64,000 nt of DNA from Marinobacter sp. LV10R510-11A (GTDB lineage: Bacteria; Pseudomonadota; Gammaproteobacteria; Pseudomonadales; Oleiphilaceae), in NCBI RefSeq assembly GCF_900215155.1, contig NZ_LT907980.1:1798001-1862000 (forward strand), read 5' to 3'. The notes beneath the pieces are model-generated. The model saw nothing but the letters and a program-made list of their open reading frames with translations. It was not told where the DNA came from and made no database searches. Made by a program: the position numbers and the translations under genes. The first letter of the stretch is position 1. Each line of letters begins with the position of its first letter. This document shows positions 1-64,000 of the stretch, piece by piece.

Positions 1-184
1 TCCGGCCCGGCTGATTCTCAAGGCCAGACATGTTGGCCCACTCCCAAGCACCCAATGTGATAATCGCAGCGGTAAACAGCGCGAAACCCATTGACGGCAG
101 GAAAAAAATGCCCCCAATAGCGATGGGAGCAAGGATTAGCGCGGTGATAATTCGGGTTTTTAGCACAATAGAGGTCGCTGTCAT
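1..184 (-). CDS. cdsA: Phosphatidate cytidylyltransferase, N-terminal fragment (cut by window edge)
   Basis: Reading leftward from the ATG at 184, 61 codons are visible and run off the window. The residues begin MTATSIVLKTRIITALILAP and continue into a very hydrophobic stretch and an AWEWA segment, which is the usual N-terminus of CdsA. CdsA is the inner-membrane enzyme making CDP-diacylglycerol from phosphatidic acid and CTP. It starts three bases after the uppS stop, the usual order in gammaproteobacteria. The catalytic C-terminal part lies outside the window, so the call rests on the N-terminus and position. Confidence 0.85.
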   Translation of the reverse strand, partial: MTATSIVLKTRIITALILAPIAIGGIFFLPSMGFALFTAAIITLGAWEWANMSGLENQPGR

Positions 185-187
185 TCG

Positions 188-958
188 TTATTTTTGTGAC
201 GACTTGGCCGCAACTTGGTCATCCGTCTGACCAAAGCGGCGCTGCCGTCCGGCGTAGGCCTGTAACGCTTTGCGCATCTCGTCTTCTTTAAAATCAGGCC
301 AGAATACGGGCGAAAAATACAGTTCGGTGTAAGCCAAGTGCCAAAGCATGAAGTTGCTGATCCGTTGCTCGCCTGCCGTACGGATCATAAGATCCGGCAC
401 TGGGAGGTCGCCAATACTCAGGTGCTTCTGGATAAGGTCACCGGTAATGTCTGAAGGCTCAAGCTCGCCACCCTTCACCATTTGGGCAACCTGCTGAGTC
501 GCCTGAGTTATATCCCAGTGTCCGCCATAGTTTGCGGCGATGACAAGCGTCATTCTGGTGTTGTTGCGGGTGAGCTCCTCTGCCTTGGCCATGTGCTCTT
601 GCAGAGTTGCGTTAAACGCGGAGCGATCACCGATGATGCGCAGGCAGATATCATTGCGATGCAGCTTTCTGACTTCCCGTTCCAGCGCAAAGAGAAACAG
701 CTTCATCAAAGCCGACACTTCGTCCTTTGGCCGCCGCCAGTTTTCGCTTGAGAAAGCGAACAGGGTAAGCACTTCTACACCCTCACGGGCACAGGTTTCG
801 ACAACAGCCTTTACCGCATCCACGCCAGCCTTGTGCCCTGCTACCCCTTTCAATCGGCGCTCTTTGGCCCACCGATTATTACCATCCATGATAATGGCCA
901 CATGCCGGGGCCGGCCATCAGCCGACACCGGAATCTCTGCGGATACTGTTCCCGTCAT
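188..958 (-). CDS. uppS: (2E,6E)-farnesyl-diphosphate-specific undecaprenyl diphosphate synthase
   Basis: This cytosolic/peripheral cis-prenyltransferase of 256 residues makes the C55 lipid carrier used for peptidoglycan and other cell-surface polymers. The catalytic motif MDGNNRWA (residues about 24-31) with its essential Asp is present, followed by FAFSSENW (about 68-75). Near residue 195 is IRTAGEQRISNFMLW, which carries the substrate-binding Arg and Glu; the family more often has RTGGE. Length is normal. It lies between frr (69 bp upstream) and cdsA (3 bp downstream) and is presumably cotranscribed with both. Confidence 0.95.
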   Translation of the reverse strand: MTGTVSAEIPVSADGRPRHVAIIMDGNNRWAKERRLKGVAGHKAGVDAVKAVVETCAREGVEVLTLFAFSSENWRRPKDEVSALMKLFLFALEREVRKLHRNDICLRIIGDRSAFNATLQEHMAKAEELTRNNTRMTLVIAANYGGHWDITQATQQVAQMVKGGELEPSDITGDLIQKHLSIGDLPVPDLMIRTAGEQRISNFMLWHLAYTELYFSPVFWPDFKEDEMRKALQAYAGRQRRFGQTDDQVAAKSSQK

Positions 959-1027
959 GAAATCCCCTGTACGGCTAGCAGAATATCGCTGCTGGCCGTG
1001 TTTTCGCGTGCAAGTGAAACTAGGCGA

Positions 1028-1585
1028 TCAGACCGCCATCAGGTCCTCTTCTTTAGCCTTGAGCACCTTCTCAACTTCAGCGATGTAGCGATCGGTAAGC
1101 TTCTGGACTTCTTCTTCACCCCGGCGCTCATCGTCTTCGCTGATGTCTTTTTCCTTCAGCAACTCTTTCATCATGCTGTTGGCATCGCGACGCGCATTCC
1201 GGACAGAAACGCGAGCATTCTCTGCGTCTGCCTTCGATTGCTTGACCATATTTTTGCGGGTTTCCTGGGTCAGCATCGGCATCGGAAGACGAATAAGGTC
1301 GCCGCTAGTAGCGGGATTCAGGCCGAGATCAGCGGCCATGATAGCCTTCTCAATAACGGGCACCAGGTTCTTCTCCCACGGCGACACAGCCAACGTGCGG
1401 TTATCTTCCACGTTTATGCTGGCAACTTGCTTCAGCGGGGTTTGCTGACCGTAGTAGTTAACCGTCACACTGTCCAGAATGGATGGGTGCGCCCGACCGG
1501 TCCGGATTTTGTTGAACGCCGAGCTCAGAGCCTCTAGGCTCTTCGTCATTTTCTTTTCGGCTTCCGCTCTTATATCGTTAATCAC
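1028..1585 (-). CDS. frr: Ribosome recycling factor
   Basis: This is a full-length RRF of 185 residues. With EF-G it splits the post-termination ribosome. The family pattern is clear: an N-terminal helix, the RTGRAHPSILD segment near residue 28, and the long C-terminal coiled helices rich in Arg, Lys and Glu, ending in KAKEEDLMAV. It lies 42 bp downstream of pyrH and upstream of uppS in the standard order. Nothing is unusual in length or motifs. Confidence 0.96.
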   Translation of the reverse strand: MINDIRAEAEKKMTKSLEALSSAFNKIRTGRAHPSILDSVTVNYYGQQTPLKQVASINVEDNRTLAVSPWEKNLVPVIEKAIMAADLGLNPATSGDLIRLPMPMLTQETRKNMVKQSKADAENARVSVRNARRDANSMMKELLKEKDISEDDERRGEEEVQKLTDRYIAEVEKVLKAKEEDLMAV

Positions 1586-1627
1586 GTAATTATCCTCAAT
1601 TCGTTCGTCGGGCCATCATGAAACCCG

Positions 1628-2356
1628 TTATTCAATCAGTGTACCTTCTTTTTCGCCGGTCACGATGCGCGTCAGTGCGCCCGCACGACTCATATCGAAA
1701 ACTCGCAGCGGCATACCTTGATCCCTGGCTAGGCAGATGGCCGTCAGATCCATCACACCCAGCTTTTTATCCAGCACTTCATCGTAAGTCAGGTGATCAA
1801 ACTTCACTGCGGTGGGGTCGAGGTGCGGATCTGCAGAATACACACCATCTACCTTGGTTGCTTTCAGCACCGCGTCTGCTTCAATTTCGATACCACGCAG
1901 GCAAGCTGCCGAATCTGTTGTAAAGAAAGGGTTACCTGTGCCTGCACAGAATATAACCACATCACCGTCTTTCAGGTCGCGAACAGCGCGACGGCGATCG
2001 TAATGCTCAACAATACCACTCATGGGAATAGCCGACATAACGCGGGTGCGAATGTTGGAACGCTCGAGAGCATCGCGCATGGCCAAGCCATTCATAACGG
2101 TAGCCAGCATACCCATGTGATCACCCGTAACCCTGTCCATACCGGCCTCGCTAAGGGAAGCACCACGGAACAGGTTGCCACCGCCAATCACCAGGCCCAC
2201 CTGAACGCCAATGCCAATCAGCGCACCGATTTCAAGGGCCATACGGTCAAGAACTTTGGGATCAATGCCAAATTCATGCTCCCCCATAAGGGCCTCACCA
2301 CTGAGCTTGAGCAGAACACGATTGTATCTTGGCTGGTTTTTCGGTGGTGTCGGCAT
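1628..2356 (-). CDS. pyrH: UMP kinase
   Basis: This is a 242-residue bacterial UMP kinase of the amino-acid-kinase fold, phosphorylating UMP to UDP in pyrimidine synthesis. The nucleotide-binding KLSGEALMG (about residues 17-25), [12 protein letters not shown] (about 54-65) and [13 protein letters not shown] (about 139-151) motifs are all present. It sits between tsf and frr, as in most proteobacteria. The 185 bp separating it from tsf hold two strong hairpins, described separately, which could uncouple it from rpsB-tsf transcription. Confidence 0.96.
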
Positions 2357-2407
2357 ACTGATCCCCTTTTTCTCTGTTGACTGCTATCCGGCGTGAGACG
2401 CATTGCA

Positions 2408-2459
2408 GGCTTGTATCTGACATATCCCTTAAAAAAAAGGGGCATCTCAGATACAAGCC
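2408..2459 (-). terminator. Long stem-loop in the tsf-pyrH interval (terminator or attenuator)
   Basis: A perfect 13-bp inverted repeat (2408-2420 against 2447-2459) encloses a second small stem, CCCTT/AAGGG, and an eight-base A tract that reads as U8 in the leftward transcript. The structure lies after tsf and 50 bp before the pyrH start. The U run is inside the loop region, so a partial-termination or processing role is more likely than a simple terminator. The pairing is seen; the function is inferred. Confidence 0.5.
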
Positions 2460-2504
2460 CGCCACGAGAGCCGGAAAACACCGACCAACGTGGCAGACTC
2501 AGAT

Positions 2505-2531
2505 GGCGCTGTAACCCGCGGTTACAGCGCC
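2505..2531 (-). terminator. Perfect 11-bp hairpin just after tsf
   Basis: GGCGCTGTAAC (2505-2515) pairs with GTTACAGCGCC (2521-2531) around a five-base loop, starting 11 bp past the tsf stop codon. There is no U run on the leftward strand, so it probably stabilises or marks the 3' end of the rpsB-tsf mRNA rather than terminating strongly. Confidence 0.45.
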
Positions 2532-2541
2532 TACAAAGAAA

Positions 2542-3411
2542 TCAGGCCTTGCTTGCATCGGCTGCAGCAGCAACCTCGGCAGCAAAGTCTACTTCTTCTC
2601 TTTCAATGCCTTCACCCACTTCTACGCGAGCGAAACCGACCAGTTCGCCGCCTGCGGCTTTGACCAGTTCACCCACGGTCTGCTCTGGGTTTTTGACGAA
2701 AGGCTGCTCTACAAGGCTGTGCTCCTTGAGGAACTTCTTGATCCGGCCACCCATCATTTTCTCAACGATCTCGTCGGGCTTGCCTGCCATATCCGGCTGA
2801 GCCTTGATGACATCTTTCTCTTTTTCGAGCTCGTCAGCAGGCATGTCTTCCGGTCTTGCAACACGCGGATTGACAGCGGCAGCATGCATAGCGATATCTC
2901 GGGCCAGCTCGGAATCACCTGCAGTCAGTGCAACAACTGAGGCAATCTTGTTAGTGCTGTGAACGTAGCCACCAACAACCGGGCCTTTAATCTCAACTAC
3001 ACGGCGCACGGAAACATTCTCGCCGATTTTCTGAACCAGCGCTTCGCGCTTGGATTCCAGATCGCCTTCCATCAGCTTAGCAACGTCGGTTTCGCCTTTT
3101 TCGAAGGCAACGTTCAAAACGTCGGTGGCAAAATTGATGAAGTTATCGTCGCGGGCAACAAAGTCCGTCTCAGAATTCACTTCAACAATATAACCAACCG
3201 TCTTGTCGTCGGAAATCTTGATCAGCGACACGCCTTCAGCGGCTGTTCGGCCGGCTTTCTTGGCAGCTTTCAGGCCAGAAGACTTACGCAGCTCTTCAAT
3301 CGCAGCGTCTACACTTCCGCCAGCTTCAACCAGCGCCTTTTTGCATTCCATCATGCCTAGGCCAGTACGCTCGCGTAGCTCTTTGACCATTGCAGCGGTA
3401 ATTGCAGCCAT
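2542..3411 (-). CDS. tsf: Elongation factor Ts
   Basis: EF-Ts is the nucleotide-exchange factor for EF-Tu. The N-terminal UBA-like region with [18 protein letters not shown] is present, followed by the core and dimerisation domains, 289 residues in all. The reading frame can be extended two codons to a TTG at 3417, but the ATG at 3411 has AGGA six bases upstream and gives the usual [12 protein letters not shown] start, so it is preferred. It is cotranscribed with rpsB, 93 bp upstream. Confidence 0.96.
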
Positions 3412-3447
3412 GTCCAATCCTCTTAACTTTTCTGAATTCGGTGGGGA

Positions 3448-3477
3448 GGCATACCCTGAAATACGTCAGGATATGCC
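3448..3477 (-). other. Hairpin in the rpsB-tsf spacer
   Basis: GGCATACCCTGA and TCAGGATATGCC form a 12-position stem with a mismatch around a short loop, between the rpsB stop and the tsf ribosome-binding site. This may be a processing or stabilising element. No U tract follows. Confidence 0.35.
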
Positions 3478-3504
3478 TTACATCTCAAAAGTGACGCTTA
3501 CGCA

Positions 3505-4248
3505 TCACTCTGCAGCCGGAGCCGCTCCTGCAGGTTCTTCAGCGACTTCTACAAACTCGTCAGCGCCACCCTGTGTTGATTCCATGCAGGTATCTGCAAC
3601 GGCCTTCACGTAGATCTGAATCGCGCGAATGGCATCGTCGTTACCCGGGATAACGTAATCAACGCCATCAGGGTTACTGTTGGTATCTACTACACCGATA
3701 ACAGGAATGCCCAGCTTGTTGGCTTCCTTGATAGCGATGCGCTCGTGATCAACGTCGATAACAAACAACGCGTCAGGCAAACCGCCCATATCCTTGATAC
3801 CACCAATGGAACGCTCAAGCTTATCCATTTCACGGGTGCGCTCAAGAGCTTCTTTTTTGGTCAGCTTGTCGAACGTACCGTCTTTACGCTGGGCATCCAG
3901 ATCACGGTAGCGACGGATAGACTGACGGATGGTTTTGTAGTTGGTCAGCATGCCACCGAGCCAGCGGTGATTAACAAAAGGCTGGCCGGACCGCTCGGCT
4001 TCTTCCTTGATGACCTTGGCCGCGGCGCGCTTGGTGCCAATGAACAGGATCTTGTTCTTGTTCTCTGTCAGTTTCTGAACGAAATCGAGCGCTTCGTTCA
4101 TGGCAGGAACAGTCTGCTCAAGGTTGATGATGTGAATCTTGTTACGGGCGCCGAAGATGTACTTCGACATTTTCGGGTTCCAGTAGCGAGTCTGGTGACC
4201 GAAGTGAGCACCTGCCTTGAGCAGGTCACGCATATTTACCTGAGCCAT
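3505..4248 (-). CDS. rpsB: 30S ribosomal protein S2
   Basis: This is full-length S2 (247 residues). [17 protein letters not shown] lies near the N-terminus and FIGTKRAA near residue 70, followed by the coiled-coil insertion. The C-terminal tail after about residue 225 is acidic and Ala/Pro-rich and is variable in the family. It is the first gene of the leftward operon and faces map across a 263-bp divergent region. Confidence 0.97.
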
Positions 4249-4302
4249 GATATTACCTTAGTGTAGCTTCGGGTTAGTCCTCCACGCGTCCAATTACCCC
4301 AA

Positions 4303-4346
4303 CCAGGCTCCCTGTACAGCATTTAAAGCGGGAGCAGGCACCCTGG
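4303..4346 (-). promoter_or_regulatory. Possible rpsB leader structure
   Basis: In the untranslated region before rpsB, GCTCCC (4307-4312) pairs with GGGAGC (4330-4335), and CCAGG (4303-4307) with CCTGG (4342-4346), giving a stepped stem 55-100 bases upstream of the start. S2 is known to autoregulate its operon through the leader in other proteobacteria. Whether this element does so is inference. Confidence 0.35.
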
Positions 4347-4451
4347 GGCAACGTGCTGACTCGTGTGCGAATTTGCCGGATTCGTTTCCAGCGGGCGCGT
4401 TTATACCATAAAATACAGGCCTCACGCCATTAATTTTGCATCACGGCCTCC

Positions 4452-4480
4452 TTGTACCCTGGGCGCAGGGCCCTTAAAAT
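4452..4480 (+). promoter_or_regulatory. Sigma-70 promoter of map
   Basis: TTGTAC (4452-4457), a spacer of exactly 17 bp and TAAAAT (4475-4480) form a near-consensus vegetative promoter 31 bp before the map ATG. It points rightward, away from rpsB. Confidence 0.7.
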
Positions 4481-4511
4481 AGACGTTTGATACATATCAA
4501 CGGGAAGTCCA

Positions 4512-5282
4512 ATGCAAGTATCGATCAAGACTCCAGAAGAAATCGAAAAGATGCGCGTAGCAGGCCGCCTGGCGGCGGATGTTCTTAATATGATCGGGGA
4601 GCATGTCAAGCCTGGCGTATCCACCGAAGAGCTCAATCAAATCTGCCACGACTACATTGTTAACGAGCGGGAGGCGATTCCTGCCCCGCTGAACTACAAA
4701 GGCTTTCCAAAATCCGTGTGCACCTCCGTAAACCACGTTATCTGCCACGGGATACCCTCAGAAACGAAAATCCTGAAGGACGGCGACATACTTAACATCG
4801 ATGTCACCGTTATAAAGGATGAGTACCACGGCGATACTAGCAAGATGTGGATTGTCGGCAAGCCAAAGCCGGGCTCAGAACGCCTTATCAAGGTCACCCA
4901 GGAATGCCTCTATAAAGGCATGGAGCTGGTTAGGCCCGGCACACGCCTGGGCGATATTGGCCATGTGATTCAGCAGCATGCCGAAAAACACCGTTATTCT
5001 GTGGTGCGGGATTATTGCGGGCACGGCATCGGCAAGGGGTTTCATGAAGAGCCGCAAGTGATGCACTACGGCAAACCAGGCACCGGCATGGAGCTGCAAG
5101 AAGGCATGACCTTCACCATTGAACCCATGATCAACCAAGGCAAGTACCACACCAAGCTGCTACCGGATCAGTGGACTGTGGTCACCAAAGACCACAAGCT
5201 TTCGGCGCAGTGGGAACACACCATTCTGGTGACTGCCGATGGCTACGAAGTGTTGACCAAGCGGTCGGAGGAGTCCTTCTAA
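4512..5282 (+). CDS. map: Type I methionine aminopeptidase
   Basis: This cytosolic dinuclear metal peptidase removes the initiator methionine from nascent proteins. It has 256 residues with no N-terminal extension, as in the type Ia family. The metal ligands are recognisable: two Asp in DVTVIKDEYHGDTSK (about residues 97 and 108), His in YCGHGIGKGFHEE (about 171), Glu in FTIEPMIN (about 204) and Glu in QWEHTILVT (about 235). The stop abuts the GTG of glnD, so the two are cotranscribed. Confidence 0.96.
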   Translation: MQVSIKTPEEIEKMRVAGRLAADVLNMIGEHVKPGVSTEELNQICHDYIVNEREAIPAPLNYKGFPKSVCTSVNHVICHGIPSETKILKDGDILNIDVTVIKDEYHGDTSKMWIVGKPKPGSERLIKVTQECLYKGMELVRPGTRLGDIGHVIQQHAEKHRYSVVRDYCGHGIGKGFHEEPQVMHYGKPGTGMELQEGMTFTIEPMINQGKYHTKLLPDQWTVVTKDHKLSAQWEHTILVTADGYEVLTKRSEESF

Positions 5283-7928
5283 GTGAATCACCCGAAGCTG
5301 GAGGCCAGGATCAGCGGGGATACCTCCCCTGTTATGGCAGCCAGGGAGCTGCTAAAACAACGCTATAATGCAGATGCAGAAGCCTTTCAACAAGGCGCCG
5401 ATGTAAGGGCTCTGGTTCACGCCAGAGCCGATACAATTGATACCGTGCTGAAACTGATCTGGAACCGGTATCCTTTTTCCAGCTCACCCGATATTGCGCT
5501 AATTGCCGTTGGCGGTTACGGCCGTGGTGAACTACACCCTCATTCAGATATCGACCTGCTGATACTGACTCGCAGCGGCATTGAACCAAGCTGGCAGGAA
5601 GATCTTGGCGCTTTCGTTACGCTTCTTTGGGATCTCAAACTCGACATCGGCCATAGCGTTCGCAGCATTGCAGAAAGCAAAACCGCGGCGCGGGGCGATA
5701 TATCCACCCTGACCAACCTGCTGGAAACCCGCACAATTGCTGGCCCGGATGAACTGCGTAAGGAGCTCAGCGAACAAGCCTACTCCGATAGCATCATCAC
5801 CGATCGCGACTACTTTATTGCCAAGCGCGAAGAGCAGAGGCGGCGCCACAGAAAGTACAGTGACACTGAGTATAACCTGGAGCCCAACGTAAAGGGCTCC
5901 CCTGGCGCACTTCGGGACATTCAGACCATCGGCTGGATTACCAAACGGCACTTTGGCCTGCAAAGCATTGCCGATTTGACCCGCTTCAGCATCCTCACAG
6001 ACGAAGAGCATCAGGTTCTGGTTCAGGGCGAAACCCTCCTGTGGCAATTGCGCTACGGGCTTCAGCTGATCGCAGACCGTAACGAAAACCGGCTGCTGTT
6101 CGACCATCAGCGTGCCTTGGCACAGATGCTGGGATACAAGGACGAAGGCAAACGGCTGGATGTCGAGCTGATGATGCAATCCTACTATCGCACTGTGCTG
6201 GCGCTGGCAGAACTCGCCGACGTTATTCTTCAGTTTTACGATGAGGCGATACTTGGCACCGGCACAGAAGACGATATTCAGCCCATCAACAATCGGTTCC
6301 AGATTCGCAACAGCTATATAGAGGCGGTAAATAACCAAGTATTTGCCTACTCCCCCTACGCAATCATGGAAATCTTTGTGCTGATGGCCCAGCACCCTGA
6401 AATAAAAGGCATACGGGCCACGACCATCCGGTCTTTGCGGGCACACAGACACCTGATTGACGATGCCTTCCGGGGTGATCTGGCCGTGACATCCCTGTTC
6501 ATGGAATTGCTGCGGACACCCCATGCGCTGGACAAAACCCTCTCCGCCATGAAGAAATACAATGTACTGGGGCGCTATTTGCCAGAGTTCGGCAAGATTA
6601 TCGGCCAAATGCAGCATGACCTTTTCCACATCTACACCGTTGATGCCCACACCATGTGGGTTATCCGCAATATGGTACGGCTGAACGGCGAGGACGCGCG
6701 CGACGACTTCCCGTTAGCATCCAGGCTGATTCACGGGCTTCCCAAGCGGGAAATCCTATATATTGCCGGCTTGTACCACGACATTGCCAAAGGGCGAGGT
6801 GGGGACCATTCAGAGCTTGGCGCCGTGGATGCCGAATCCTTCTGTCAGCGCCACCATCTTGGTGAGCGCGACACCCAGCTGGCATCCTGGTTGGTGGAAA
6901 ACCACTTACTGATGTCCATGACAGCCCAGCGCAAAGACATTTCTGACCCCGACATTATCCAGTCCTTTGCCCGCGCAGTGCCCAGCCAGGCACACTTGGA
7001 TTATCTGTACATCCTTACGGTGTGCGACATAAGCGCGACTAACCCCAAGCTCTGGAACACCTGGCGCGCATCGCTGTTGCGCCAGCTGTATGTAGAAGCC
7101 AAGCGCGCACTTCGGCGCGGCACAGATATTCCAGTTGACCGGCAGGCATGGATTCGGGCCACGCAGTCTGAGGCCCGTGAAATTCTTCATGCCCAGAACA
7201 TTTCCAATGAGCAGATAGATGCCATCTGGGATACGGTTGATGAGGACTACTTTCTGCAGGACTCCACGGTCGATATCGCCTGGCAAACTGCAGCCATCAT
7301 CAACCATGGCGATACACCCGGGCCACTGGTACTTATTCGGGATACCCTCGGCAGCCCTACCGATGGTTACTCCCAGATCATTATTTACATGAACGACCGG
7401 CCAACCCTGTTTGCTGCAACAACAGCGGTACTGGAACAGCTCAACCTAAACATTGTTGATGCTCGTATCAGCTCAAATGAAGGCCCCTATACGATCAGCT
7501 CTTATGTGGTGCTCGACGAAAAAGACCAACCGCTAGGTGTGGACCCGGCTCGCAAAGAGCGGGTGCGCAAGCGCCTGATTGAGGAGCTGGACGATCCGGA
7601 AGACTACCCCGACATTATTCACCGCCGCACACCACGGCAACTTCGGCATTTCGCGTTCCCCACCGAGGTGGTGTTTTCCAATGACACCATTAACGAGCGC
7701 ACGGTGATTGAAGTGGTTACGCCTGACCGACCCGGCCTTCTGGCCAGGATTGGGCAGGTACTGCTGAATCATCGTATACGCCTGAGTAATGCCAAAATCG
7801 CGACATTAGGCGAACGGGTGGAAGACGTGTTCTTTGTTACCGACGAACACGGCCAGCCCATCAGCGATCCTTCCGTGTGCCGCGCACTGCAACAAGACTT
7901 GTGCAAAATGCTGGATGACATTCAATGA
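5283..7928 (+). CDS. glnD: Bifunctional PII uridylyltransferase / uridylyl-removing enzyme
   Basis: GlnD senses glutamine and modifies the PII proteins that control nitrogen assimilation. It has 881 residues in the usual layout: the nucleotidyltransferase motif GGYGRGELHPHSDIDLLIL (about 77-95), a central region, an HD hydrolase motif YHDIAKGRGGDHS (about 497-509), and two C-terminal ACT domains (about 700-780 and 805-880) for glutamine sensing. The start is a GTG directly after the map TAA with GGAGGAG nine bases upstream. Its stop overlaps the ATG of the decayed dapC by four bases. Confidence 0.95.
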   Translation: MNHPKLEARISGDTSPVMAARELLKQRYNADAEAFQQGADVRALVHARADTIDTVLKLIWNRYPFSSSPDIALIAVGGYGRGELHPHSDIDLLILTRSGIEPSWQEDLGAFVTLLWDLKLDIGHSVRSIAESKTAARGDISTLTNLLETRTIAGPDELRKELSEQAYSDSIITDRDYFIAKREEQRRRHRKYSDTEYNLEPNVKGSPGALRDIQTIGWITKRHFGLQSIADLTRFSILTDEEHQVLVQGETLLWQLRYGLQLIADRNENRLLFDHQRALAQMLGYKDEGKRLDVELMMQSYYRTVLALAELADVILQFYDEAILGTGTEDDIQPINNRFQIRNSYIEAVNNQVFAYSPYAIMEIFVLMAQHPEIKGIRATTIRSLRAHRHLIDDAFRGDLAVTSLFMELLRTPHALDKTLSAMKKYNVLGRYLPEFGKIIGQMQHDLFHIYTVDAHTMWVIRNMVRLNGEDARDDFPLASRLIHGLPKREILYIAGLYHDIAKGRGGDHSELGAVDAESFCQRHHLGERDTQLASWLVENHLLMSMTAQRKDISDPDIIQSFARAVPSQAHLDYLYILTVCDISATNPKLWNTWRASLLRQLYVEAKRALRRGTDIPVDRQAWIRATQSEAREILHAQNISNEQIDAIWDTVDEDYFLQDSTVDIAWQTAAIINHGDTPGPLVLIRDTLGSPTDGYSQIIIYMNDRPTLFAATTAVLEQLNLNIVDARISSNEGPYTISSYVVLDEKDQPLGVDPARKERVRKRLIEELDDPEDYPDIIHRRTPRQLRHFAFPTEVVFSNDTINERTVIEVVTPDRPGLLARIGQVLLNHRIRLSNAKIATLGERVEDVFFVTDEHGQPISDPSVCRALQQDLCKMLDDIQ

Positions 7929-8505
7929 ATCCGAACCTTGATAAGCTACATCCCTACCCTTTTGAAAAACTGGCGAAAGTCATTGAGCTGGCAGACAGGC
8001 ACGACTTCATTGTTGCTTCAGATGAATGCTACTCAGAGTTATATCCCGATGAAAATAATCCGCCTGAAGGCTTGCTGCAGACCTGCGCGGCTATCGGCCG
8101 GCACGACTTCGCACGCTGTGTGGTTTTTCACAGCCTCTCGAAACGTAGCAACCTGCCCAGGTTGAGGTCTGGCTTCGTTGCAGGGGATGCGCGCATCTTA
8201 AAAGGCTACCTGAGCTACCGCACCTATCATGGCTGCGCTATGCCGGTTCATAATCAATTGGCCAGTATCGCCGCCTGGCAGGATGAAGATCACGTACGTG
8301 AAAATCGGGCCGCTTACCGTGCTAAATTTGAAGCCGTTGTGCCCATTCTGCGTGAGGTGATGGATGTGAATTTCCCCGATGCGGGATTCTATCTCTGGCC
8401 GGCTACAACCCAGGGGGAAACCGAGTGCGTATGGCACTGGTTGCACCGCTAGAAGAGTGTGTTGAAGCCGCAAAACGTATTGTTGAATTTGTGAAGGCAA
8501 ACTGA
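7925..8505 (+). pseudogene. dapC: Remnant of succinyldiaminopimelate aminotransferase (two internal deletions)
   Basis: The N-terminus MNPNLDKLHPYPFEKLA is the normal DapC start. It then jumps directly to VIELADRHDFIVASDECYSE, the segment before the PLP-lysine loop, so roughly 160 residues are missing. The catalytic-lysine region survives as SLSKRSNLPRLRSG. After GFYLWPAT a second deletion of about 40 residues shifts the frame: the open frame ends at 8452, while the true C-terminus (NRVRMALVAPLEECVEAA to VKAN) continues in another frame to a TGA at 8503-8505. Both gaps lie in conserved parts, so an active enzyme is not expected. ArgD or another transaminase probably supplies the step. The sizes of the gaps are from memory of the family. 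Confidence 0.85.
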
Positions 8506-8508
8506 CTT

Positions 8509-8622
8509 ATGAAGCTATACGAAATCTGAAATTGCGACACTGTTAAACAGCCCCTGGTCGAGCATGAAAGCTCTATTTTTGTCGGCTTTAATGCCAACGA
8601 GGGGGCAACACTAATCAACTAA
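8509..8622 (+). pseudogene. Remnant of an ArsC/YffB-family (Spx-like) gene
   Basis: Four bases after the dapC remnant an ATG opens MKLYEI followed by TGA. In the same frame the reading continues NCDTVK, then directly QPLVEHESSIFVGFNANEG, and stops at 8620-8622. These pieces match the two ends of the small thioredoxin-fold ArsC/YffB proteins: the N-terminal Lys/Asn-Cys-Asp-Thr-Val-Lys motif and the C-terminal hydrophobic stretch before FVGF. About 70 residues between them are missing and a stop codon lies early. This gene normally sits between dapC and dapD in pseudomonads and relatives, which supports the identification. Confidence 0.8.
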
Positions 8623-8639
8623 ACAGGAACAATTGCCAC

Positions 8640-9668
8640 ATGAGTTTTGCATTCGGAATCGGTATTGGCACCCAAAATAACCAGGGCGAATGGCTGGAGG
8701 TATTTTATCCACAGCCAATCATGACACCGGCAACAGAACTGATCGATGTCGTAGAAACGTCCCTCAACTATAAAGGCGGCAATCAGGCTATTCATGCCAC
8801 CGCTGAGCAACTGACACAGCTTGCCAGTGCCCTGCGCCAAACTGATGCAACCGCCCAAGCGTCGCTCGCGGAAAAAGCAGCCGGCAGCAAGCGCCCAGTG
8901 GTGGTGACTGTGCTAGAGACTGACGACACCGCTTCCAGCACTCCGGAGGTCTACCTAAAACTGCACCTGATTTCCCATCGCCAAGTAAAACCTCACGACC
9001 TTAGACTCGACGGCATCTTCGGCCTGTTACCAAACCTAGCCTGGACTAACGAAGGCGCCATAGATCTAAACGAGCTGCCCGAGCGCCAACTCAAGGCCCG
9101 CATGGAAGGCCGTACGCTGGAGATTAAATCGGTAGACAAGTTCCCACAGATGACCGATTACGTGGTGCCCAAGGGTGTTCGCATTGCAGACACAGCGCGC
9201 GTGCGTCTCGGCGCCTATGTGGGCGAAGGTACAACCGTAATGCACGAGGGCTTTATCAACTTCAATGCCGGCACCGAAGGCACCAGCATGATTGAAGGCC
9301 GCATCTCTGCTGGCGTGATGGTCGGCAAAGGGTCTGACTTGGGCGGCGGTTGCTCCACCATGGGCACCCTGTCTGGCGGTGGCAATATGGTTATTGCCGT
9401 TGGCGAGAACTGCCTGATTGGCGCTAATGCCGGTATTGGCATTCCCTTGGGCGACCGATGCAAAGTTGAAGCCGGCCTGTACATTACTGCCGGCACAAAA
9501 GTGGCCCTACTGGATGACAGCAATACGCTGGTAGAAATCATCAAAGCCCGTGATCTGGCCAGCAAGCCAGACTTGCTGTTTCGTCGCAATAGCCAGACTG
9601 GCGCGGTTGAATGCAAAACCAATCAATCCGCTATTGAGCTGAACGAAGCGCTGCACGCGAATAATTAA
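8640..9668 (+). CDS. dapD: 2,3,4,5-tetrahydropyridine-2,6-dicarboxylate N-succinyltransferase
   Basis: This is the 342-residue long form of DapD found in pseudomonads and relatives, longer than the E. coli type. It catalyses the succinyl-CoA-dependent acylation step of diaminopimelate/lysine synthesis. The C-terminal half shows the left-handed beta-helix with Gly-rich hexapeptide turns (VRLGAYVGEGTTVMHEGF, GGGCSTMGTLSGGGN, GANAGIGIPLGD). It appears intact, unlike its upstream neighbours, so the pathway is still used. Confidence 0.95.
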   Translation: MSFAFGIGIGTQNNQGEWLEVFYPQPIMTPATELIDVVETSLNYKGGNQAIHATAEQLTQLASALRQTDATAQASLAEKAAGSKRPVVVTVLETDDTASSTPEVYLKLHLISHRQVKPHDLRLDGIFGLLPNLAWTNEGAIDLNELPERQLKARMEGRTLEIKSVDKFPQMTDYVVPKGVRIADTARVRLGAYVGEGTTVMHEGFINFNAGTEGTSMIEGRISAGVMVGKGSDLGGGCSTMGTLSGGGNMVIAVGENCLIGANAGIGIPLGDRCKVEAGLYITAGTKVALLDDSNTLVEIIKARDLASKPDLLFRRNSQTGAVECKTNQSAIELNEALHANN

Positions 9669-9681
9669 TTTGCGCGAATAC

Positions 9682-9723
9682 CCCCTCTCCCTAGCCCTCT
9701 CCCGCCTGGGGAGAGGGGATTTT
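9682..9723 (+). terminator. Stem-loop with T tract after dapD
   Basis: CCCTCTCCC (9695-9703) pairs perfectly with GGGAGAGGG (9709-9717) over a five-base loop and is followed by ATTTTT. A second upstream copy, CCCCTCTCCC (9682-9691), could compete for the same right arm. This CT-rich arrangement is a common intergenic repeat in many bacteria. It may reduce transcription into dapE. Confidence 0.6.
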
Positions 9724-9742
9724 TATAACTGCAGAGATTGAT

Positions 9743-10873
9743 ATGTCACTTTCGCCTACGCTTGAACTGGCCATCGACCTGATTAGCCGGCCATCCATTA
9801 CGCCGGATGACTCTGGTTGCCAAGAACTGATGATGTCACGCCTGGCCTCCCTAGGTTTTACTGCCGAACACATGCGCTTTGGTGACACCGACAACCTCTG
9901 GGCCCGTAAAGGTTCAGAGGGGCCGGTGTTGGCGTTTGCCGGCCATACCGATGTGGTGCCCACCGGGCCAGAGAAAAACTGGGCGCATCCGCCGTTTGAT
10001 CCCATTATCAAAGACGGGTTTCTGCACGGCCGTGGCGCGGCCGACATGAAGGGCAGCCTTGCGGCCTTCATCACAGCCTGTGAGCGTTTTGTGACCAACC
10101 ATCCAGATCATCGCGGCTCGATTGCCCTGCTGATCACCAGTGATGAAGAAGGCCCGGCCCAGAACGGCACCATAAAGGTGATTGAAGCCCTAGAAGCCCG
10201 CTCTGAAAAGATGGATTGGTGTTTGATAGGCGAGCCTTCCAGCACTCAGGAAGTGGGTGACGTGATCAAGAACGGCCGTCGCGGGTCGCTGCATGGCTAC
10301 TTGACCGTGCAAGGAGTTCAGGGCCACGTGGCCTACCCGCACCTGGCAGAGAACGCCATTCATGCGGTTGCACCTGCCCTGCACACATTGGCTAACGAAT
10401 TCTGGGATAACGGCAACGACTACTTTCCGCCCACAACCTTTCAGATCACAAAGGTGGAAGCCGGCACCGGCAGTAATATCATTCCCGGCGAGTGCCTGGT
10501 GCATTTTAACTTTCGTTACTGCACCGAGAACACGGCAGAAAGCCTGGAAGAGCGAGTGGTGGCAATTCTTGATCGGCACAACTTTAAATACGACCTGCAG
10601 TGGCACCTCAGTGGTCGCCCCTTTCTTACCGATAAAGGTGCACTGGTGTCTGCCAGCCAGAGTGCCATCCGCAACGTGACCGGGCGTGAAACCGAACTTT
10701 CCACCTCAGGCGGCACATCTGATGGACGCTTCATCGCACCCACCGGAGCGCAAGTTGTGGAACTGGGCCCGATCAACGCCACCATTCACAAGGTGAACGA
10801 GTGCGTGAAAGCCGAAGACCTGAATACGCTATCTCAGATCTACGAACAAATTCTGGTGGAATTGCTAGCCTGA
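9743..10873 (+). CDS. dapE: Succinyl-diaminopimelate desuccinylase
   Basis: This is a dinuclear zinc M20-family hydrolase (376 residues) that removes succinate from N-succinyl-LL-DAP. Metal ligands and catalytic residues are visible: His and Asp in [11 protein letters not shown] (about 68), Asp in [11 protein letters not shown] (about 101), the Glu-Glu pair in [11 protein letters not shown] (about 136), and a C-terminal His in NATIHKVNE. The central dimerisation domain is present. It works downstream of dapD and the missing dapC step. Confidence 0.96.
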
Positions 10874-10904
10874 TGGGTATATTCGAAAACTGATTAACAC
10901 TAAG

Positions 10905-10935
10905 AGCCGGAGCCATTGCTTCGGCTTTTTATTTT
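10905..10935. terminator. Terminator between dapE and slyX
   Basis: AGCCGGAGC (10905-10913) pairs with GCTTCGGCT (10918-10926), with one G-U pair, over a four-base loop. It is followed by a T-rich tract on the + strand. It is placed between two convergent genes and serves dapE clearly; in the slyX direction the U run is weaker. Confidence 0.75.
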
Positions 10936-10941
10936 CGCGTG

Positions 10942-11160
10942 TTAATAGTGCGGCGGAGGGGTTTCTTCCTCTTCACGCTTCATATTGGAAGGTGAGACCT
11001 CTTTCAACTGGCTGTGCAGTAACCGCTTTGCGTTCCAGAGTTCACGAATATCCATCTCCTGTTTCGTCACCTGTTCGCTCAGGGTATTGATAATATCGTC
11101 TTGGAAGGCAAGCCGTGTTTCCAGCTCGTCCAGTCTGGCTTGCAGATCGTTGTGGCTCAT
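10942..11160 (-). CDS. slyX: SlyX family protein
   Basis: This is a small coiled-coil protein of 72 residues with heptad-patterned Leu and the family's C-terminal signature ending ETPPPHY. Its function is not established. The open frame extends seven codons to a GTG at 11181, but the ATG at 11160 gives the usual MSHNDLQARLDELETRLA start and has GGGAG upstream, so it is preferred. Confidence 0.85.
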   Translation of the reverse strand: MSHNDLQARLDELETRLAFQDDIINTLSEQVTKQEMDIRELWNAKRLLHSQLKEVSPSNMKREEEETPPPHY

Positions 11161-11209
11161 CGGGTATCGGAACTCCCTCACATGAATCGTTCGTGTGGAT
11201 AAGTGAAGC

Positions 11210-11240
11210 TTGGTCAGCCGTCGGGTTAATCTGTTATCAT
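11210..11240 (+). promoter_or_regulatory. Candidate promoter for the cold-shock-domain gene
   Basis: TTGGTC (11210-11215) and TTATCA/TATCAT (11234-11240) lie 18-19 bp apart. The following leader of about 110 bases before the gene contains a T-rich stretch. A long 5' leader is common for cold-shock genes but no specific element could be recognised. Confidence 0.4.
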
Positions 11241-11350
11241 GCCGTTTTGCCCGCCTTTACTTCCGTTTTCCCGGAAACTAGGCGGTATTCACTGGCCGGA
11301 TAAGCGATTTTACCCGATATCCGGTTTTTTATCGTCAGCGTTAATAAGAA

Positions 11351-11980
11351 ATGGAGAATTATCAGTCAATGCGTAATCCAGCCAAAGCGATCCTTGTTGC
11401 TATTCTGATCGCCATTCCCGCCCCGTTCATCCTTGGCTTTCTGCTGGTTTCTTTTACCCCAGAACTGTTCCAGATCCTGTCTCAATCCCAGAGCAGTGAA
11501 CTGGCCCAAAGTACGCCGTTCGTTCTCGGTAGCGCTCAAGGTATCGCCGCATACATTATCGGCTTCCTTGTTTTCGGCATTGCCGGTTTTCTGGCCGTTA
11601 TCATCGCAACTAAGCAGCCTGCACGCAGCACGTCTTCGCGCAGCAGCTCACAGTCACGGGATAAGAGTTCTAATCAGAGTTCTAATCAGAGCTCTAACCA
11701 GAACTCTAACCAGAACTCTAACCAGAAATACACCGATGATGATGCCGACTATGATGACAACAGCCCTGAAGGCGACGAAGAAGGTTCTGTAAAGTGGTTT
11801 AACGTTAAAAAAGGATTTGGCTTCATTGTCCGAGACAGTGGAGACGAAGTCTTTGTTCACTTCCGTGCTATTCGTGGAAGTGGCCGCCGGGTTCTGCGCC
11901 AAGGCCAACTGGTTCGTTTCAGCGTGGTTGAAGCGGATAAAGGCCTGCAAGCAGATAACGTTTCGATTCTAAGCGACTGA
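11351..11980 (+). CDS. Membrane-anchored cold-shock-domain protein
   Basis: Two hydrophobic segments (about residues 11-35 and 60-87) are followed by a Ser/Asn/Gln-rich linker (about 92-125), an acidic stretch, and a C-terminal cold-shock domain with the RNA-binding motifs GSVKWFNVKKGFGFI (about 143-157) and DEVFVHF (about 164-170). The CSD would face the cytoplasm and bind single-stranded nucleic acid. The start may be the ATG at 11351 or the in-frame ATG at 11369 (MRNPAKAILV); neither has a strong Shine-Dalgarno. It is a single-gene unit with its own promoter and terminator. Confidence 0.85.
   Translation: MENYQSMRNPAKAILVAILIAIPAPFILGFLLVSFTPELFQILSQSQSSELAQSTPFVLGSAQGIAAYIIGFLVFGIAGFLAVIIATKQPARSTSSRSSSQSRDKSSNQSSNQSSNQNSNQNSNQKYTDDDADYDDNSPEGDEEGSVKWFNVKKGFGFIVRDSGDEVFVHFRAIRGSGRRVLRQGQLVRFSVVEADKGLQADNVSILSD
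11666..11725 (+). repeat. Five 12-bp tandem repeats in the linker of the CSD protein
   Basis: Five consecutive in-frame units, from AGTTCTAATCAG to AACTCTAACCAG, encode Ser-Ser-Asn-Gln / Asn-Ser-Asn-Gln. The number of units can change by slippage without breaking the frame, altering linker length between membrane anchor and RNA-binding domain. Confidence 0.85.
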
Positions 11981-12000
11981 AACGTCGGTTGATGTGAAAA

Positions 12001-12036
12001 AGGCAGCCCGCTATGAATCGCGGGCTGCCTTTTTTT
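12001..12036 (+). terminator. Strong intrinsic terminator after the CSD gene
   Basis: AGGCAGCCCGC (12001-12011) pairs perfectly with GCGGGCTGCCT (12020-12030) over an eight-base loop, followed by seven T. The leftward gene ending at 12065 may use it in the opposite direction. Confidence 0.9.
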
Positions 12037-12064
12037 CATTCTAGGCGGCTCAATTCCAAGCTAT

Positions 12065-12454
12065 TCAATTCCAAACAGCGAGTTGCTCACCTCGGCTATC
12101 CAATCGCCACCACTTCTCTTCCTCTGCCCGCTCACCCTCTTTCCACTCTCCCGGGCTGCAGCGTATTTCTGTATCCATCACTTGCCATGCGCTGCGTGCA
12201 CAATCCAGATCACTGCTCCAGGGCAGCCGCTCACCTTCGATAATCAGTGAGGTAAAGCGCTTACCAAAAGCTTGTGGGTACAGGGTTATTTTTAAGCGAT
12301 CGTCACCGTAATAGCCTGTGCCTTTGGTAACGGATGACACATCACTGTCATCGAGCGCCAACTGCTCAACATGGCTTTCCAGCCAACGGCAAACCGCGCC
12401 TGCTTCCAGGTCACGAATGTAAATTTCCAGATCCTGCACTCGCAGATTCTCCAT
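12065..12454 (-). CDS. Hypothetical protein, partner of the Clp-N-domain gene
   Basis: This 129-residue protein is not recognised. The start chosen is the ATG giving MENLRVQDLEIYIRDLEAGA; the open frame extends 17 codons further with no good ribosome-binding site. It has an acidic N-terminal half, a central KITLYPQAFGKRF segment and a Trp-rich C-terminus (EEEKWWRLD). It overlaps the 3' end of the preceding gene by 44 bp in a different frame, so the two are translationally linked and may act together. The long overlap suggests lengthening of the upstream gene or recent coupling. Confidence 0.6.
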   Translation of the reverse strand: MENLRVQDLEIYIRDLEAGAVCRWLESHVEQLALDDSDVSSVTKGTGYYGDDRLKITLYPQAFGKRFTSLIIEGERLPWSSDLDCARSAWQVMDTEIRCSPGEWKEGERAEEEKWWRLDSRGEQLAVWN

Positions 12455-13832
12455 GCTGATGGTCACAATGCAGCACATAGTGAACCGGCCCGGGGCGCGC
12501 TGCAACCCAGCGCTCCAGTTCCTCGCGCAGATCTTCCACCGTAAGCCGACGCAGTGTCCCCATGGCTTTACGTTCGTGCCACGCTATTTCCGCAGCTGCG
12601 CGTAACAGATGTATCTCTTCAAGCGACTGCTCAAGGTCATCCAGCGGTTCTTGCCGAGCCATGGCAACCAGGCTTTCGCGTCGAAGCGTGTCCGCTTGCC
12701 CGCAAAAGGCCACTGAACTTGCTGGCCCGCGCCGAGCAAAAAGCTCCAGCCGTGCAGCAGCGCGCTCTACCCACTGCAACATTCCGCCTGGCGTACTGAC
12801 ACACCGGCTACGCCGGGAGGCAGCAAACTGAATAGCAGAACGGGGTATCTGAATGTTCCAGCGACGCTCAATAGCCGCTTGATGAGCAACCATAATGGCC
12901 TTGCGTTGCATCATACTGGAAGGTGGAATATCACAGGTTTCCAGCGCTCGTCCAAGCCGTTGCTCCAGAATACGGCGGCTCTCATCGCTATCTGGCGAAT
13001 CCGGCCCGAGCAGCACCACAGGCCCCTGCCACCGAAGAACCAGCTCAGAGGCAAGGTCGAACGGGCGATCCATCAACATCAACAGATCCGCCGGCGTTAC
13101 ATTATCAAGTACAAGAATTGGCCAGGGTTTTCTGCCAGCAGCAGGAATAACGGCGAGTTCGCTGGACATCAGCTCAGCTTCACGGCGCAGATCCATCTCA
13201 ACATAGGGTTGCGCCAACGACGATAACAGCGAGCGCAGCCAAGCGGATTTGCCTCCACCGCGCTCGCTCCTAACCCATACCAGCGCATCCGGCATTGCGG
13301 CCAGCGTAATGGAGACATCTTCCGCCAGCTCGATCCATGCCGGGTCGGTGATTACAACGGGCGCAGCCTCATGCTCCTCAATACCTGGCTCCTCGAAGCG
13401 TTCTCCGCCGCCGTCCGAACTACCCGATTCTGGCCAGCGTGAAACCAGCTCAAGAATCGCCACATACGCTTTTTCCTGCAAGCGCTCTGCATACCTGGCG
13501 AGCACTCCCAGCAGTTGCGGCCAGTCCAGCCAGGCAGGCGTATCAAAGGTTTCTCGCGCTGTCGCCAGCCAATAGATTAACTGTGAGGAGAGCAGGCCTT
13601 CACCACCTACTTCAGTGACAATGGGTTGCTCGCACTGGATGGTACGGATCAGCTCATCCATATCCACACCCGAATCACGCAAAAAGTGGCTTGCGGAGGG
13701 GCTGGAGTCGAGCAATGCAAGCAGAAAGTCTTCAACCGTGATGACGGTGCCGCCACGACGATCAACATCTTCGCGGGCACACAACAACGCAGTCTGACAT
13801 TGGGGGGCCAGGCATCCTTGCCAGTCTTCCAT
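12411..13832 (-). CDS. Clp N-domain protein with a degenerate AAA+-like module
   Basis: Of 473 residues, the first ~80 resemble the Clp N-terminal repeat domain (ALLCAREDVDRRGGTVIT, then DFLLALLDSSPSASHFL). Residues about 165-400 look like an AAA+ nucleotide-binding module with altered motifs: the P-loop reads RSERGGGKSAW, lacking the first Gly of the consensus, and the Walker B-like strand is WPILVLDN rather than DE. A ClpB-like PGGMLQWVERAAARLEL segment follows. There is no second AAA ring or ClpP-binding loop. It may be a chaperone-like or regulatory ATPase; the exact role is unknown. Confidence 0.6.
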   Translation of the reverse strand: MEDWQGCLAPQCQTALLCAREDVDRRGGTVITVEDFLLALLDSSPSASHFLRDSGVDMDELIRTIQCEQPIVTEVGGEGLLSSQLIYWLATARETFDTPAWLDWPQLLGVLARYAERLQEKAYVAILELVSRWPESGSSDGGGERFEEPGIEEHEAAPVVITDPAWIELAEDVSITLAAMPDALVWVRSERGGGKSAWLRSLLSSLAQPYVEMDLRREAELMSSELAVIPAAGRKPWPILVLDNVTPADLLMLMDRPFDLASELVLRWQGPVVLLGPDSPDSDESRRILEQRLGRALETCDIPPSSMMQRKAIMVAHQAAIERRWNIQIPRSAIQFAASRRSRCVSTPGGMLQWVERAAARLELFARRGPASSVAFCGQADTLRRESLVAMARQEPLDDLEQSLEEIHLLRAAAEIAWHERKAMGTLRRLTVEDLREELERWVAARPGPVHYVLHCDHQHGESASAGSGNLHS

Positions 13833-13965
13833 GAAACATTTCCCTGTTTTATCGCATCATCCTGATGCTTTAGAAGTTATATCTATAACGTATCGCTCAA
13901 AACCATAATGATTCTATGGCCGTTTCCGCACATGTGCAATTCCTGCAGGCCAAGCAGCCACATCC

Positions 13966-14406
13966 CTACCAACTGCCGGCGTTTTCCATGCTGGCCCAAG
14001 GCTCTTTGGGCGCCAGCGGGTCACCCTTCTGCAACAGCTCTATGGATATATTATCTGGGGTTCGAATAAATGCCATGTGCCCATCCCGAGGCGGGCGATT
14101 GATGGTTACGCCATTTGCCTGCAGGTGCTCGCAAAGGGCATAGATATCATCCACCCCGAAAGCCAGATGACCAAAGTTACGACCGCCGGGGTACTCTTCC
14201 GGATCCCAATTGTAGGTCAACTCCAGCATCGGTGCCCTGTTTTCACGCGCCCGGGCTTCATCGTCCGGTGCGGCCAGAAATACCAACGTAAATCGGCCTT
14301 TGTCACTGCTTTTACGATCAATTTCGACCATACCGAGCAGGTCGCAAAAAAAATGCAGCGTTTGATCAAGATTGCTGACTCGGATCATCGTATGTAGGTA
14401 TTGCAT
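13966..14406 (-). CDS. gloA: Lactoylglutathione lyase (glyoxalase I)
   Basis: A VOC-fold metalloenzyme of 146 residues that isomerises the methylglyoxal-glutathione hemithioacetal. The four metal ligands fit: His5 (MQYLH), Glu in LELTYNW (about 62), His in FGHLAFGVDD (about 79) and Glu in SIELLQKG (about 122). The ELTYNW and GHMAFIRTPD segments are family hallmarks. It is divergent from the DUF1853 gene. Confidence 0.88.
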   Translation of the reverse strand: MQYLHTMIRVSNLDQTLHFFCDLLGMVEIDRKSSDKGRFTLVFLAAPDDEARARENRAPMLELTYNWDPEEYPGGRNFGHLAFGVDDIYALCEHLQANGVTINRPPRDGHMAFIRTPDNISIELLQKGDPLAPKEPWASMENAGSW

Positions 14407-14518
14407 ACTTTCTCCTGTTATCTCCTATTGTATCGCGGGACGAGGGCTGGTGATTAAGCGACCACCCAGTGAAACACTCGCACCTTTATTACCGAACAGT
14501 TTACGGTATTCTGGACGA

Positions 14519-15415
14519 ATGAATGCAAACCTCGCTCCTGGGCTGATCAACTCCTACCAAACGCCTGCAATCAGGCATCTCGCATGGCTTTGCCAGGCGC
14601 CGCAACTCATGCGCTCGCCGATCACGTTTGAGCCCGCACAGTATTTGCCTTCGAACTACCCCGATATTCTTAACGCCTGGGATCAAGACACAGACGCTGC
14701 ACCACCATTGTTAAGTGAACCACCGCAGCGCAGGCTCGGCTTCTATTTCGAGCGACTGTATCAGGTTTTGCTGGAAGACTTGCTTGGCTGGCCCATCTTG
14801 CTGAAAAACCAACAGATCCAGTCAAGCGGGCGCACCATCGGCGAACTGGATTTCGTGGTGCACAACACCAAAGATGATCGCATCGAACACCACGAAATTG
14901 CGATCAAGTTTTATCTCGGCGTATCAGAACTCGCCGGCTCGACACTCTGGTACGGCCCCAATGCCCGTGACCGGCTGGACATGAAAACAACCAGCCTGCT
15001 CGAGCAACAGAGCCGCCGCACACAGCTACCGGAGACCCTCGCGTTGCTCTCTGAATCCCATATAACCGGCCCGCTGACGCCACGCATTTTCATGCCCGGG
15101 TACCTGTTCTACCCCGACGACCCGCAAGCGGTCACACCGGATTATGTTCCAGCAGAGCATCTGCGCGGGCGCTGGGTATACGTCCGTGACGCAAAAGCAC
15201 AGGACACATCATGCTGGGCTGTACTCGAAAAGCCGCACTGGATTGGCAACTGGTTTCAGAGTGAGCAGCCGGATACAGCACATACTCTGGAAGCTCTGGA
15301 GCGCGTTGAGAGCAAATCCATTCCGCAGCTGTTCGCCATCATGCGGCAAAATCTTCAAACGGGAAGCTGGGTGGAAGCAGATCGGGTGTTTGTGGTGCCG
15401 GGAACTTGGCCGTGA
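14519..15415 (+). CDS. DUF1853 family protein (PD-(D/E)XK-like fold)
   Basis: This is a 298-residue protein from the ATG giving MNANLAPGLINSYQTPAIRH; the frame is open 49 codons further upstream into the gloA promoter but that part has no family character. The segments RLGFYFERLYQVLLEDLLGW and GELDFVVHN...HEIAIKFYL give the D...ExK arrangement seen in PD-(D/E)XK nuclease-like families, to which DUF1853 has been assigned. The biological role is unknown. Confidence 0.75.
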   Translation: MNANLAPGLINSYQTPAIRHLAWLCQAPQLMRSPITFEPAQYLPSNYPDILNAWDQDTDAAPPLLSEPPQRRLGFYFERLYQVLLEDLLGWPILLKNQQIQSSGRTIGELDFVVHNTKDDRIEHHEIAIKFYLGVSELAGSTLWYGPNARDRLDMKTTSLLEQQSRRTQLPETLALLSESHITGPLTPRIFMPGYLFYPDDPQAVTPDYVPAEHLRGRWVYVRDAKAQDTSCWAVLEKPHWIGNWFQSEQPDTAHTLEALERVESKSIPQLFAIMRQNLQTGSWVEADRVFVVPGTWP

Positions 15416-15445
15416 GCGGCCTGTAGAGACTTTTGCGCAACAGCT

Positions 15446-16030
15446 TCAGTCATCCAGCAAGTCCTTCGCCCACCCGGGTAACGTCTCGCAATAGCGCTGC
15501 CACTCGCCGTTTTCCCAAGCAGCCACACGAACAAAGGGCTGATCCAAGCTGGAGTTATCAACAAGATGCAGCTCATCCACCAGCCCGACACATTCGTGCA
15601 GGTTCGCGTATGTTCTCGGAATCCTGCTCTCTATCTTTTTCTCCGGCACATTATGGCCGCCAGACTGCACACGGGTTGTCACCCGGGCTTTGTTGAGAGC
15701 CGTTGTGTCCAGATGAAAATAGAACATGCGGATACGAAAACCTGCAGCCTTCGCCGCCCCCACAAAGTCTATTTTCGAAGGATGAGAAAAAACGGTTTCA
15801 AAGCAAAAACTCTGACGCTCCTGCAAAAGGCGAAATCGTTCCTTTTCCGCAATCAGCGCAGCCTCGTAGCTGTGTTTCTCAGGGGAATCCGGCCAAAGGC
15901 TACGCGCAATGTTATCCGCGTTAACTAAAGGGATGCTGCGCCGGGCCAGAAAACGCTCATAAAACGTCGACTTGCCCGCGCCATTACCACCGACAAGCAG
16001 CCAAAGTTCAGGCTGCGTCGTCACGGCCAC
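15446..16030 (-). CDS. Zeta-toxin-like P-loop kinase
   Basis: This is a 194-residue protein with a strong Walker A (LLVGGNGAGKSTFYERF, residues about 11-27), NADNIARSLWP (about 37-47) and FETVFSHPSKIDFVGAAK (about 76-93), the layout of zeta-type kinases that phosphorylate UDP-N-acetylglucosamine and poison peptidoglycan synthesis. It overlaps the 3' end of the upstream ParD-like gene by 23 bp, as expected for an antitoxin-toxin pair. A non-toxic AAA_33-type kinase remains possible. Confidence 0.7.
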   Translation of the reverse strand: MAVTTQPELWLLVGGNGAGKSTFYERFLARRSIPLVNADNIARSLWPDSPEKHSYEAALIAEKERFRLLQERQSFCFETVFSHPSKIDFVGAAKAAGFRIRMFYFHLDTTALNKARVTTRVQSGGHNVPEKKIESRIPRTYANLHECVGLVDELHLVDNSSLDQPFVRVAAWENGEWQRYCETLPGWAKDLLDD

Positions 16031-16421
16031 TCACAGCTTCAAAATGCCCGTTGCGAAACTTGCCTAGCTCACGTATACCACTGGGATAAATCGCTTCCAA
16101 GTATCCCGGCTTATCAGCCGCTGCCTGATAGACCGTCTGCCCCCGGGCAATCGAACGGCTTAACTCACCAGTCTCGCGAGCCTGACCTACTTCCGCCCAC
16201 AAATCATCACTGGTGACAGGCTCCGGAACAACCGGCTCAACCTTAACGCGCCGAATGCCTTGAAGGATCGCAATCAGATCCTCTGCACTCACCTCTCCCG
16301 CAACCGCACGACCAATCTCCGCCCAATACTCGATCTGCTTGGGCGTAGAGCGCCGGTGCACCTGCCCTTCGGCAGCCGCGTGACGAACCAGATTATCTTC
16401 TAGACGAATGGCAATGGTCAT
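16008..16421 (-). CDS. ParD-like antitoxin
   Basis: The 137-residue protein begins MTIAIRLEDNLVRHAAAEGQ and contains HRRSTPKQIEYWAEIGRA (about residues 22-39), the signature of the ParD-like antitoxin family. The N-terminal strand and helices fit a ribbon-helix-helix DNA-binding fold. The C-terminal half (LWAEVGQARETGELSRSI onwards) is likely the kinase-neutralising region. The ribosome-binding site AGGAGG lies five bases before the ATG. It is first in a two-gene operon with the zeta-like kinase. Confidence 0.75.
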   Translation of the reverse strand: MTIAIRLEDNLVRHAAAEGQVHRRSTPKQIEYWAEIGRAVAGEVSAEDLIAILQGIRRVKVEPVVPEPVTSDDLWAEVGQARETGELSRSIARGQTVYQAAADKPGYLEAIYPSGIRELGKFRNGHFEAVSGRDDAA

Positions 16422-16499
16422 GGGAGCCTCCTGTGGCTTATATTACATGAGTACAGATTACCACAGGTGTTGCGTCTTGCAACAAGCGTTGATTTTTGG

Positions 16500-17657
16500 T
16501 CAAGCTATTATCGACCTCTCAGCGCTGACTTCCTCGTTTGCGAGCGCAAAAATTTCCAAGGTAGACTTTCCGGGGTGTGCTTTTTGCAGTTCCAACACTC
16601 GCCTGCTCTGGCGCTTTAGTTCGTCACTGGGCTTTGCCCACTGGTCCTCGGATAGTGGTTCAGACCATTCAGACATCGCCTTGGGCAGCGTCTTTTGGCT
16701 CATGCGCTTAATTTTTTTGACCTGCCACTCCACCAGCCGATTCGGAATCGTCCAGAACGTCATGAGATGGTAAAGATACCAGCCGATTAGATAGGCGACG
16801 CCCCGCTTGCCGTCTCTATATTCGTCATGGAGGCGTTTTCGGGCATTGCGGAAAACGTGAACGCCCTCCCAGGGCGGGTCGTCTGGGCCTTGAAGATCCA
16901 AGGGATCCTGAATTTCTTTCAGGGTGTGGACTTCGTACTCCATGTAGGCCCGGATCGCTTCCCAGTTGCTTATGGCCAGCGGCAAACCCGGAGTTTCAAA
17001 TTCCAGGGTGTATTTCTCGCCGGTTTCCGGGTGGTAAAAGCCAATGCCGAAGCCGTACTGGCGTTGCACGCCATATTCGGTAACGCCCTGAGCTTCAGTG
17101 ACCCAGGCGACGAGCTCTTCCCAGGGGACGAAAATCGGTTCTCTTTGTCCTTCTGGTACAAAGCATACTTCACGTCGTTGGCGGTTGAAGCGGGTGGGGA
17201 TTACGGATTCAAGCTTCAGGTGCTCTCGGTACCAGATACCGAGGCCGAGCAGAAGGAAGAAACTACACGCCCAAAAAGCAAGCCCGAAGGTAACGTCAAA
17301 CACACCACGAAGCGCATGAACTGCATCCGGCCATCCGTTACCCAACCAGTAAAACAACAGAAAGGCCATCGCGGGAGTGAAAAAAGCAATAAACAAAAAA
17401 CAGAAAAAAGGAATGCCCAGAGTGGCTTGCCAACCAAACGCTGGTATCACTCCGGTTCCAAAATCTAGGTAGCCGTCATTTACTTTCCCCACCGCATAAC
17501 CATGGTCCACCGGCGGTTGATCTGTCGGCAGGGGGCTGGGTGATAAAAAGGTCAGCCGGCCGCTTGGGAAGGGCTCGGAGCGCCCGGCGCGGGGCGGCTG
17601 TTCTGGCTGGGTACCAAGAACAAAATCTGGCCCCGACTTTTTGACCTGATCGCGCAT
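16500..17657 (-). CDS. T6SS-island membrane protein 2 (DUF6708-like), candidate immunity protein
   Basis: This is a 385-residue protein: a Pro-rich N-terminal part, two hydrophobic segments (about 80-106 and 118-143), then a soluble domain with RFNRQRREVCFVPEG and FGIGFYHPETGEKYTLEFE. The soluble part resembles that of the preceding gene product, so the two look like diverged paralogues of the DUF6708 type. The ATG overlaps the preceding TAA (TAATG). As the last gene behind a VgrG and a VasX-like effector, it most likely protects against the effector or helps load it. The family assignment is from memory. Confidence 0.6.
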   Translation of the reverse strand: MRDQVKKSGPDFVLGTQPEQPPRAGRSEPFPSGRLTFLSPSPLPTDQPPVDHGYAVGKVNDGYLDFGTGVIPAFGWQATLGIPFFCFLFIAFFTPAMAFLLFYWLGNGWPDAVHALRGVFDVTFGLAFWACSFFLLLGLGIWYREHLKLESVIPTRFNRQRREVCFVPEGQREPIFVPWEELVAWVTEAQGVTEYGVQRQYGFGIGFYHPETGEKYTLEFETPGLPLAISNWEAIRAYMEYEVHTLKEIQDPLDLQGPDDPPWEGVHVFRNARKRLHDEYRDGKRGVAYLIGWYLYHLMTFWTIPNRLVEWQVKKIKRMSQKTLPKAMSEWSEPLSEDQWAKPSDELKRQSRRVLELQKAHPGKSTLEIFALANEEVSAERSIIA

Positions 17658-18730
17658 TAAATCGGCCAGGCTTCCGCAGGCCGCTGTTTGCGGTACTCTT
17701 CCATTGAGATCTTACCCAGCTGCGGGGTTAGCCGGCAATTGCGCTTCCCCCAGGGATACTCCGCTTGTCGCTTCAGCCACTCAGCGCCCTCATCTTGCTT
17801 CCAAGCTTCCAGATCCAGATCGCGCCAAAAGCGGGGGTTACGTCCGATGCGTTTGTCATGCTCGACGGTTACCGAGTCCAAGTGCCGGAATGGCTCCAGC
17901 CTTGGCACGTCGGGCAAAGGCCGGGACACATCCATGTATCGTTGGAGCATATCCCATAGCGCCATCACCTCTTCTTTCGCCGGCTCAACCCGACTCAAGG
18001 ATGTTTGACTAAATTGCTTGCCGGTGTAGCGATGCACGAACATCAAGCGATAGAAGATACCACCCATTTCGACCACGCGCTCCACATAGGCATCGAACTC
18101 TGCAAAGGGGGCCGTGAGTTTCTTACCACCGGATACTGCGAAGCTCACCTCGCCTGTCTCGCGACTGAAGTAGCTTTCACCCGCCTCCAGGCCTTTGTCC
18201 AAAAGCTTGGCGAGGAGTTTGTCGAATGGCCTTAGTAGAAGGGCAAAAGCGCCCATGACCCAGGGCATGGTTTTTATGATGATGTATAAAGAGATAGGTA
18301 TCCAAATAAGTGCCGAAAACAACATTGCCAGCATAAAAAAAATATCGGGTGTACCCATCACCAGAAGATAAAAATAGTAATAAAACAACCATCCTCCGCC
18401 CACCAGAACTAATCCACCCCAAATATAGGGTATTAGCAACAACAAAACAGATAGGCCAATGAATGCCTTTCCGTTAAGGAAGCGAATCTGGCATTGATTC
18501 CACCACCAATCGCCGGAGGTAAAAGCTTCTGGCTCGCTCTGCTCCTGATGCTGGACGTCACCAACGTCCTCACACACCCGGTAATAGGGTTCGATCTCAG
18601 CGTAATCACCAACGGGTTGAAGATCCTGACCGAGCTGTTTTCTGCTTTTTACAGGCTCAGGGAGGTGCGGAACCTGATCCCCACGGAACCCCCCGTTTTC
18701 ATGGCTGATATTTTCACCATTTTCGCTCAC
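17657..18730 (-). CDS. T6SS-island membrane protein 1 (DUF6708-like), candidate immunity protein
   Basis: This is a 357-residue protein starting at the GTG whose last bases form the TGA of the effector gene (GTGA overlap), with AGAGG seven bases upstream; the frame also extends to a TTG at 18754 without a better site. Hydrophobic segments lie at about 89-125 and 129-153. The soluble part has YFSRETGEVSFAVSGGKK and MFVHRYTGKQF, matching the pattern in the next gene. A membrane-resident protein next to a pore-forming-type effector is the expected layout for immunity. Confidence 0.6.
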   Translation of the reverse strand: MSENGENISHENGGFRGDQVPHLPEPVKSRKQLGQDLQPVGDYAEIEPYYRVCEDVGDVQHQEQSEPEAFTSGDWWWNQCQIRFLNGKAFIGLSVLLLLIPYIWGGLVLVGGGWLFYYYFYLLVMGTPDIFFMLAMLFSALIWIPISLYIIIKTMPWVMGAFALLLRPFDKLLAKLLDKGLEAGESYFSRETGEVSFAVSGGKKLTAPFAEFDAYVERVVEMGGIFYRLMFVHRYTGKQFSQTSLSRVEPAKEEVMALWDMLQRYMDVSRPLPDVPRLEPFRHLDSVTVEHDKRIGRNPRFWRDLDLEAWKQDEGAEWLKRQAEYPWGKRNCRLTPQLGKISMEEYRKQRPAEAWPI

Positions 18731-21700
18731 AAGGTGACCTCTTTCACGAGCCAATAAGGAACGGGATCATTTTTGAATGGATTGAATGGCTGAAACGTCT
18801 TATCTGGCAGAATTTCATGGCGCTTTGCATCAAACGACTCGTAATCATCAAGTACCGGCATAGGAAACCTGAATGTTCCTATTTCACTTTCGATACGCGC
18901 CTGCAAGACAACCCTCAGGCTAATGGCTCGTTGTTCCCGACGCCCAAATGCCTGGGTTTCACCACCAGCAAGATCCCGTTCTATCAAAAAATGCACTGCG
19001 TTATCTTCCGGCAAGGCAACCCATGTTGTTATTTTTTTCAACGCTGCTTTTCGGGCTATATTAAACTCATCTACTTGGCCAGCAGACGTTTCAATAGTGC
19101 TGTGGGTGTACTCAAGTTCTTGAACACCCAATCTTAAGCCCGGCTTATTACCTTTGGCGCTGATCTCTTTTTGAGTCTTCTGACCAAGTTTAAAACGACT
19201 GATCAGAGGGGACGTCACCGTCACTCGGTAGTCGTTTGCGGATGGATTATGATCGGCAAACATCGCTTTTTCAGCATCACTCAAGTCACCAAAACGCTTA
19301 GCGGATACGCTTACGGGTGAAAGCACGCTTAGCAACTGCGGATAGTAAACCGCATCGTCCTTTGGAAGCCCATCGTGGCTTGGGCCAAGACCCAAGGGTC
19401 CCTGTTTCAATACCCTCTCCATTTGGCTGTCAGTAGCAATGGCTGCAAACACACTGCCACCCACCACGAGCCCAAGCCCAAACAAAGCCCAGCCCCAACC
19501 GGGTACCGCCAGCAATCCGCTCATCAAATTCGACACTACAAAAATGCTGCCCCCTGCTACTGCCAACCCGTGCCCTATAGCAGCATCCAAGTCCCCACTG
19601 CTAACACTATTACGGTAATCCCAGGCACTGACGCCTACCATCACACTACCCGCAAAGAAATTAACCAGTGACATAGAGCGCACAATGGTACTCGCTCCAA
19701 CATGCACAAGCCGTTTCTGGATAAGCGGCCCGACTATTGGCAGGGATTTCACCTCGAAGAGTGGCCTGAGTATTGCCTTTGAAACCAGTTTGTTATCCGC
19801 CGGTGAGCTAACAATGTGAAGCTTCATCAATGCAGTGGAAAGATCTAACCCTGCACTCATAAATCTAGTAATCGAGTAACTAACGTCTCCTGATTTTAGT
19901 TGTCTCAACGACCAAATTTCGGAAACAAGGTTATATACAGCCAGCCCCACCAAAACCCGAGACAACCCAGGCCCATCAGCAATAGCCTTCGCCTTATTCG
20001 CCCAATCAAATTTAAATGCGCTGAACTTAAGGGCTTCTGGGTGATTAACGGGCAGCACAAATACCCAAGCATGAGCGGCAGCCTTCACTGCGGCTTCGCC
20101 GATCTCATCAGCCAGTCGGGCTGGGCTAGTGGATGCCACCGTTTTGCCTGCCGCGTTTGCGCGATCCGCGAACAAATAGTCATTGCGTCTTGTTAGCGCT
20201 TCACTCCGGAGATCTGCATCGGTCAGGCCAAAAGAGAGTCCTTTCCCATGCATACCCACGATGCTATAGCGCGTAAGATCAACGGCCCCTCGGCTCATTA
20301 GTCGCAATTCGCCGCCGAGATTGGGGTCTGCTATATCTGCCACTTCCGCGACAGACGTAAAAACACGATCCAGCTTGATAGCCGTCAGGTCGCCACTTTC
20401 GCGCAAACGTTCAGCAGCTTTCAGAACAGCACCACTCCAACCTCCCAGCGCTGCTTGAACCATTCCCGCAACCCTACCAGCAGCACCGTTAGGGATTGAA
20501 GACCCGCTATTGTCATTGTCCTTGGTGACGGAGTCACCCTCTTCCTGTTTCACTTGCAGTGCCAAAGCACCGATGGAAGAGAGGCCCACTTCATTCAGAT
20601 GCTCCCCCGTGAGCATATCTTGCTTCCGGGCCAGCTCCTTTAATTGAGTCAGCATGGGCGAGAGCTCGTTGTTCGCATTCTCGCCTCCTGCCAGGGCCTC
20701 TATAAGAAGGCTCTCGCCCAAACCCAGTTTAAGCAGTCGAGACACTGTGGTTGGCGTTTCCAGACCATTGGCACTCAGCACTCCGGGTATTTGCTGAGTC
20801 AGATCGAGCAGGCTCGCATGGAGAGAAAAAGCTTCACAAGGCCCGAGGCCCTTGTGATTTAGGTAGTCGCCACAGGTCACGTCAAACTCGCCGCTATCGA
20901 GAAGTTTTTCCAACGCTTCCATGTGAACCGTAATTTTTTCAAGCACCTTGCGGCGCTCTGAGTGCTCCAGAATCTTGTTGAGTTTTTCCTGATCCACCGC
21001 CGCTCGCAGTGTCATCACGTCGTCACTGGAGGCCGGTGCCTTTGGGTCAAACAGGGCCTGACGTATCAACATGGCTGAATGAACCAAAGGCCTGTCCTTT
21101 ATCGATACATCAATGGCATCAAGGTAATGCAAAGCCAACTGCAACTGAGCAAGAGAATGGCGCAGTTTGAACAGCGGGTCTGGTAAAGCAACACAGGCCA
21201 GCCCTTTTTGACCTCTCAGCTCAGCAAGCCGGTCTTCATCAGGATCACAACGGATATCGAGATCAATAGGCTCCTCACCTTCCGCCTGTGCTTCGCGCAG
21301 GCGGGCGGCTAGTTTTGCGCAGAGTTCAGAATCAGATGGCTTTTCGAATTCTGGATTGAAGTCCCTGGGGCTTTCCAACATCAGCTCAACACCCAGATCC
21401 CTTGCACGGAGCTCTGGTAAGTCCTCAACTCGTGATGCCGGAAAGCCGGTCTGGAAGCTAAGGCCTTCCACCTTGGTTACTGCCCAGGCGTGGCCCACTC
21501 CGGTCGTTCGAGCATTTCTGGCCTTTTCGTCTGCCTCTAGCTTCTGAACGTACCCCCAATCCCACTGCACTTCACTGTAAGCCATTCGGATATCGTGCAT
21601 GACCCCCTGCCCCTGCAGGAATACCGGTACAAGCACATCATCAAGCCATTCACCTTCGGCGGGACGCACTATCCGTAAATTGCTTTCTGGGCTCGCCACC

Positions 21701-22095
21701 GCTTTCCGCGCTGCTGCCAGATCTACATCACTCACCTTCGAATCTGGCCCGATCTCCAGCTCACGCCACAGCCTGTCCCGACGAAATATATACAGATAAC
21801 CCGGTCGGAGCATCGCAACAGCTTTGCCCTGAAAAACCGGGGCTCCATAACCGGTGGAGATGGGAAGTGCGCTTTCAATTTCTGCCAAGGGTTTAATCCT
21901 TAACAGTGTATTTTCCTGATAGTCCTCCCGTTCAATATTCGAACGGGCATTTTTCAGGAGAGGGATCGCGATCTGCCCTCCTTCGCGCTTGGCTATCGTA
22001 AGGACTAGATCATGCGGATTACTGTCATCGTATTCTGCTTTTCGGCGAACTGAATGCTCTTTGGACTCGTCTGTAAAAGTCACTGAATCTGTCAT
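18727..22095 (-). CDS. VasX-like type VI secretion effector
   Basis: This 1122-residue protein is encoded directly after vgrG with a four-base ATGA overlap. The N-terminal segment [20 protein letters not shown] (about 95-114) is the pattern of the VasX N-terminal region. A long helical middle is followed by a cluster of hydrophobic segments (about 730-750, 805-825 and 842-889, including [20 protein letters not shown]), and a charged C-terminal tail of about 230 residues. This matches the colicin-like, membrane-perturbing VasX architecture. No adaptor gene (DUF4123 or DUF1795 type) lies between it and vgrG. Confidence 0.7.
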
Positions 22096-24236
22096 GCTTC
22101 ACCCCCTTCTGACGAGCCTTTGACCACGTCAACCGAACCTCTGCTGGCATTCCCGCCAATCACATCAACAATGAGTTTTCGGTCAGTACCTGGCAGCCCT
22201 TCTATCTGAACGGGAACGGCGGCAACATTTTGACGTGTGCTTACATTCGCAAGATTCGCCGCAGGCGGTGAAACTGGCATATCGCCATCTAATACGTTTG
22301 GCATATCTGCACTTTGAAGACTCGCACCACTTCCACTCCCCGGGCTCCCCCCGGAATTAATCTTGATCCCCGGCCCACTCAGCGTAACTCCACTAGGATC
22401 CAGCTTAATAAAGCTGCCACCACCAGAAATGGTGAGTTCGGCACCGGCATCCAGTACCACGTTGGCACCAGCTTTGTAGTGAACTTCACTACCGGCCTCA
22501 CATAAGGTGGCGCCGCCAGATTTCTGATGCAGGGTGCCGCCAACGTTCTGGCTGCAATCGGCGCCGATGGTTTGGCGCGTTTCGCCATCAACGGTGATGT
22601 GGTCATTACTTTTTACGTGGCTGAAACGGTCATTCTCAACGGTCAGGTGGCTATCTTTGTTGATGACCTCGGTGCGATTGTTTTCAGTGAGCAGGTCCAG
22701 GTCTTTTTGGGCATGAACGTAGACCTGTTGTTTGTCTGCTTCGTCCTCGAATCGTAGTTCGTTGCTGCCCTCGCCTTTGTGGGTTTGGGTTTTCAGGGTG
22801 GTGCGGGTTTTGTGCTCTGGCAGCGCATAGGGTGGCGTGTTGGTGGCGTGGTACGTGCGGCCAGTAATGATGGGCTGATCTGGGTCACCATCCAGAAACG
22901 AGACGATGACTTCGTTGCCAATTCTCGGCAGCGCCATGAAGCCATATTGACCACCGGCCCAGCCTTGGCTAACGCGCAACCAAGCGCTGCTGTGTTCATC
23001 GTTCTTGCTGCTCTCTACCTCATTTGGCCGCTGGCGCCGATCCCAGGGAAACCGTACTTTTACCCGGCCAAATTCGTCACAGTGAATTTCTTCACCTTCG
23101 GGGCCGGTAACAATGGCAATCTGGGGGCCGTCCATCAGCGGGCGGTGGTCGCTCAGGGGTCGCCAGGTTTTATCCGCAGGAATGGCACTGAACGTGTTGT
23201 GGTAAGTGGTTGGGCCAGACCCGCCCTCTTCTTCCATTGCCTGGGGCTGTTTGCCAGTGTGGGTAACGGCGGTGAGTAACCAGTCGCGGTTCAGGTTGGC
23301 GCTGTCGTGTTCGGTCAGTTCGGCTTTAGCGCCACAGGTGAAGTCCGCGCGGTTGCTTTCGCCGTTGGCGGTGCTGGCGTCGTTTCTGAGTGCATCCAAT
23401 CGCGCATCAGTAAACGGCTGTCCGCTGGCGTCGGCTTTGAACCGGCCGGGGTAGTCGAAGTGTTGATAGTCTTGGCGCTGGTTGGGGCTGGCTGCGCTTC
23501 GCTCGTGCATCAGGGCGTAAGCCGGATTCTTGAAGGTGTAATCCTTCGTGGCTACAGAGGCAACGCGTACTCGCTCTTCGTAGCGAAAGCGGAAAACGGC
23601 AGGCTGCTTGGTGCTTCCGCCTGCTTTGCCGTTATATTCGGCCGCTTCCAGCCGGGGCGCATCGCCATGATGGCCGGATAGGATTAATCCAGGCTGCTCA
23701 TCCCCCTCTACGCTGCCATGTTGGTAACGGTAGTGCCAGCCTTCTTCTGCGGCCATCCGTTCAACGAACGCCAAATCGCTTTCCCGGTGCTGTACGCAAT
23801 ATTCACGCTCCTGGGGCGCGCGCTTTAAATCAAACACCGAGTTCACAATGCCCCGCTCTTCCAACAGGGTGCGCACGATGGCGTCTGTGGTCTGGGTTTG
23901 GAATATGCGGCTGTTGTGCATCAACCCTAAGCGCCATAAGGGCGGCTGGATGACGAGTTCGTAGCGGGTGCGGCGATGGCCGCTATCGCCACGGGCAAAC
24001 TCGTTGACCACGCCGGTAAAGCGGCGAAGCGCCATACCGTCTTGCCAAACCACCAAATCCACCGGCTGTTCCAGAACGTCTGAAACATCCACATCTGGAT
24101 CGGTACTGGCCAGCTCAAGGCGGCCGTGAAATAGCTCGGATAGCCGTTCGGTCAGCGTAAAGCCGACAACGGAAAATAGATCAGAGGGGAGTTCGCCAAC
24201 ACGGGCGGTAAACTGCAGTCCGCTTGCTTGGGACAT
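22092..24236 (-). CDS. vgrG: Type VI secretion tip protein VgrG
   Basis: This is a 714-residue TssI/VgrG spike. The gp27-like N-terminus includes [17 protein letters not shown] and [19 protein letters not shown] (about 146-164). The gp5-like OB domain has [20 protein letters not shown] (about 380-400), followed by [18 protein letters not shown] and the beta-helical Gly-rich tail ending in [15 protein letters not shown]. There is no obvious catalytic C-terminal extension, so it is a carrier rather than an evolved VgrG. The rest of the T6SS machinery is not in the window, so this is an orphan vgrG-effector island. Confidence 0.93.
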
Positions 24237-24426
24237 GTCTTCGATCCCTGAAGATTAGTGTGTTATTCGTGCTCATCCTGAGCCGGTGCCCGATTATAAC
24301 CTCCAGATTCCGGAATGTAACCCCACTGTGCAGAACCGCGCAAAACATGAGAGGTTGACCACAACACAATTCTGCTGCACGCTAATCTGGTTTCGTTACG
24401 CAACTATATAGGTAGGGAGGAATACC

Positions 24427-25452
24427 ATGAGCCAATATCAAAATCGTGCCATTGTGCTGAAGCAACGCCCCAACGGCGAAATCCAGGAAGGCGATCTGGT
24501 TATGGAAGAGCGCCCGGTGCGCGAGCCCACAGAGGGCGAAGTTGTTGCGCAGGTGCTGTGGCTGTCTCTAGACCCGTACATGCGCCCACGCATGAACGAT
24601 GCTAAAGGGTATATGGACCCCATCGCCATTGATGAACCCATCGCAGGCGAGACCGTAGCGCGGGTTGTGGAATCCCGGTCGGATAAGCTGAAAGTCGGTG
24701 ACTTGGTCACCTGTTATTCGGGCTGGCAGGAATATGTAACCTTCCCGGCAGACGCGCCGATGGTTTACAAGATCCAGCAGATAGAAGGTGTTCCATTGCA
24801 GACGTATCTTGGCGTTGCCGGTATGCCAGGCCGCACCGGCTACTGCGGTTTAACCTATGTAGGCAAACCCAAAACCGGTGAAACGGTGGTGGTTTCTGCT
24901 GCCTCCGGCCCTGTGGGCACGGTTGTTGGCCAAACCGCCAAAACCAACGGTTGCCGGGCAGTCGGTATTGCCGGTGGCCCGGAAAAATGCAGCTACGTGG
25001 TTGATGAACTCGGGTTTGATGCGTGCGTGGATTACAAGGCGGGCAACCTGGAAGCCGATCTGAAAGCCGCCTGCCCAGACGGCATAGATATCTACTACGA
25101 GAACGTAGGTGGCGACGTGACCCGCGCCGTTGCTCCACTTCTGAACCCTGGGGCACGGGTGCCCATTTGCGGTTTTGTCTCGGCTTACAATGCCAAGAGC
25201 ACAGACAAAGTAGAGACGCCGTTCGATATTCTCAAGCGCCTCGACCCGGTTCCAGAGCACCGCTTTTTCTTGGTAACCGAGTGGCAAGACAGGCACCAAG
25301 AGATTACCGATATCCTTACCAGCCGCATTACTTCAGGCCAGATCAAATACCGTGAAACGGTTGCTGAAGGCCTCGAAAACGCAGTTGAGGCCTTCAAGGG
25401 TATGCTGAACGGCAAAAACTTCGGCAAGCAACTGGTGCACATCGCCGATTAA
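24427..25452 (+). CDS. NADPH-dependent MDR-family reductase (curcumin/alkenal reductase type)
   Basis: This 341-residue medium-chain reductase lacks the zinc motif. LSLDPYMRPRMND (about 47-59) and AGMPGRTGYCGLTYVGKPK (about 131-149) are characteristic of the leukotriene-B4 12-hydroxydehydrogenase / CurA group. The cofactor fold is marked by VSAASGPVGTVVGQTAK. The group reduces double bonds of alpha,beta-unsaturated ketones and aldehydes. Ribosome-binding site GGAGG lies six bases before the ATG. It is transcribed away from vgrG. Confidence 0.88.
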   Translation: MSQYQNRAIVLKQRPNGEIQEGDLVMEERPVREPTEGEVVAQVLWLSLDPYMRPRMNDAKGYMDPIAIDEPIAGETVARVVESRSDKLKVGDLVTCYSGWQEYVTFPADAPMVYKIQQIEGVPLQTYLGVAGMPGRTGYCGLTYVGKPKTGETVVVSAASGPVGTVVGQTAKTNGCRAVGIAGGPEKCSYVVDELGFDACVDYKAGNLEADLKAACPDGIDIYYENVGGDVTRAVAPLLNPGARVPICGFVSAYNAKSTDKVETPFDILKRLDPVPEHRFFLVTEWQDRHQEITDILTSRITSGQIKYRETVAEGLENAVEAFKGMLNGKNFGKQLVHIAD

Positions 25453-25500
25453 GGCAAACGGCATCTAGCATCTAGAACCCTGCACCAAGCACCGAGAAAG

Positions 25501-26469
25501 TTATTCTCCTACTTTGAGAAGAACCTTTCCGGTGTTTTTGTTCTCCGCCACGTAAGCCATAGCTTCTTCAACCTGCTCAATAGGCCAGGAGCTGTCGATC
25601 AAAGGCTCAATCTGCCCTGCAACCAGCAATGGCCAAACGTGACGGTACAAATCCTGCAATACCCGCCCTTTGTCCGCGACGGAGCGGGACCGTAACGTAG
25701 AGCCGATCAGCTTGTGGCGTTTCATCAACATCAGCCCCAGATCGACTTCCGCAAACCGCCCCCCCATAAGACCGATCAGAACAATTCGGCCATCGGCGCT
25801 CAGAACTTTTTGATTGTCCTGAATGTAGCTTCCGCCGACCGGGTCCAGCACCATGTCCACACCGCCCCAGCTCTTTACTGCATCCACAAAAGAGCCGTCG
25901 TTTCGGTTCCAAGTGCCTGTCGCGCCTAGCTTGCGACACACTTCCAGCTTTTCTTCATCGCCGGCGGTTGCAAATACTGGGTTACCAAACGCCGTCGCAA
26001 TCTGAATAACGGCGGTACCCAAGCCACTGGCTGCGGCGTGCAATAGCACCCTCTCGCCAGGCTGCAGATCGGCCTCCTGATAAAGGTTCAGCCAAGCGGT
26101 CGCAAACACTTCAGGAATAGCCGCAGCTTTTTCCAGCGAAAACCCTTTGGGAACAGGCAACACCTGAGCCGCAGGAACCGCAACCTTAGTGGCGTAGCCG
26201 CCGCCCGTAAGCAGCGCACACACTTCATCGCCCAGCTCGAAGCCTGTTACGGATCCGCCAACCGCAGCGATACGACCGCTGACTTCCAGTCCGAGTATGG
26301 TTGAGGCTCCCGGGGGCGATGGATAAACACCGGCACGCTGCATCAGATCGGCACGGTTAACGGCAGTCCAGACAACATCAATCGCTACGTGATCTGCCGG
26401 CAATTCTTCATAGCTCGCGCAGTCCTCCCATGTGAGGGAGTCACCGGTTACCTTGATTGCTTTCATCAT
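25501..26469 (-). CDS. NAD(P)H quinone oxidoreductase, PIG3/TP53I3 family
   Basis: This 322-residue medium-chain reductase without structural zinc ligands contains NRADLMQRAGVYPSPPGAS (about 38-56), typical of the PIG3 family, and LLHAAASGLGTAVIQIA (about 141-157), the dinucleotide-binding turn. It probably reduces quinones with NADPH. It is convergent with the preceding reductase gene; two consecutive ATG codons make the start uncertain by one residue. Confidence 0.88.
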   Translation of the reverse strand: MMKAIKVTGDSLTWEDCASYEELPADHVAIDVVWTAVNRADLMQRAGVYPSPPGASTILGLEVSGRIAAVGGSVTGFELGDEVCALLTGGGYATKVAVPAAQVLPVPKGFSLEKAAAIPEVFATAWLNLYQEADLQPGERVLLHAAASGLGTAVIQIATAFGNPVFATAGDEEKLEVCRKLGATGTWNRNDGSFVDAVKSWGGVDMVLDPVGGSYIQDNQKVLSADGRIVLIGLMGGRFAEVDLGLMLMKRHKLIGSTLRSRSVADKGRVLQDLYRHVWPLLVAGQIEPLIDSSWPIEQVEEAMAYVAENKNTGKVLLKVGE

Positions 26470-26576
26470 GTATTAGATCTCGGCACTTTTGGGTGTCCAG
26501 TCATGAATCGAGTGTTCAGTCATGAATATCTAGTCAGGATACCCCATGTGACTGGGCGGTTGTAATGAGAATGTTT

Positions 26577-27767
26577 TCATAATCTGGTGATCGCTTCCGA
26601 CAGCATCGTCTTGTATATCGGGCTCAATGCGTCAAGGCTGAAGCGCTGTACATCTGGCACCATCAATCGCTCACCATGGCTTTTCACAGCCTGCTTTTCA
26701 ATCAACGCCGCTGCGAGGGCCGCCTCGGCGGGAATATCGTCACCACAATCCGGATACAGGTATTCTGGTGCAAACAGCTCCGGATAGACCTCCCTTTCGG
26801 GCACAATGGGCACACAGCCAGCGGCCACTGCCTCAAGCACCGCCAGCCCCTGAAACTCATGTAACGCGGTTGAAAGAATCACATCCGCACTGCCCAACCA
26901 CTCGTAATACTCTGTGCGACTTGAAGCATACCCAAACTGAACCAGTCGGTGGGAAAACTGTTGTTGGATGGTTGTCATGGCTTCAGGTACTTTTCGGAAA
27001 CTCTCACCAAGAACACACACCTGGTAGCTCATCGCCTTGCGATCAAGTTCCTGCAAAATCGCGAGCAGCCTGTCGGGGCCCTTGTCATATTCCCAGCGAG
27101 CTGCCCACACAATCCTTAGCGGCGATGAGCAAGGCCTAGACTCAAGGCCGTTACCCCATAAACGCTCACCCGCCGCAAGGTTCTGGCGTCCTTCTTTGTT
27201 GAGGAACACATGATCATCGATGGGGACCGGCAAAACCCGAGATTTTGCGGCGAGGCGTTCGAGGGTTCCCTCCGGGATACCATCGGGCAATCGCCGGAAG
27301 AGTTTTTCAACACCCTCAAGAAAGCTCCGCCGATTCCAGTCGCTGTTGAATAGAACAGCCTCGGCAGAAAGGGCGCTGTATAGGTTCACCATTTGAGGGT
27401 CAATGCTGTTGTGCTGCGCATCAGACGCCGGATAGGCAAACTGATTTTCATGCATATACAGAAGCGCCGGCGTATGGGCCAGGTTCGGATGAAAGCCCCG
27501 GATCGAGGCCAAGTCGACCATAGACGTCACCAGCAGCAGATCCCAACTCTCCTTCAGCAGCGGCTCGCTCAGCCAGGTCAGCGCGTTACCGCGAATCCGC
27601 CAGCGGAAGAACCGTGGAGACAGAGCAAGCACATGCCACTCAAATTCTGGCTGGCTGACCACCAACTGCTCTCTCCAGCGTTTATGGCTGCCTGCGTCAT
27701 AGGCGGAGAGCAGGAGTATTCTGGGTTTTAGGGGCGGTATGGTTGGTTTAAGCTCACTACTAGACAA
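26577..27767 (-). CDS. tRNA-queuosine alpha-mannosyltransferase-type glycosyltransferase
   Basis: This 396-residue GT4-like enzyme has an N-terminal domain of the DUF3524/GTDC1 type: LLLSAYDAGSHKRWREQL (about 18-35), LYMHENQFAYP (about 103-113) and FNSDWNRRSFLEG (about 140-152). The C-terminal half carries the nucleotide-sugar-binding Rossmann part, with WAARWEYDKGPDRLL and HEFQGLAVLEAVAAGCVPI. Family members attach mannose to queuosine in tRNA-Asp in animals. The only start upstream of the domain is TTG at 27767, with GGGA eight bases before it. Confidence 0.75.
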   Translation of the reverse strand: MSSSELKPTIPPLKPRILLLSAYDAGSHKRWREQLVVSQPEFEWHVLALSPRFFRWRIRGNALTWLSEPLLKESWDLLLVTSMVDLASIRGFHPNLAHTPALLYMHENQFAYPASDAQHNSIDPQMVNLYSALSAEAVLFNSDWNRRSFLEGVEKLFRRLPDGIPEGTLERLAAKSRVLPVPIDDHVFLNKEGRQNLAAGERLWGNGLESRPCSSPLRIVWAARWEYDKGPDRLLAILQELDRKAMSYQVCVLGESFRKVPEAMTTIQQQFSHRLVQFGYASSRTEYYEWLGSADVILSTALHEFQGLAVLEAVAAGCVPIVPEREVYPELFAPEYLYPDCGDDIPAEAALAAALIEKQAVKSHGERLMVPDVQRFSLDALSPIYKTMLSEAITRL

Positions 27768-27845
27768 GTTAAGGTTCCCATCTTTGATGGATCAATTAAT
27801 TAAGTATTCAGCAGAATTCGTATCAACTGGGAGTATAAGCAATTT

Positions 27846-29300
27846 ATGAGCAGCAACGATTTTCGTGTAGAGCATCGTTACCTAGAACTCCCAGGCAGCT
27901 TCTACACTCGCGTGCAGCCCACGCCACTTAAAGACGCAAAAATGGTCTGCTTCAACCACAAGCTGGCGCAGGACATGGGGTTTCATGTTACCAACGAAGC
28001 CGACTGGGCCGGAATTGGCGGTGGCACGGAACTGCTCGAAGGCATGGACCCCGTTGCCATGAAATACACCGGCCATCAGTTTGGCGGCTACAACCCAGAA
28101 CTGGGTGATGGCCGTGGCCTTCTTTTATGGGAAACCGTAGGCCCCGATGGTCGCCGTTGGGATTGGCACCTAAAAGGCGCCGGCCTGACACCCTACTCCC
28201 GCTTTGGCGATGGCCGGGCGGTGCTACGCTCAACCATTCGCGAGTACCTGTGCAGCGAGGCCATGAGCGGGCTGGGCATTCCAACCACCCGTGCCTTGTT
28301 TATGGTTAGCGCACGGGACCCGATACGCAGGGAATCCATCGAAACCGCCGCAGCCCTGGTGCGCGTTGCCCAGAGCCATATCCGCTTTGGTCACTTTGAG
28401 TTTGCTGCAAACCACGAAGGCCCGGAAGCGGTAAAAACGCTGCTTGAGCACGTTATAGCTCTTCACTTCCCACACCTGATCCAGCTAGCAGAAGAGGAAC
28501 GCCATGCCCGCTGGTTTGAAGAAGTGGTGGAGCGCACCGCCCGCCTGATTGCCGACTGGCAAGCCGTAGGCTTCTGCCATGGCGTGATGAACAGCGACAA
28601 CATGTCGATCATCGGCGATACCTTCGATTATGGGCCTTTCGCGTTTCTGGACGATTTTGATGCCGGATACATCTGCAACCATACCGACCAAGGCGGCCGC
28701 TACGCCTATAACCGCCAGCCCCAGGTAGGCTTTGCGAATTGTCAGTATCTTGCTAATGCCCTGCTGCCGATTATGGACGAAAACACTATTCGCAACGGTT
28801 TGCAGCGTTATGAAGCCGCCTACAACGGGCGCTTTTTACAAAACATGCGAGACAAGCTCGGCCTGATGCAAGAAGACGAAGGGGATCTGAGCCTGATTAT
28901 GGATACCTTCAGCATGCTCAACGAGCAGCATACCGATTACACAGCTTTCTTCCGCGCACTCTCCAGCCTGTACGACCACGGCCACGCACCCGTGCGGGAT
29001 CTGTTTGTGGATCGTGAAGTGGTGGATAAATGGCTGGCGCGCTATGCACAGCGGCTAGAACAAGAAACCCGTGCCCGCGATGAGCGTGAGTACGAGATGC
29101 GCAGGGTAAACCCCAAATACATTTTGCGGAACTATCTGGCGCACCAAGTGATTTTAGAAGCGCAGAATGGCGATTACGAGCCCATGAAGGAGCTGATCAA
29201 AGTTCTGGAAAAACCGTATGACGAACAGCCCGAGCATGAAAGATACGCTGCATTGCCGCCAGACTGGGGCAAACACCTGAATATCAGTTGCTCGAGCTAA
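27846..29300 (+). CDS. selO: Protein adenylyltransferase SelO
   Basis: This 484-residue SelO/YdiU pseudokinase-fold enzyme AMPylates protein Ser/Thr/Tyr residues. Hallmarks are YTGHQFGGYNPELGDGR (about 75-91), KGAGLTPYSRFGDGRAVLRS (about 112-131), FCHGVMNSDNMSIIGDTFDY (about 241-260) with the metal-binding Asn/Asp, and YAYNRQP (about 284-290). The C-terminus ends LNISCSS, with a Cys in the position where some members have selenocysteine or Cys. There is no sign of an in-frame UGA. Confidence 0.93.
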   Translation: MSSNDFRVEHRYLELPGSFYTRVQPTPLKDAKMVCFNHKLAQDMGFHVTNEADWAGIGGGTELLEGMDPVAMKYTGHQFGGYNPELGDGRGLLLWETVGPDGRRWDWHLKGAGLTPYSRFGDGRAVLRSTIREYLCSEAMSGLGIPTTRALFMVSARDPIRRESIETAAALVRVAQSHIRFGHFEFAANHEGPEAVKTLLEHVIALHFPHLIQLAEEERHARWFEEVVERTARLIADWQAVGFCHGVMNSDNMSIIGDTFDYGPFAFLDDFDAGYICNHTDQGGRYAYNRQPQVGFANCQYLANALLPIMDENTIRNGLQRYEAAYNGRFLQNMRDKLGLMQEDEGDLSLIMDTFSMLNEQHTDYTAFFRALSSLYDHGHAPVRDLFVDREVVDKWLARYAQRLEQETRARDEREYEMRRVNPKYILRNYLAHQVILEAQNGDYEPMKELIKVLEKPYDEQPEHERYAALPPDWGKHLNISCSS

Positions 29301-29314
29301 CGATTTACTTAACC

Positions 29315-30829
29315 TCAGACCGCCTTGGCAGCAATGATCTTCTCATGCCACTCGGCGGGGCCTGTTTGGTGCACAGACGTACCTCGGGAATCCACCGCGA
29401 CCGTCACTGGCATGTCTACCACATCAAACTCGTAAATGGCTTCCATACCCAGTTCTGGGAAAGCGACCACCTCTGCGTGCTTGATGGCCTTTGACACCAG
29501 GTACGCAGCGCCGCCCACCGCCATCAGATACACCGCTCCAAATTCGCGGATGGCGTCAATCCCCGCCTGACCGCGCTCGGCTTTGCCGATCATGCCGGTA
29601 AGGCCGGTTTTCTCCAGCATGGTGTGAGTAAACTTGTCCATGCGCGTTGCCGTGGTGGGGCCTGCGGGGCCAACCACTTCTTCGCGTACCGGATCAACCG
29701 GGCCCACGTAATAGATGAAGCGGCCTTTCAGATCCACCGGCAGCTCTTCGCCGTTGTTGATCATATCGACCATCTTCTTATGCGCGGCGTCGCGGCCTGT
29801 CAGCATCTTGCCAGACAGCAGAACGGTTTCACCCGGCTGCCAGTCTTTTACATCTTCCGGCGTAACCGTATTCAAGTTTACTCGGCGCACGCCCTCACCC
29901 ACTTCCCAGGTAATTTCCGGCCAGTCGTCTAGGCTCGGCGGCGTTTGCAGAGATGGACCAGTGCCATCCAGCGTAAAGTGCGCGTGGCGAGTAGCGGCAC
30001 AGTTCGGAATAATCGCCACCGGCTTGTTCGCCGCGTGGGTGGGATAATCCATTACCTTCACATCCAGAACAGTGGTGAGACCACCTAAGCCCTGGGCACC
30101 GATACCCAAATCATTCACCTTGTCGAAAAGCTCAAGGCGCAGTTCCTCTGCACGGTTCGATGCACCGCGCGCCTGCAGATCGTGGATATCGATAGGATCC
30201 ATCAGCGACTCTTTCGCCATCTGCATCGCCTTCTCGGCAGTTCCGCCGATACCAATACCCAGCATGCCAGGCGGGCACCAGCCAGCGCCCATTTGCGGCA
30301 CCATTTTCAACACCCAGTCCACCACCGAATCAGACGGATTCAACATGGCAAATTTGGACTTGGCTTCAGAACCGCCACCCTTAGCTGCCACTTGCACTTC
30401 AACCGTGTCGCCCGGCACGATCTTGTAGTGGATAATCGCCGGCGTGTTGTCTCCGGTGTTCTCACGCTTACCATCCGGGTCGGCCAAAATCGACGCACGC
30501 AGCACGTTATCTGGCTGCTTATAGGCGCGACGCACACCTTCGTTGATCACGTCGTCCAGTGACATCGCGCAATCCCACTGCACGTTCATGCCAACATTTA
30601 CAAATACGGTCACAATGCCCGTGTCCTGGCACAGCGGCCGGTGGCCCTGGGCGCACATGCGCGAGTTGATCAGTATTTGTGCCATGGCATCTTTGGCCGC
30701 CTGAGACTCTTCCCGCAGATAAGCCTCGTGAACAGCCTGAATAAAATCTTTCGGATGATAGTAGGAGATGAACTGCAGCGCGTCCGCTACGCTTTCAATC
30801 AGGTCATCCTGGCGGATTACGGTGGTCAT
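29315..30829 (-). CDS. fumA: Class I fumarate hydratase (iron-sulfur)
   Basis: This is a 504-residue TCA-cycle enzyme of the 4Fe-4S class I type, converting fumarate to malate. Cluster-binding Cys candidates are in RMCAQGHRPLCQDTGI (about 57-72), GAGWCPPGMLGIGIGG (about 181-196) and PNCAATRHAHF (about 267-277). The C-terminal beta domain starts with GRDAAHKKMVDM and ends with SRGTSVHQTGPAEW. It is convergent with selO, 14 bp between stops. Confidence 0.95.
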   Translation of the reverse strand: MTTVIRQDDLIESVADALQFISYYHPKDFIQAVHEAYLREESQAAKDAMAQILINSRMCAQGHRPLCQDTGIVTVFVNVGMNVQWDCAMSLDDVINEGVRRAYKQPDNVLRASILADPDGKRENTGDNTPAIIHYKIVPGDTVEVQVAAKGGGSEAKSKFAMLNPSDSVVDWVLKMVPQMGAGWCPPGMLGIGIGGTAEKAMQMAKESLMDPIDIHDLQARGASNRAEELRLELFDKVNDLGIGAQGLGGLTTVLDVKVMDYPTHAANKPVAIIPNCAATRHAHFTLDGTGPSLQTPPSLDDWPEITWEVGEGVRRVNLNTVTPEDVKDWQPGETVLLSGKMLTGRDAAHKKMVDMINNGEELPVDLKGRFIYYVGPVDPVREEVVGPAGPTTATRMDKFTHTMLEKTGLTGMIGKAERGQAGIDAIREFGAVYLMAVGGAAYLVSKAIKHAEVVAFPELGMEAIYEFDVVDMPVTVAVDSRGTSVHQTGPAEWHEKIIAAKAV

Positions 30830-31023
30830 AGGCGCCTCATCAGGTTGGTATCGTTATGAAGGTATGGTCAAAACAGGAGGCACAGTTTACCAGAAAATCG
30901 AAAGAGCGCGGGATCCGACAGAAGGCGAAGCTTTTCTTAACAAACGCCGGGAAAAAGGTATCATCCTAATCAAATGATAAAAACACCTTAGGAAGCAGCT
31001 TATAAAGCACTGAAGGAGAGACC

Positions 31024-31803
31024 GTGACAGACCTTGTTCTTACCGACATTAACAACCAGATTTTGACTGTTCGCATCAACCGCCCAGAGCGCAAGAACGC
31101 TCTCACCCACGCTATGTACACCACACTGGGTGACGCGATTGAGCAGGCAGAAACAGATGCCGACATTCGCTGCATACTGTTTACCGGCAGCGAAGAATGC
31201 TTTACCGCCGGTAACGACCTGAGCGATTTTGCCAGCGGCAGCGGCCTAAAGGGCGCCTTCACAGAAACACCCGTGGGCCGCTTTCTGTTTCTTTTAGCCA
31301 ACGCCACCAAACCAGTTGTTGTCGCGGTAAATGGGCCAGCCGTAGGCATTGGCACCACCATGCTGCTGCACTGCGACATGGTTTTTGCGGGCACTAATTC
31401 ACGCTTCCAGATGCCGTTCGCCAACCTAGGGCTGTGCCCTGAAGGTGGCTCCAGCCTGTTGCTGCCCTCTTGGATTGGCCGGGTACGGGCTGCAGAGCTA
31501 CTCATGCTGGGCGAAGCTTTCAGTGCAGACGACGCCTATCGCCTTGGGCTGATTAACCGCGTGTGTGACCCAGCCGACACGGAAACTGCGGCCCTGGAAG
31601 CCTGCCAGAAGCTCGCCAGCCAGCCACCGGCCGCCATCCGGGCCACCAAAACGCTCCTGAGCGGCCCTACTCACAAAGAGCTTACCGACACCATGCTGGC
31701 CGAAGGGGAGTTGTTTGTAGAACGCCTGAAATCACCAGAAGCGGCCGAAGCTTTCGGCGCCTTCATGCAAAAGCGCAAACCGGATTTCTCGAACTTCAAA
31801 TAA
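31024..31803 (+). CDS. Enoyl-CoA hydratase/isomerase family protein
   Basis: This is a 259-residue crotonase. The oxyanion-hole motifs are FTAGNDLSDFA (about 60-70) and NGPAVGIGTTMLLHCDMV (about 103-120); FANLGLCPEGGSS (about 135-147) has a Glu in the region of the catalytic acid. The Asp after GND and the single Glu suggest an isomerase or a broad hydratase rather than the FadB type. The start is GTG with AAGGAGAG just upstream. Confidence 0.85.
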   Translation: MTDLVLTDINNQILTVRINRPERKNALTHAMYTTLGDAIEQAETDADIRCILFTGSEECFTAGNDLSDFASGSGLKGAFTETPVGRFLFLLANATKPVVVAVNGPAVGIGTTMLLHCDMVFAGTNSRFQMPFANLGLCPEGGSSLLLPSWIGRVRAAELLMLGEAFSADDAYRLGLINRVCDPADTETAALEACQKLASQPPAAIRATKTLLSGPTHKELTDTMLAEGELFVERLKSPEAAEAFGAFMQKRKPDFSNFK

Positions 31804-32092
31804 CACCATTGCCTGCTAAGGCTCGACAAACGGCCCATGGCCAACTATTTTGCATTAAGGCCGAGCCCCCTTTGTGCGTGGAGGATGCAAACCGCAAGAA
31901 TCACACTTTTGGCTGATCAACACTGGCAATAGTGGCGCTATAGTCCTAGGTATAGAAATTGGCTTCAAGCGCTGGCTACAATTTCAAACAACCGTTACAG
32001 CAGAACAGGCCACTGACATCGGGTTTACCGCATCAGACCGGCCCCGTTAGTTGCCGAACATAACGATACAACAACAGGAAAAGGTTCCACCC

Positions 32093-34948
32093 ATGTTCAA
32101 GAAAACTCTAATAAGTCTTGCCGTGGCGTCTTCCCTTGGGCTAACAGGCTGCCTTAGTGGCGCTGATGAGGGGGGTAATGCTAATCCGGATTATCAGATT
32201 GAGGATACGACCATTGATCGCAGCTTGGTGCGGCCCTTCTACAACCCGAATCCACTAGCTGGGGAAAATGCAGCATTCCCGATTAACTCGGATCTGATTC
32301 TGTTGCTGGGCGCGACGCAAAGCGCCAATTTTGACTTCACAGGGCTGTCCACCGGCAAAACACCCGCAGACGATGCAGTCAACCGCCTCTCGGGGTTCTC
32401 CACGTCCGGCGCATTCAGCCTGAAATTTGACGGCACGCTAAATCCGGCCTCAGTTATGGCCAATGCAACGGTATTTTTGGTGCCACTGAACGTAGGCCCA
32501 GCCTTAGCGTCTGCGCCCCTAGCCCTACCAAACACGAACCCCAGCAGCATTGTTGCAGCCAACCCTTTCGGTCAGGGCTTGGGATTCGCGCAACCTAACT
32601 TCAGAGCCGATGTTGTAAGCCTTGATGGTGGTAGCAACAACGCAGTTCGTGTTGTGCCTCTAGAGCCTCTAGAAAAAGGCCAGAAGTATCTGGTAATTAT
32701 CACTGATGACGTTGTTGGCGCCAATGGCAAACCAATTGCTCGCTCGGTTCAAGACGTTGCGCTGGCGGATGGTACTCTGGGCAATCCTGCCCTGGGGAAC
32801 GTGAAAAGCCTGCTTCAAAACTTGAACGCTTTGGCCAATGGCTTTCTCGCAGTCAACAATACCGGGTCCGAATCGGCGCTTGCTTACTCATTCACCACCA
32901 ACTCAGACACAGACGTTCTGAGAGCCATGATGGCACCTGTTGCCGGGGACTTCGGCGCAGCCTTGGGTCAAAAGATTGGCTTCACCGCCAACCTTAAAGT
33001 AATCAGGGACAACTACCCGACTCTGAACTTCTCAGAGTTGACTACAAAGCTTGGAGAGATCGCCGCGAAGGCCGAAGCGCTGGGCCTAGGTCAGCTTGAC
33101 CCCAGCACACTCACAGCCACTGAACTGGCAGCGATTACACGACTGGGACAGATTAAGCCCCTAATCACTCCCACCAAGATCGGCGCAGAGATAGCCGCAG
33201 AGATTGGAGACACTCTCCATATTCCAGTTCCTCGTCCGTCGTTCTTCTTCCCGGCAGAATCGGCAACCACGCTAGCCACCATTGGCAGTCTGGATGCGGC
33301 AAACTCCATTAAGCAGGCTGCGCAACAGGTACAAGTATCCCAAGGCGCCATCGCTCTACCCTACTTCCAGAACCTTCCAGGAGAATCTGGTGCAGGAATC
33401 GTAACGGGAAGCTGGTCTGGTAACACGAGTCTGGAAACAGACCTGAACGAAAACCTTGCACCAGGCGAGAAGATCTTCTCATTCCTGCGCGATATCGACG
33501 GCAAACTGAACGTGAATGGCTACTTCCCGTTCCCGCAAAAGAACGCCTCGACCACCGTACCGGTTGTTATCTTTCACCCAGTATTGGATGGGACTGGCGC
33601 GCAACCAACCTCCTGCGTTAACGCCGGAGCGGGTAAACCCAATGGTGTAACAATTCTCCAGCACGGCATTACCGTCGATCGTAGTGTTTCCATGCTTCCT
33701 GCGATCCTGCTCGCCCAAAGTGCCTGTCAGACAGTTGTTGCCATTGACCAGCCGCTACATGGCCTAGCTGGCGCAACAAATGGCAGCGTGCCAGGACTTG
33801 ATACTCTGGACGAGACTACTCTGACGGCCAAGGTAAATCTGGCGCTTCAGGGGCCCGACGTTGTTGCTGGCTCACAGCTTGAGGCTCAGCTAAACGCTCT
33901 CATCGGTGCTGACTATATTGGTGAACGCCATTTCGGCTATACCAATAATGGTCAGCTGGAACCCGTTGCAGCCGATCCAGCTGATATCTCGTCAGGCAGT
34001 TTGTTTATCAATCCAGGCAATATGATGAACAGCCGTGACAACCTGCGCCAAGGCGTTGTGGATCTGCTGAACGTTGCAGCGTCTATACAGACCTTTGATA
34101 TCGATGGTGACTTGACCACCCAAGGTGATCTGGCAGGCGTACCGGTGAACTTCGTCGGTCACTCGCTCGGCGGCATTTCTGGAACCGCATTTGCAACCCT
34201 TGCGAACGATCCACTCCTGAACGGAACACTCAACGGGGTCTACACAGACGCCGGCTTGAACCCCTTAACCTTCCCCACACTAAACTCCGTTGTTCTCCAC
34301 GACACCAGTGGTCAAGTCACTCGCCTGATCGAAAACTCTCCAGGGCTCTCCAGCTCTCTTCTAAATGGGCTGGCCGCAGCTGGTGTAACGCAGGGGAGTT
34401 CCAAATTTGAGAGCTTCTTCTACGTATTCCAGTCCATCCTCGATGCATCCGACCCGGTTAGCTTCGCAAAAGAACTGGGGGCGTCTACAACCAATATTTT
34501 GATCACGGAGGTTGTTGGCGACGCTACAGTGCCCAATGAAGCAAACGTAGAACCATTAGGCAACGCTCTGTCTGCACCACTTGCTGGAACTGAGCCGCTC
34601 ATGGCCCTGATCGATCTGGGTGCTGGCGGCGTTTCTCTCGCTGATGGATCAGAAGGTCTTGGCATTATCGACACAAGCACGCCAACAGGCAGCGCTATGC
34701 CAGCTGCGAGCTTCTTCGCTGGTACCAACCCATGCGCCGAGGCAAATCACGGCACGTTTGTAGCACCGCTTGTACCTAATGCAAATTGCCCTGGCGGAGC
34801 GGCAGATACCAGCGTCGCATTCAGCGCGATGGTTACACAAACAGCTGCGGCTTTAAGCGGGCCGGGGATACCTGGTGATGCTTCCCAAGCAGTTCAAGCT
34901 TCGCTTGGCGCTAGCCTGACGATCGATAAAGCACTTGATCAGAACTGA
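32093..34948 (+). CDS. Lipoprotein lipase/lysophospholipase of the VolA / Pla-1-cef type
   Basis: This 951-residue protein has a lipoprotein signal peptide MFKKTLISLAVASSLGLTGC with Cys at residue 20, so it is probably outer-membrane anchored or surface exposed. The N-terminal region (about 40-300) resembles the virulence-factor lipase N-terminal domain; the nucleophile elbow GHSLGG lies near residue 690, in the C-terminal alpha/beta hydrolase part. VolA of Vibrio releases fatty acids from lysophosphatidylcholine. The ATG at 32093 is preferred over an upstream one because it starts the signal peptide. Confidence 0.85.
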   Translation: MFKKTLISLAVASSLGLTGCLSGADEGGNANPDYQIEDTTIDRSLVRPFYNPNPLAGENAAFPINSDLILLLGATQSANFDFTGLSTGKTPADDAVNRLSGFSTSGAFSLKFDGTLNPASVMANATVFLVPLNVGPALASAPLALPNTNPSSIVAANPFGQGLGFAQPNFRADVVSLDGGSNNAVRVVPLEPLEKGQKYLVIITDDVVGANGKPIARSVQDVALADGTLGNPALGNVKSLLQNLNALANGFLAVNNTGSESALAYSFTTNSDTDVLRAMMAPVAGDFGAALGQKIGFTANLKVIRDNYPTLNFSELTTKLGEIAAKAEALGLGQLDPSTLTATELAAITRLGQIKPLITPTKIGAEIAAEIGDTLHIPVPRPSFFFPAESATTLATIGSLDAANSIKQAAQQVQVSQGAIALPYFQNLPGESGAGIVTGSWSGNTSLETDLNENLAPGEKIFSFLRDIDGKLNVNGYFPFPQKNASTTVPVVIFHPVLDGTGAQPTSCVNAGAGKPNGVTILQHGITVDRSVSMLPAILLAQSACQTVVAIDQPLHGLAGATNGSVPGLDTLDETTLTAKVNLALQGPDVVAGSQLEAQLNALIGADYIGERHFGYTNNGQLEPVAADPADISSGSLFINPGNMMNSRDNLRQGVVDLLNVAASIQTFDIDGDLTTQGDLAGVPVNFVGHSLGGISGTAFATLANDPLLNGTLNGVYTDAGLNPLTFPTLNSVVLHDTSGQVTRLIENSPGLSSSLLNGLAAAGVTQGSSKFESFFYVFQSILDASDPVSFAKELGASTTNILITEVVGDATVPNEANVEPLGNALSAPLAGTEPLMALIDLGAGGVSLADGSEGLGIIDTSTPTGSAMPAASFFAGTNPCAEANHGTFVAPLVPNANCPGGAADTSVAFSAMVTQTAAALSGPGIPGDASQAVQASLGASLTIDKALDQN

Positions 34949-34999
34949 TAGACAGCTGTAAGCAACCAAGCCGCGAGCTATTCGGGGGACAAGAATACC

Positions 35000-35027
35000 A
35001 ACGAACCCCGGCCTTCCGGGGTTCGTT
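35000..35027. terminator. Perfect 12-bp hairpin after the lipase gene
   Basis: AACGAACCCCGG pairs with CCGGGGTTCGTT around CCTT. No clear U run follows in either direction, so termination may be factor-assisted. Confidence 0.55.
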
Positions 35028-35342
35028 GCATTTGGCACAAGATAAAGTATGCCAGGCGAAAGTGGTTGAGCGTGTGTTAGAACTATAAACTCCAGACGGC
35101 CCGACAATGGAGCGCAATACAAGGGGCAGCGACACAGAAAATCACTGGCAAACCATCTCTACCCAATTAACATCGAAACTGCGGCAAGCAGGTCTGATCA
35201 ACCTACAGGCAGGGATTGCGCTAGAGGCGGCGGGTACTGAGACTACAAAGTGTCGTAAGGGTGTGCTCAAATGGGATGTTGCCAGCCCCGTCCTTGGGGC
35301 CAGACTTCTATCTGTTTTCCTTAAACTACAGTTCCAATCTGA
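35028..35342. other. Non-coding interval between two convergent lipoprotein genes
   Basis: This stretch holds no convincing gene. An open frame from 35107 crosses into the acylase gene on the opposite strand without a ribosome-binding site or coding character. A short GCCCC/GGGGC pairing near 35287-35302 may help end the leftward transcript. Confidence 0.5.
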
Positions 35343-38015
35343 TTACTGGTTACTGATCGTCGTCTCTCCGTTGGTAACCAAGCTCGCGGTGATCTCGCCT
35401 TCCGTGAAGGGCAGCTTTCTGTACGTCTTGTTGGAGTACATCTCGCTTTGATCCTTGAAATAAGGCGACATGGGATCTGAAGACTGTGAGTAGCTCACAA
35501 GTCCATAAGCCTCTGGGCCATTGTCTGTAAACTCAAGCCCGAAGTGCCAGCTCGTTCCTCTGGACATCAACCAGCCATCAACTCCGTCACTGCCATCAGA
35601 AAGCCCGGCAGTTTTAGGAATTGTCTTGGGTGCAATTCGAGGGAATCGTGTGTCTTCCGCAACGTCACCGGTGTAAACGCCAACGGCGTTGAACGCGCCA
35701 TCAATATTGCCATCGCCACCATGCCAGGGAATTCCGAGCATCTGAAAGGACGGTGTTCCACTGGGGCCCGGTACCGCATCGCCAGATGCACGATAGTACT
35801 GGAGAGTCCCCAGAGCCGCTGTTGGCTGTATGCTCTGAGACTTAAGCGAACTCACCCCTGCAGAGAGGGCAAGAAGCATAGTGTCACTAGGCGTTCCTGC
35901 GCCCTGCTGGCTGGGTAACGCAGGTGTCCCGACAGGATCTGCGGGGCTGAATGGCTTAGTCAGATCAGCGTCTATGTCATCTAGGTAGTTAGCCATAAAC
36001 ACCCTGAAGATGTGCGCGCCTTCGCTATCAAGATTATAGAGCCCATCCCAGCTATCGAGAGCCTGACACCACGCGGTGAGATCAAGGCCGTCGACTGGCG
36101 TGCTGCCGATGTCGTTACAGCGCTCCAAAAGCTCCGGTAGCAACTGCTCTGGGTACCAGGCACGGTTATTCCAGATAACGCCAACGATCTCCTCCGCACT
36201 AAACTTGCCATCCTGCCCTGCGACAAGAGGAGCCGAGGGGAAGCCAGTTTCCATGGGGTTCTGAAGCATCTTTATCCCCAAACGAGTACGGGCATTAATG
36301 GGTGCTTTCTCGTCGCCGTAAAGTGGCGAATACCCTGTCAGGAATTCGGCGGGATTGGTTGCCCAGTGGCTACTGTTAGAGTTCTGAACCCAATCGGTAC
36401 GCAACAGCTTTGGCTTCTGGTCGTAGGGTGTCAATCCGCCACACTGGGTTTCAACCCAATCCTCGATAGACTTGCTACCGTCCAGAAGTGTAACTCCCTG
36501 ATCAAACAGCCCAGCGTAGGAAGGCTGCAACCGCCTTAAATTAACCAGCGCAGCGGCCTTGTCCGAAAGGTTTGGTACGGAGCTACTATCTATATAGAAC
36601 GCGTTGCCTTGGTCATCGGCGTAGGTGGTATTTGTCCAAAGCGTCGAACCGCAGTTTTTAAATACATTCTGGAACTCAGATAGATTTTTTGCGAGGCTCA
36701 TCTGCAGCCAAGTGTCCAGCAGGCCACCCGTGTTGGCGTTGGCATCGCGATAGGTCATCGCAACAGCTTTACCTGCGTTCAGGGCTCCATTGCCTCCCCA
36801 GGCTGGCAATTGCGAATTGACGGCATTTGCCGCAATCATCGGGCCATACTCCGAGAGGTAAAAGTCCCGTTCGAGCACCAATGGTTCCGGCATACCCGGC
36901 ATCTTCACTTCGATCTGGTATGTTTCAACGGTGATTGGTTTTTCTTGACCGTCCTTCACATACGTAAGGTCATCGCCGTCTTTCAGCACCAGCTCATACC
37001 AAGTGAATCGACGGCTGGTAGTCACGGTGTGTGACCAAGCAAGATTTTCGTTGAAGCTGATCAGTGGAATGGCAGTGCCCAGCAGACCGGCGCCGTGAAC
37101 GTTGATATAACCCGGTACGGTCATCTGCACTTCATACAAGCGACGATGGCCGGTATACGGGAAGTGAGGGTTGGCCAGCAGCGCACCGCGACCCTTCTCT
37201 GTCATGGTTTTCCCGATGCCCCAGGCATTACTCGCCAGGCCTGTATCCGTAAAATCCTGAACGGACTTAGCAGAAGCTAAGGCTGTATCGATAACATCTT
37301 GTTGTAACTTTTCAATCTGATCGCTAGCGCCGGTAAGAGCTGCAACCGGAGTTGGCGCAGGGCTTACACCCGGAGGAACCGCGAGGAAGGCTGCGCCGGT
37401 GGCAAAAGAATTTCCGCTGGCGTACTGGCCGACTATCCGATAATGGGCTAGAAGATCAGTCGGCGTAATAGATTTGACCCATTCCTGGCTTTTGCACTCT
37501 GCAGGGAATGTTCCCGGATCCGTTTCGGTGACATAGCGGTTATATCCCTCAACAAACCCCTCTATCAAGGCGCGACTTTCGCTACTGAGCGTTGGCAGTT
37601 CTGTTTCAGCGCCACTGTATATTTTTTGAGCTTTATAACTAAAGTCCGTAACGACATTCAAACCAACACCGAATCCTGCATCAGGACCAGGCCCAAAATA
37701 CTTAGCCCGCTCACTCCGAGCCTTAACCACCGCCTCAGCTAAAAGACAAACATTGTCCTGCGCCTGCGCGTAACCATGCCCGAATGCCGCTGACTTCAGG
37801 TTGTCAGCTTTGATATGGGGTACGCCCCCTTCCGTTCTCCTTATGGTTGCTTCCAACTTGCCATCCGCCGGAAACAGGTTTGTGTTGAGTTCCGGCTCAG
37901 ATGATCCAGATGATGAGCTACTTCCATCAAAACAGCCGGTCAGCATGGTGCTGCCCAGCAGCACCAGCGCTGCGCCGCGCACTGTTCGCACGGCCCGATT
38001 ATTCCAAGTTTGCAT
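35343..38015 (-). CDS. Penicillin/acyl-homoserine-lactone acylase family lipoprotein (Ntn hydrolase)
   Basis: This 890-residue protein from the ATG giving MQTWNNRAV has a lipoprotein signal ending LTGC near residue 29. The frame extends 30 codons further but the inner ATG has AAGGG seven bases upstream. The alpha subunit precedes the autocleavage site; the beta subunit would start with the nucleophile Ser in LASNAWGIG (about 265-273), followed by GALLANPHFPYTG and SFNENLAWSHTVTTSRRFTW. NPHFP and NENLAW patterns are closer to AHL acylases than to penicillin G acylase. Substrate is not determined. Confidence 0.8.
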   Translation of the reverse strand: MQTWNNRAVRTVRGAALVLLGSTMLTGCFDGSSSSSGSSEPELNTNLFPADGKLEATIRRTEGGVPHIKADNLKSAAFGHGYAQAQDNVCLLAEAVVKARSERAKYFGPGPDAGFGVGLNVVTDFSYKAQKIYSGAETELPTLSSESRALIEGFVEGYNRYVTETDPGTFPAECKSQEWVKSITPTDLLAHYRIVGQYASGNSFATGAAFLAVPPGVSPAPTPVAALTGASDQIEKLQQDVIDTALASAKSVQDFTDTGLASNAWGIGKTMTEKGRGALLANPHFPYTGHRRLYEVQMTVPGYINVHGAGLLGTAIPLISFNENLAWSHTVTTSRRFTWYELVLKDGDDLTYVKDGQEKPITVETYQIEVKMPGMPEPLVLERDFYLSEYGPMIAANAVNSQLPAWGGNGALNAGKAVAMTYRDANANTGGLLDTWLQMSLAKNLSEFQNVFKNCGSTLWTNTTYADDQGNAFYIDSSSVPNLSDKAAALVNLRRLQPSYAGLFDQGVTLLDGSKSIEDWVETQCGGLTPYDQKPKLLRTDWVQNSNSSHWATNPAEFLTGYSPLYGDEKAPINARTRLGIKMLQNPMETGFPSAPLVAGQDGKFSAEEIVGVIWNNRAWYPEQLLPELLERCNDIGSTPVDGLDLTAWCQALDSWDGLYNLDSEGAHIFRVFMANYLDDIDADLTKPFSPADPVGTPALPSQQGAGTPSDTMLLALSAGVSSLKSQSIQPTAALGTLQYYRASGDAVPGPSGTPSFQMLGIPWHGGDGNIDGAFNAVGVYTGDVAEDTRFPRIAPKTIPKTAGLSDGSDGVDGWLMSRGTSWHFGLEFTDNGPEAYGLVSYSQSSDPMSPYFKDQSEMYSNKTYRKLPFTEGEITASLVTNGETTISNQ

Positions 38016-38138
38016 AGTGTTACCCTTATAATTGTTTATTGCGGGATTCGCCGTCATCGGCGACACTATTAAGCCTAGCAGAAGCTTTAAAAACTGAACC
38101 TTCATTCAACCTGTTTAGCAACAAATCATACTTTCTGA

Positions 38139-39245
38139 TTACTTTCCTCCCAGCGGCTGCCCAATGCACGTAGTCGACGCTGGCGTCTTCTCAAATTTAA
38201 TCGGAAACCCAATCTGCCTCTGCAGCGTGCCATCTCCCCGATCAACCCCAATCACCATATCCCTAGCTTTTAACTGTGGGTGTTCAGCCGCCTCAGAAAT
38301 AGTCAGCACCGGCTCCACACAAGCGTCCGTATCGGCAAAAATTACCTGCCATTGCTCCAGCGTTTTCTGCAGGATCTTTTCACTAAGCGCAGCTTTGAAT
38401 TTTACCTGGTGCTCCGGGTTTTGGCTGAGGGCAAAACTCTTCATGTCTGCCAGCTGGAGTATGTCGCATAGCCTTGCGGAGAACTGGGGCTCCAGGCTGC
38501 CTACAGAAAGCCAGCGGCTGTCTTGGGTTTTGTAGTAGTCGTAGAACGAGCCGCCGTTGAGCATGGCGCCTTCAGGCTTCTGTTCCTGGCCACCGGCAAT
38601 GGAGGCGGCACCGGCCATGCCGTTAAGTGCAAAGGCGGCGTCGGTCATGCTGATATCCACAAACTGGCCTTCTCCGGTTTGTTGGCGATGGATCACTGCC
38701 GCGAGTATGCCCATTACCGCATGGTGAGAGCCGCCTGCCACGTCGGCAATTTGGATGCCCATGGGTGGGGGGCCGCTTTCTTCCCGGCCACAGTGGCTGC
38801 TGACGCCGGCAATAGAGAGGTAGTTGATGTCGTGCCCTGCCCGATCTTTGTAGGGCCCGGTTTGGCCGTACCCTGTAATGGCGCAGTAGATAAGCTTGGG
38901 GTTGATCGCTTTCAGGGTTTCATAGCCAATGCCGAGACGATCCATCACGCCGGGGCGGAACTGCTCGATCACTATGTCGTAATCTTTTACCAGCTCCAGA
39001 ATTTTTTCCTTGCTGCCTTCTTTTTTCAGGTTAAGCGCAAGAGACTGTTTGCCCCGGTTAAGGAATGCGTGAGAGGTGCTCACACCCGCATCGTGGGGTG
39101 GCATCACACGGGTAAGGTCTACCCGGTCTGGTGCCTCTACTCTCAATACTTCCGCGCCCATATCTGCTAAAAGCATGGTGGCGTATGGCCCGGGCAGCAG
39201 TGTGCTGAAATCTAGAATTCGCATTGAGGTCAAAGGACCTGCCAT
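38139..39245 (-). CDS. Alpha-methylacyl-CoA racemase-type CoA-transferase family III protein
   Basis: This is a 368-residue family III protein. MRILDFSTLLPGPYATMLLADMGAEVL-type N-terminal fold (the first 20 residues of that stretch are at about 8-27) and YGQTGPYKDRAGHDINYLSI (about 125-144) give the His-Asp pair, and GIQIADVAGGS (about 163-173) the second Asp, used by AMACR racemases for proton exchange. This argues for racemase rather than CoA-transfer activity. It is divergent from the AraC-type regulator, a likely regulator-target pair. Confidence 0.8.
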   Translation of the reverse strand: MAGPLTSMRILDFSTLLPGPYATMLLADMGAEVLRVEAPDRVDLTRVMPPHDAGVSTSHAFLNRGKQSLALNLKKEGSKEKILELVKDYDIVIEQFRPGVMDRLGIGYETLKAINPKLIYCAITGYGQTGPYKDRAGHDINYLSIAGVSSHCGREESGPPPMGIQIADVAGGSHHAVMGILAAVIHRQQTGEGQFVDISMTDAAFALNGMAGAASIAGGQEQKPEGAMLNGGSFYDYYKTQDSRWLSVGSLEPQFSARLCDILQLADMKSFALSQNPEHQVKFKAALSEKILQKTLEQWQVIFADTDACVEPVLTISEAAEHPQLKARDMVIGVDRGDGTLQRQIGFPIKFEKTPASTTCIGQPLGGK

Positions 39246-39354
39246 GGTGTTCTCCTTGTGTGTGATGTGTTGTTCTGGCTCGCCTCATGCTGCACGGTTT
39301 TGCCCCTGGGGCCAACTGCCTGTTACGCCATAACAATTAGCTAATTCTTACAGC

Positions 39355-39398
39355 CGCTCTGGTTACACTCTTGATGCACTCTTGATGCACTCTGGTTG
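39355..39398 (+). repeat. Four tandem 11-bp repeats upstream of the AraC-type gene
   Basis: Consecutive units CGCTCTGGTTA, CACTCTTGATG, CACTCTTGATG and CACTCTGGTTG lie head to tail, with a weaker fifth (CATTGTGGCTT, 39399-39409). The 11-bp period is about one helical turn, putting each unit on the same DNA face. They lie in the 208-bp divergent region, 56 bp before the regulator start, and are candidate binding sites for it. Confidence 0.7.
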
Positions 39399-39453
39399 CA
39401 TTGTGGCTTGGGGGTTTTATGATAGGTCTCGTTTTCATTAAATGGCGAGTTAG

Positions 39454-40479
39454 ATGTCTGACCTAACAGTTTCCCGGCACTTTGTACACGCGGCTCTGGC
39501 CGGCGCTGAACACTTGGGGTTTGATACCGAAGAGATGCTCCGGGACGCGGGTATATCCACCGATTTGTTGCGCATTGAGATGGCCCGAGTAAGCAGTGAT
39601 CAATTCAGCCTGTTGCTGCAGATTGTCTGGAGCCGTTTGGATGACGAGCTGATGGGCATGGGCCCCAGGCGGGCCCGGGCGGGCACATTCGCCACTATGT
39701 GTGCACTGGTTATTGATTGCCCTACCTTAGAGGCCGTGTACCGGCGGGCGTATCAGTATTCTCGCTTGTTCGAGCCTATGGTGACCATGAAGCTGGAAAC
39801 GGGTAATCAGAAGGTGCGCTTGGTTTCGCACATTGAAGGCGAAATTCGCGATCCCCATTATTTTATGCGTGAAAGTCTCCTAGTTCTTTGGCATCGGCTT
39901 GGCTGCTGGCTGGTCGGGCAGCCGGTGGAGCTGGAGAAAGCCGAATTCAACTACCCTCGGCCAGCCCATGGCGATGAGTATCGTCATATTTTTCATTGCA
40001 CGCTGGCATTTGAGTCTGACCGCACAGCTCTGACGTTCGATAAACGCTTTTTGTCAGCACCGGTTATCAGGGACAAGTCGGAAGTGCTTCAGTTTCTGAA
40101 AACTTCACCGGCGGATCTGCTATCCCGCCCAGACGAGAGCAATACGTTTACCGGTAAAATTCGGGGACTTATTGGCCGGGATTTCTCAAAACCTCTGCCC
40201 GACTTTGAATGGATTGCGACGGAGCTACACACCAGCCCGCAAACACTGCGCCGCAGGCTGAAGCAAGAAAATACGTCGTTCCAAGAGATCAAGGATCTAC
40301 TACGCAGGGATATGGCGATTTACTACTTGAGCCGGCAAGAGCTCTCTATTAATGACATTTCCGCGAAAGTCGGATTTACAGAGCCCTCGACCTTTCATCG
40401 AGCCTTCAAAAAATGGACGGGGGTTACCCCGGGTGCCTATCGAGAAGGCGAGCGGGGTAACGTCAAAACAGAGCGTTAG
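39454..40479 (+). CDS. AraC family transcriptional regulator
   Basis: This is a 341-residue regulator with an N-terminal domain of the OruR/ArgR-like 'arabinose-binding' type (GPRRARAGTFATMCALVIDC, about 69-88) and a C-terminal double helix-turn-helix. The second HTH is ELSINDISAKVGFTEPSTFH (about 292-311) followed by FKKWTGVTPGAYR (about 315-327). It is divergent from the AMACR-type gene and probably controls it through the tandem repeats between them. Confidence 0.9.
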   Translation: MSDLTVSRHFVHAALAGAEHLGFDTEEMLRDAGISTDLLRIEMARVSSDQFSLLLQIVWSRLDDELMGMGPRRARAGTFATMCALVIDCPTLEAVYRRAYQYSRLFEPMVTMKLETGNQKVRLVSHIEGEIRDPHYFMRESLLVLWHRLGCWLVGQPVELEKAEFNYPRPAHGDEYRHIFHCTLAFESDRTALTFDKRFLSAPVIRDKSEVLQFLKTSPADLLSRPDESNTFTGKIRGLIGRDFSKPLPDFEWIATELHTSPQTLRRRLKQENTSFQEIKDLLRRDMAIYYLSRQELSINDISAKVGFTEPSTFHRAFKKWTGVTPGAYREGERGNVKTER

Positions 40480-41354
40480 GAGCTTGGGGGCGCCTGCAAG
40501 TTGCGGATCAGCTTACCCAGGGTTTGGGCTATTTCTTCAGCCTGGCCTCGGTTCGGCGAAAGCTGGATCAGCCGCGAGCCATCTCGTGGATCGTATACCC
40601 AGCAGGTAGCCACGGCCTGCTCACAGCCCCACTCGACTTGGGGGTTTATACCAAAAACCGGAATTTGCGCGGTTTTACGAGTAGCGCCACCGGAGTTGTT
40701 GCGCCGAATCTCCTGAATGGAAATAGCATCACCGCCACTGCTCAGGCGGTATTCAATATCTGCTGGTCGGTCGAGGCGCACGACCGTCTGATCCGTTCGC
40801 CACCCGGCAACACCCAACAAGCTGTTGAGATGCAAAACAAGCGCTTCGCGATCAGAATCTGCCAGGTACAGCCTGCGCAAGGACGCAACTCGATTGCCCC
40901 CCGCGGGCTCAATCACAGCCACTCTGGCTTCTTCGCCCGTCTGCGGAGCCTGAGCTTTGTCTTTTCTTGCTCGCTCAATCCCGGTGATTAGCTTCAGGGC
41001 ATTCTGGTAATGACTGCCTTCCGCACCCGCCTTGGTCACGTAGGCTTCAAGCGCCGCTTGGGCTTCATTGAAGTGGGAAGACTGAAGCATCACCTGGCCA
41101 CGGTAATAGTGGTAATCAACCGGCTTGTTCGCATCCAAAAGCTGCAAGCGGTTCAGGTACTCGCTGGCTTCGCCCCAGTTCTCAGCGGTTACCGCTTCTT
41201 CAGTAGCCAGCATCAGACGGCGGGTTTCGTGCTCTGGCGCCAATGCGGCAGCCTGCCCTGCCACCAGCGCCGAAGCGACAATCGCCACTTTGGCCAGTTG
41301 GCGGCCTTTTGATTTCCAGGCCGGTAAACGGCTACCCTCAAAACTTACTGCCAT
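40476..41354 (-). CDS. Exported hypothetical protein with TPR-like segment
   Basis: This is a 292-residue protein of unknown function. Basic residues then a hydrophobic stretch (VAIVASALVAGQAAALAP, about 23-40) form a signal peptide. Residues about 45-125 (EEAVTAENWGEASEYLNRL, YRGQVMLQSSHFNEAQAALE) look like tetratricopeptide repeats. The C-terminal half has no recognised domain. An ATG at 41360 overlaps the rmuC stop, but the ATG at 41354 has AGGAG at the better spacing. It is translationally coupled to rmuC. Confidence 0.65.
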   Translation of the reverse strand: MAVSFEGSRLPAWKSKGRQLAKVAIVASALVAGQAAALAPEHETRRLMLATEEAVTAENWGEASEYLNRLQLLDANKPVDYHYYRGQVMLQSSHFNEAQAALEAYVTKAGAEGSHYQNALKLITGIERARKDKAQAPQTGEEARVAVIEPAGGNRVASLRRLYLADSDREALVLHLNSLLGVAGWRTDQTVVRLDRPADIEYRLSSGGDAISIQEIRRNNSGGATRKTAQIPVFGINPQVEWGCEQAVATCWVYDPRDGSRLIQLSPNRGQAEEIAQTLGKLIRNLQAPPSS

Positions 41355-41359
41355 AACCA

Positions 41360-42778
41360 TTACTCCTGCTCGTTGACTGCACCCATAGCCTGATCCTCGG
41401 AATTTGGCTCTTCGGGGTGTGCTCCCTGATCAGCATCCACCTCTGCCTGATCCGTAATCGCTTTCGGCAGCTCTTTCTTCACTCTAACCCCAAGCTCAAC
41501 AAACCGATTAGCTTGAGCAATAAGGTTACCCCGCCCTCTGGTCAGCGTGTTCATAGCCGAATCGTAGGTGGCCTGTGTAGTATGGAGTTGCACGCCAAGG
41601 CGCTCCATGGCTTCTACAAACACCCTGAGTTTGTCATAAACCGCGCCGGCGCGCTCTGCTATCAAGCGCGCGTTCTGGCTTTGCCGCTCATACCGCCAGA
41701 TGTTTTCAATCGTGCGTAGAGTCGCCAACAGTGTTGTCGGTGTTACCACAATAATCTTTCGCTCGAAGGCTTCTGAGAAAAGGTTCTCGTCCTGCTGAAA
41801 AGCCGCCACAAATGCCGGCTCTATGGGCATAAAAAGGAAAACAAAGTCTGGCGAGTGCAGGCCGCCTAGCTGGCTATAGTCTTTGTCGCTGAGCGTGCGT
41901 ATGTGGTTGCGAACCGCTTCCACGTGATTGTTCAAGGCTTCTTCTCGGGCACTGTCATCTTCTTCCGTAACCCACTTCTGGTAAGCCAGCAGCGATACTT
42001 TGGAATCGATCACTAGGTTGCGGCTATCCGGAAGGTTTACGACCACATCTGGCCTTAAAAGCTGATTTTCACTGTCTCGGTAACTGCCTTGGGTTTCATA
42101 CTCAATGCCCTTGCGTAGCCCGGATTTCTCCAAAACTCGTTCAAGTATCAGCTCGCCCCAGTTGCCCTGAATCTTTTTATCGCCCTTCAGGGCCCGAGTA
42201 AGGTTGGCGGCTTCTTCAGTAATCTGACGATTAAGATCCTGAAGAGATTTTATCTCGCTGCGAAGGGCCTGCCGATCCCGGGTTTCTGTGGTGTAAACAT
42301 CTTCCACCCGTTTGCGAAAATCCTGCAACTGATCCCGGAAGGGATTGAGTAAGGTATCCAGGCTTGTGCGGGTCTGCTGAGTGAAGTGCTCACTTTTCTG
42401 GTCAAAAATCCGGTTGGCGAGATTTTCAAACTCCTGCTTCAGGGCATCCCGATTGTGCTCCAGCAGTGCCAGTTTCTCCGCCGCAGAGCGTCGTTCTTCT
42501 TTTAGAGTAATCTGTTGCTCTCGCAGAACCGCACGAGCTTCGCTCAACTCAGCCGTAAGCTCATCACTCTTATATTGTTGGCTTTGGCGCTCTTCTGCCA
42601 GTTCTTCTATCCGTCGGCTGTGCGCTACCACTTCAGATTGCAGGCCTGCAGCCCGGCTTTCCGCCCTCGCCTTCGCCAAAAACAGGGCAACAATAATTAT
42701 GATTGCTAACAGCAGGGTAACCAATGCCGCCACTAATCCCGGCTGGGATGCTACAAATTCACTGACGGCCTCTGGCAC
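41360..42778 (-). CDS. rmuC: DNA recombination protein RmuC
   Basis: This 472-residue protein has an N-terminal membrane anchor (about 16-36), a long coiled coil (about 40-190) and the RmuC nuclease-like domain (NWGELILERVLEKSGLRKG, LRPDVVVNLPDSRNLVIDSK, DFVFLFMPIEPAF). It limits recombination at inverted repeats. The start is GTG with GGAG at normal spacing; a TTG two codons upstream is too close to the same site. Confidence 0.92.
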   Translation of the reverse strand: MPEAVSEFVASQPGLVAALVTLLLAIIIIVALFLAKARAESRAAGLQSEVVAHSRRIEELAEERQSQQYKSDELTAELSEARAVLREQQITLKEERRSAAEKLALLEHNRDALKQEFENLANRIFDQKSEHFTQQTRTSLDTLLNPFRDQLQDFRKRVEDVYTTETRDRQALRSEIKSLQDLNRQITEEAANLTRALKGDKKIQGNWGELILERVLEKSGLRKGIEYETQGSYRDSENQLLRPDVVVNLPDSRNLVIDSKVSLLAYQKWVTEEDDSAREEALNNHVEAVRNHIRTLSDKDYSQLGGLHSPDFVFLFMPIEPAFVAAFQQDENLFSEAFERKIIVVTPTTLLATLRTIENIWRYERQSQNARLIAERAGAVYDKLRVFVEAMERLGVQLHTTQATYDSAMNTLTRGRGNLIAQANRFVELGVRVKKELPKAITDQAEVDADQGAHPEEPNSEDQAMGAVNEQE

Positions 42779-43101
42779 AGCCAACTCTCCTTTCGTTTTC
42801 AGTATGGGTTTTCAGTAAGTATCAGGATTAACGTGAGCTTACCCACGCATTACATTCTATCGGAACACAGCGTTCTTTTCTTCGGCTCTCATAGCTCGGT
42901 GCATAGCCCTAGGCCGCACACACGGCCTGTATCACGACTGCTTGGCAATTTGGTAATGCGCACCAATCCGACTCTGGACGCGCAACGTAATATCCACTAA
43001 AAGTAGTAAAGGTCAAAAGAGTAAAGGTCGTCCGCGATTAATGGCATTACGCTTTTTTAACGGCTTTCGGGTCGACTTAGAACTAAAACGGACAATTGAC
43101 C
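42779..43101. other. Divergent non-coding region between rmuC and a small gene
   Basis: No gene is evident. It contains a 10-bp direct repeat AGTAAAGGTC at 43005-43014 and 43020-43029 (15-bp period) close upstream of the rightward gene, possibly regulatory. No clear sigma-70 promoter was found. Confidence 0.45.
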
Positions 43102-43506
43102 ATGTTAAAAGAACTTTGGCGAAAGCTGGGCTCAGATTTTCTACAGGCCGACGGCGCTTTTAATGAGTGCGGAGAAAGCTCGCCTGAATGTTATGGGCCC
43201 GCATTTTACGGGTCAGCCGATTTTAGGATTCTCCCTCAAGTCACCCACACCGGTGAATTTCACCTTGAACGCCTAATGTCACTGCTCAAGAGCCGGTATG
43301 GCCGGAGCCCAGAAGCGGCAGAAACCGGCAAAGACGATGCGGTACGTGATCTGATTGCCTTTGCTGCCCGGGTTCAGGATCAAGACATTCAGCGGGAATT
43401 TTTGCTGCTATATCTGAACTGTTCCCCAATGATTCAGGATTACCTGCGCTCCGACGAGGTTCTTGGGACAAGCCACTTCCTATCTGCGCCCCTTAACCAA
43501 CTGTAA
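43102..43506 (+). CDS. Hypothetical protein
   Basis: This is a 134-residue soluble protein with no recognised domain, from the ATG at 43102; a TTG two codons upstream is less likely. The N-terminus is amphipathic (MLKELWRKLGSDFLQ) and there are four Cys residues. It ends 14 bp before the retropepsin-like protease gene and may be cotranscribed with it. Confidence 0.55.
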   Translation: MLKELWRKLGSDFLQADGAFNECGESSPECYGPAFYGSADFRILPQVTHTGEFHLERLMSLLKSRYGRSPEAAETGKDDAVRDLIAFAARVQDQDIQREFLLLYLNCSPMIQDYLRSDEVLGTSHFLSAPLNQL

Positions 43507-43520
43507 AGCAAATACACAGG

Positions 43521-44273
43521 TTGGTTATTGCAGGCACGGTTCTGCTGACGGGTTGCTCGACAGACAGTTATTTTATGGTTCCTAAATCCAGCCTGGGCGA
43601 TCTCAACGCTTCGGTTCAGAGCCAGCGTGCAACACTGGTTACTATGGAGAACAACGCAACAGTTCGGCATGAGACAGTTCTGAAACAGAACGAAGCCGTT
43701 ACACAAAAAGTGCTAGATGCCATCGCGACCCAGGTTGCAAAGCCCTCCTGCCCACCGATACCGGCTCAGAAAGCCTGCCCTGTTTCCGACAAAACACAAG
43801 GCCGGGCCGATCGCCTCAAAGGCAAAGTAGTTATTGGTGAAGTTGAAAACTTTTATCTGGCTGGCCCAGGGCTTATCTACAAGGCACGGATTGATAGCGG
43901 CGCTGAAACCTCCTCCATCGACGCACGCAACATTACCCGCTTTGAGCGTGATGGTAGCAACTGGGTACGCTTCGATGTACCCGTGCCTGGCACAGAGAAC
44001 TTCATTACCCTTGAGAAAGAAATCTCTCGACGCGTAAAGGTCATCCAAGCCAGTACCGAGGAAGCAGAACGGCGTGTGGTTGTGGAGCTTCAGTTCACCA
44101 TTGGCGATCATCAGCAAGTGGCAGAATTTACCCTTGCAGACCGGAGCAATCTAACTTACCAGGCGCTTATCGGCCGCAACGTGCTCCGAGATGTGATGCT
44201 GATTGATGTCGGCAAAGAGTACGCAACGGAACTGCCTGAATCCATCCGCACCGACAAAGATAACGGAAAATAA
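43521..44273 (+). CDS. Retropepsin-like (ATP-dependent zinc protease family) lipoprotein
   Basis: A lipobox LLTGC is followed by a Gln/Asn-rich coiled region and the family domain with YKARIDSGAETSSIDARNI (about 116-134), an aspartic-protease-like DSGA motif, and YQALIGRNVLRDVMLIDVG near the C-terminus. The only recognised start is a TTG at 43521, leaving a signal peptide with no basic residues. The frame is open upstream for eight more codons (KQIHR before the TTG), which would make a normal n-region, but no ATG or GTG is there. Usually it is first in an operon with a 7TM-transglutaminase gene and an alpha-L-glutamate-ligase-like gene. Confidence 0.75.
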   Translation: MVIAGTVLLTGCSTDSYFMVPKSSLGDLNASVQSQRATLVTMENNATVRHETVLKQNEAVTQKVLDAIATQVAKPSCPPIPAQKACPVSDKTQGRADRLKGKVVIGEVENFYLAGPGLIYKARIDSGAETSSIDARNITRFERDGSNWVRFDVPVPGTENFITLEKEISRRVKVIQASTEEAERRVVVELQFTIGDHQQVAEFTLADRSNLTYQALIGRNVLRDVMLIDVGKEYATELPESIRTDKDNGK

Positions 44274-44279
44274 ACAGCG

Positions 44280-44372
44280 ACCAGTCCCTCTCGCTTACCG
44301 TTTTATATCGCCGTTTCCCTGATCATTACTGCAGGTATTTCACTCGCCGTGTGGCGACACATAGAATTGGGT
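44280..44372 (+). pseudogene. N-terminal scrap of the 7TM inactive-transglutaminase gene
   Basis: Directly after the protease gene the frame ACC AGT CCC... reads TSPSRLPFYIAVSLIITAGI and on to AVWRHIELG, the first membrane segment of the 7TM inactive-transglutaminase protein that normally follows. It has no ATG and stops matching after about 31 codons. The remaining several hundred codons are gone; the next bases belong to the glutamate-ligase-like gene. Confidence 0.7.
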
Positions 44373-44847
44373 ACCCGACATACGTATAATCGTGTTTCAA
44401 GGTTACCCGGTTATGGCTATGTTGCGGCTTGCCACCACGGCATCTGATGGCAAAGCTAACTTACACCAGGGTGCGGTGGGCATAGGTTTGGATATTGGCA
44501 CAGGTAAAAGCCTGAACGCCGTGCAGTTCAATCGAACTATTACGCTGCACCCAGATACCGGCCTTGCACTGGAAAACATCAACATTGACGCCTGGGGCGA
44601 GATGCTGGAAATGGCATCCGTGTGTTATGAAGCAACTGGCCTGGGTTATATGGGTGTTGATCTAGTGGTAGACGCCCACGAAGGGCCTTTGCTGCTTGAG
44701 CTTAACGCCCGGCCAGGCCTGGCAATTCAGATGGCAAATGGCCGTGGCCTGCTGCCAAGATTGCGGGCCGTTGAGGCCCTAAAGCGCCCTCATTTCACAC
44801 CCAAGGAGCGGGCAGATTACGCTATGAAAACCTTCCCGAGCCTTTAA
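44371..44847 (+). pseudogene. C-terminal half of an alpha-L-glutamate ligase-like (RimK-related) gene
   Basis: From 44371 the frame reads VPDIRIIVFQGYPVMAMLRL and continues to the normal C-terminus, including DLVVDAHEGPLLLELNARPG, the metal-binding end of the ATP-grasp domain. The N-terminal half with the nucleotide-binding part is absent, and a TAG lies just upstream in frame, so at best a GTG at 44392 yields a 151-residue fragment. The junction GAATTGG/GTACCC marks where one deletion joined this gene, out of frame, to the 7TM scrap. Confidence 0.8.
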
Positions 44848-44896
44848 ACTACGGGCTGTATAACGGTTGTTGAGCTTTTTGTCTTTCTAAATATCA

Positions 44897-44938
44897 GGCA
44901 TAAAAAAACCGGAGGTCGTGCTCCGGTTTTTTTATGCC
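44897..44938. terminator. Bidirectional intrinsic terminator
   Basis: An 18-bp perfect inverted repeat (GGCATAAAAAAACCGGAG, 44897-44914, with its complement 44921-44938) has A7/T7 tracts in its arms. It terminates both the rightward remnant operon and the leftward BCCT gene that ends 13 bp away. Confidence 0.9.
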
Positions 44939-44950
44939 TCGCTGCTTATG

Positions 44951-46555
44951 TTATGTCATCTCGCCCCTTGAAATCAGCAACTTACGCTCTTGGGTCAGGC
45001 CCTTCAGCAAGCCCCAGGTCATGATCAGCAAAATCACCGTAAACGGTAAGCCGGCACTAATCGCAGTCGCCTGGATTGCACCCAGAGCATCCGCACCGCC
45101 ACCAAAGATCAGCGTAGCCGCAATAGCACCTTCCATAATAACCCAGAACACACGCTGTGCTGTCGGCGCATCGGTTTTACCACCCGCCGTTATGCTGTCG
45201 ATAACCAACGAGCCCGAGTCCGAAGAAGTTATAAAGAACACCAGCACCAACACAATACCAACAAACGAGAGAATGTTGGTAAACGGCAAGTTTGCAAACA
45301 TCTGGAACATAGCCAGAGACACTTCAGTAATACCCTCTTCTGCGAGAGCACCAACGCCTTGGTCAATCTGCTCCAATGCCGCGCCACCAAAAGCGCTCAT
45401 CCATACAGAGGTGATCACAGTCGGAATAACAAGAACCGCGGTGACGAATTCACGAACCGTACGTCCTTTGGATACCCGCGCGATAAACATGCCTACAAAC
45501 GGCGACCAGGAGATCCACCAGGCCCAATAGAATACCGTCCAGCCACGCATCCAGGTTTCATCTTCACGGCCAAACGGATTACTAAAGGCCACAACGTTGG
45601 TTACATAGCTCGAAGTGGTCACCCACAGGTTTTCCAGAATGCTCATGGTGGGGCCGGCAAAAATAACGAAGAACAATAGAATGCCCGCCAGGGACATGTT
45701 GATGTTGCTCAACACCTTAACGCCACCGTCTAGCCCACGCAGCACAGACATAAGCGCAACGGCAGTCACACCCACAATAATGGCCATCTGAACGTTGATG
45801 CCAGACCCCACACCAAACAGATAATGCAGTCCTGAGGCGGCTTGTTGTGCGCCGAAACCAAGAGACGTAGCCAAACCAAAAATCGTAGCGACCACCGCAA
45901 GCGTATCGATGATATCACCAGGCCAGCCCCAAACCTTATCTTTCAACAAAGGGAAAAAAGCCGAACGAATGGTCAGAGGCATGTTCTTGTTGTACGCAAA
46001 GAACGCCAGTGAAAGCGCGACGATTGAATAAACAGCCCAGGGGTGAAGACCCCAATGGTACATGGTGCCACCCATGGCAAGATCCCGCGCCTCTGGGGTA
46101 TTCGCCGCCACGTTAAATGGTGTGCCGAACCAGCCAGTGTAATAGGCGACTGGCTCTGCGACAGCCCAAAACATCAGGCCAATACCCATACCTGCCGCAA
46201 AGAGCATCGAAAACCAGGAAAAAGTAGAGAACTCAGGTTTCGCATCCATGCCACCCAGGCGAATTTTGCCTACAGGCATAAAAATCAGCGCAATGCACAC
46301 GATGACAAAAATGTTGGCACTTAGCAGGAAGAACCAATCGAACGTTTCGATAATCTCGTTCTTGGCACCATTCAGCCATTCTTTGGAAACTTCCGGGAAC
46401 ATGAGCGTCCCTATAACAAACAAAACTACCAGAATCGCCGTGATGGGAAATACCGGTGCATGCAGATCCAGCCCGAATGGATTGATATTATCCTGGCCGG
46501 CTACGTAATCGGTTTGATACTCGTCTTTAACTACATCTTTAACTACGTCGCCCAC
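44951..46555 (-). CDS. BCCT family betaine/choline/carnitine transporter
   Basis: This is a 534-residue inner-membrane protein with about 12 hydrophobic segments. The BCCT signature region FYWAWWISWSPFVGMFIARV (about 335-354) contains the Trp-rich substrate box, and GMGIGLMFWAVAEPVAYYTG (about 117-136) is also typical. It probably takes up compatible solutes such as glycine betaine, fitting a marine lifestyle. The start is GTG with GGAGG nine bases upstream. Confidence 0.92.
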   Translation of the reverse strand: MGDVVKDVVKDEYQTDYVAGQDNINPFGLDLHAPVFPITAILVVLFVIGTLMFPEVSKEWLNGAKNEIIETFDWFFLLSANIFVIVCIALIFMPVGKIRLGGMDAKPEFSTFSWFSMLFAAGMGIGLMFWAVAEPVAYYTGWFGTPFNVAANTPEARDLAMGGTMYHWGLHPWAVYSIVALSLAFFAYNKNMPLTIRSAFFPLLKDKVWGWPGDIIDTLAVVATIFGLATSLGFGAQQAASGLHYLFGVGSGINVQMAIIVGVTAVALMSVLRGLDGGVKVLSNINMSLAGILLFFVIFAGPTMSILENLWVTTSSYVTNVVAFSNPFGREDETWMRGWTVFYWAWWISWSPFVGMFIARVSKGRTVREFVTAVLVIPTVITSVWMSAFGGAALEQIDQGVGALAEEGITEVSLAMFQMFANLPFTNILSFVGIVLVLVFFITSSDSGSLVIDSITAGGKTDAPTAQRVFWVIMEGAIAATLIFGGGADALGAIQATAISAGLPFTVILLIMTWGLLKGLTQERKLLISRGEMT

Positions 46556-46825
46556 GTGTTGGCGCCTCCTAGTTTAGAATTTAGTATCGAAAACCCCTCT
46601 TAATCTGGGTGCAAACGCTACAAGCGCGCCATAATAGTGTTTTGAACTCAAAACATCAAAAGGCGAAAAACCAGCAACACTTATACCTAGAATAGACCAA
46701 ATTCGAAGCCCTGAAAGCCAAAAGCACAATCAATCGGATAGCAGTCAGGCGCCGTATCGATATACTGGGCGCCAACAAAATGATGCAAACCACTCACCAT
46801 ATCCACGAAGTAAAGCGAGAGATTC

Positions 46826-48469
46826 ATGGAGAAAACAACCACTTTCCCGATGCGCTACTCGGCCTACGTTATAAGCATTACTGGCTTTGTTGCCTCACTG
46901 GCTCTCAGCCTGCATTACGAAGCGTGGTATCTGATCCCAGGCATATTCGGCGCCTTAGTCATTCTTGGCACCTACGATGTGCTGCAAACCGCGCACACAA
47001 TCAGCCGAAACTACCCCATCATGGTGCACTTCCGTTATCTGTTTGAATCCATAGGGCCGGAAATTCGCCAGTACTTTATTCAATCCGATAACGACGAGCA
47101 GCCTTTTTCCAGGGATCAGCGCACCCTCATCTATCAGCGCGCCAAGGATGTGCTGGACAAGCGCCCCTTTGGCTCGCAGTTAAAAATGTACGAAGAGGGC
47201 TTTGAATGGATCAATCACTCACTAAAGCCATCCACGATTTCAGACAGCAATTTTCGTATCCAGATTGGCTCGCGCTGCGCCAAGCCTTATAGCGCAAGCG
47301 TTTTCAATATCTCTGCCATGAGCTTTGGCTCGCTTTCCGCTAACGCCATTTTGAGCCTAAATACCGGCGCAAAAATGGGCGGTTTTTACCACGATACGGG
47401 CGAAGGCTCTATTTCCCGTTACCACAGACAGCCCGGTGGCGACCTGGTTTGGGAGATCGGGTCTGGCTACTTCGGTTGCCGCAACAAAGACGGCTCATTC
47501 AACCCTGAAATGTTCGAGAAGAACGCCACGCTCGACCAGGTAAAAATGATAGAGGTCAAACTGTCTCAGGGTGCAAAACCAGGCCATGGCGGTATTCTTC
47601 CCGGCGCCAAGGTAACACCAGAAATTGCGGAAGCCCGGGGCGTATCCGTGGGCGAAGATTGCGTTTCCCCCGCTCAGCATTCAGCCTTTTCAACGCCCAT
47701 TGGAATGCTTGAGTTTCTTGATCAGCTCCGCGAGTTGTCCGGAGGCAAGCCGGTAGGTTTCAAGCTGGCCATCGGCCATCCTTGGGAGTGGTTTGCCATC
47801 GTGAAAGCCATGCTTAAAACCGGTCTCAAGCCAGACTTTATTGTAATAGATGGCGGTGAAGGCGGCACGGGAGCCGCACCACTGGAGTTTATCAACCGCA
47901 TTGGCACACCCATGACAGAAGCACTCTTGCTGGTGCATAACACGCTGGTGGGTACCAACCTTCGGGAACACATAGCCATCGGCGCAGCCGGTAAAATCAC
48001 TTCCGCCTTTAATATTGCGCGCACGCTGGCGTTGGGCGCCGACTGGTGCAATGCGGCCCGCGGCTATATGTTCTCGCTGGGTTGCATTCAGGCCTTGAAC
48101 TGCCATACCGGGCGCTGCCCCAGCGGTGTTGCCACGCAGGATCCCAGAAGAAGCAGCAAGCTAGATGTAGAAGATAAAAGCCAGAGGGTCTACAACTTCC
48201 ACAGAAATACCTTGGATGCGCTGCAGAACTTGCTGGAGGCCTCAGGCTTGCGCCATCCTGGCGAACTGGGGCCGGAACACATTGTACGCAGGGTATCGAG
48301 AACCGAGGTGCACTCGTATATTGATCTGTTCCCCTTCCTAGCGCCCGGCGCCTTGCTTGAGGGTAAAACTGGCCTAGCGGTCTTTGATAAATACTGGGCG
48401 GAATCCCAGCCGGATACGTTTGATCCACCAAAGTTCGTTCAACAACTCAGGGAAACCAAGCTTCGGTAA
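46826..48469 (+). CDS. FMN-binding glutamate synthase-domain protein, membrane anchored
   Basis: This 547-residue protein has hydrophobic N-terminal segments (about 11-50) followed by the FMN/3Fe-4S synthase domain of glutamate synthase. Seen are ISAMSFGSLSANAI, LSQGAKPGHGGILPGAKVT (about 250-268), VIDGGEGGTGAAPLEF (about 349-364) and the cluster Cys set in GCIQALNCHTGRCPSGVAT (about 419-437). There is no glutaminase domain, so it is not a complete GltB; the substrate is unknown. Ribosome-binding site GAGAG precedes the ATG. Confidence 0.85.
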   Translation: MEKTTTFPMRYSAYVISITGFVASLALSLHYEAWYLIPGIFGALVILGTYDVLQTAHTISRNYPIMVHFRYLFESIGPEIRQYFIQSDNDEQPFSRDQRTLIYQRAKDVLDKRPFGSQLKMYEEGFEWINHSLKPSTISDSNFRIQIGSRCAKPYSASVFNISAMSFGSLSANAILSLNTGAKMGGFYHDTGEGSISRYHRQPGGDLVWEIGSGYFGCRNKDGSFNPEMFEKNATLDQVKMIEVKLSQGAKPGHGGILPGAKVTPEIAEARGVSVGEDCVSPAQHSAFSTPIGMLEFLDQLRELSGGKPVGFKLAIGHPWEWFAIVKAMLKTGLKPDFIVIDGGEGGTGAAPLEFINRIGTPMTEALLLVHNTLVGTNLREHIAIGAAGKITSAFNIARTLALGADWCNAARGYMFSLGCIQALNCHTGRCPSGVATQDPRRSSKLDVEDKSQRVYNFHRNTLDALQNLLEASGLRHPGELGPEHIVRRVSRTEVHSYIDLFPFLAPGALLEGKTGLAVFDKYWAESQPDTFDPPKFVQQLRETKLR

Positions 48470-48580
48470 AGAATATAGGGGCGAAACCAGCAAAGTCTGT
48501 TTATTTTTGATCTGAGCTAGTGTAGACTTCGCTCCCGCTAAGCCACTGAGATTCCTCTTTAAGTCTCCTTGGCATATGTC

Positions 48581-48599
48581 TTCAAAGCTAGGCTTTGAA
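48581..48599. other. Short inverted repeat upstream of tRNA-Pro
   Basis: TTCAAAGC and GCTTTGAA form a perfect 8-bp stem with a 3-base loop, 20 bp before the tRNA gene. It could be an end signal for the preceding gene or part of the tRNA upstream region. Confidence 0.35.
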
Positions 48600-48618
48600 A
48601 AGGCAGTAATTAGCAAAT

Positions 48619-48695
<77 letters not shown>

Positions 48696-48707
48696 TATTA
48701 GTCAATT

Positions 48708-48740
48708 AAGGCAGGCACTTACGAGTGGTCTGCCTTTTTT
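48708..48740 (+). terminator. tRNA-Pro terminator
   Basis: AAGGCAG (48708-48714) and CTGCCTT (48730-48736), with CACT/AGTG pairing inside, are followed by a T6 run. It also lies between the tRNA and the convergent integrase gene. Confidence 0.8.
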
Positions 48741-48785
48741 GCTTTTGAGCCATCCAAAACAAATCCAATATAAATCCAAAACCTT

Positions 48786-49862
48786 CTATTCTGCTGAGAC
48801 CTCAACCCACCTTATTTCGTCGTGCCCTGAATCGTAATTGCTCGTCATCTTTGCGCTTGAATGGCCGGCAAGTTTCTGGGGATCTGCACCCTTGTCTCGG
48901 AGGTTCTTGATACCCAGTGCACGGATCTCGTGGAACGTTGGCCGCTCACCTTCCGGGGCTTTATCGAATAAGCCAGACTCATCCCGGGCTTCTGCAAATG
49001 CCCTGGTCAACATCTGTGGCTTAACCTGAGTCCAGTGATCCATGCCCGCCCTATCCTTCACCTTCCGTTCCGGTCGACGGTGCACCAGGTACGGACTGGC
49101 CATATCATCCCTGCAACGCTTGATCACTTTGTCCAGCCGCGGGCCAACCGCTATGGCCAGATAACCGGTATCGTACTTCTCGGTTTTCTCCTGGATGACG
49201 TAAAGCTTGCCATCGCGGATGTTCTCAAACTTCATACGGGCAACATCGCTCCTGCGCTGCAGCGTAATCAGGGCGAGGTCCATTGCATTCTGTGCCCATA
49301 GCGGACTCATTGTTTTGATCGTATCGTACTCATCTTGAGTTAGACGTTTCCGCGCTTTCTTTTCCTTCCGCTTCAACGTTGCCTCGGCTGGATTGTCCGC
49401 CCTGAGACCTCGACTGACAGCAACGCGGAACAGATCCACTGCAACCTGCCTTATCTGATTGGCCGTCCGCGGCGAATACTTCTCCAGAAGCTGTGCCAGA
49501 TCCTGAACACTTACATCTTCAGCAGCCACATCACCCATGGCAGCCTCAAGCTTACGAATCTGCACCTGGTACATCTGCAGGGTGCTGGCTTTGTACTCCC
49601 GCTCTGGAGCGATATTATCCATAAACCACTTGGCGTGCTGGCGGACAGTAATGTTACCGAGCACCTTTGCGACTAGATCGTTGTCAGGAATCAGCATTGT
49701 GTTCAGCTCTTTGGCCGCGGCAATAGCGTTCAACCGACTCACGCCCATGCCATGGAACTTACCGGTGACCGGGTGCCGGTACTGGTACGATTTCCCACCA
49801 TTGGCCGGATATAGATTATCCGGCAGTGGCTTATTGGCTTTGTTGCGCGGCCTCGGACTCAT
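48786..49862 (-). CDS. int: Phage integrase (tyrosine recombinase)
   Basis: This is a 358-residue tyrosine recombinase of the lambda type: an N-terminal arm-binding part (YPANGGKSYQYRHPVTGKF), a core-binding domain (about 75-170) and the catalytic domain with Arg in LQRRSDVARM (about 203-212), HEIRALGIKNL (about 312-322), GHSSAKMTSNY with the second His and nucleophile Tyr (about 335-345). It is oriented toward tRNA-Pro, as is usual when the tRNA 3' end is attB. Its ATG overlaps the stop of the Xis-like gene (ATGA). Confidence 0.95.
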   Translation of the reverse strand: MSPRPRNKANKPLPDNLYPANGGKSYQYRHPVTGKFHGMGVSRLNAIAAAKELNTMLIPDNDLVAKVLGNITVRQHAKWFMDNIAPEREYKASTLQMYQVQIRKLEAAMGDVAAEDVSVQDLAQLLEKYSPRTANQIRQVAVDLFRVAVSRGLRADNPAEATLKRKEKKARKRLTQDEYDTIKTMSPLWAQNAMDLALITLQRRSDVARMKFENIRDGKLYVIQEKTEKYDTGYLAIAVGPRLDKVIKRCRDDMASPYLVHRRPERKVKDRAGMDHWTQVKPQMLTRAFAEARDESGLFDKAPEGERPTFHEIRALGIKNLRDKGADPQKLAGHSSAKMTSNYDSGHDEIRWVEVSAE

Positions 49863-50053
49863 GCTGCCAATACCTTATTCACGAGAGGGTTGCTGGAAAC
49901 TTTGATTCGATCCAGATCGACGTAGTAAATCGTTCCCATCTTTTGGCCCGGCAGATCGCCCTCTTCAATGAGCTTCTTCAGCGTCTTCATGTCCGGCTCA
50001 CTGCCCTTCTCAAAATAACGGATCCGGAACTGAGTTGCTTTCATGAGTTTCAC
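49859..50053 (-). CDS. Xis-like small DNA-binding protein
   Basis: This is a 64-residue basic protein from the GTG at 50053, which has AGGAGG six bases upstream; an ATG three codons on lacks such a site. The segment DMKTLKKLIEEGDLPGQKMG with IYYVDLDRI resembles the winged-helix excisionase/AlpA pattern. Its position directly before int with a 4-bp overlap supports a role as recombination directionality factor. Confidence 0.7.
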   Translation of the reverse strand: MKLMKATQFRIRYFEKGSEPDMKTLKKLIEEGDLPGQKMGTIYYVDLDRIKVSSNPLVNKVLAA

Positions 50054-50055
50054 CG

Positions 50056-50370
50056 CTAACCTCCTGCCTCTTCTGAACAGCTTTCGCATAGCCCACCGAA
50101 AAGCTCGTCATACCAAAGCTCACAATCCTCACACGATGGCGGGCCGTCTATAACGTGCGGAACTCCTTTGGTAAGCTTCTCTTGATCGGCTGCATTCGCT
50201 TTCAGCCACCCGTCATTTTTTATATGGTCGCCGCGCACATCGGTATAATCGCAGCCTTCACAAGCGCAAGAATTAAAACCCAACACCTTCGCCTGGCGGA
50301 ATGACTCGGCAAACACCAAGGCTGCGGCATCTTGCGGCTCACCCGCATGGATCCTGTAAGCTTTAAGCAT
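50056..50370 (-). CDS. Phage hypothetical protein, Cys-rich
   Basis: This 104-residue protein contains SCACEGCDYTDVRGD (about 35-49) and PPSCEDCELWYDELFGGLCE, two Cys-pair sets that could bind zinc. It resembles small proteins in the same place in related prophages but has no known role. The start ATG at 50370 has GGGAGG five bases upstream and lies inside the end of the preceding gene. Confidence 0.6.
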   Translation of the reverse strand: MLKAYRIHAGEPQDAAALVFAESFRQAKVLGFNSCACEGCDYTDVRGDHIKNDGWLKANAADQEKLTKGVPHVIDGPPSCEDCELWYDELFGGLCESCSEEAGG

Positions 50371-50563
50371 CACAACCTCCCGCTATCTTTTTCGGCATAC
50401 CAGCATCATCTAAAAATGCTTTCATTTGGTGCTCTGATGGATCGTCATTCAGGCATAGCGGGCGGTTGTATACTCCCGTTCTGCCATTCCAGCAGTAGGC
50501 GCATTGCGGGAATCCGTCGGCGCAAAACGCCGTTCCCCGCCGGTAACTTTTACAGGCTTCCAT
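50363..50563 (-). CDS. Phage hypothetical protein, small Cys-rich
   Basis: This is a 66-residue protein (MEACKSYRRGTAFCADG onwards) with five Cys and the segment FPQCAYCWNGRTGVYN, possibly metal binding. GGGAG precedes the second of two ATG codons at good spacing. It overlaps both neighbours and is part of the leftward operon. Confidence 0.5.
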   Translation of the reverse strand: MEACKSYRRGTAFCADGFPQCAYCWNGRTGVYNRPLCLNDDPSEHQMKAFLDDAGMPKKIAGGCDA

Positions 50564-50999
50564 CATTATCTCCCGCCTTCTCTACCTCAAGCGCAGCTAT
50601 GGCGTAAAATAAATGATCCCCGCCAGATGCGAGATGATAGTCCAGCGCTGCCGCTTCAAGCGCGACCTCAAGCTCAGCAATACGCGCCTGCAAACGCTCA
50701 ACACTCTCAACGGCATCATGAGTGGAGTGCAGGGTGTTTCCCTCCGGCTGGCCTTTCGTAATATTGACGATAGCGCTCAGCATCTTCCCTTGCCTGATTA
50801 GCGAGTCTTGCAAGTGATCGATTTCTTCTGTCAGATCCGCGTTCATAGCCTGCAACGCTTCAATACTGTCAAAGCGCACATACTTCACCGCTTCTTCGGG
50901 ATCAGAGTAAGAGTCCGGGTCTGGATCGTCGCTCCAGATCATGCCGCGTTCCCCGTCGTACTTGCCGGGTACCAGGTAGATAAATTCTGGGGTGCTCAT
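50550..50999 (-). CDS. Phage hypothetical protein with coiled coil
   Basis: This is a 149-residue protein from the ATG giving MSTPEFIYLVPGKYDGERG; GGAG lies eight bases upstream. The first 45 residues look like a small beta-rich region, followed by a coiled coil (ALQAMNADLTEEIDHLQDSL and VERLQARIAELEVALEAAA). It is unknown in function; similar 'Lys-tRNA-like' accessory proteins occur in many phage operons. The start overlaps the stop of the next small gene. Confidence 0.6.
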   Translation of the reverse strand: MSTPEFIYLVPGKYDGERGMIWSDDPDPDSYSDPEEAVKYVRFDSIEALQAMNADLTEEIDHLQDSLIRQGKMLSAIVNITKGQPEGNTLHSTHDAVESVERLQARIAELEVALEAAALDYHLASGGDHLFYAIAALEVEKAGDNDGSL

Positions 51000-51160
51000 T
51001 TCTGCTTCTCCCATTGTTTGCGCTTTTTTCCCTTACCTCTGCTAAGGGCCGTATGGCTCTCTGGTTCAAAAAGGGTGTGAGCTTCTGGCATAGCCATAGC
51101 TTGGGATATTGCGTGTGCCATGGTGATTTTTGAGGCTATTACGACCCTGGTTTTACTCAT
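50996..51160 (-). CDS. Small basic phage protein (54 residues)
   Basis: This reading frame starts at the ATG at 51160, sharing ATGA with the stop of the 509-residue gene, and ends at a TGA sharing ATGA with the next start. It encodes MSKTRVVIASKITMAHAISQ, then a C-terminal basic tail GKGKKRKQWEKQK. The four-base overlaps on both sides fit the pattern of the whole operon, which supports a real gene. Function unknown. Confidence 0.6.
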   Translation of the reverse strand: MSKTRVVIASKITMAHAISQAMAMPEAHTLFEPESHTALSRGKGKKRKQWEKQK

Positions 51161-52686
51161 TTGCCTTGCTCCTGCTTTGGCATATCTGGCATCACCAGTC
51201 CAGTCCTCATCCAGTGAGTCTCACCCATATCCGGCTCTAACATATCCCACTCGTAGGGCCCAAGTACTAAGCGCCCCCTGTCATCAAAAATCCAAATATG
51301 ACCGTCTCCCTCATGAGGCAACCGCTCACTGCACTTAATCCAGCCATCGGCCTTGGTGGGTGTGGTGGCTATCTTGCCCGCCTCTTCCCGCATAAACTCT
51401 GCACAATCTGAGGCGTCCCACATATAGCCGCCTTTCACGTCTTCGCCTTCCGCTACCTCCATCTTATCGGCCAGCGCCTTTATTATTTCTGGCACACTCA
51501 CAGCCTCATCGGCCTTTGTGGGGGTGGTGCCATCACCATCACACTCAGGGCAAACATACAGTGCGCCGTTGGGGTATCCAGGTTGGATTAAGCCCCCATC
51601 GCCACCGCATGCTGGGCATTCATTTTCTATATCCGGCACACTCACTCCATCACCCGCCCCAGTCACATCCTGCCGCAGCATAGTGCATCGCCCAAGGTCA
51701 CTGATCGCCATCACTCCACCATCAGGTTTCTGCACAAGTACGCCTATGGTTTTGCCGACCTGATCGGCTTTGCGCTGGCCGAGGGATGGCGTTTGAGATT
51801 CAGCGGTCAACCGTAAACAAAAGTCCCGGCATTCGTTCCAACTCTCCACACGAGCAATTGACTCCAGGCTTTCCGGATTCGGCTCGTCGTCAAGAATCAT
51901 TGCGTCAGGCACATCGGCGCTGGCAGTCTTCCCTCGAATCAGTGCCCCGGCCACAGCACTGGCATGCTCTACTGTCTTGAATATCAACACAGTTTCATCA
52001 CCATAAAGTCTGTCACGCCTGCGCCCTGCATCTTTGCCAGTGAGCGCGGTATCAGGCGCTTTTTCGTGCTCAAGCGCGGGGGAGATGAACACGGCGGGCA
52101 CACCGTCAATACTTCCGTCAGCGACTACCAGAGATCCGTTGCCGAATTGCAGGGGCTTGGCGCTGGCAGGATACGGCTCGCACGGCACTTGCCCGCTGAA
52201 TTGCTCGCACGCTTCGTCGTCAAGGTCGTGGAAGCGGCAAGGTTCGGCGCTGGCAGGGTGGGCTAGAATTTCCTGTAGCCTTTTAAGGTCGCCCATACAG
52301 TCGAGCGTTGCCGTGTCTTCCTGGTCCCCGCACCGGTTACATGCAACGAATCCACCATCAAGATCAGCGACCACACGATCAATTAGGATTCTAGCCACAG
52401 CATCATCGGCAACCATTTTGTTGGCGTCAGCAATATGGTCTGAGCTATTAGGAATTTCCGAACAACTGGCGTACAGCTTTGCCCCAACTGGCAGAGCCTC
52501 ACCAGTCCACTGCAGCACGCGGTGCCCGTGAACGACATTTACGGATGCTGCAGGCTCGCAGCTATCAAGGATTCCCTTACAGTTCGACTGGAATGCAGCC
52601 CAGGCAATGGCCATAGGATACCAACCCTGCATTTTCACAGAGTTGTCCTGCCACCACTTCTCAAATACTTTTTTGGCTTCGCTCAT
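51157..52686 (-). CDS. Mosaic phage accessory protein with DUF551-like C-terminus
   Basis: This is a 509-residue protein built from small modules joined by repeated linkers: an N-terminal KVFEKWWQDNSVKMQGWYPM-type module with GAKLYASCSE (about 1-75), a CNRCGDQEDTATLDCMGDL zinc-like element (about 115-133), a CPACGGDGG...CPECDGDGT element (about 372-397), and a C-terminal WIKCSERLPHEGDGHIWIFD...HWM part typical of DUF551. The phrases HPASAEP/YPASAKP and TTPTKADE/TTPTKADG recur at the joins. It looks like a fusion of several phage proteins that are usually separate. Confidence 0.65.
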   Translation of the reverse strand: MSEAKKVFEKWWQDNSVKMQGWYPMAIAWAAFQSNCKGILDSCEPAASVNVVHGHRVLQWTGEALPVGAKLYASCSEIPNSSDHIADANKMVADDAVARILIDRVVADLDGGFVACNRCGDQEDTATLDCMGDLKRLQEILAHPASAEPCRFHDLDDEACEQFSGQVPCEPYPASAKPLQFGNGSLVVADGSIDGVPAVFISPALEHEKAPDTALTGKDAGRRRDRLYGDETVLIFKTVEHASAVAGALIRGKTASADVPDAMILDDEPNPESLESIARVESWNECRDFCLRLTAESQTPSLGQRKADQVGKTIGVLVQKPDGGVMAISDLGRCTMLRQDVTGAGDGVSVPDIENECPACGGDGGLIQPGYPNGALYVCPECDGDGTTPTKADEAVSVPEIIKALADKMEVAEGEDVKGGYMWDASDCAEFMREEAGKIATTPTKADGWIKCSERLPHEGDGHIWIFDDRGRLVLGPYEWDMLEPDMGETHWMRTGLVMPDMPKQEQGK

Positions 52687-52979
52687 GCTTCACCTGCCTC
52701 CTGCTCTGTACGTCCCCGGTAACACGCCGCGCCTTCTGGCTTATCGAAAGGGCAATTGCACTTTGGGTAACTGCACACGTTTTCTTTTCGTGACATGTCA
52801 CGATCCTTATAAACCAGCGCCAGCAAGTACTCGGTCTGATCTTCAAAGCCCCTGCCCTGAGCTGCTTCCTCGATAGCCTTGCGCTCATTGGCTGCCAGTT
52901 CCATCTGGAAAGGCCTAACATCGAGGGCCTTCAGCCGCTCACGCTGGCGGCGCTTACGTTCTGCATCGGTCATTGCCAT
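52683..52979 (-). CDS. Phage hypothetical protein, RHH-like N-terminus and Cys-rich tail
   Basis: A 98-residue protein, MAMTDAERKRRQRERLKALD, with VRPFQMELAANERKAIEEAA, resembling ribbon-helix-helix proteins with a basic leader, then CSYPKCNCPFDKPEGAACYR as a potential metal-binding tail. The ATG at 52979 (TGATG overlap with the upstream stop) has GGAGGG at proper spacing. A 14-bp perfect palindrome lies inside the coding region. Confidence 0.55.
   Translation of the reverse strand: MAMTDAERKRRQRERLKALDVRPFQMELAANERKAIEEAAQGRGFEDQTEYLLALVYKDRDMSRKENVCSYPKCNCPFDKPEGAACYRGRTEQEAGEA
52789..52802. repeat. 14-bp perfect palindrome CGTGACATGTCACG, copy 1
   Basis: It lies within the coding sequence of the RHH-like gene. 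The identical 14-mer recurs at 61874-61887 in non-coding DNA before rusA. See the second copy. Confidence 0.6.
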
Positions 52980-53623
52980 CAATCAACCCTCCGGAACTCG
53001 ATCACCCACACCCATGGGTTGGCATCCCAAGAGTCGGTACCGTTAATGGCTTTCCACAGGAACCAGAAAGCCCGGCAGGGTTTGTCGAACCAGGCTAGGC
53101 CTGATGCAGCTGCCTCCTGCTCACTCATTACGCCTTCCGCTTTGGCATCTGCCTCACTGATATCCTGCAACCGATCAACCCGAACATCGGTTATCTCAAG
53201 CGTGATCCGGGTGGCCCAGCGGGGCATGTGGATAGATGGCCGCCACTTGGCCTCACTGTCTGATCCATCTGCCCTGAAGATCGCGGATCCGTTATCAGGG
53301 CATCCACACGGGCTTTCGCTGCAACCACATTCGTCTACGGACTGAAACTGCCGCCATGTCTCCCTTACCCAGAGCCTGTCACCAGGCTTGCCGTATGGAG
53401 ATGAGAAATATTTTTTGTCGCTCTCAATCACGCTGGTTTTTTCAGCGTTCAGAACTGCCCAGTGGCTTTTCCCAACCCGGCGTCTGTCGGTTGAATCCAT
53501 GATGTGTAACAACTGGTGCCTGTCAGTCGGCGGCTGAACTTTCATGATCCGCCGTGTTTGCGTCTTCCGGCCTGACAGAATTGCTCGCACCATGTCGCCA
53601 TTAAATAAAATTGGACGATCCAT
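52979..53623 (-). CDS. Phage ASCH-domain-like protein
   Basis: This is a 214-residue protein with RPILFNGDMVRAILSGRKTQ (about 3-22) followed by TRRIMK, then SPYGKPGDRLWVRETW (about 74-89), and HMPRWATRITLEITDVRVDR (about 131-150), the standard pattern of phage proteins with an ASCH-like RNA-binding fold. A role in RNA or nucleotide handling is plausible. It is joined to both neighbours by stop/start overlaps. Confidence 0.75.
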   Translation of the reverse strand: MDRPILFNGDMVRAILSGRKTQTRRIMKVQPPTDRHQLLHIMDSTDRRRVGKSHWAVLNAEKTSVIESDKKYFSSPYGKPGDRLWVRETWRQFQSVDECGCSESPCGCPDNGSAIFRADGSDSEAKWRPSIHMPRWATRITLEITDVRVDRLQDISEADAKAEGVMSEQEAAASGLAWFDKPCRAFWFLWKAINGTDSWDANPWVWVIEFRRVD

Positions 53624-54054
53624 CAGATCTTCTCCAGTTCTGCCAAAGCCTTCCGCCCGGCTTTAACCAGGGCCCGCCTGTGGCTTATCCTCTCGATACC
53701 CTTGGAGTTCATGTAATGCAGAGCTCCGGCTACGGCGTTTAACGCGGACAGTGGGTTTCTATCTGCCTGCCCCATCATCTGGATCTCACAGTCGCTGGCG
53801 GATGAACCAACAACCTTTGCTGCCTCAGTCTCGGTGACCTTATCCATGCCCTCTTCTCCCCTTGCTCCAGATTCTTCAGCAAACAGGCCGTGAATATTCA
53901 GCCATGTATCCCATTGCTCTGGCTGCAGCCACGTTCCGTCTCCAAGCACTGCGCACCCGCTTGAGTGCATGTATGCCAGCCCTTGGCGCTCGATCAGTGC
54001 AACGATGGCTTGAGCGTCGTTCACTGGGCTCAGATTCTCAGCCTTGAGGCTCAT
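53623..54054 (-). CDS. Phage hypothetical protein
   Basis: This is a 143-residue protein not recognised; it has a Gly/Cys-containing N-terminal part and a C-terminal helix (SHRRALVKAGRKALAELEKI). Starts within ATGA of the previous gene and its TGA overlaps the next ATG. Confidence 0.5.
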   Translation of the reverse strand: MSLKAENLSPVNDAQAIVALIERQGLAYMHSSGCAVLGDGTWLQPEQWDTWLNIHGLFAEESGARGEEGMDKVTETEAAKVVGSSASDCEIQMMGQADRNPLSALNAVAGALHYMNSKGIERISHRRALVKAGRKALAELEKI

Positions 54055-54518
54055 GCCACCTCTCCGATATACCGATCAGCCACCAGGGCCATGGCTTCGA
54101 AGTCGCCAGGGCTCTGAATCTCGAACTTCTGGCCCGCGACCACAAAGAACAGCTCGCCGGACTCGATTACCAGTGAAGCGTTCTCCGGTACTTGCGCCTG
54201 AATCTTGTCCAGCAGCTGCCACGTATCGTTGTTTTCTTCCGGTGCCTGGGCTGGCGGATTACCCGCGTTGTCAGTTCCCGGATAACCGCTCTGATCGAGC
54301 GCGATCCTGCCAACAGCGGTGATCGACCACCGGCCGGGGTTGTGCTTGGCAATCAATCCGGCCTGCTTCATGTTGCCAAGCGCCAAACTCAGCTGCTTGC
54401 GCGTCTCAAATTCTTCAAACTGGGCCTGCAGATCGTTGGTATGAGATTCTCCGTGCCGCATCAGGTAGTGGAGTATCTGCATCTCTTGCACTGCCAATGG
54501 GCTGTGGTGGTCCTTCAT
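54051..54518 (-). CDS. Phage winged-helix-like protein
   Basis: From the ATG at 54518 with GAGGAG eight bases upstream, 155 residues. LAVQEMQILHYLMRHGESH and QLSLALGNMKQAGLIAKHNP (about 8-65) look like a winged helix; the C-terminal half includes SLVIESGELFFVVAGQKFEI. The open frame runs 34 codons further upstream inside the HNH gene and is not used. It could be a regulator or a DNA-replication accessory protein. Confidence 0.55.
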   Translation of the reverse strand: MKDHHSPLAVQEMQILHYLMRHGESHTNDLQAQFEEFETRKQLSLALGNMKQAGLIAKHNPGRWSITAVGRIALDQSGYPGTDNAGNPPAQAPEENNDTWQLLDKIQAQVPENASLVIESGELFFVVAGQKFEIQSPGDFEAMALVADRYIGEVA

Positions 54519-55153
54519 GCTGCCAGCTCCTCTTTTCTTTTCCGCGCCGCGATCCTCAGCTTCGCCATCGTAATCAGTACGTCCATGCCGCCTTCTGGCA
54601 GAGCGCCCATCGCCATCCAACGGTTGATGACTGCGTTCTCACCCCGGGTCAGTGCAACCAAGTTGCCGGGCACTACGTTGGTGATGTCGCTATCCCGAAA
54701 CCTCACAATGTGGCCTTTGGGTAGAGGCCCGTTGGCCTGCTCCCAGACAATCACGTGCACGAACTTCCAGTTTTGATAGCCCCTACCCTTCGGCGCATCG
54801 TCCCGCACCTTGCGCTTGCGGTAGCCGTAGTTATCCACAACCTCAGAACCTATCGGCAGTTGGTTTGCCGGAGCATGGCCCGCTTTAAAGCGCGACTGAA
54901 CTGACCGCCCACCGCTGTTGAAGTGAATGCCTTTGTTCCATGACGTGCCGCCCTTCTTGAAGCGCCCGGGCTTTTCCTGTTCCAGGTAATCCGGACACTT
55001 TTTCAAGCCCAGCTTGATGGCTCTGTTCTGGATGGCTGGATAGGTTCGCCCCATGATGCTGGCAATCTTGGTATTGCTCATGCTTGGGTAGAGCCCCTTC
55101 AGCCAATGATCCTGAGCTGCTGTCCATTCACGAATGCTGGCGGTGGCTGTCAC
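54515..55153 (-). CDS. Phage HNH endonuclease with N-terminal HTH
   Basis: This is a 212-residue protein. Residues about 8-52 form a Myb/GcrA-like helix-turn-helix (REWTAAQDHWLKGLYPSMSN, KIASIMGRTYPAIQNRAIKL). RFKKGGTSWNKGI (about 64-76) is a typical linker motif, and VHVIVWEQANGPLPKGHIVR with DITNVVPGNLVALTRGENA (about 132-175) is the HNH_3 domain; the first catalytic His is the one in FVHVIVW. It starts at a GTG with GGAG at six bases. Confidence 0.8.
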   Translation of the reverse strand: MTATASIREWTAAQDHWLKGLYPSMSNTKIASIMGRTYPAIQNRAIKLGLKKCPDYLEQEKPGRFKKGGTSWNKGIHFNSGGRSVQSRFKAGHAPANQLPIGSEVVDNYGYRKRKVRDDAPKGRGYQNWKFVHVIVWEQANGPLPKGHIVRFRDSDITNVVPGNLVALTRGENAVINRWMAMGALPEGGMDVLITMAKLRIAARKRKEELAA

Positions 55154-55156
55154 GAC

Positions 55157-55390
55157 CTACTCCTTGTTCTCAAGCATCTTGGGAAGCGCGTACAGTGAGC
55201 CGTACTCCATGCGGTGCTTCTCAGCTTCCAGAACAACCCGGGCGTTGGAGACGATCTCCTTGCTCACGCTGGTAACCGACTGCGCCCGCTTCAGTTCTGT
55301 TTCCAGTGCATCGCCAGACAGGTCTGGATTATTCAAGCGCTCAAGCTGGCTAAACAGGGCTTCGTTAAGGTTGCTAAGGCTATTGGCCAT
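55157..55390 (-). CDS. Phage hypothetical protein
   Basis: This is a 77-residue helical protein from the ATG giving MANSLSNLNEALFSQLERLN, with AGGAAG six bases upstream. Its pattern (ALETELKRAQSVTSVSKEIV, ARVVLEAEKHRMEYG) is like small phage proteins of unknown function found next to HNH-type genes. It overlaps the preceding gene by 11 bp. Confidence 0.6.
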   Translation of the reverse strand: MANSLSNLNEALFSQLERLNNPDLSGDALETELKRAQSVTSVSKEIVSNARVVLEAEKHRMEYGSLYALPKMLENKE

Positions 55391-55679
55391 GACTTTCTTC
55401 CTCCGTGGATTCGCTCTCAATTTGCTTCAGCAGCTCATCCGCATTGCGAATCGCTGCCTGGTAAGTGTTCAGGGGTGCACTGGCCATCTTCACCAGCCCG
55501 GTCAGATCCTTGAGCACCTGGTGCAGCTCATCTGCATGCCGCGCCTTGGCGGTTTCGAGCATCAAAGGCACCCGACGCAGTTTGTAGCGCTCCATCACCT
55601 CTCTAACATCTGTGCCGGGCGTGTAGGTGGTATAGATTTCTTCCTCTCCCGGCCAAACCAGTCCAAATGCATCAGCCAT
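55380..55679 (-). CDS. Phage hypothetical protein, helical
   Basis: This is a 99-residue protein starting [20 protein letters not shown] with GGGAGA six bases before the ATG. The longer open frame starting at 55844 lies over the previous gene and is rejected. It has a helical C-terminal region (HADELHQVLKDLTGLVKMAS) and an acidic tail. Confidence 0.6.
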   Translation of the reverse strand: MADAFGLVWPGEEEIYTTYTPGTDVREVMERYKLRRVPLMLETAKARHADELHQVLKDLTGLVKMASAPLNTYQAAIRNADELLKQIESESTEEESHGQ

Positions 55680-55914
55680 TAGCGTTCTCCCAACGATCAG
55701 CACCGTCGTAGTCGTTGCCACCCACGGCCACCCACTCGCTACCGCTCTCATCAACTGCAATGCAGTCGGGCACGTATGTGCATTCGCCCTCAAGGTCGCG
55801 GACCCACCCGGCAACCTTGTCGCCCAAGAAGATGACGAGGCCACGCGGATATCCCCACTCTGAGCGGAACTCGCGCGCCTTATTCATCCGTTCAATAACC
55901 GTCAAATCAGCCAC
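55672..55914 (-). CDS. Phage hypothetical protein, small
   Basis: This is an 80-residue protein ([20 protein letters not shown] onwards) with a beta-rich middle ([20 protein letters not shown]). No domain recognised. It overlaps both neighbours by 8 bp. Confidence 0.6.
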
Positions 55915-56101
55915 GGCTCACCTCCTTCCCTGCTTTCTTGCGCAGGTAGATCTCTTCCCGGTCTACCGCGACCTCTCGGTTTGCAATCACACCTAGCCGC
56001 ACCTGTGCACCGCTGTTCTCGATGACCACCACCTTGATGAGATCCCCAGACTGAGTTTCCATAACCAGGGCTTCACCAGGCCTGCGTGTTAAAATCAGCA
56101 T
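55907..56101 (-). CDS. csrA: CsrA-family RNA-binding regulator encoded by the prophage
   Basis: This 64-residue protein begins [15 protein letters not shown] and includes [20 protein letters not shown] (about 33-52), the CsrA/RsmA core with the RNA-contacting N-terminal strand (LILTRR) and the VxREEIY segment. CsrA binds ANGGA motifs in mRNA leaders and represses or stabilises them. A prophage copy could act on phage or host messages. It is longer at the C-terminus ([10 protein letters not shown]) and shorter in the loop than host CsrA. Confidence 0.88.
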
Positions 56102-56115
56102 TCCGCTCTCCCTGT

Positions 56116-56316
56116 TCAGGCTACACTTGGCCCTGTTGGTGCATTGATCGCCCGCGCTCTGGTTGGCATACGAACCACAGTGTTCTGACTGTCTTTGCGC
56201 TTAAACCGAAACCGGTTGCTCTCCACCAGAGTCATGTCGCACTTAACTTGTGCAGCGAACTGCATCAAAGAAATAACCGGTGTGTCGTCTGGAAGCTCGA
56301 TCGTGATTGTTGCCAT
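56116..56316 (-). CDS. Phage hypothetical protein, small
   Basis: This 66-residue protein ([20 protein letters not shown] onwards) has GGAGA six bases before its ATG. It looks like a beta-alpha-beta mini-protein with a basic C-terminal region ([20 protein letters not shown]). The longer frame to 56493 overlaps the next gene and is not supported. Confidence 0.6.
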
Positions 56317-56330
56317 GACTGTTCTCCTGC

Positions 56331-56720
56331 TTATGCGTAGTTGCAGCGAATTTGTGTGCGACCTATCCGGCTGGCGGTCACAGGCGGTCGGGTACCGTTC
56401 ACCGGGGAAGGCCGGCTTCTTAGGGCGGGCCCAGCGGAAAGCACCAACAGCGCCCAAGCCAGCATCCGGGCACGGAAAAGCCCCTGCATCCAACCTTGGC
56501 TGATGAGATCTACTCGACTGCTTGCGTGGAATTGATCTTTGGCTTCGTCCAGGTGCCAGCTAACGGTCTCTGGAGAGATGTGAAGTGCCCGCCCAATCTC
56601 TTTGGCGGTCATGCCGCGTGCGGCCCACATGACCACCTCGCCTCTGCGTGGTGGTAAAAGCGTGGTGTCCGCCAGCTCGACGAGCATTCTTGGATAAGTG
56701 GTTCTTGGTTTGCGGCTCAT
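56331..56720 (-). CDS. Phage LuxR-type HTH regulator
   Basis: This is a 129-residue protein with a GerE/LuxR helix-turn-helix: LPPRRGEVVMWAARGMTAKE and IGRALHISPETVSWHLDEAK (about 22-61). The C-terminal part is basic. It is the first gene of the leftward prophage operon, directly behind the operator-like palindromes at 56756-56797, so it is probably under repressor control and may itself regulate the operon. Confidence 0.75.
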   Translation of the reverse strand: MSRKPRTTYPRMLVELADTTLLPPRRGEVVMWAARGMTAKEIGRALHISPETVSWHLDEAKDQFHASSRVDLISQGWMQGLFRARMLAWALLVLSAGPALRSRPSPVNGTRPPVTASRIGRTQIRCNYA

Positions 56721-56755
56721 GATTCGACTCCCTGTTCGTTATCAATGAACAGACG

Positions 56756-56797
56756 ATACAAATTTACTTGTATCTTTGTCAACAATTATATTTGTAT
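56756..56797. promoter_or_regulatory. Two repressor operator-like palindromes (leftward promoter region)
   Basis: ATACAA-N6-TTGTAT (56756-56773, perfect arms) and CAACAA-N6-TTGTAT (56780-56797) lie 24 bp centre to centre, 35-80 bp before the LuxR-type gene. The same architecture recurs four times in the cI-cro interval, so these are probably sites for the phage repressor. Confidence 0.7.
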
Positions 56798-56829
56798 TTC
56801 TATTAATTAATGATCTTAACCAACTCGAT

Positions 56830-56940
56830 GTCTTGGAGACTGAGAACGCCCCGGCTCTTGGAGAGCGGTTCACTGCGGTTTACTAGGTGGGCGTCTATAG
56901 AGTTGATAGGGGTATGGATCATCAAGCTCTTGGAGAGCGG
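56830..56940. repeat. Three TCTTGGAGA palindromes upstream of brnT
   Basis: GTCTTGGAGAC (56830-56840), GCTCTTGGAGAGC (56854-56866) and the same again at 56926-56938 share the core TCTTGGAGA flanked by inverted arms. The last two are identical over 15 bp including CGG. They lie 90-200 bp before brnT and may be operators for BrnA autoregulation or another regulator. Nothing else is recognised in 56798-57028. Confidence 0.55.
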
Positions 56941-57028
56941 AAACGCCCGGTAGCTGGCACCCAACGCTTTACTTAGAGTTATAGATATTCGGCTTGGCCA
57001 TCGCAATTACTGTATGTACAATAAACAT

Positions 57029-57295
57029 ATGGAAATTGAATTCGACCCCGCCAAAGATGACATCAACCTTGCGAAGCACGAGGTGTCCTTGTCTGAGGCT
57101 GAAAACATTGAATGGGAAACGCTGTGGGCACGCCCAGATGGGCGAAGGGAATACGAAGAGCTGCGAGAGGTAGGCTTTGCTTATATCGGGCTAAGGCTCT
57201 ATTGCGTGGTCTATACCGATCGCGCAGAGGCACGCCGAATTATCAGCCTTCGTAAAGCCAATACACGGGAGATTAAACGCTATGCCGAAGCTTAA
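57029..57295 (+). CDS. brnT: BrnT family toxin
   Basis: This is an 88-residue RelE-fold ribonuclease-type toxin. [20 protein letters not shown] and [20 protein letters not shown] with [11 protein letters not shown] are the family pattern. An ATG five codons upstream is possible but the chosen one gives the standard start; neither has a clear ribosome-binding site. It overlaps brnA by 14 bp. BrnT inhibits translation and is bound by the DNA-binding antitoxin BrnA, which autoregulates the operon. Confidence 0.9.
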
Positions 57296-57578
57296 GCCAG
57301 GCACTATCTGGCCAACACATGAAGAAGACGCCGAGATCAACGCAGGCATTGCCGCCGATCCGGACACTTACGAGCTAACAGACGCTGAGTTTAAACGCTT
57401 GCGGCCGGTGGGAAGGCCCAAGGCCAAGGTAACCAAAGAGCGCATCACCATTCGCCTGTCACCGGAAGTGGTAGAGCAATTCCGCGCCACCGGTAGCGGC
57501 TGGCAGGGCCGAATGGATCGGGCGCTACAGGATTACCTTCGCAATCACAGCCAGTCTGATATTGAGCGGCTGGGGTGA
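57282..57578 (+). CDS. brnA: BrnA family antitoxin
   Basis: This is a 98-residue antitoxin: an acidic N-terminal part for BrnT binding ([19 protein letters not shown]) and a C-terminal ribbon-helix-helix-type segment [20 protein letters not shown] with [17 protein letters not shown]. It completes a standard toxin-first BrnTA operon. Confidence 0.9.
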
Positions 57579-57603
57579 GCTGGCGGATTCTTGCGGATAA
57601 GAA

Positions 57604-57627
57604 AAAGCCCGCTCGATAGCGGGCTTT
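57604..57627. terminator. Bidirectional terminator between brnA and the SecB-like gene
   Basis: AAAGCCCGCT pairs perfectly with AGCGGGCTTT around CGAT. The A-rich flank on the left (GAAAAA) gives a U run in the leftward direction, so it ends the toxin-antitoxin-chaperone operon well and brnTA less so. Confidence 0.8.
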
Positions 57628-57634
57628 AAGACGA

Positions 57635-58066
57635 TTAATCATCTTTACTCGTTATAAAATCTATACCTTTTTGGCTAAAGTAACCTGTCGGGAGCGTAAT
57701 GGCTCCAAATGGAGCCTTTCCCGTAATCGTGTGAAGGTAATCCCTTGCTCCCGAATACAGAATTCTTGCAGCATTTACTACTAAGCTAGGATATGCATGC
57801 TCAATATTTGAGAGGGAGTCCCCGTCTTCTAGCTCGACTTTGAACACTCCAAACACTTCAATATCAAACTCGTATGGATCTTCTTCTGTTACATCATCCT
57901 TATTGGTGACATTAAGAGATACAGCGATCTCAATATCATCTTCATCATAGATATGACTGACCAAAGTTTTCACAACCGGTGGCCGATCTATTTCGCTACT
58001 AGCGTTATCTCTATTGGCCCTGCAGTACGTCTCAGGAACGGTATAAGAGGATAATTCAAGCTGCAT
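57635..58066 (-). CDS. SecB-like chaperone of a toxin-antitoxin-chaperone module
   Basis: This 143-residue protein is SecB-sized. The segment YEFDIEVFGVFKVE (about 64-77), YPSLVVNAARILYSGARDYL (about 91-110) and FGAITLPTGYF (about 118-128) follow the SecB pattern of beta strand, long helix and Pro-rich end. It is not the housekeeping secB: it sits as the last gene behind a HigB-like toxin and an XRE antitoxin. In TAC systems such a chaperone folds and protects the antitoxin. It starts 11 bp inside the antitoxin gene. Confidence 0.75.
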   Translation of the reverse strand: MQLELSSYTVPETYCRANRDNASSEIDRPPVVKTLVSHIYDEDDIEIAVSLNVTNKDDVTEEDPYEFDIEVFGVFKVELEDGDSLSNIEHAYPSLVVNAARILYSGARDYLHTITGKAPFGAITLPTGYFSQKGIDFITSKDD

Positions 58067-58484
58067 TTAACTCTTCGCCTTTTCCGTTAGTTTGGAGCCA
58101 CTGATAAGTGTCATCCATATCAAAAACCAAGTTTTTGAATACTGACTCGGACTTTCCTGGCTTGCCAGCTGCCTTCTTCTTTCTAGCTACACCAAACCAT
58201 GCGACACGTTCGTCGACCTCAGTAATATGGAAATGGATATGGCCACCAGTTGCGCGGGCGAGCTTGACCATGCTTTCAATCGTGAGGTTTTCGTCACCAC
58301 GCATAACCTTAGATATATACGCGGGACTTGAATCTATATGGTTAGCTAAATCTTTATTCTTCATGCCGAGTCTACGGACGCGCTGATTGAGAGCCTTCAC
58401 GAACTCAAGTTTCGCACTTTCAAACCAGTAGGTTTCTGAGCTGTGAATTTTCTCTTTCAGCTTTTTCAGCGCATTGATACCCAT
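58056..58484 (-). CDS. XRE-family (HigA-like) antitoxin
   Basis: This is a 142-residue protein. QRVRRLGMKNKDLANHIDSS and AYISKVMRGDENLTIESMVK (about 34-74) form a classic XRE helix-turn-helix, which would bind the operon promoter. The C-terminal region is long for a HigA and ends in SVFKNLVFDMDDTYQWLQTN, an aromatic/hydrophobic stretch that is a candidate chaperone-addiction segment. AGGAGG lies five bases before the ATG. Confidence 0.8.
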   Translation of the reverse strand: MGINALKKLKEKIHSSETYWFESAKLEFVKALNQRVRRLGMKNKDLANHIDSSPAYISKVMRGDENLTIESMVKLARATGGHIHFHITEVDERVAWFGVARKKKAAGKPGKSESVFKNLVFDMDDTYQWLQTNGKGEELNAA

Positions 58485-58496
58485 TAGAGCCTCCTA

Positions 58497-58934
58497 TTAG
58501 TCATTTTCCGGTAACTCAACAAATTCGAGCTGACCTGATGACAAGTACTCGTTACGAAGCCTGACAGCTTTTTTGACTTCCTTTTTGTCAGCCTTCGTCG
58601 TGCTTTTCAAAAAACCATGTGAACAGATCACAATTCTTTTTTCACTGGTATAAAAATAGAGAACCCGGAGATCCCCTTTCTTTATTTGATATATCTTGTT
58701 TTCCTGGTCGACAAAGTGAGACTGATCGGTTGTGAGGGCATCGCTCCCAGATACAGAAAACATCTCTATAAGCTTATAGAGACCGACAGCTGAACCGTGA
58801 TACTGCTTGCTATCTACGCACTCAGTCAGAAAGTCATTCAGCGAGCACTCCACTTTGCCCTTTCTGTCGGTAGCGGCCGCCGTTACTGTGTAGCGGTCAC
58901 TTTCAATCTCTATTACCTTGATTTTGTCGATCAC
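58497..58934 (-). CDS. HigB-like (Gp49/RelE superfamily) toxin
   Basis: This is a 145-residue protein whose C-terminal half has the phage Gp49/HigB pattern: YQIKKGDLRVLYFYTSEKR and VICSHGFLKSTTKADKKEV (about 83-121), then KAVRLRNEYL. The N-terminal part is longer than in minimal HigB. The start appears to be a GTG at 58934, without a strong Shine-Dalgarno, which may keep toxin levels low. The gene order toxin-antitoxin-chaperone and AT-rich composition differ from neighbouring phage genes. Confidence 0.8.
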   Translation of the reverse strand: MIDKIKVIEIESDRYTVTAAATDRKGKVECSLNDFLTECVDSKQYHGSAVGLYKLIEMFSVSGSDALTTDQSHFVDQENKIYQIKKGDLRVLYFYTSEKRIVICSHGFLKSTTKADKKEVKKAVRLRNEYLSSGQLEFVELPEND

Positions 58935-58952
58935 ATCTTAACTCATAGGTTA

Positions 58953-58970
58953 ACATTTTTCACAAAATGT
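58953..58970. promoter_or_regulatory. Inverted repeat upstream of the toxin gene, candidate antitoxin operator
   Basis: ACATTTT (58953-58959) and AAAATGT (58964-58970) form a perfect 7-bp palindrome with a 4-base centre, inside wider TTAAC/GTTAA flanks, 18 bp before the toxin start. The location fits autoregulation by the XRE antitoxin. Confidence 0.55.
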
Positions 58971-59065
58971 ATCGTTAAATTTTGTTGATGAGAGCCATAG
59001 TTCTAGGCTTACTCTGCGCCAACGCGGCTCGAAACCGGAGAAACATCTTATTTATTATGGTGTTG

Positions 59066-59128
59066 CTAGCGCAACACCGACCACCAGAACACCCGCCCGG
59101 TAATCCTGGTGCTATTCTCGCGCGGACC
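59066..59128 (-). pseudogene. Duplicated 3' end of a CI-type repressor gene
   Basis: Read leftward, this piece encodes [20 protein letters not shown] and a TAG. The intact repressor next door ends [17 protein letters not shown]. Over about 45 bases the DNA is roughly three-quarters identical by eye. No rest of a second repressor is seen, so it is an isolated tail lying on the other side of the OB-fold gene. It points to recombination at the repressor 3' end. Confidence 0.75.
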
Positions 59129-59146
59129 AATGCAAGCCTAGCGCCA

Positions 59147-59623
59147 CTAGTTCAGATCTACACCGTTCAGGTAGACGTAGCCGGTCAGCACTCCGTCCTG
59201 AATCCTGTCAACCTTCCCTGAGAATCGAACAACATCCCCAGCAGACAATCGCAGCGCCTTGTCTTTTGAAACGCCCTCAAGAAAGTAATCTGTGAGCGTT
59301 TGTTTCTCGCCATCGCTAAGCGCGACGGTGTTACCCCAGGAGCCCGGCTTAACATCGGTGACGGTGCCCACCCAGTTAACACGCTTACCCACAAAATTGG
59401 ATTTCTTCTCGGCTACCTGGGCAGACGTAAGTCGCGACAGGTACACCTCTTTCATCATCTCGTCATAGGTGGTGTTTACCGTCTGCCCTTGAAGGCCGGG
59501 TATTTTTAGTCCGCTCGTCACTAGTCCCAATGCACCAAGAACAACCAGCACTGTGATAAAAATCAACTTGGGCTTGCTGGACATGAGTTCGGCTTTCATG
59601 TCGCTGAAAGATTCATTCTTCAC
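59147..59623 (-). CDS. Exported or membrane-anchored OB-fold-like protein
   Basis: This is a 158-residue protein with one hydrophobic segment (KLIFITVLVVLGALGLVTSG, about 19-38) after a charged N-terminus, then a domain with NFVGKRVNWVGTVTDVKPGS and LRLSAGDVVRFSGKVDRIQD, the pattern of a tRNA_anti-like OB fold. It is placed between the repressor and its duplicated tail, i.e. lysogenically expressed cargo position, so a superinfection-exclusion or envelope role is possible. The start is GTG with GGGAG eight bases upstream. Confidence 0.65.
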   Translation of the reverse strand: MKNESFSDMKAELMSSKPKLIFITVLVVLGALGLVTSGLKIPGLQGQTVNTTYDEMMKEVYLSRLTSAQVAEKKSNFVGKRVNWVGTVTDVKPGSWGNTVALSDGEKQTLTDYFLEGVSKDKALRLSAGDVVRFSGKVDRIQDGVLTGYVYLNGVDLN

Positions 59624-59669
59624 AATCAGAGCTCCCTCTCTTTAAATCGGTATTTTGAAAACGTTTAAC

Positions 59670-60554
59670 CTATCTCAGCACCGACCACCAAAACACTCGC
59701 CCGATGATCCGGATGTTCTCTTCAGCCACTCTCTGGGCGGAAAAGTCTTCTGGTTCATGCTCGATGGCGTTCTGGCTCACGATCTTGATGCCGCCACCTG
59801 GTCGACGGTGCAGATACTTCACGCGAAGCATGCCGTCATGATCGATCGCGTAGATCTCGCCGTCTCGAACGGTGGTGTCACCGGTATTCACACCAACACA
59901 GGTACCGTTCGGCATAACAGGATCCATGCTGTTGCCACGGACAAACGCACACGCTGCGTTCTCCTTCATGACACCTGCCCTGGACAGCGTAGATTTTGCA
60001 AAGCGGAGTTTCGCGCCACGGTTCTCGACTACTTCGGTCTGGCCTGCGCCTGCTGCCAGCTCTACTTCTCTGAACAGCGGCAATTCAACCTCGTCATCAT
60101 CCAGTGGTGTGTTGCTGTCCCAGGCATCCAGCCGGCCTACGAACTCCAGCTCATCGGTCTTGCCTTCGTTCGGGTGGCCAGCAACATCCTCTCTTTGCTC
60201 TGGAGACATCCGAGCCCACTGCTCGTCCATCTCCTTTGTGTGCTGCTTTTCCTCATACAACCGGACAACCTCTGAGTCGCTTAGGCTTTCTTGCCCTACA
60301 TCTCTGATTTCCTTCGCCTGCATAGCGTCAACCATTTTGAAAATATCGAGCTCATGCCCTTTTCCAGTTAAAAGCCATCTTGCCGCTACACCAAGTGCTT
60401 CAGCTAATTCCAGTATGTATCGAGGACGCTTGACCAAACCATCCTCAAGTTGCTGGATACTCTGCTGTTTTACGCCAGTTTTCTTGGCCAGCTCTTGCTG
60501 GGTGAGCCCTAGTTGTTTACGACACCTGAGCACTCTATCTTTAATTTCGTTCAT
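59670..60554 (-). CDS. CI-type phage repressor (XRE HTH plus S24 peptidase)
   Basis: This 294-residue protein has an N-terminal HTH ([19 protein letters not shown], about 14-32), a linker, and a LexA/CI C-terminal domain. The self-cleavage site is probably Ala-Gly in [10 protein letters not shown] (about 168-177); the catalytic Ser is in [13 protein letters not shown] (about 206-218) and Lys in [13 protein letters not shown]. It should keep the prophage silent and be inactivated by RecA after DNA damage. The start codon lies inside one of the operator-like palindromes, suggesting autoregulation. Confidence 0.93.
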
Positions 60555-60649
60555 ACAAATAATCTTGTCGCATTGCTAATCAAATTTCATTGTTAATTTA
60601 GTGCCACTGATCAAATTTCACTGTTGATTTAATACAAGCAATTTTGTAT
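60553..60649. promoter_or_regulatory. cI-cro operator region with four palindromic sites
   Basis: Four sites share the layout half-site-N6-half-site with CAA/TTG arms: 60553-60570 (ATACAA-N6-TTGTCG), 60578-60595 (AATCAA-N6-TTGTTA), 60609-60626 (GATCAA-N6-CTGTTG) and 60632-60649 (ATACAA-N6-TTGTAT, perfect). Starts are spaced 25, 31 and 23 bp. The first covers the cI start codon and the last ends 11 bp before cro, as expected for sites controlling divergent promoters. Confidence 0.75.
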
Positions 60650-60659
60650 TCTCGGGCTT

Positions 60660-60908
60660 ATGGAAACTTCTCTCGATCTCGCAATTAAATATATGGGCGG
60701 CCAATCAGCACTCGCTGCAGAGATAGGCGTAAAACAGGCCCATGTCTGGAACTGGCTCAATCGGCAGGGCAGGAAGGCACCAGCTAATAGAGTTCTTGCC
60801 ATCTCTGCAGCTACTGGCTGGCGGATAACCCCGCACGAACTCCGTCCCGACATCTACCCAAACCCAACTGACGGCCTGCCCGCAGCGAAATCTGGAGCGG
60901 CTGCTTGA
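60660..60908 (+). CDS. Cro/YdaS-type HTH protein
   Basis: This is an 82-residue protein divergent from the repressor. LAIKYMGGQSALAAEIGVKQ and AHVWNWLNRQGRKAPANRVL (about 7-46) are the YdaS/Cro helix-turn-helix pattern; GWRITPHELRPDIYP is the characteristic end. It probably competes with the repressor at the operators. Its TGA overlaps the next ATG. Confidence 0.88.
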   Translation: METSLDLAIKYMGGQSALAAEIGVKQAHVWNWLNRQGRKAPANRVLAISAATGWRITPHELRPDIYPNPTDGLPAAKSGAAA

Positions 60909-61075
60909 TGATTTCCATTAAACCACTTCCGCCCAGCTCAGATACCGAGTTAACCGGTGGTGGATATCTATACAGGGGTTTGCACCGCGCTTGTAAGGCA
61001 GTGGGTGTCCGGGAGGGCTTTGCTCCCATAACCAAGGTGACTTGGCAGGTCTCCCCAGGCTTGCGTGTCAGGTAG
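60908..61075 (+). CDS. Small phage protein (55 residues)
   Basis: The reading frame begins at the ATG overlapping the cro stop (TGATG) and ends at TAG 61073-61075. It encodes MISIKPLPPSSDTELTGGGY and a basic C-terminal part. The tight coupling supports it, but no family is recognised and composition alone does not prove coding. Between it and 61179 a short stretch carries the GGGAGG ribosome-binding site of the next gene. Confidence 0.45.
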   Translation: MISIKPLPPSSDTELTGGGYLYRGLHRACKAVGVREGFAPITKVTWQVSPGLRVR

Positions 61076-61178
61076 AGCCCTCCACGGATGCTTACAGCAT
61101 CAAGGCAATGACATTTGCAGCAGTAGTCCTGGGCCATGACAGCAAACTGGCCTGACATTCAAACAAGGGAGGACTGGC

Positions 61179-61601
61179 ATGAATCAGGATCACGAAGAAA
61201 CAAGGGCTGACCCGCTCTATAGCGCGACAGTGGCATTCGTTGCAGAAGAGCAGCGCATTTCAATAAGCCAGATTCAGCGCCATCACAAAATCGGATACAA
61301 CCGTGCGGCCAACTTAGTTGATGCCATGGAAGAAGCTGGCGTGGTGACAAAGGCAGGCCACAACGGCGCCAGAGGGGTGCTAATTACGGAGTCAGGAAAG
61401 ATGCCGGAAATTGCAGAAGCAAAAGACACCAAAAAAGCTGAAGTCCCAGAGAAGCTATACAACGACGAGCTGTGCTGGCGGATGGAGAAGGTCGTTCAGT
61501 TTGCCGCAGCGGCCGGGTTTACTTTAAGCGAGGCCGCCTGCGAGCTAAACAAGGCCCTGCAATTGCTCAAGGACGGAACAACGCAGAGCCCTGGCTCTTA
61601 G
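61179..61601 (+). CDS. Stand-alone FtsK-gamma-like winged-helix protein
   Basis: This is a 140-residue protein. DPLYSATVAFVAEEQRISIS and QIQRHHKIGYNRAANLVDAM followed by EEAGVVT (about 11-57) match the FtsK gamma domain, which in the host translocase recognises KOPS sequences. There is no motor domain. The C-terminal part (ELCWRMEKVVQFAAAAGFTL) is helical. In a phage early region it could bind DNA at KOPS-like sites or act as a regulator. Confidence 0.75.
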   Translation: MNQDHEETRADPLYSATVAFVAEEQRISISQIQRHHKIGYNRAANLVDAMEEAGVVTKAGHNGARGVLITESGKMPEIAEAKDTKKAEVPEKLYNDELCWRMEKVVQFAAAAGFTLSEAACELNKALQLLKDGTTQSPGS

Positions 61602-61777
61602 TCCTTCTCTAAATTATTGCGGGCGTTAAGAACGGTATTGAAGATGATTTGAAAGTTCTTTGCCGCTTCTGCGGGAGTGGACATCAGGCGCTTTTGCGCA
61701 ATATCACCAGGGTTTTGCATTGCCGCAATCAGGATGTCAGCGGCAATGCGTTCAGGGGAATCAGTTTGAGCGGCCAT
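61598..61777 (-). CDS. Small phage protein (59 residues), antisense to its neighbours
   Basis: Leftward frame from ATG at 61777 with a strong GGAGG five bases upstream: MAAQTDSPERIAADILIAAM then QNPGDIAQKRLMSTPAEAAK and a Lys-Asp end, stopping at 61598 where it overlaps the end of the rightward FtsK-gamma gene by four bases. The good ribosome-binding site and helical, Ala-rich composition support a real gene. Function unknown. Confidence 0.65.
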   Translation of the reverse strand: MAAQTDSPERIAADILIAAMQNPGDIAQKRLMSTPAEAAKNFQIIFNTVLNARNNLEKD

Positions 61778-61873
61778 GGGGCCCTCCTTTTTCAGAGTTG
61801 GTTTGTGTTGCAGCAGTCAGCTTAGCAGAAGGCAGGGCCCCACCTTTAGGTCGAAAGGGCAATATCAGTAAAA

Positions 61874-61887
61874 CGTGACATGTCACG
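61874..61887. repeat. 14-bp perfect palindrome CGTGACATGTCACG, copy 2
   Basis: It lies in the intergenic space 32 bp before rusA, in a position suited to an operator; identical to the copy at 52789-52802. Its regulator is not known. Confidence 0.6.
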
Positions 61888-61918
61888 AAATGCATTAAAG
61901 CAGTAAACGGAGCAGGTA

Positions 61919-62338
61919 ATGCCAGAGAAATTCGAAATCGCCCTGCCCTGGCCTAGCAAAGCGATGAGCTCAAACGCCCGGGGGCACTGGGCCAAGAAGG
62001 CCACCGCCGCTCACAAATATCGTTACCACTGCAAAATGCTTTCACTGGAAACCATCCAGGCTGGCAAATGGGACGTGCAGACACTTCGAGACATGGTAGC
62101 TGGCGGTGCTGAATTGCATGTTGCCATCGACTTCTATCCACCCGATCGCCGCCGGCGCGATGACAACAATCTGCCGGGTTTGTTCAAAAGCGGGCTGGAT
62201 GGTGTTGCTGATGCTTTGGGCATCGATGACCACTTATTCCGCACACGTCCCTTCCTGCACCGCGATCAAATCGTCAACGGTGGCGAGGTGCGCGTGGTTA
62301 TAACCGTGAAAGGCCCAACACCCGGAGATTCAGAATGA
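61919..62338 (+). CDS. rusA: RusA-family Holliday junction resolvase
   Basis: This 139-residue phage endonuclease resolves branched DNA. SKAMSSNARGHWAKKATAAH (about 13-32) is the substrate-binding start and DFYPPDRRRRDDNNLPGLFK with SGLDGVADALGIDDH (about 72-105) carries the catalytic Asp residues. It belongs to the rightward early region and is joined to the next gene by an ATGA overlap. Confidence 0.93.
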   Translation: MPEKFEIALPWPSKAMSSNARGHWAKKATAAHKYRYHCKMLSLETIQAGKWDVQTLRDMVAGGAELHVAIDFYPPDRRRRDDNNLPGLFKSGLDGVADALGIDDHLFRTRPFLHRDQIVNGGEVRVVITVKGPTPGDSE

Positions 62339-62670
62339 GCATGATCGTTAACCCAAAAACCCTGAGCTGGGCGGCTTCCACCACCAACGTGGACGGCACG
62401 CCGATTACTTATGAGCTCGAGTACGAGGTTGGCTTGCAGGCTGGCAGTGGGCCTTTCGAGCGGATCATGACGATCCCGGGAAGCCTGCGCAGTGATGAGC
62501 GTTACGAGGCGCCAATTGCGGACATACAGCTTCCGCCTGGCAAGTATGTGATGGCCTTGCGGTCATTCGCTAAGGAAGACCCAGAGCGTGTGTCTGAGTG
62601 GTCTGAGCCAGTGACGTTTGCGATCAGCGATGAGATCCCGAACGCCCCTTTGGAATTGCGGGTTACCTGA
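62335..62670 (+). CDS. Fibronectin type III-like phage protein
   Basis: This 111-residue protein looks like one FnIII-like beta sandwich: LSWAASTTNVDGTPITYELE at the start, LPPGKYVMALRSFAKEDPER and VSEWSEPVTFAI near the end. Such domains occur in phage structural and accessory proteins; here it is a single free domain in an early operon and its role is unknown. Confidence 0.7.
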   Translation: MSMIVNPKTLSWAASTTNVDGTPITYELEYEVGLQAGSGPFERIMTIPGSLRSDERYEAPIADIQLPPGKYVMALRSFAKEDPERVSEWSEPVTFAISDEIPNAPLELRVT

Positions 62671-62729
62671 AGCGCTTTTGGCGCTGGTTGGTGGCCCTGA
62701 TTAAGAAGTGATGTTCCATAAACGAGAAA

Positions 62730-62767
62730 ACCCGCCTTCAAACGGTGCAGCAAACACCTCGGCGGGT
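62730..62767 (+). other. Hairpin upstream of the HTH gene
   Basis: ACCCGCC (62730-62736) pairs with GGCGGGT (62761-62767) over a 24-base loop, just before the ribosome-binding site of the next gene. No T run follows; it could be a translational or antitermination element. Confidence 0.4.
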
Positions 62768-62785
62768 AATCAGAGAGAGATTTAT

Positions 62786-63547
62786 ATGAACGAAAAACAG
62801 ATTAGCACAATAATTTCGAAATTTAAATCAGGTATGTCGCAGCGCAAAATTTCCAAAGAGGTTAGGCGCTCGGGGGCTCGCATTGGGCAAATATTAAGGG
62901 CGCGAGGCATTCATGCAGCTGATGGCGGGCGGTCCATCAGCAAGAAGATTAGAGATAAGCGAGAAGCCGACCTGCTAGATCAGCGGTTTTTAGAGACTCG
63001 CGGCTGCACATTTGCGCAATACAGATCTGTCATCAATCTCGGTGACGGCAGCGGCTCCGTGATGGTTGCATACACCACGCAAATGAACCATGCCAACTCT
63101 CGTGGCGTGGAATGGAGGCTAAATTTTTGGGACTGGTGGAGTATCTGGCAAGACTCAGGCCGCTGGAATCAGCGCGGCAAGGGCGCTGGCAGGTATTGCA
63201 TGTGTCGGTTTGGCGATTCCGGCGCTTACGAAAATGGCAACGTCTACATAGATACCATCGTTAACAACTCTGTTTTAGGCAGGACTTTGGCACATAAGCG
63301 CGGAGTAAAAAACACTCTTATGTATCGCTTTGTTCGCTCTTGTGGCGGGCGAAAGATCGTCGCAGAGGTAGCGTCAGTATCTCCTGTATATGTATCCATA
63401 CTTTCTGGGCAGAACACGATCCCTGCCGCCTGGTTCAGAGATGGGAGAGTAGAGAAGTTAATTGAGATTTCCGGCAAGGAATTTTCCGCAACAGAGCTTC
63501 TGAGCTGCGTGAACGACAGTGCGCTTGCGCGGAGACTTTCCGCATGA
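62786..63547 (+). CDS. Phage HTH protein with conserved C-terminal module
   Basis: This is a 253-residue protein from the ATG giving MNEKQISTIISKFKSGMSQR; the frame extends 26 codons further to a GTG across the hairpin. The N-terminus is a helix-turn-helix (FKSGMSQRKISKEVRRSGAR and IGQILRARGI). The middle part, GRYCMCRFGDSGAYENGNVY, recalls a small module seen in several phage endonuclease-like proteins. The function is not known. The TGA overlaps the next ATG. Confidence 0.6.
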   Translation: MNEKQISTIISKFKSGMSQRKISKEVRRSGARIGQILRARGIHAADGGRSISKKIRDKREADLLDQRFLETRGCTFAQYRSVINLGDGSGSVMVAYTTQMNHANSRGVEWRLNFWDWWSIWQDSGRWNQRGKGAGRYCMCRFGDSGAYENGNVYIDTIVNNSVLGRTLAHKRGVKNTLMYRFVRSCGGRKIVAEVASVSPVYVSILSGQNTIPAAWFRDGRVEKLIEISGKEFSATELLSCVNDSALARRLSA

Positions 63548-64000
63548 AGCGCCTCCTAACGATCAGCAACGACGAAATGACAATGAGCAGCCGCGAAATA
63601 GCGGAGCTCACAGGTAAGCAGCACAAGCACGTTATTCGCGACATCAAGACAATGCTTGATGCATTGGGGGATGGCTCAGATCTGGACCATGTCCGTGAAG
63701 AGAGGGATCGCCGGGACTACACCTCTTGCATCCACCTAAACAAAGAACTGACCGAGACTCTGGTTACTGGATACAGCATCCCGCTTCGGCACAAAGTTAT
63801 AAAGCGCCTGCACCAGCTTGAGAATGAGCTTAAGGGTAATCGTGGCTTGCCGGCGTGGATTCAGAATCTAAGCCCGCAAGCTCTGACAGTCATTGAGGAT
63901 CAGAGCAGCACTATCCAGCACCTGCAGTCTGAAACGAAGCGGCTGAACACTGTCTGCAATGATCTAGCCGCAAACCTGAAAGACGGCCTCACCCCGGTTG
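63544..64000 (+). CDS. Rha family phage regulatory protein (cut by window edge)
   Basis: The reading frame from the ATG at 63544 is open to the window edge. It encodes MSSREIAELTGKQHKHVIRD and IKTMLDAL, then YTSCIHLNKELTETLVTGYS and HKVIKRLHQLENELKG, which is the Rha / KilA-N-associated antirepressor pattern. Rha is an early phage regulator. A coiled segment follows; the C-terminal domain lies outside the window. Confidence 0.88.
   Translation, partial: MKRLLTISNDEMTMSSREIAELTGKQHKHVIRDIKTMLDALGDGSDLDHVREERDRRDYTSCIHLNKELTETLVTGYSIPLRHKVIKRLHQLENELKGNRGLPAWIQNLSPQALTVIEDQSSTIQHLQSETKRLNTVCNDLAANLKDGLTPV

Follow-up and report, generated by a model that had tools for sequence, protein, structure and literature searches.

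A HigBAC-type toxin–antitoxin–chaperone operon with an operator common across its family, carried by a Marinobacter prophage

The window analysed here, a 64,000-nucleotide stretch of the Marinobacter sp. LV10R510-11A genome (contig NZ_LT907980.1, positions 1,798,001 to 1,862,000), carries three intact open reading frames (ORFs), all on the minus strand and spanning 57635–58934 in the ORF list, which encode a HigB-fold toxin, a HigA-type XRE antitoxin and a SecB-like protein. The leftward toxin, antitoxin and SecB-like set described in the first-pass annotation is thus confirmed. The features of this toxin–antitoxin–chaperone (TAC) operon and its surroundings, in window positions, are as follows.

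48651–48668, plus strand: left 18-bp attachment-site repeat, within tRNA-Pro (48619–48695); its other copy lies 45.2 kb away, at genome position 1891880
48786–49862, minus strand: prophage integrase, adjoining the left repeat
56331–56720, minus strand: LuxR/GerE-like gene (GerE, 2.6e-10), left edge of the slot
57014–57295, plus strand: BrnT toxin gene (BrnT_toxin, 4.5e-19), in the slot of the TAC
57282–57578, plus strand: BrnA antitoxin gene (BrnA_antitoxin, 5.3e-21), in the slot of the TAC
57604–57627, minus strand: terminator-like hairpin of 10 pairs, between the convergent TAC and brnTA
57635–58066, minus strand: SecB-like chaperone, ORF of 143 aa (SecB, 9.2e-4; SecB fold)
58056–58484, minus strand: HigA-type XRE antitoxin, ORF of 142 aa (HTH_3, 2.6e-7)
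58059–58220, minus strand: antitoxin C-terminal tail, residues 89–142, ending in -AA; putative chaperone-addiction region
58497–58934, minus strand: HigB-fold toxin, ORF of 145 aa with a GTG start
58938–58953: putative operator, conserved, TTAACCTATGAGTTAA on the minus strand, its end 4 nt ahead of the toxin start
58953–58970: second palindrome, with 7-bp arms and a 4-nt loop
59147–59623, minus strand: 158-aa protein between the TAC and cI, with a weak OB-fold match (tRNA_anti-like, 0.0046, under the cut-off)
59670–60554, minus strand: cI-type repressor (Peptidase_S24, HTH_3; phrog_4, 1.8e-50), right edge of the slot

The toxin and antitoxin genes are separated by 12 nt, and the antitoxin and SecB-like genes overlap by 11 nt. 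The operon is AT-rich against its surroundings, as had been noted earlier, with a GC content of 43.2% versus 53.5% in the remaining prophage part of the window; just 2 of 1254 sampled 1300-bp stretches have a GC content as low. The terminator described after the operon is present as a hairpin, but the number of such sites in the region shows no excess (2 versus 1.8 in shuffles). Promoter counts in a scan of the region were at shuffle level, and we therefore claim no promoter. NCBIfam, at its cut-offs, gave no name to the toxin, the antitoxin or the third protein.

The toxin matches Pfam Gp49 at 5.7e-7, exceeding the cut-off, and has a predicted HigB fold beginning near residue 14, which bears out its assignment as HigB/Gp49-like. 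R90 and K110 are invariant in 29 of 29 aligned toxins, and the pair has the HigBA arrangement, in which the gene for a HigB/RelE-fold toxin with its catalytic residues lies ahead of the gene for an HTH antitoxin. One additional strand, residues 5–12, precedes the fold. The extended N-terminus reported for this copy is therefore real; as most of the 29 relatives in the alignment have similar N-terminal segments, it is not peculiar to it.

The HTH_3 match of the antitoxin exceeds the Pfam cut-off, and its top PADLOC match is PDC-M64C (4.3e-10). Beyond residue 88 the protein continues for 54 residues, six of them aromatic, so that the long aromatic C-terminal tail of the earlier reading is indeed present. 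Ordinary HigA proteins in the compared loci are mostly 91–103 aa long, and the antitoxin has the extension beyond the HTH that marks TAC antitoxins. The tails of relatives are far more divergent than their HTH parts. The C-terminus reads ...ELNAA. Among TAC antitoxins 9 of 24 end in AA and 17 of 24 in A, versus 10 and 50, respectively, among 364 background ORFs no shorter than 200 aa (every long open frame in the loci, with overlapping stretches and possible non-genes among them) and 2 and 5 of 33 ordinary HigA proteins. None of the 24 TAC toxins or 24 TAC chaperones ends in AA, and one of each ends in A. The enrichment of AA ends in TAC antitoxins has a Fisher p of 1.7e-7 versus background and 0.004 versus ordinary HigA. 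HigA1 has a C-terminal Val-Ala (PMC8165232); such an end is an already-known TAC trait, and the -AA end found here is, by its sequence, ClpX-degron-like.

Three other antitoxins (P0012–P0014) are 62–66% identical to that of the window and differ in their C-terminal tails. A related toxin seems to be encoded on the contigs of two of them, P0013 and P0014, and none of the three is among the matches of the chaperone search. Partner exchange or loss is possible in these cases. A mirror-tree analysis of tail–chaperone covariation gave a partial r of 0.211 (p 0.0065) when a second TAC of the same genome was included and 0.067 (p 0.20) when it was left out; special tail–chaperone coevolution, unsupported in the latter form, was not retained.

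Against Pfam SecB the third protein scores under the cut-off, and a phmmer search with this protein alone against solved structures returned no SecB. A profile search with its family picks up SecB and Rv1957, and structure prediction, the check proposed in the first-pass annotation, gives a monomer with the SecB fold, for which the best solved matches are SecB and Rv1957, the chaperone of the mycobacterial TAC. A chance SecB look-alike is rejected, as both profile and fold searches rank SecB first. The protein is also set apart from export SecB, which combines a clear family score with a solitary gene, by its Pfam score and by its place inside a toxin–antitoxin operon; the genome's solitary SecB lies elsewhere (195 bits).

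The earlier reading had been made to depend on homologues of the three genes occurring together elsewhere, and this is what we found. A toxin-profile scan of genome contigs returned 10 loci, all 10 with the toxin–antitoxin–SecB-like order, which by their record titles come from Nitrosomonadales, Bowmanella, Pseudomonas (three), Methylococcales, Burkholderiales (two), Desulfuromonadales and a gammaproteobacterium. Ten toxin loci were found on viral contigs, and a SecB-like gene is present in all eight that continue past the antitoxin; L014 and L020 stop before any third gene, the third gene of L018 is cut by the contig end, and the set includes copies (L018/L019, and L021, which equals L010). 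Among 369 genomes of the class, including this one, four others have a toxin above 100 bits, each with a SecB-like gene, and one of these has probably been counted already, since the scores of L041 equal those of L013, probably from the same genome. By contrast, 0 of 39 ordinary HigB-like loci, taken from the scans of the order and the class, has a SecB-like third gene, although these loci are 2.0–3.3 kb long, so that a third gene past the contig end might be missed in a few. Some of the loci counted for linkage had also served to build the profiles used on them; L042–L044 and the loci found through the operator stayed outside. By toxin score, the second TAC (32 bits) does not stand apart from ordinary HigB (at most 44 bits).

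The family is sparsely distributed. A strong full-length toxin occurs in 1 of 390 genomes of the order, namely this one, and in none of 58 close genomes besides its own. Searches of 50,697 phage records gave no match to the 1.4-kb TAC DNA, to the chaperone or to the toxin of a Pseudomonas relative. Among 72,556 plasmid records there was no match to the same relative's toxin and one weak chaperone match, annotated as SecB, in Cupriavidus taiwanensis. A chaperone-pattern search of viral contigs yielded 74 stretches, of which 0 were confirmed.

A palindrome had been noted ahead of the toxin gene, and there are in fact two, at 58938–58953 and 58953–58970. The sequence TTAACCTATAGGTTAA or a close variant is found in 22 of 25 loci, beginning 17–31 nt ahead of the assumed start of the toxin, versus 0.155 expected from mononucleotide shuffles; as the motif was noticed before counting and some of the 25 upstream stretches are identical or nearly so (L010/L021, L018/L019 and L005/L006/L022), this expectation is no blind test. 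The three remaining stretches are those of L016, with one mismatch, L044, with a weaker palindrome, and L002, the second TAC, for which the toxin start is uncertain. Independent checks were provided by a whole-genome scan and a pattern search of viral contigs. A relaxed form of the operator has a single site in the 4.44-Mb genome, the one described here. The perfect 16-mer matched 25 viral contigs: in 7 a HigB of this TAC family follows directly, one of these being the contig of L022, and the other 18 carry no toxin of this family. Five of the six new operator-led toxin loci have a SecB-like gene, and the sixth, L082, has a different third ORF.

That locus (L082:11810–13038, on a viral contig) combines the same operator with HigB and a tailed HigA, and its third gene, of 109–116 aa, is not SecB-like and matched no Pfam family above its cut-off; the third partner may have been exchanged. 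At two other sites (L080:2197–2476 and L091:2967–3246) a perfect 16-bp operator lies beside a short HTH ORF that matches the HigA profile weakly (22 bits), and neither has a toxin of this TAC family. The exact 16-letter string was not found in open PMC papers. A related site is known from P. putida, in which MqsA binds TTAACCT GGA AGGTTAA, overlapping the toxin ribosome-binding site (PMC5422877). The half-sites TTAACCT...AGGTTAA are identical in the two systems and lie beside the toxin start in both, whereas the spacer is 2 bp here and 3 bp in P. putida mqsRA.

The same genome carries a second TAC-like operon (L072:7357–8949; C1, about 67.36–68.95 kb), with ORFs for a 226-aa toxin, a 153-aa HTH antitoxin and a 145-aa SecB-like protein. 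The toxin has diverged, matching no Pfam family and the toxin profile at 32 bits. Its SecB-like protein scores 0.0013 against SecB, under the cut-off, and shares 37% identity with the chaperone of the window across residues 61–132. Neighbours of the operon are tyrosine recombinases and an nSTAND3 protein of 777 aa that weakly matches Mrr_cat. A 2014 survey counted, among 1631 genomes, 2 that have two TAC or AC systems each (PMC4257090).

The window's TAC lies in a complete-looking 45.2-kb prophage inserted in tRNA-Pro. The integrase gene adjoins the left repeat, genes for the terminase, portal, head protease, major head protein and tape measure lie to the right, and the TAC itself is placed between cI and the LuxR-like gene. 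The 18-bp repeats, the phage structural genes and this cI-adjacent slot substantiate the lysogenic cargo position proposed earlier. The BrnT/BrnA pair (57014–57578) shares this slot and runs convergently to the TAC, and homologues of the 158-aa OB-fold-like protein lie close to cI in the related prophages L112 and L116. Elsewhere in the prophage, an 877-aa ORF (L070:7500–10133) combines, in a single frame, an N-terminal part matching tail-fibre PHROGs and a reverse-transcriptase domain (RVT_1, 7.6e-17).

A close cI is present in 9 of 124 genomes of the genus, including this one, and slot content was read in nine regions surrounding the other cI homologues. A LuxR-like homologue lies past a variable stretch beside cI in 7 of the 9, and none of the 9 contains a toxin, antitoxin or chaperone of the TAC family at E 1e-4. 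When ten slot proteins, picked by the analyst from the slots of seven related prophages, were scanned, four matched GmrSD_C above the cut-off, and these came from 4 of the 7 prophages (two in one genome). The GmrSD_C-type nuclease genes lie beside cI in L109, L110, L111 and L116. Thus, the TAC occupies a place that in several related prophages belongs to nuclease-like, possibly defence-type genes.

Compared by description, the closest likeness is to HigBAC of Escherichia coli C496, which has a HigB toxin, a HigA antitoxin and a SecB-like chaperone. In that system, said to have been described by Mets et al. in 2024 (Cell Host Microbe), a tail protein of phage lambda reportedly displaces the chaperone. 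It differs in its host and may differ in its trigger. Alignments with the Mycobacterium tuberculosis TAC (HigB1-HigA1-Rv1957) gave 12% and 16% identity; unlike that system, the window's TAC sits in a prophage, and its genome has a solitary SecB besides. The comparison with known TAC and CmdTAC proteins proposed in the first-pass annotation returned Rv1957 among the best fold matches and, for the chaperone, PADLOC PD-T4-9_C at 1.7e-4. PD-T4-9 was later named CmdTAC (PMC9519451), and its antitoxin CmdA ends in LAA (PMC11618068), resembling the -AA end found here. The CmdTAC toxin, however, is an ADP-ribosyltransferase, and the HigB fold of the window's toxin rules out membership. MqsRAC, a phage-defence TAC (PMC9519451), is likewise ruled out, as Pfam gives Gp49 and HTH_3 and no MqsR or MqsA; only the operator half-sites agree.

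With its toxin and antitoxin genes joined to a SecB-like gene in one operon, and on sequence a ClpX-type antitoxin end, the module is almost certainly a TAC, as first read; the SecB fold, the HigB fold and the recurring gene order support this. It is of a known kind, HigBAC, with an operator common across the family. We consider it more likely than not that the TAC is lysogenic cargo of the prophage in which a chaperone-held antitoxin releases the toxin upon phage infection. In the resting lysogen the antitoxin would act as repressor of the operon at the palindrome just ahead of the toxin gene, while the SecB-like chaperone would hold the antitoxin tail, maintain its folding and mask its C-terminal -AA from ClpXP, and the antitoxin so protected would keep the HigB mRNA nuclease neutralised. 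A structural protein of another phage may then compete for the chaperone and expose the tail, whereupon the antitoxin would be degraded, the toxin would cut ribosome-bound mRNA and phage production would halt. There are precedents for chaperone addiction (PMC5105189) and for a phage structural protein setting the toxin free (PMC11618068, PMC11980606). Gene content and order, the folds, the active-site positions, the operator sequence, the degron-like end, the prophage setting and the variable slot are observed here; chaperone addiction, antitoxin degradation, repression and the phage trigger are inferred by analogy.

Anti-phage defence is probably the main use of the TAC, by analogy with E. 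coli, in which TACs serve phage defence (PMC11618068, PMC9519451, PMC11980606). We count several observations against the preferred explanation: a slot adjacent to cI would suit a plain addiction module as well, L082 has an operator-led HigBA with no SecB-like third gene, the 50,697 phage records lack the chaperone and a close toxin relative, tail–chaperone covariation is unsupported when the second TAC is left out, and the Pfam SecB score and the phmmer search were, respectively, below the cut-off and null.

An unlikely alternative is that the TAC chiefly stabilises the prophage in the lysogen, phage protection being incidental. Its location inside a prophage, beside cI and next to a second toxin–antitoxin pair, BrnTA, would fit such a role, but GmrSD_C-type nuclease genes occupy the slot in four of the seven related prophages scanned and TAC-family genes are absent from all nine regions read, and thus the slot is not kept for addiction modules of the TAC family; known E. 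coli TACs, moreover, defend against phage (PMC9519451, PMC11618068). Distinctly less probable is a stress switch, put forward for the mycobacterial TAC (PMC8165232), in which export substrates or misfolded proteins draw the chaperone off and growth is slowed by the toxin during stress, not during phage infection. The chaperone does resemble export SecB, yet the genome already has a solitary SecB, and the patchy presence (1 of 390 genomes of the order) and prophage setting suit cargo over a core stress system. Finally, we give virtually no credence to a third gene without SecB kinship in an accidental grouping of three. The Pfam score and single-sequence phmmer search are compatible with it, but SecB comes first in the profile and fold searches and the gene order repeats across distant bacteria; taken together, the profile, fold and linkage results in our view already refute it.

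The DNA signature of operator followed by HigB located further TACs without recourse to protein similarity. The copy in the window shows a TAC within a temperate phage, in a slot that is variable and defence-like. With a HigA-type TAC antitoxin and MqsA having common operator half-sites, cross-regulation between toxin–antitoxin families becomes testable. As one genome holds two TAC-type operons, unlike each other, next to its one solitary SecB, chaperone specificity could be tested in one cell. More tentatively, and with only a modest chance of being right, the HigBA core and its TTAACCTATAGGTTAA operator may be a mobile warhead-and-promoter cassette that takes varied sensor partners, usually a SecB-like chaperone together with a fast-changing antitoxin tail and sometimes another third protein, as in L082; the window's prophage would thereby exclude competing phages via their structural proteins, ignoring its own.
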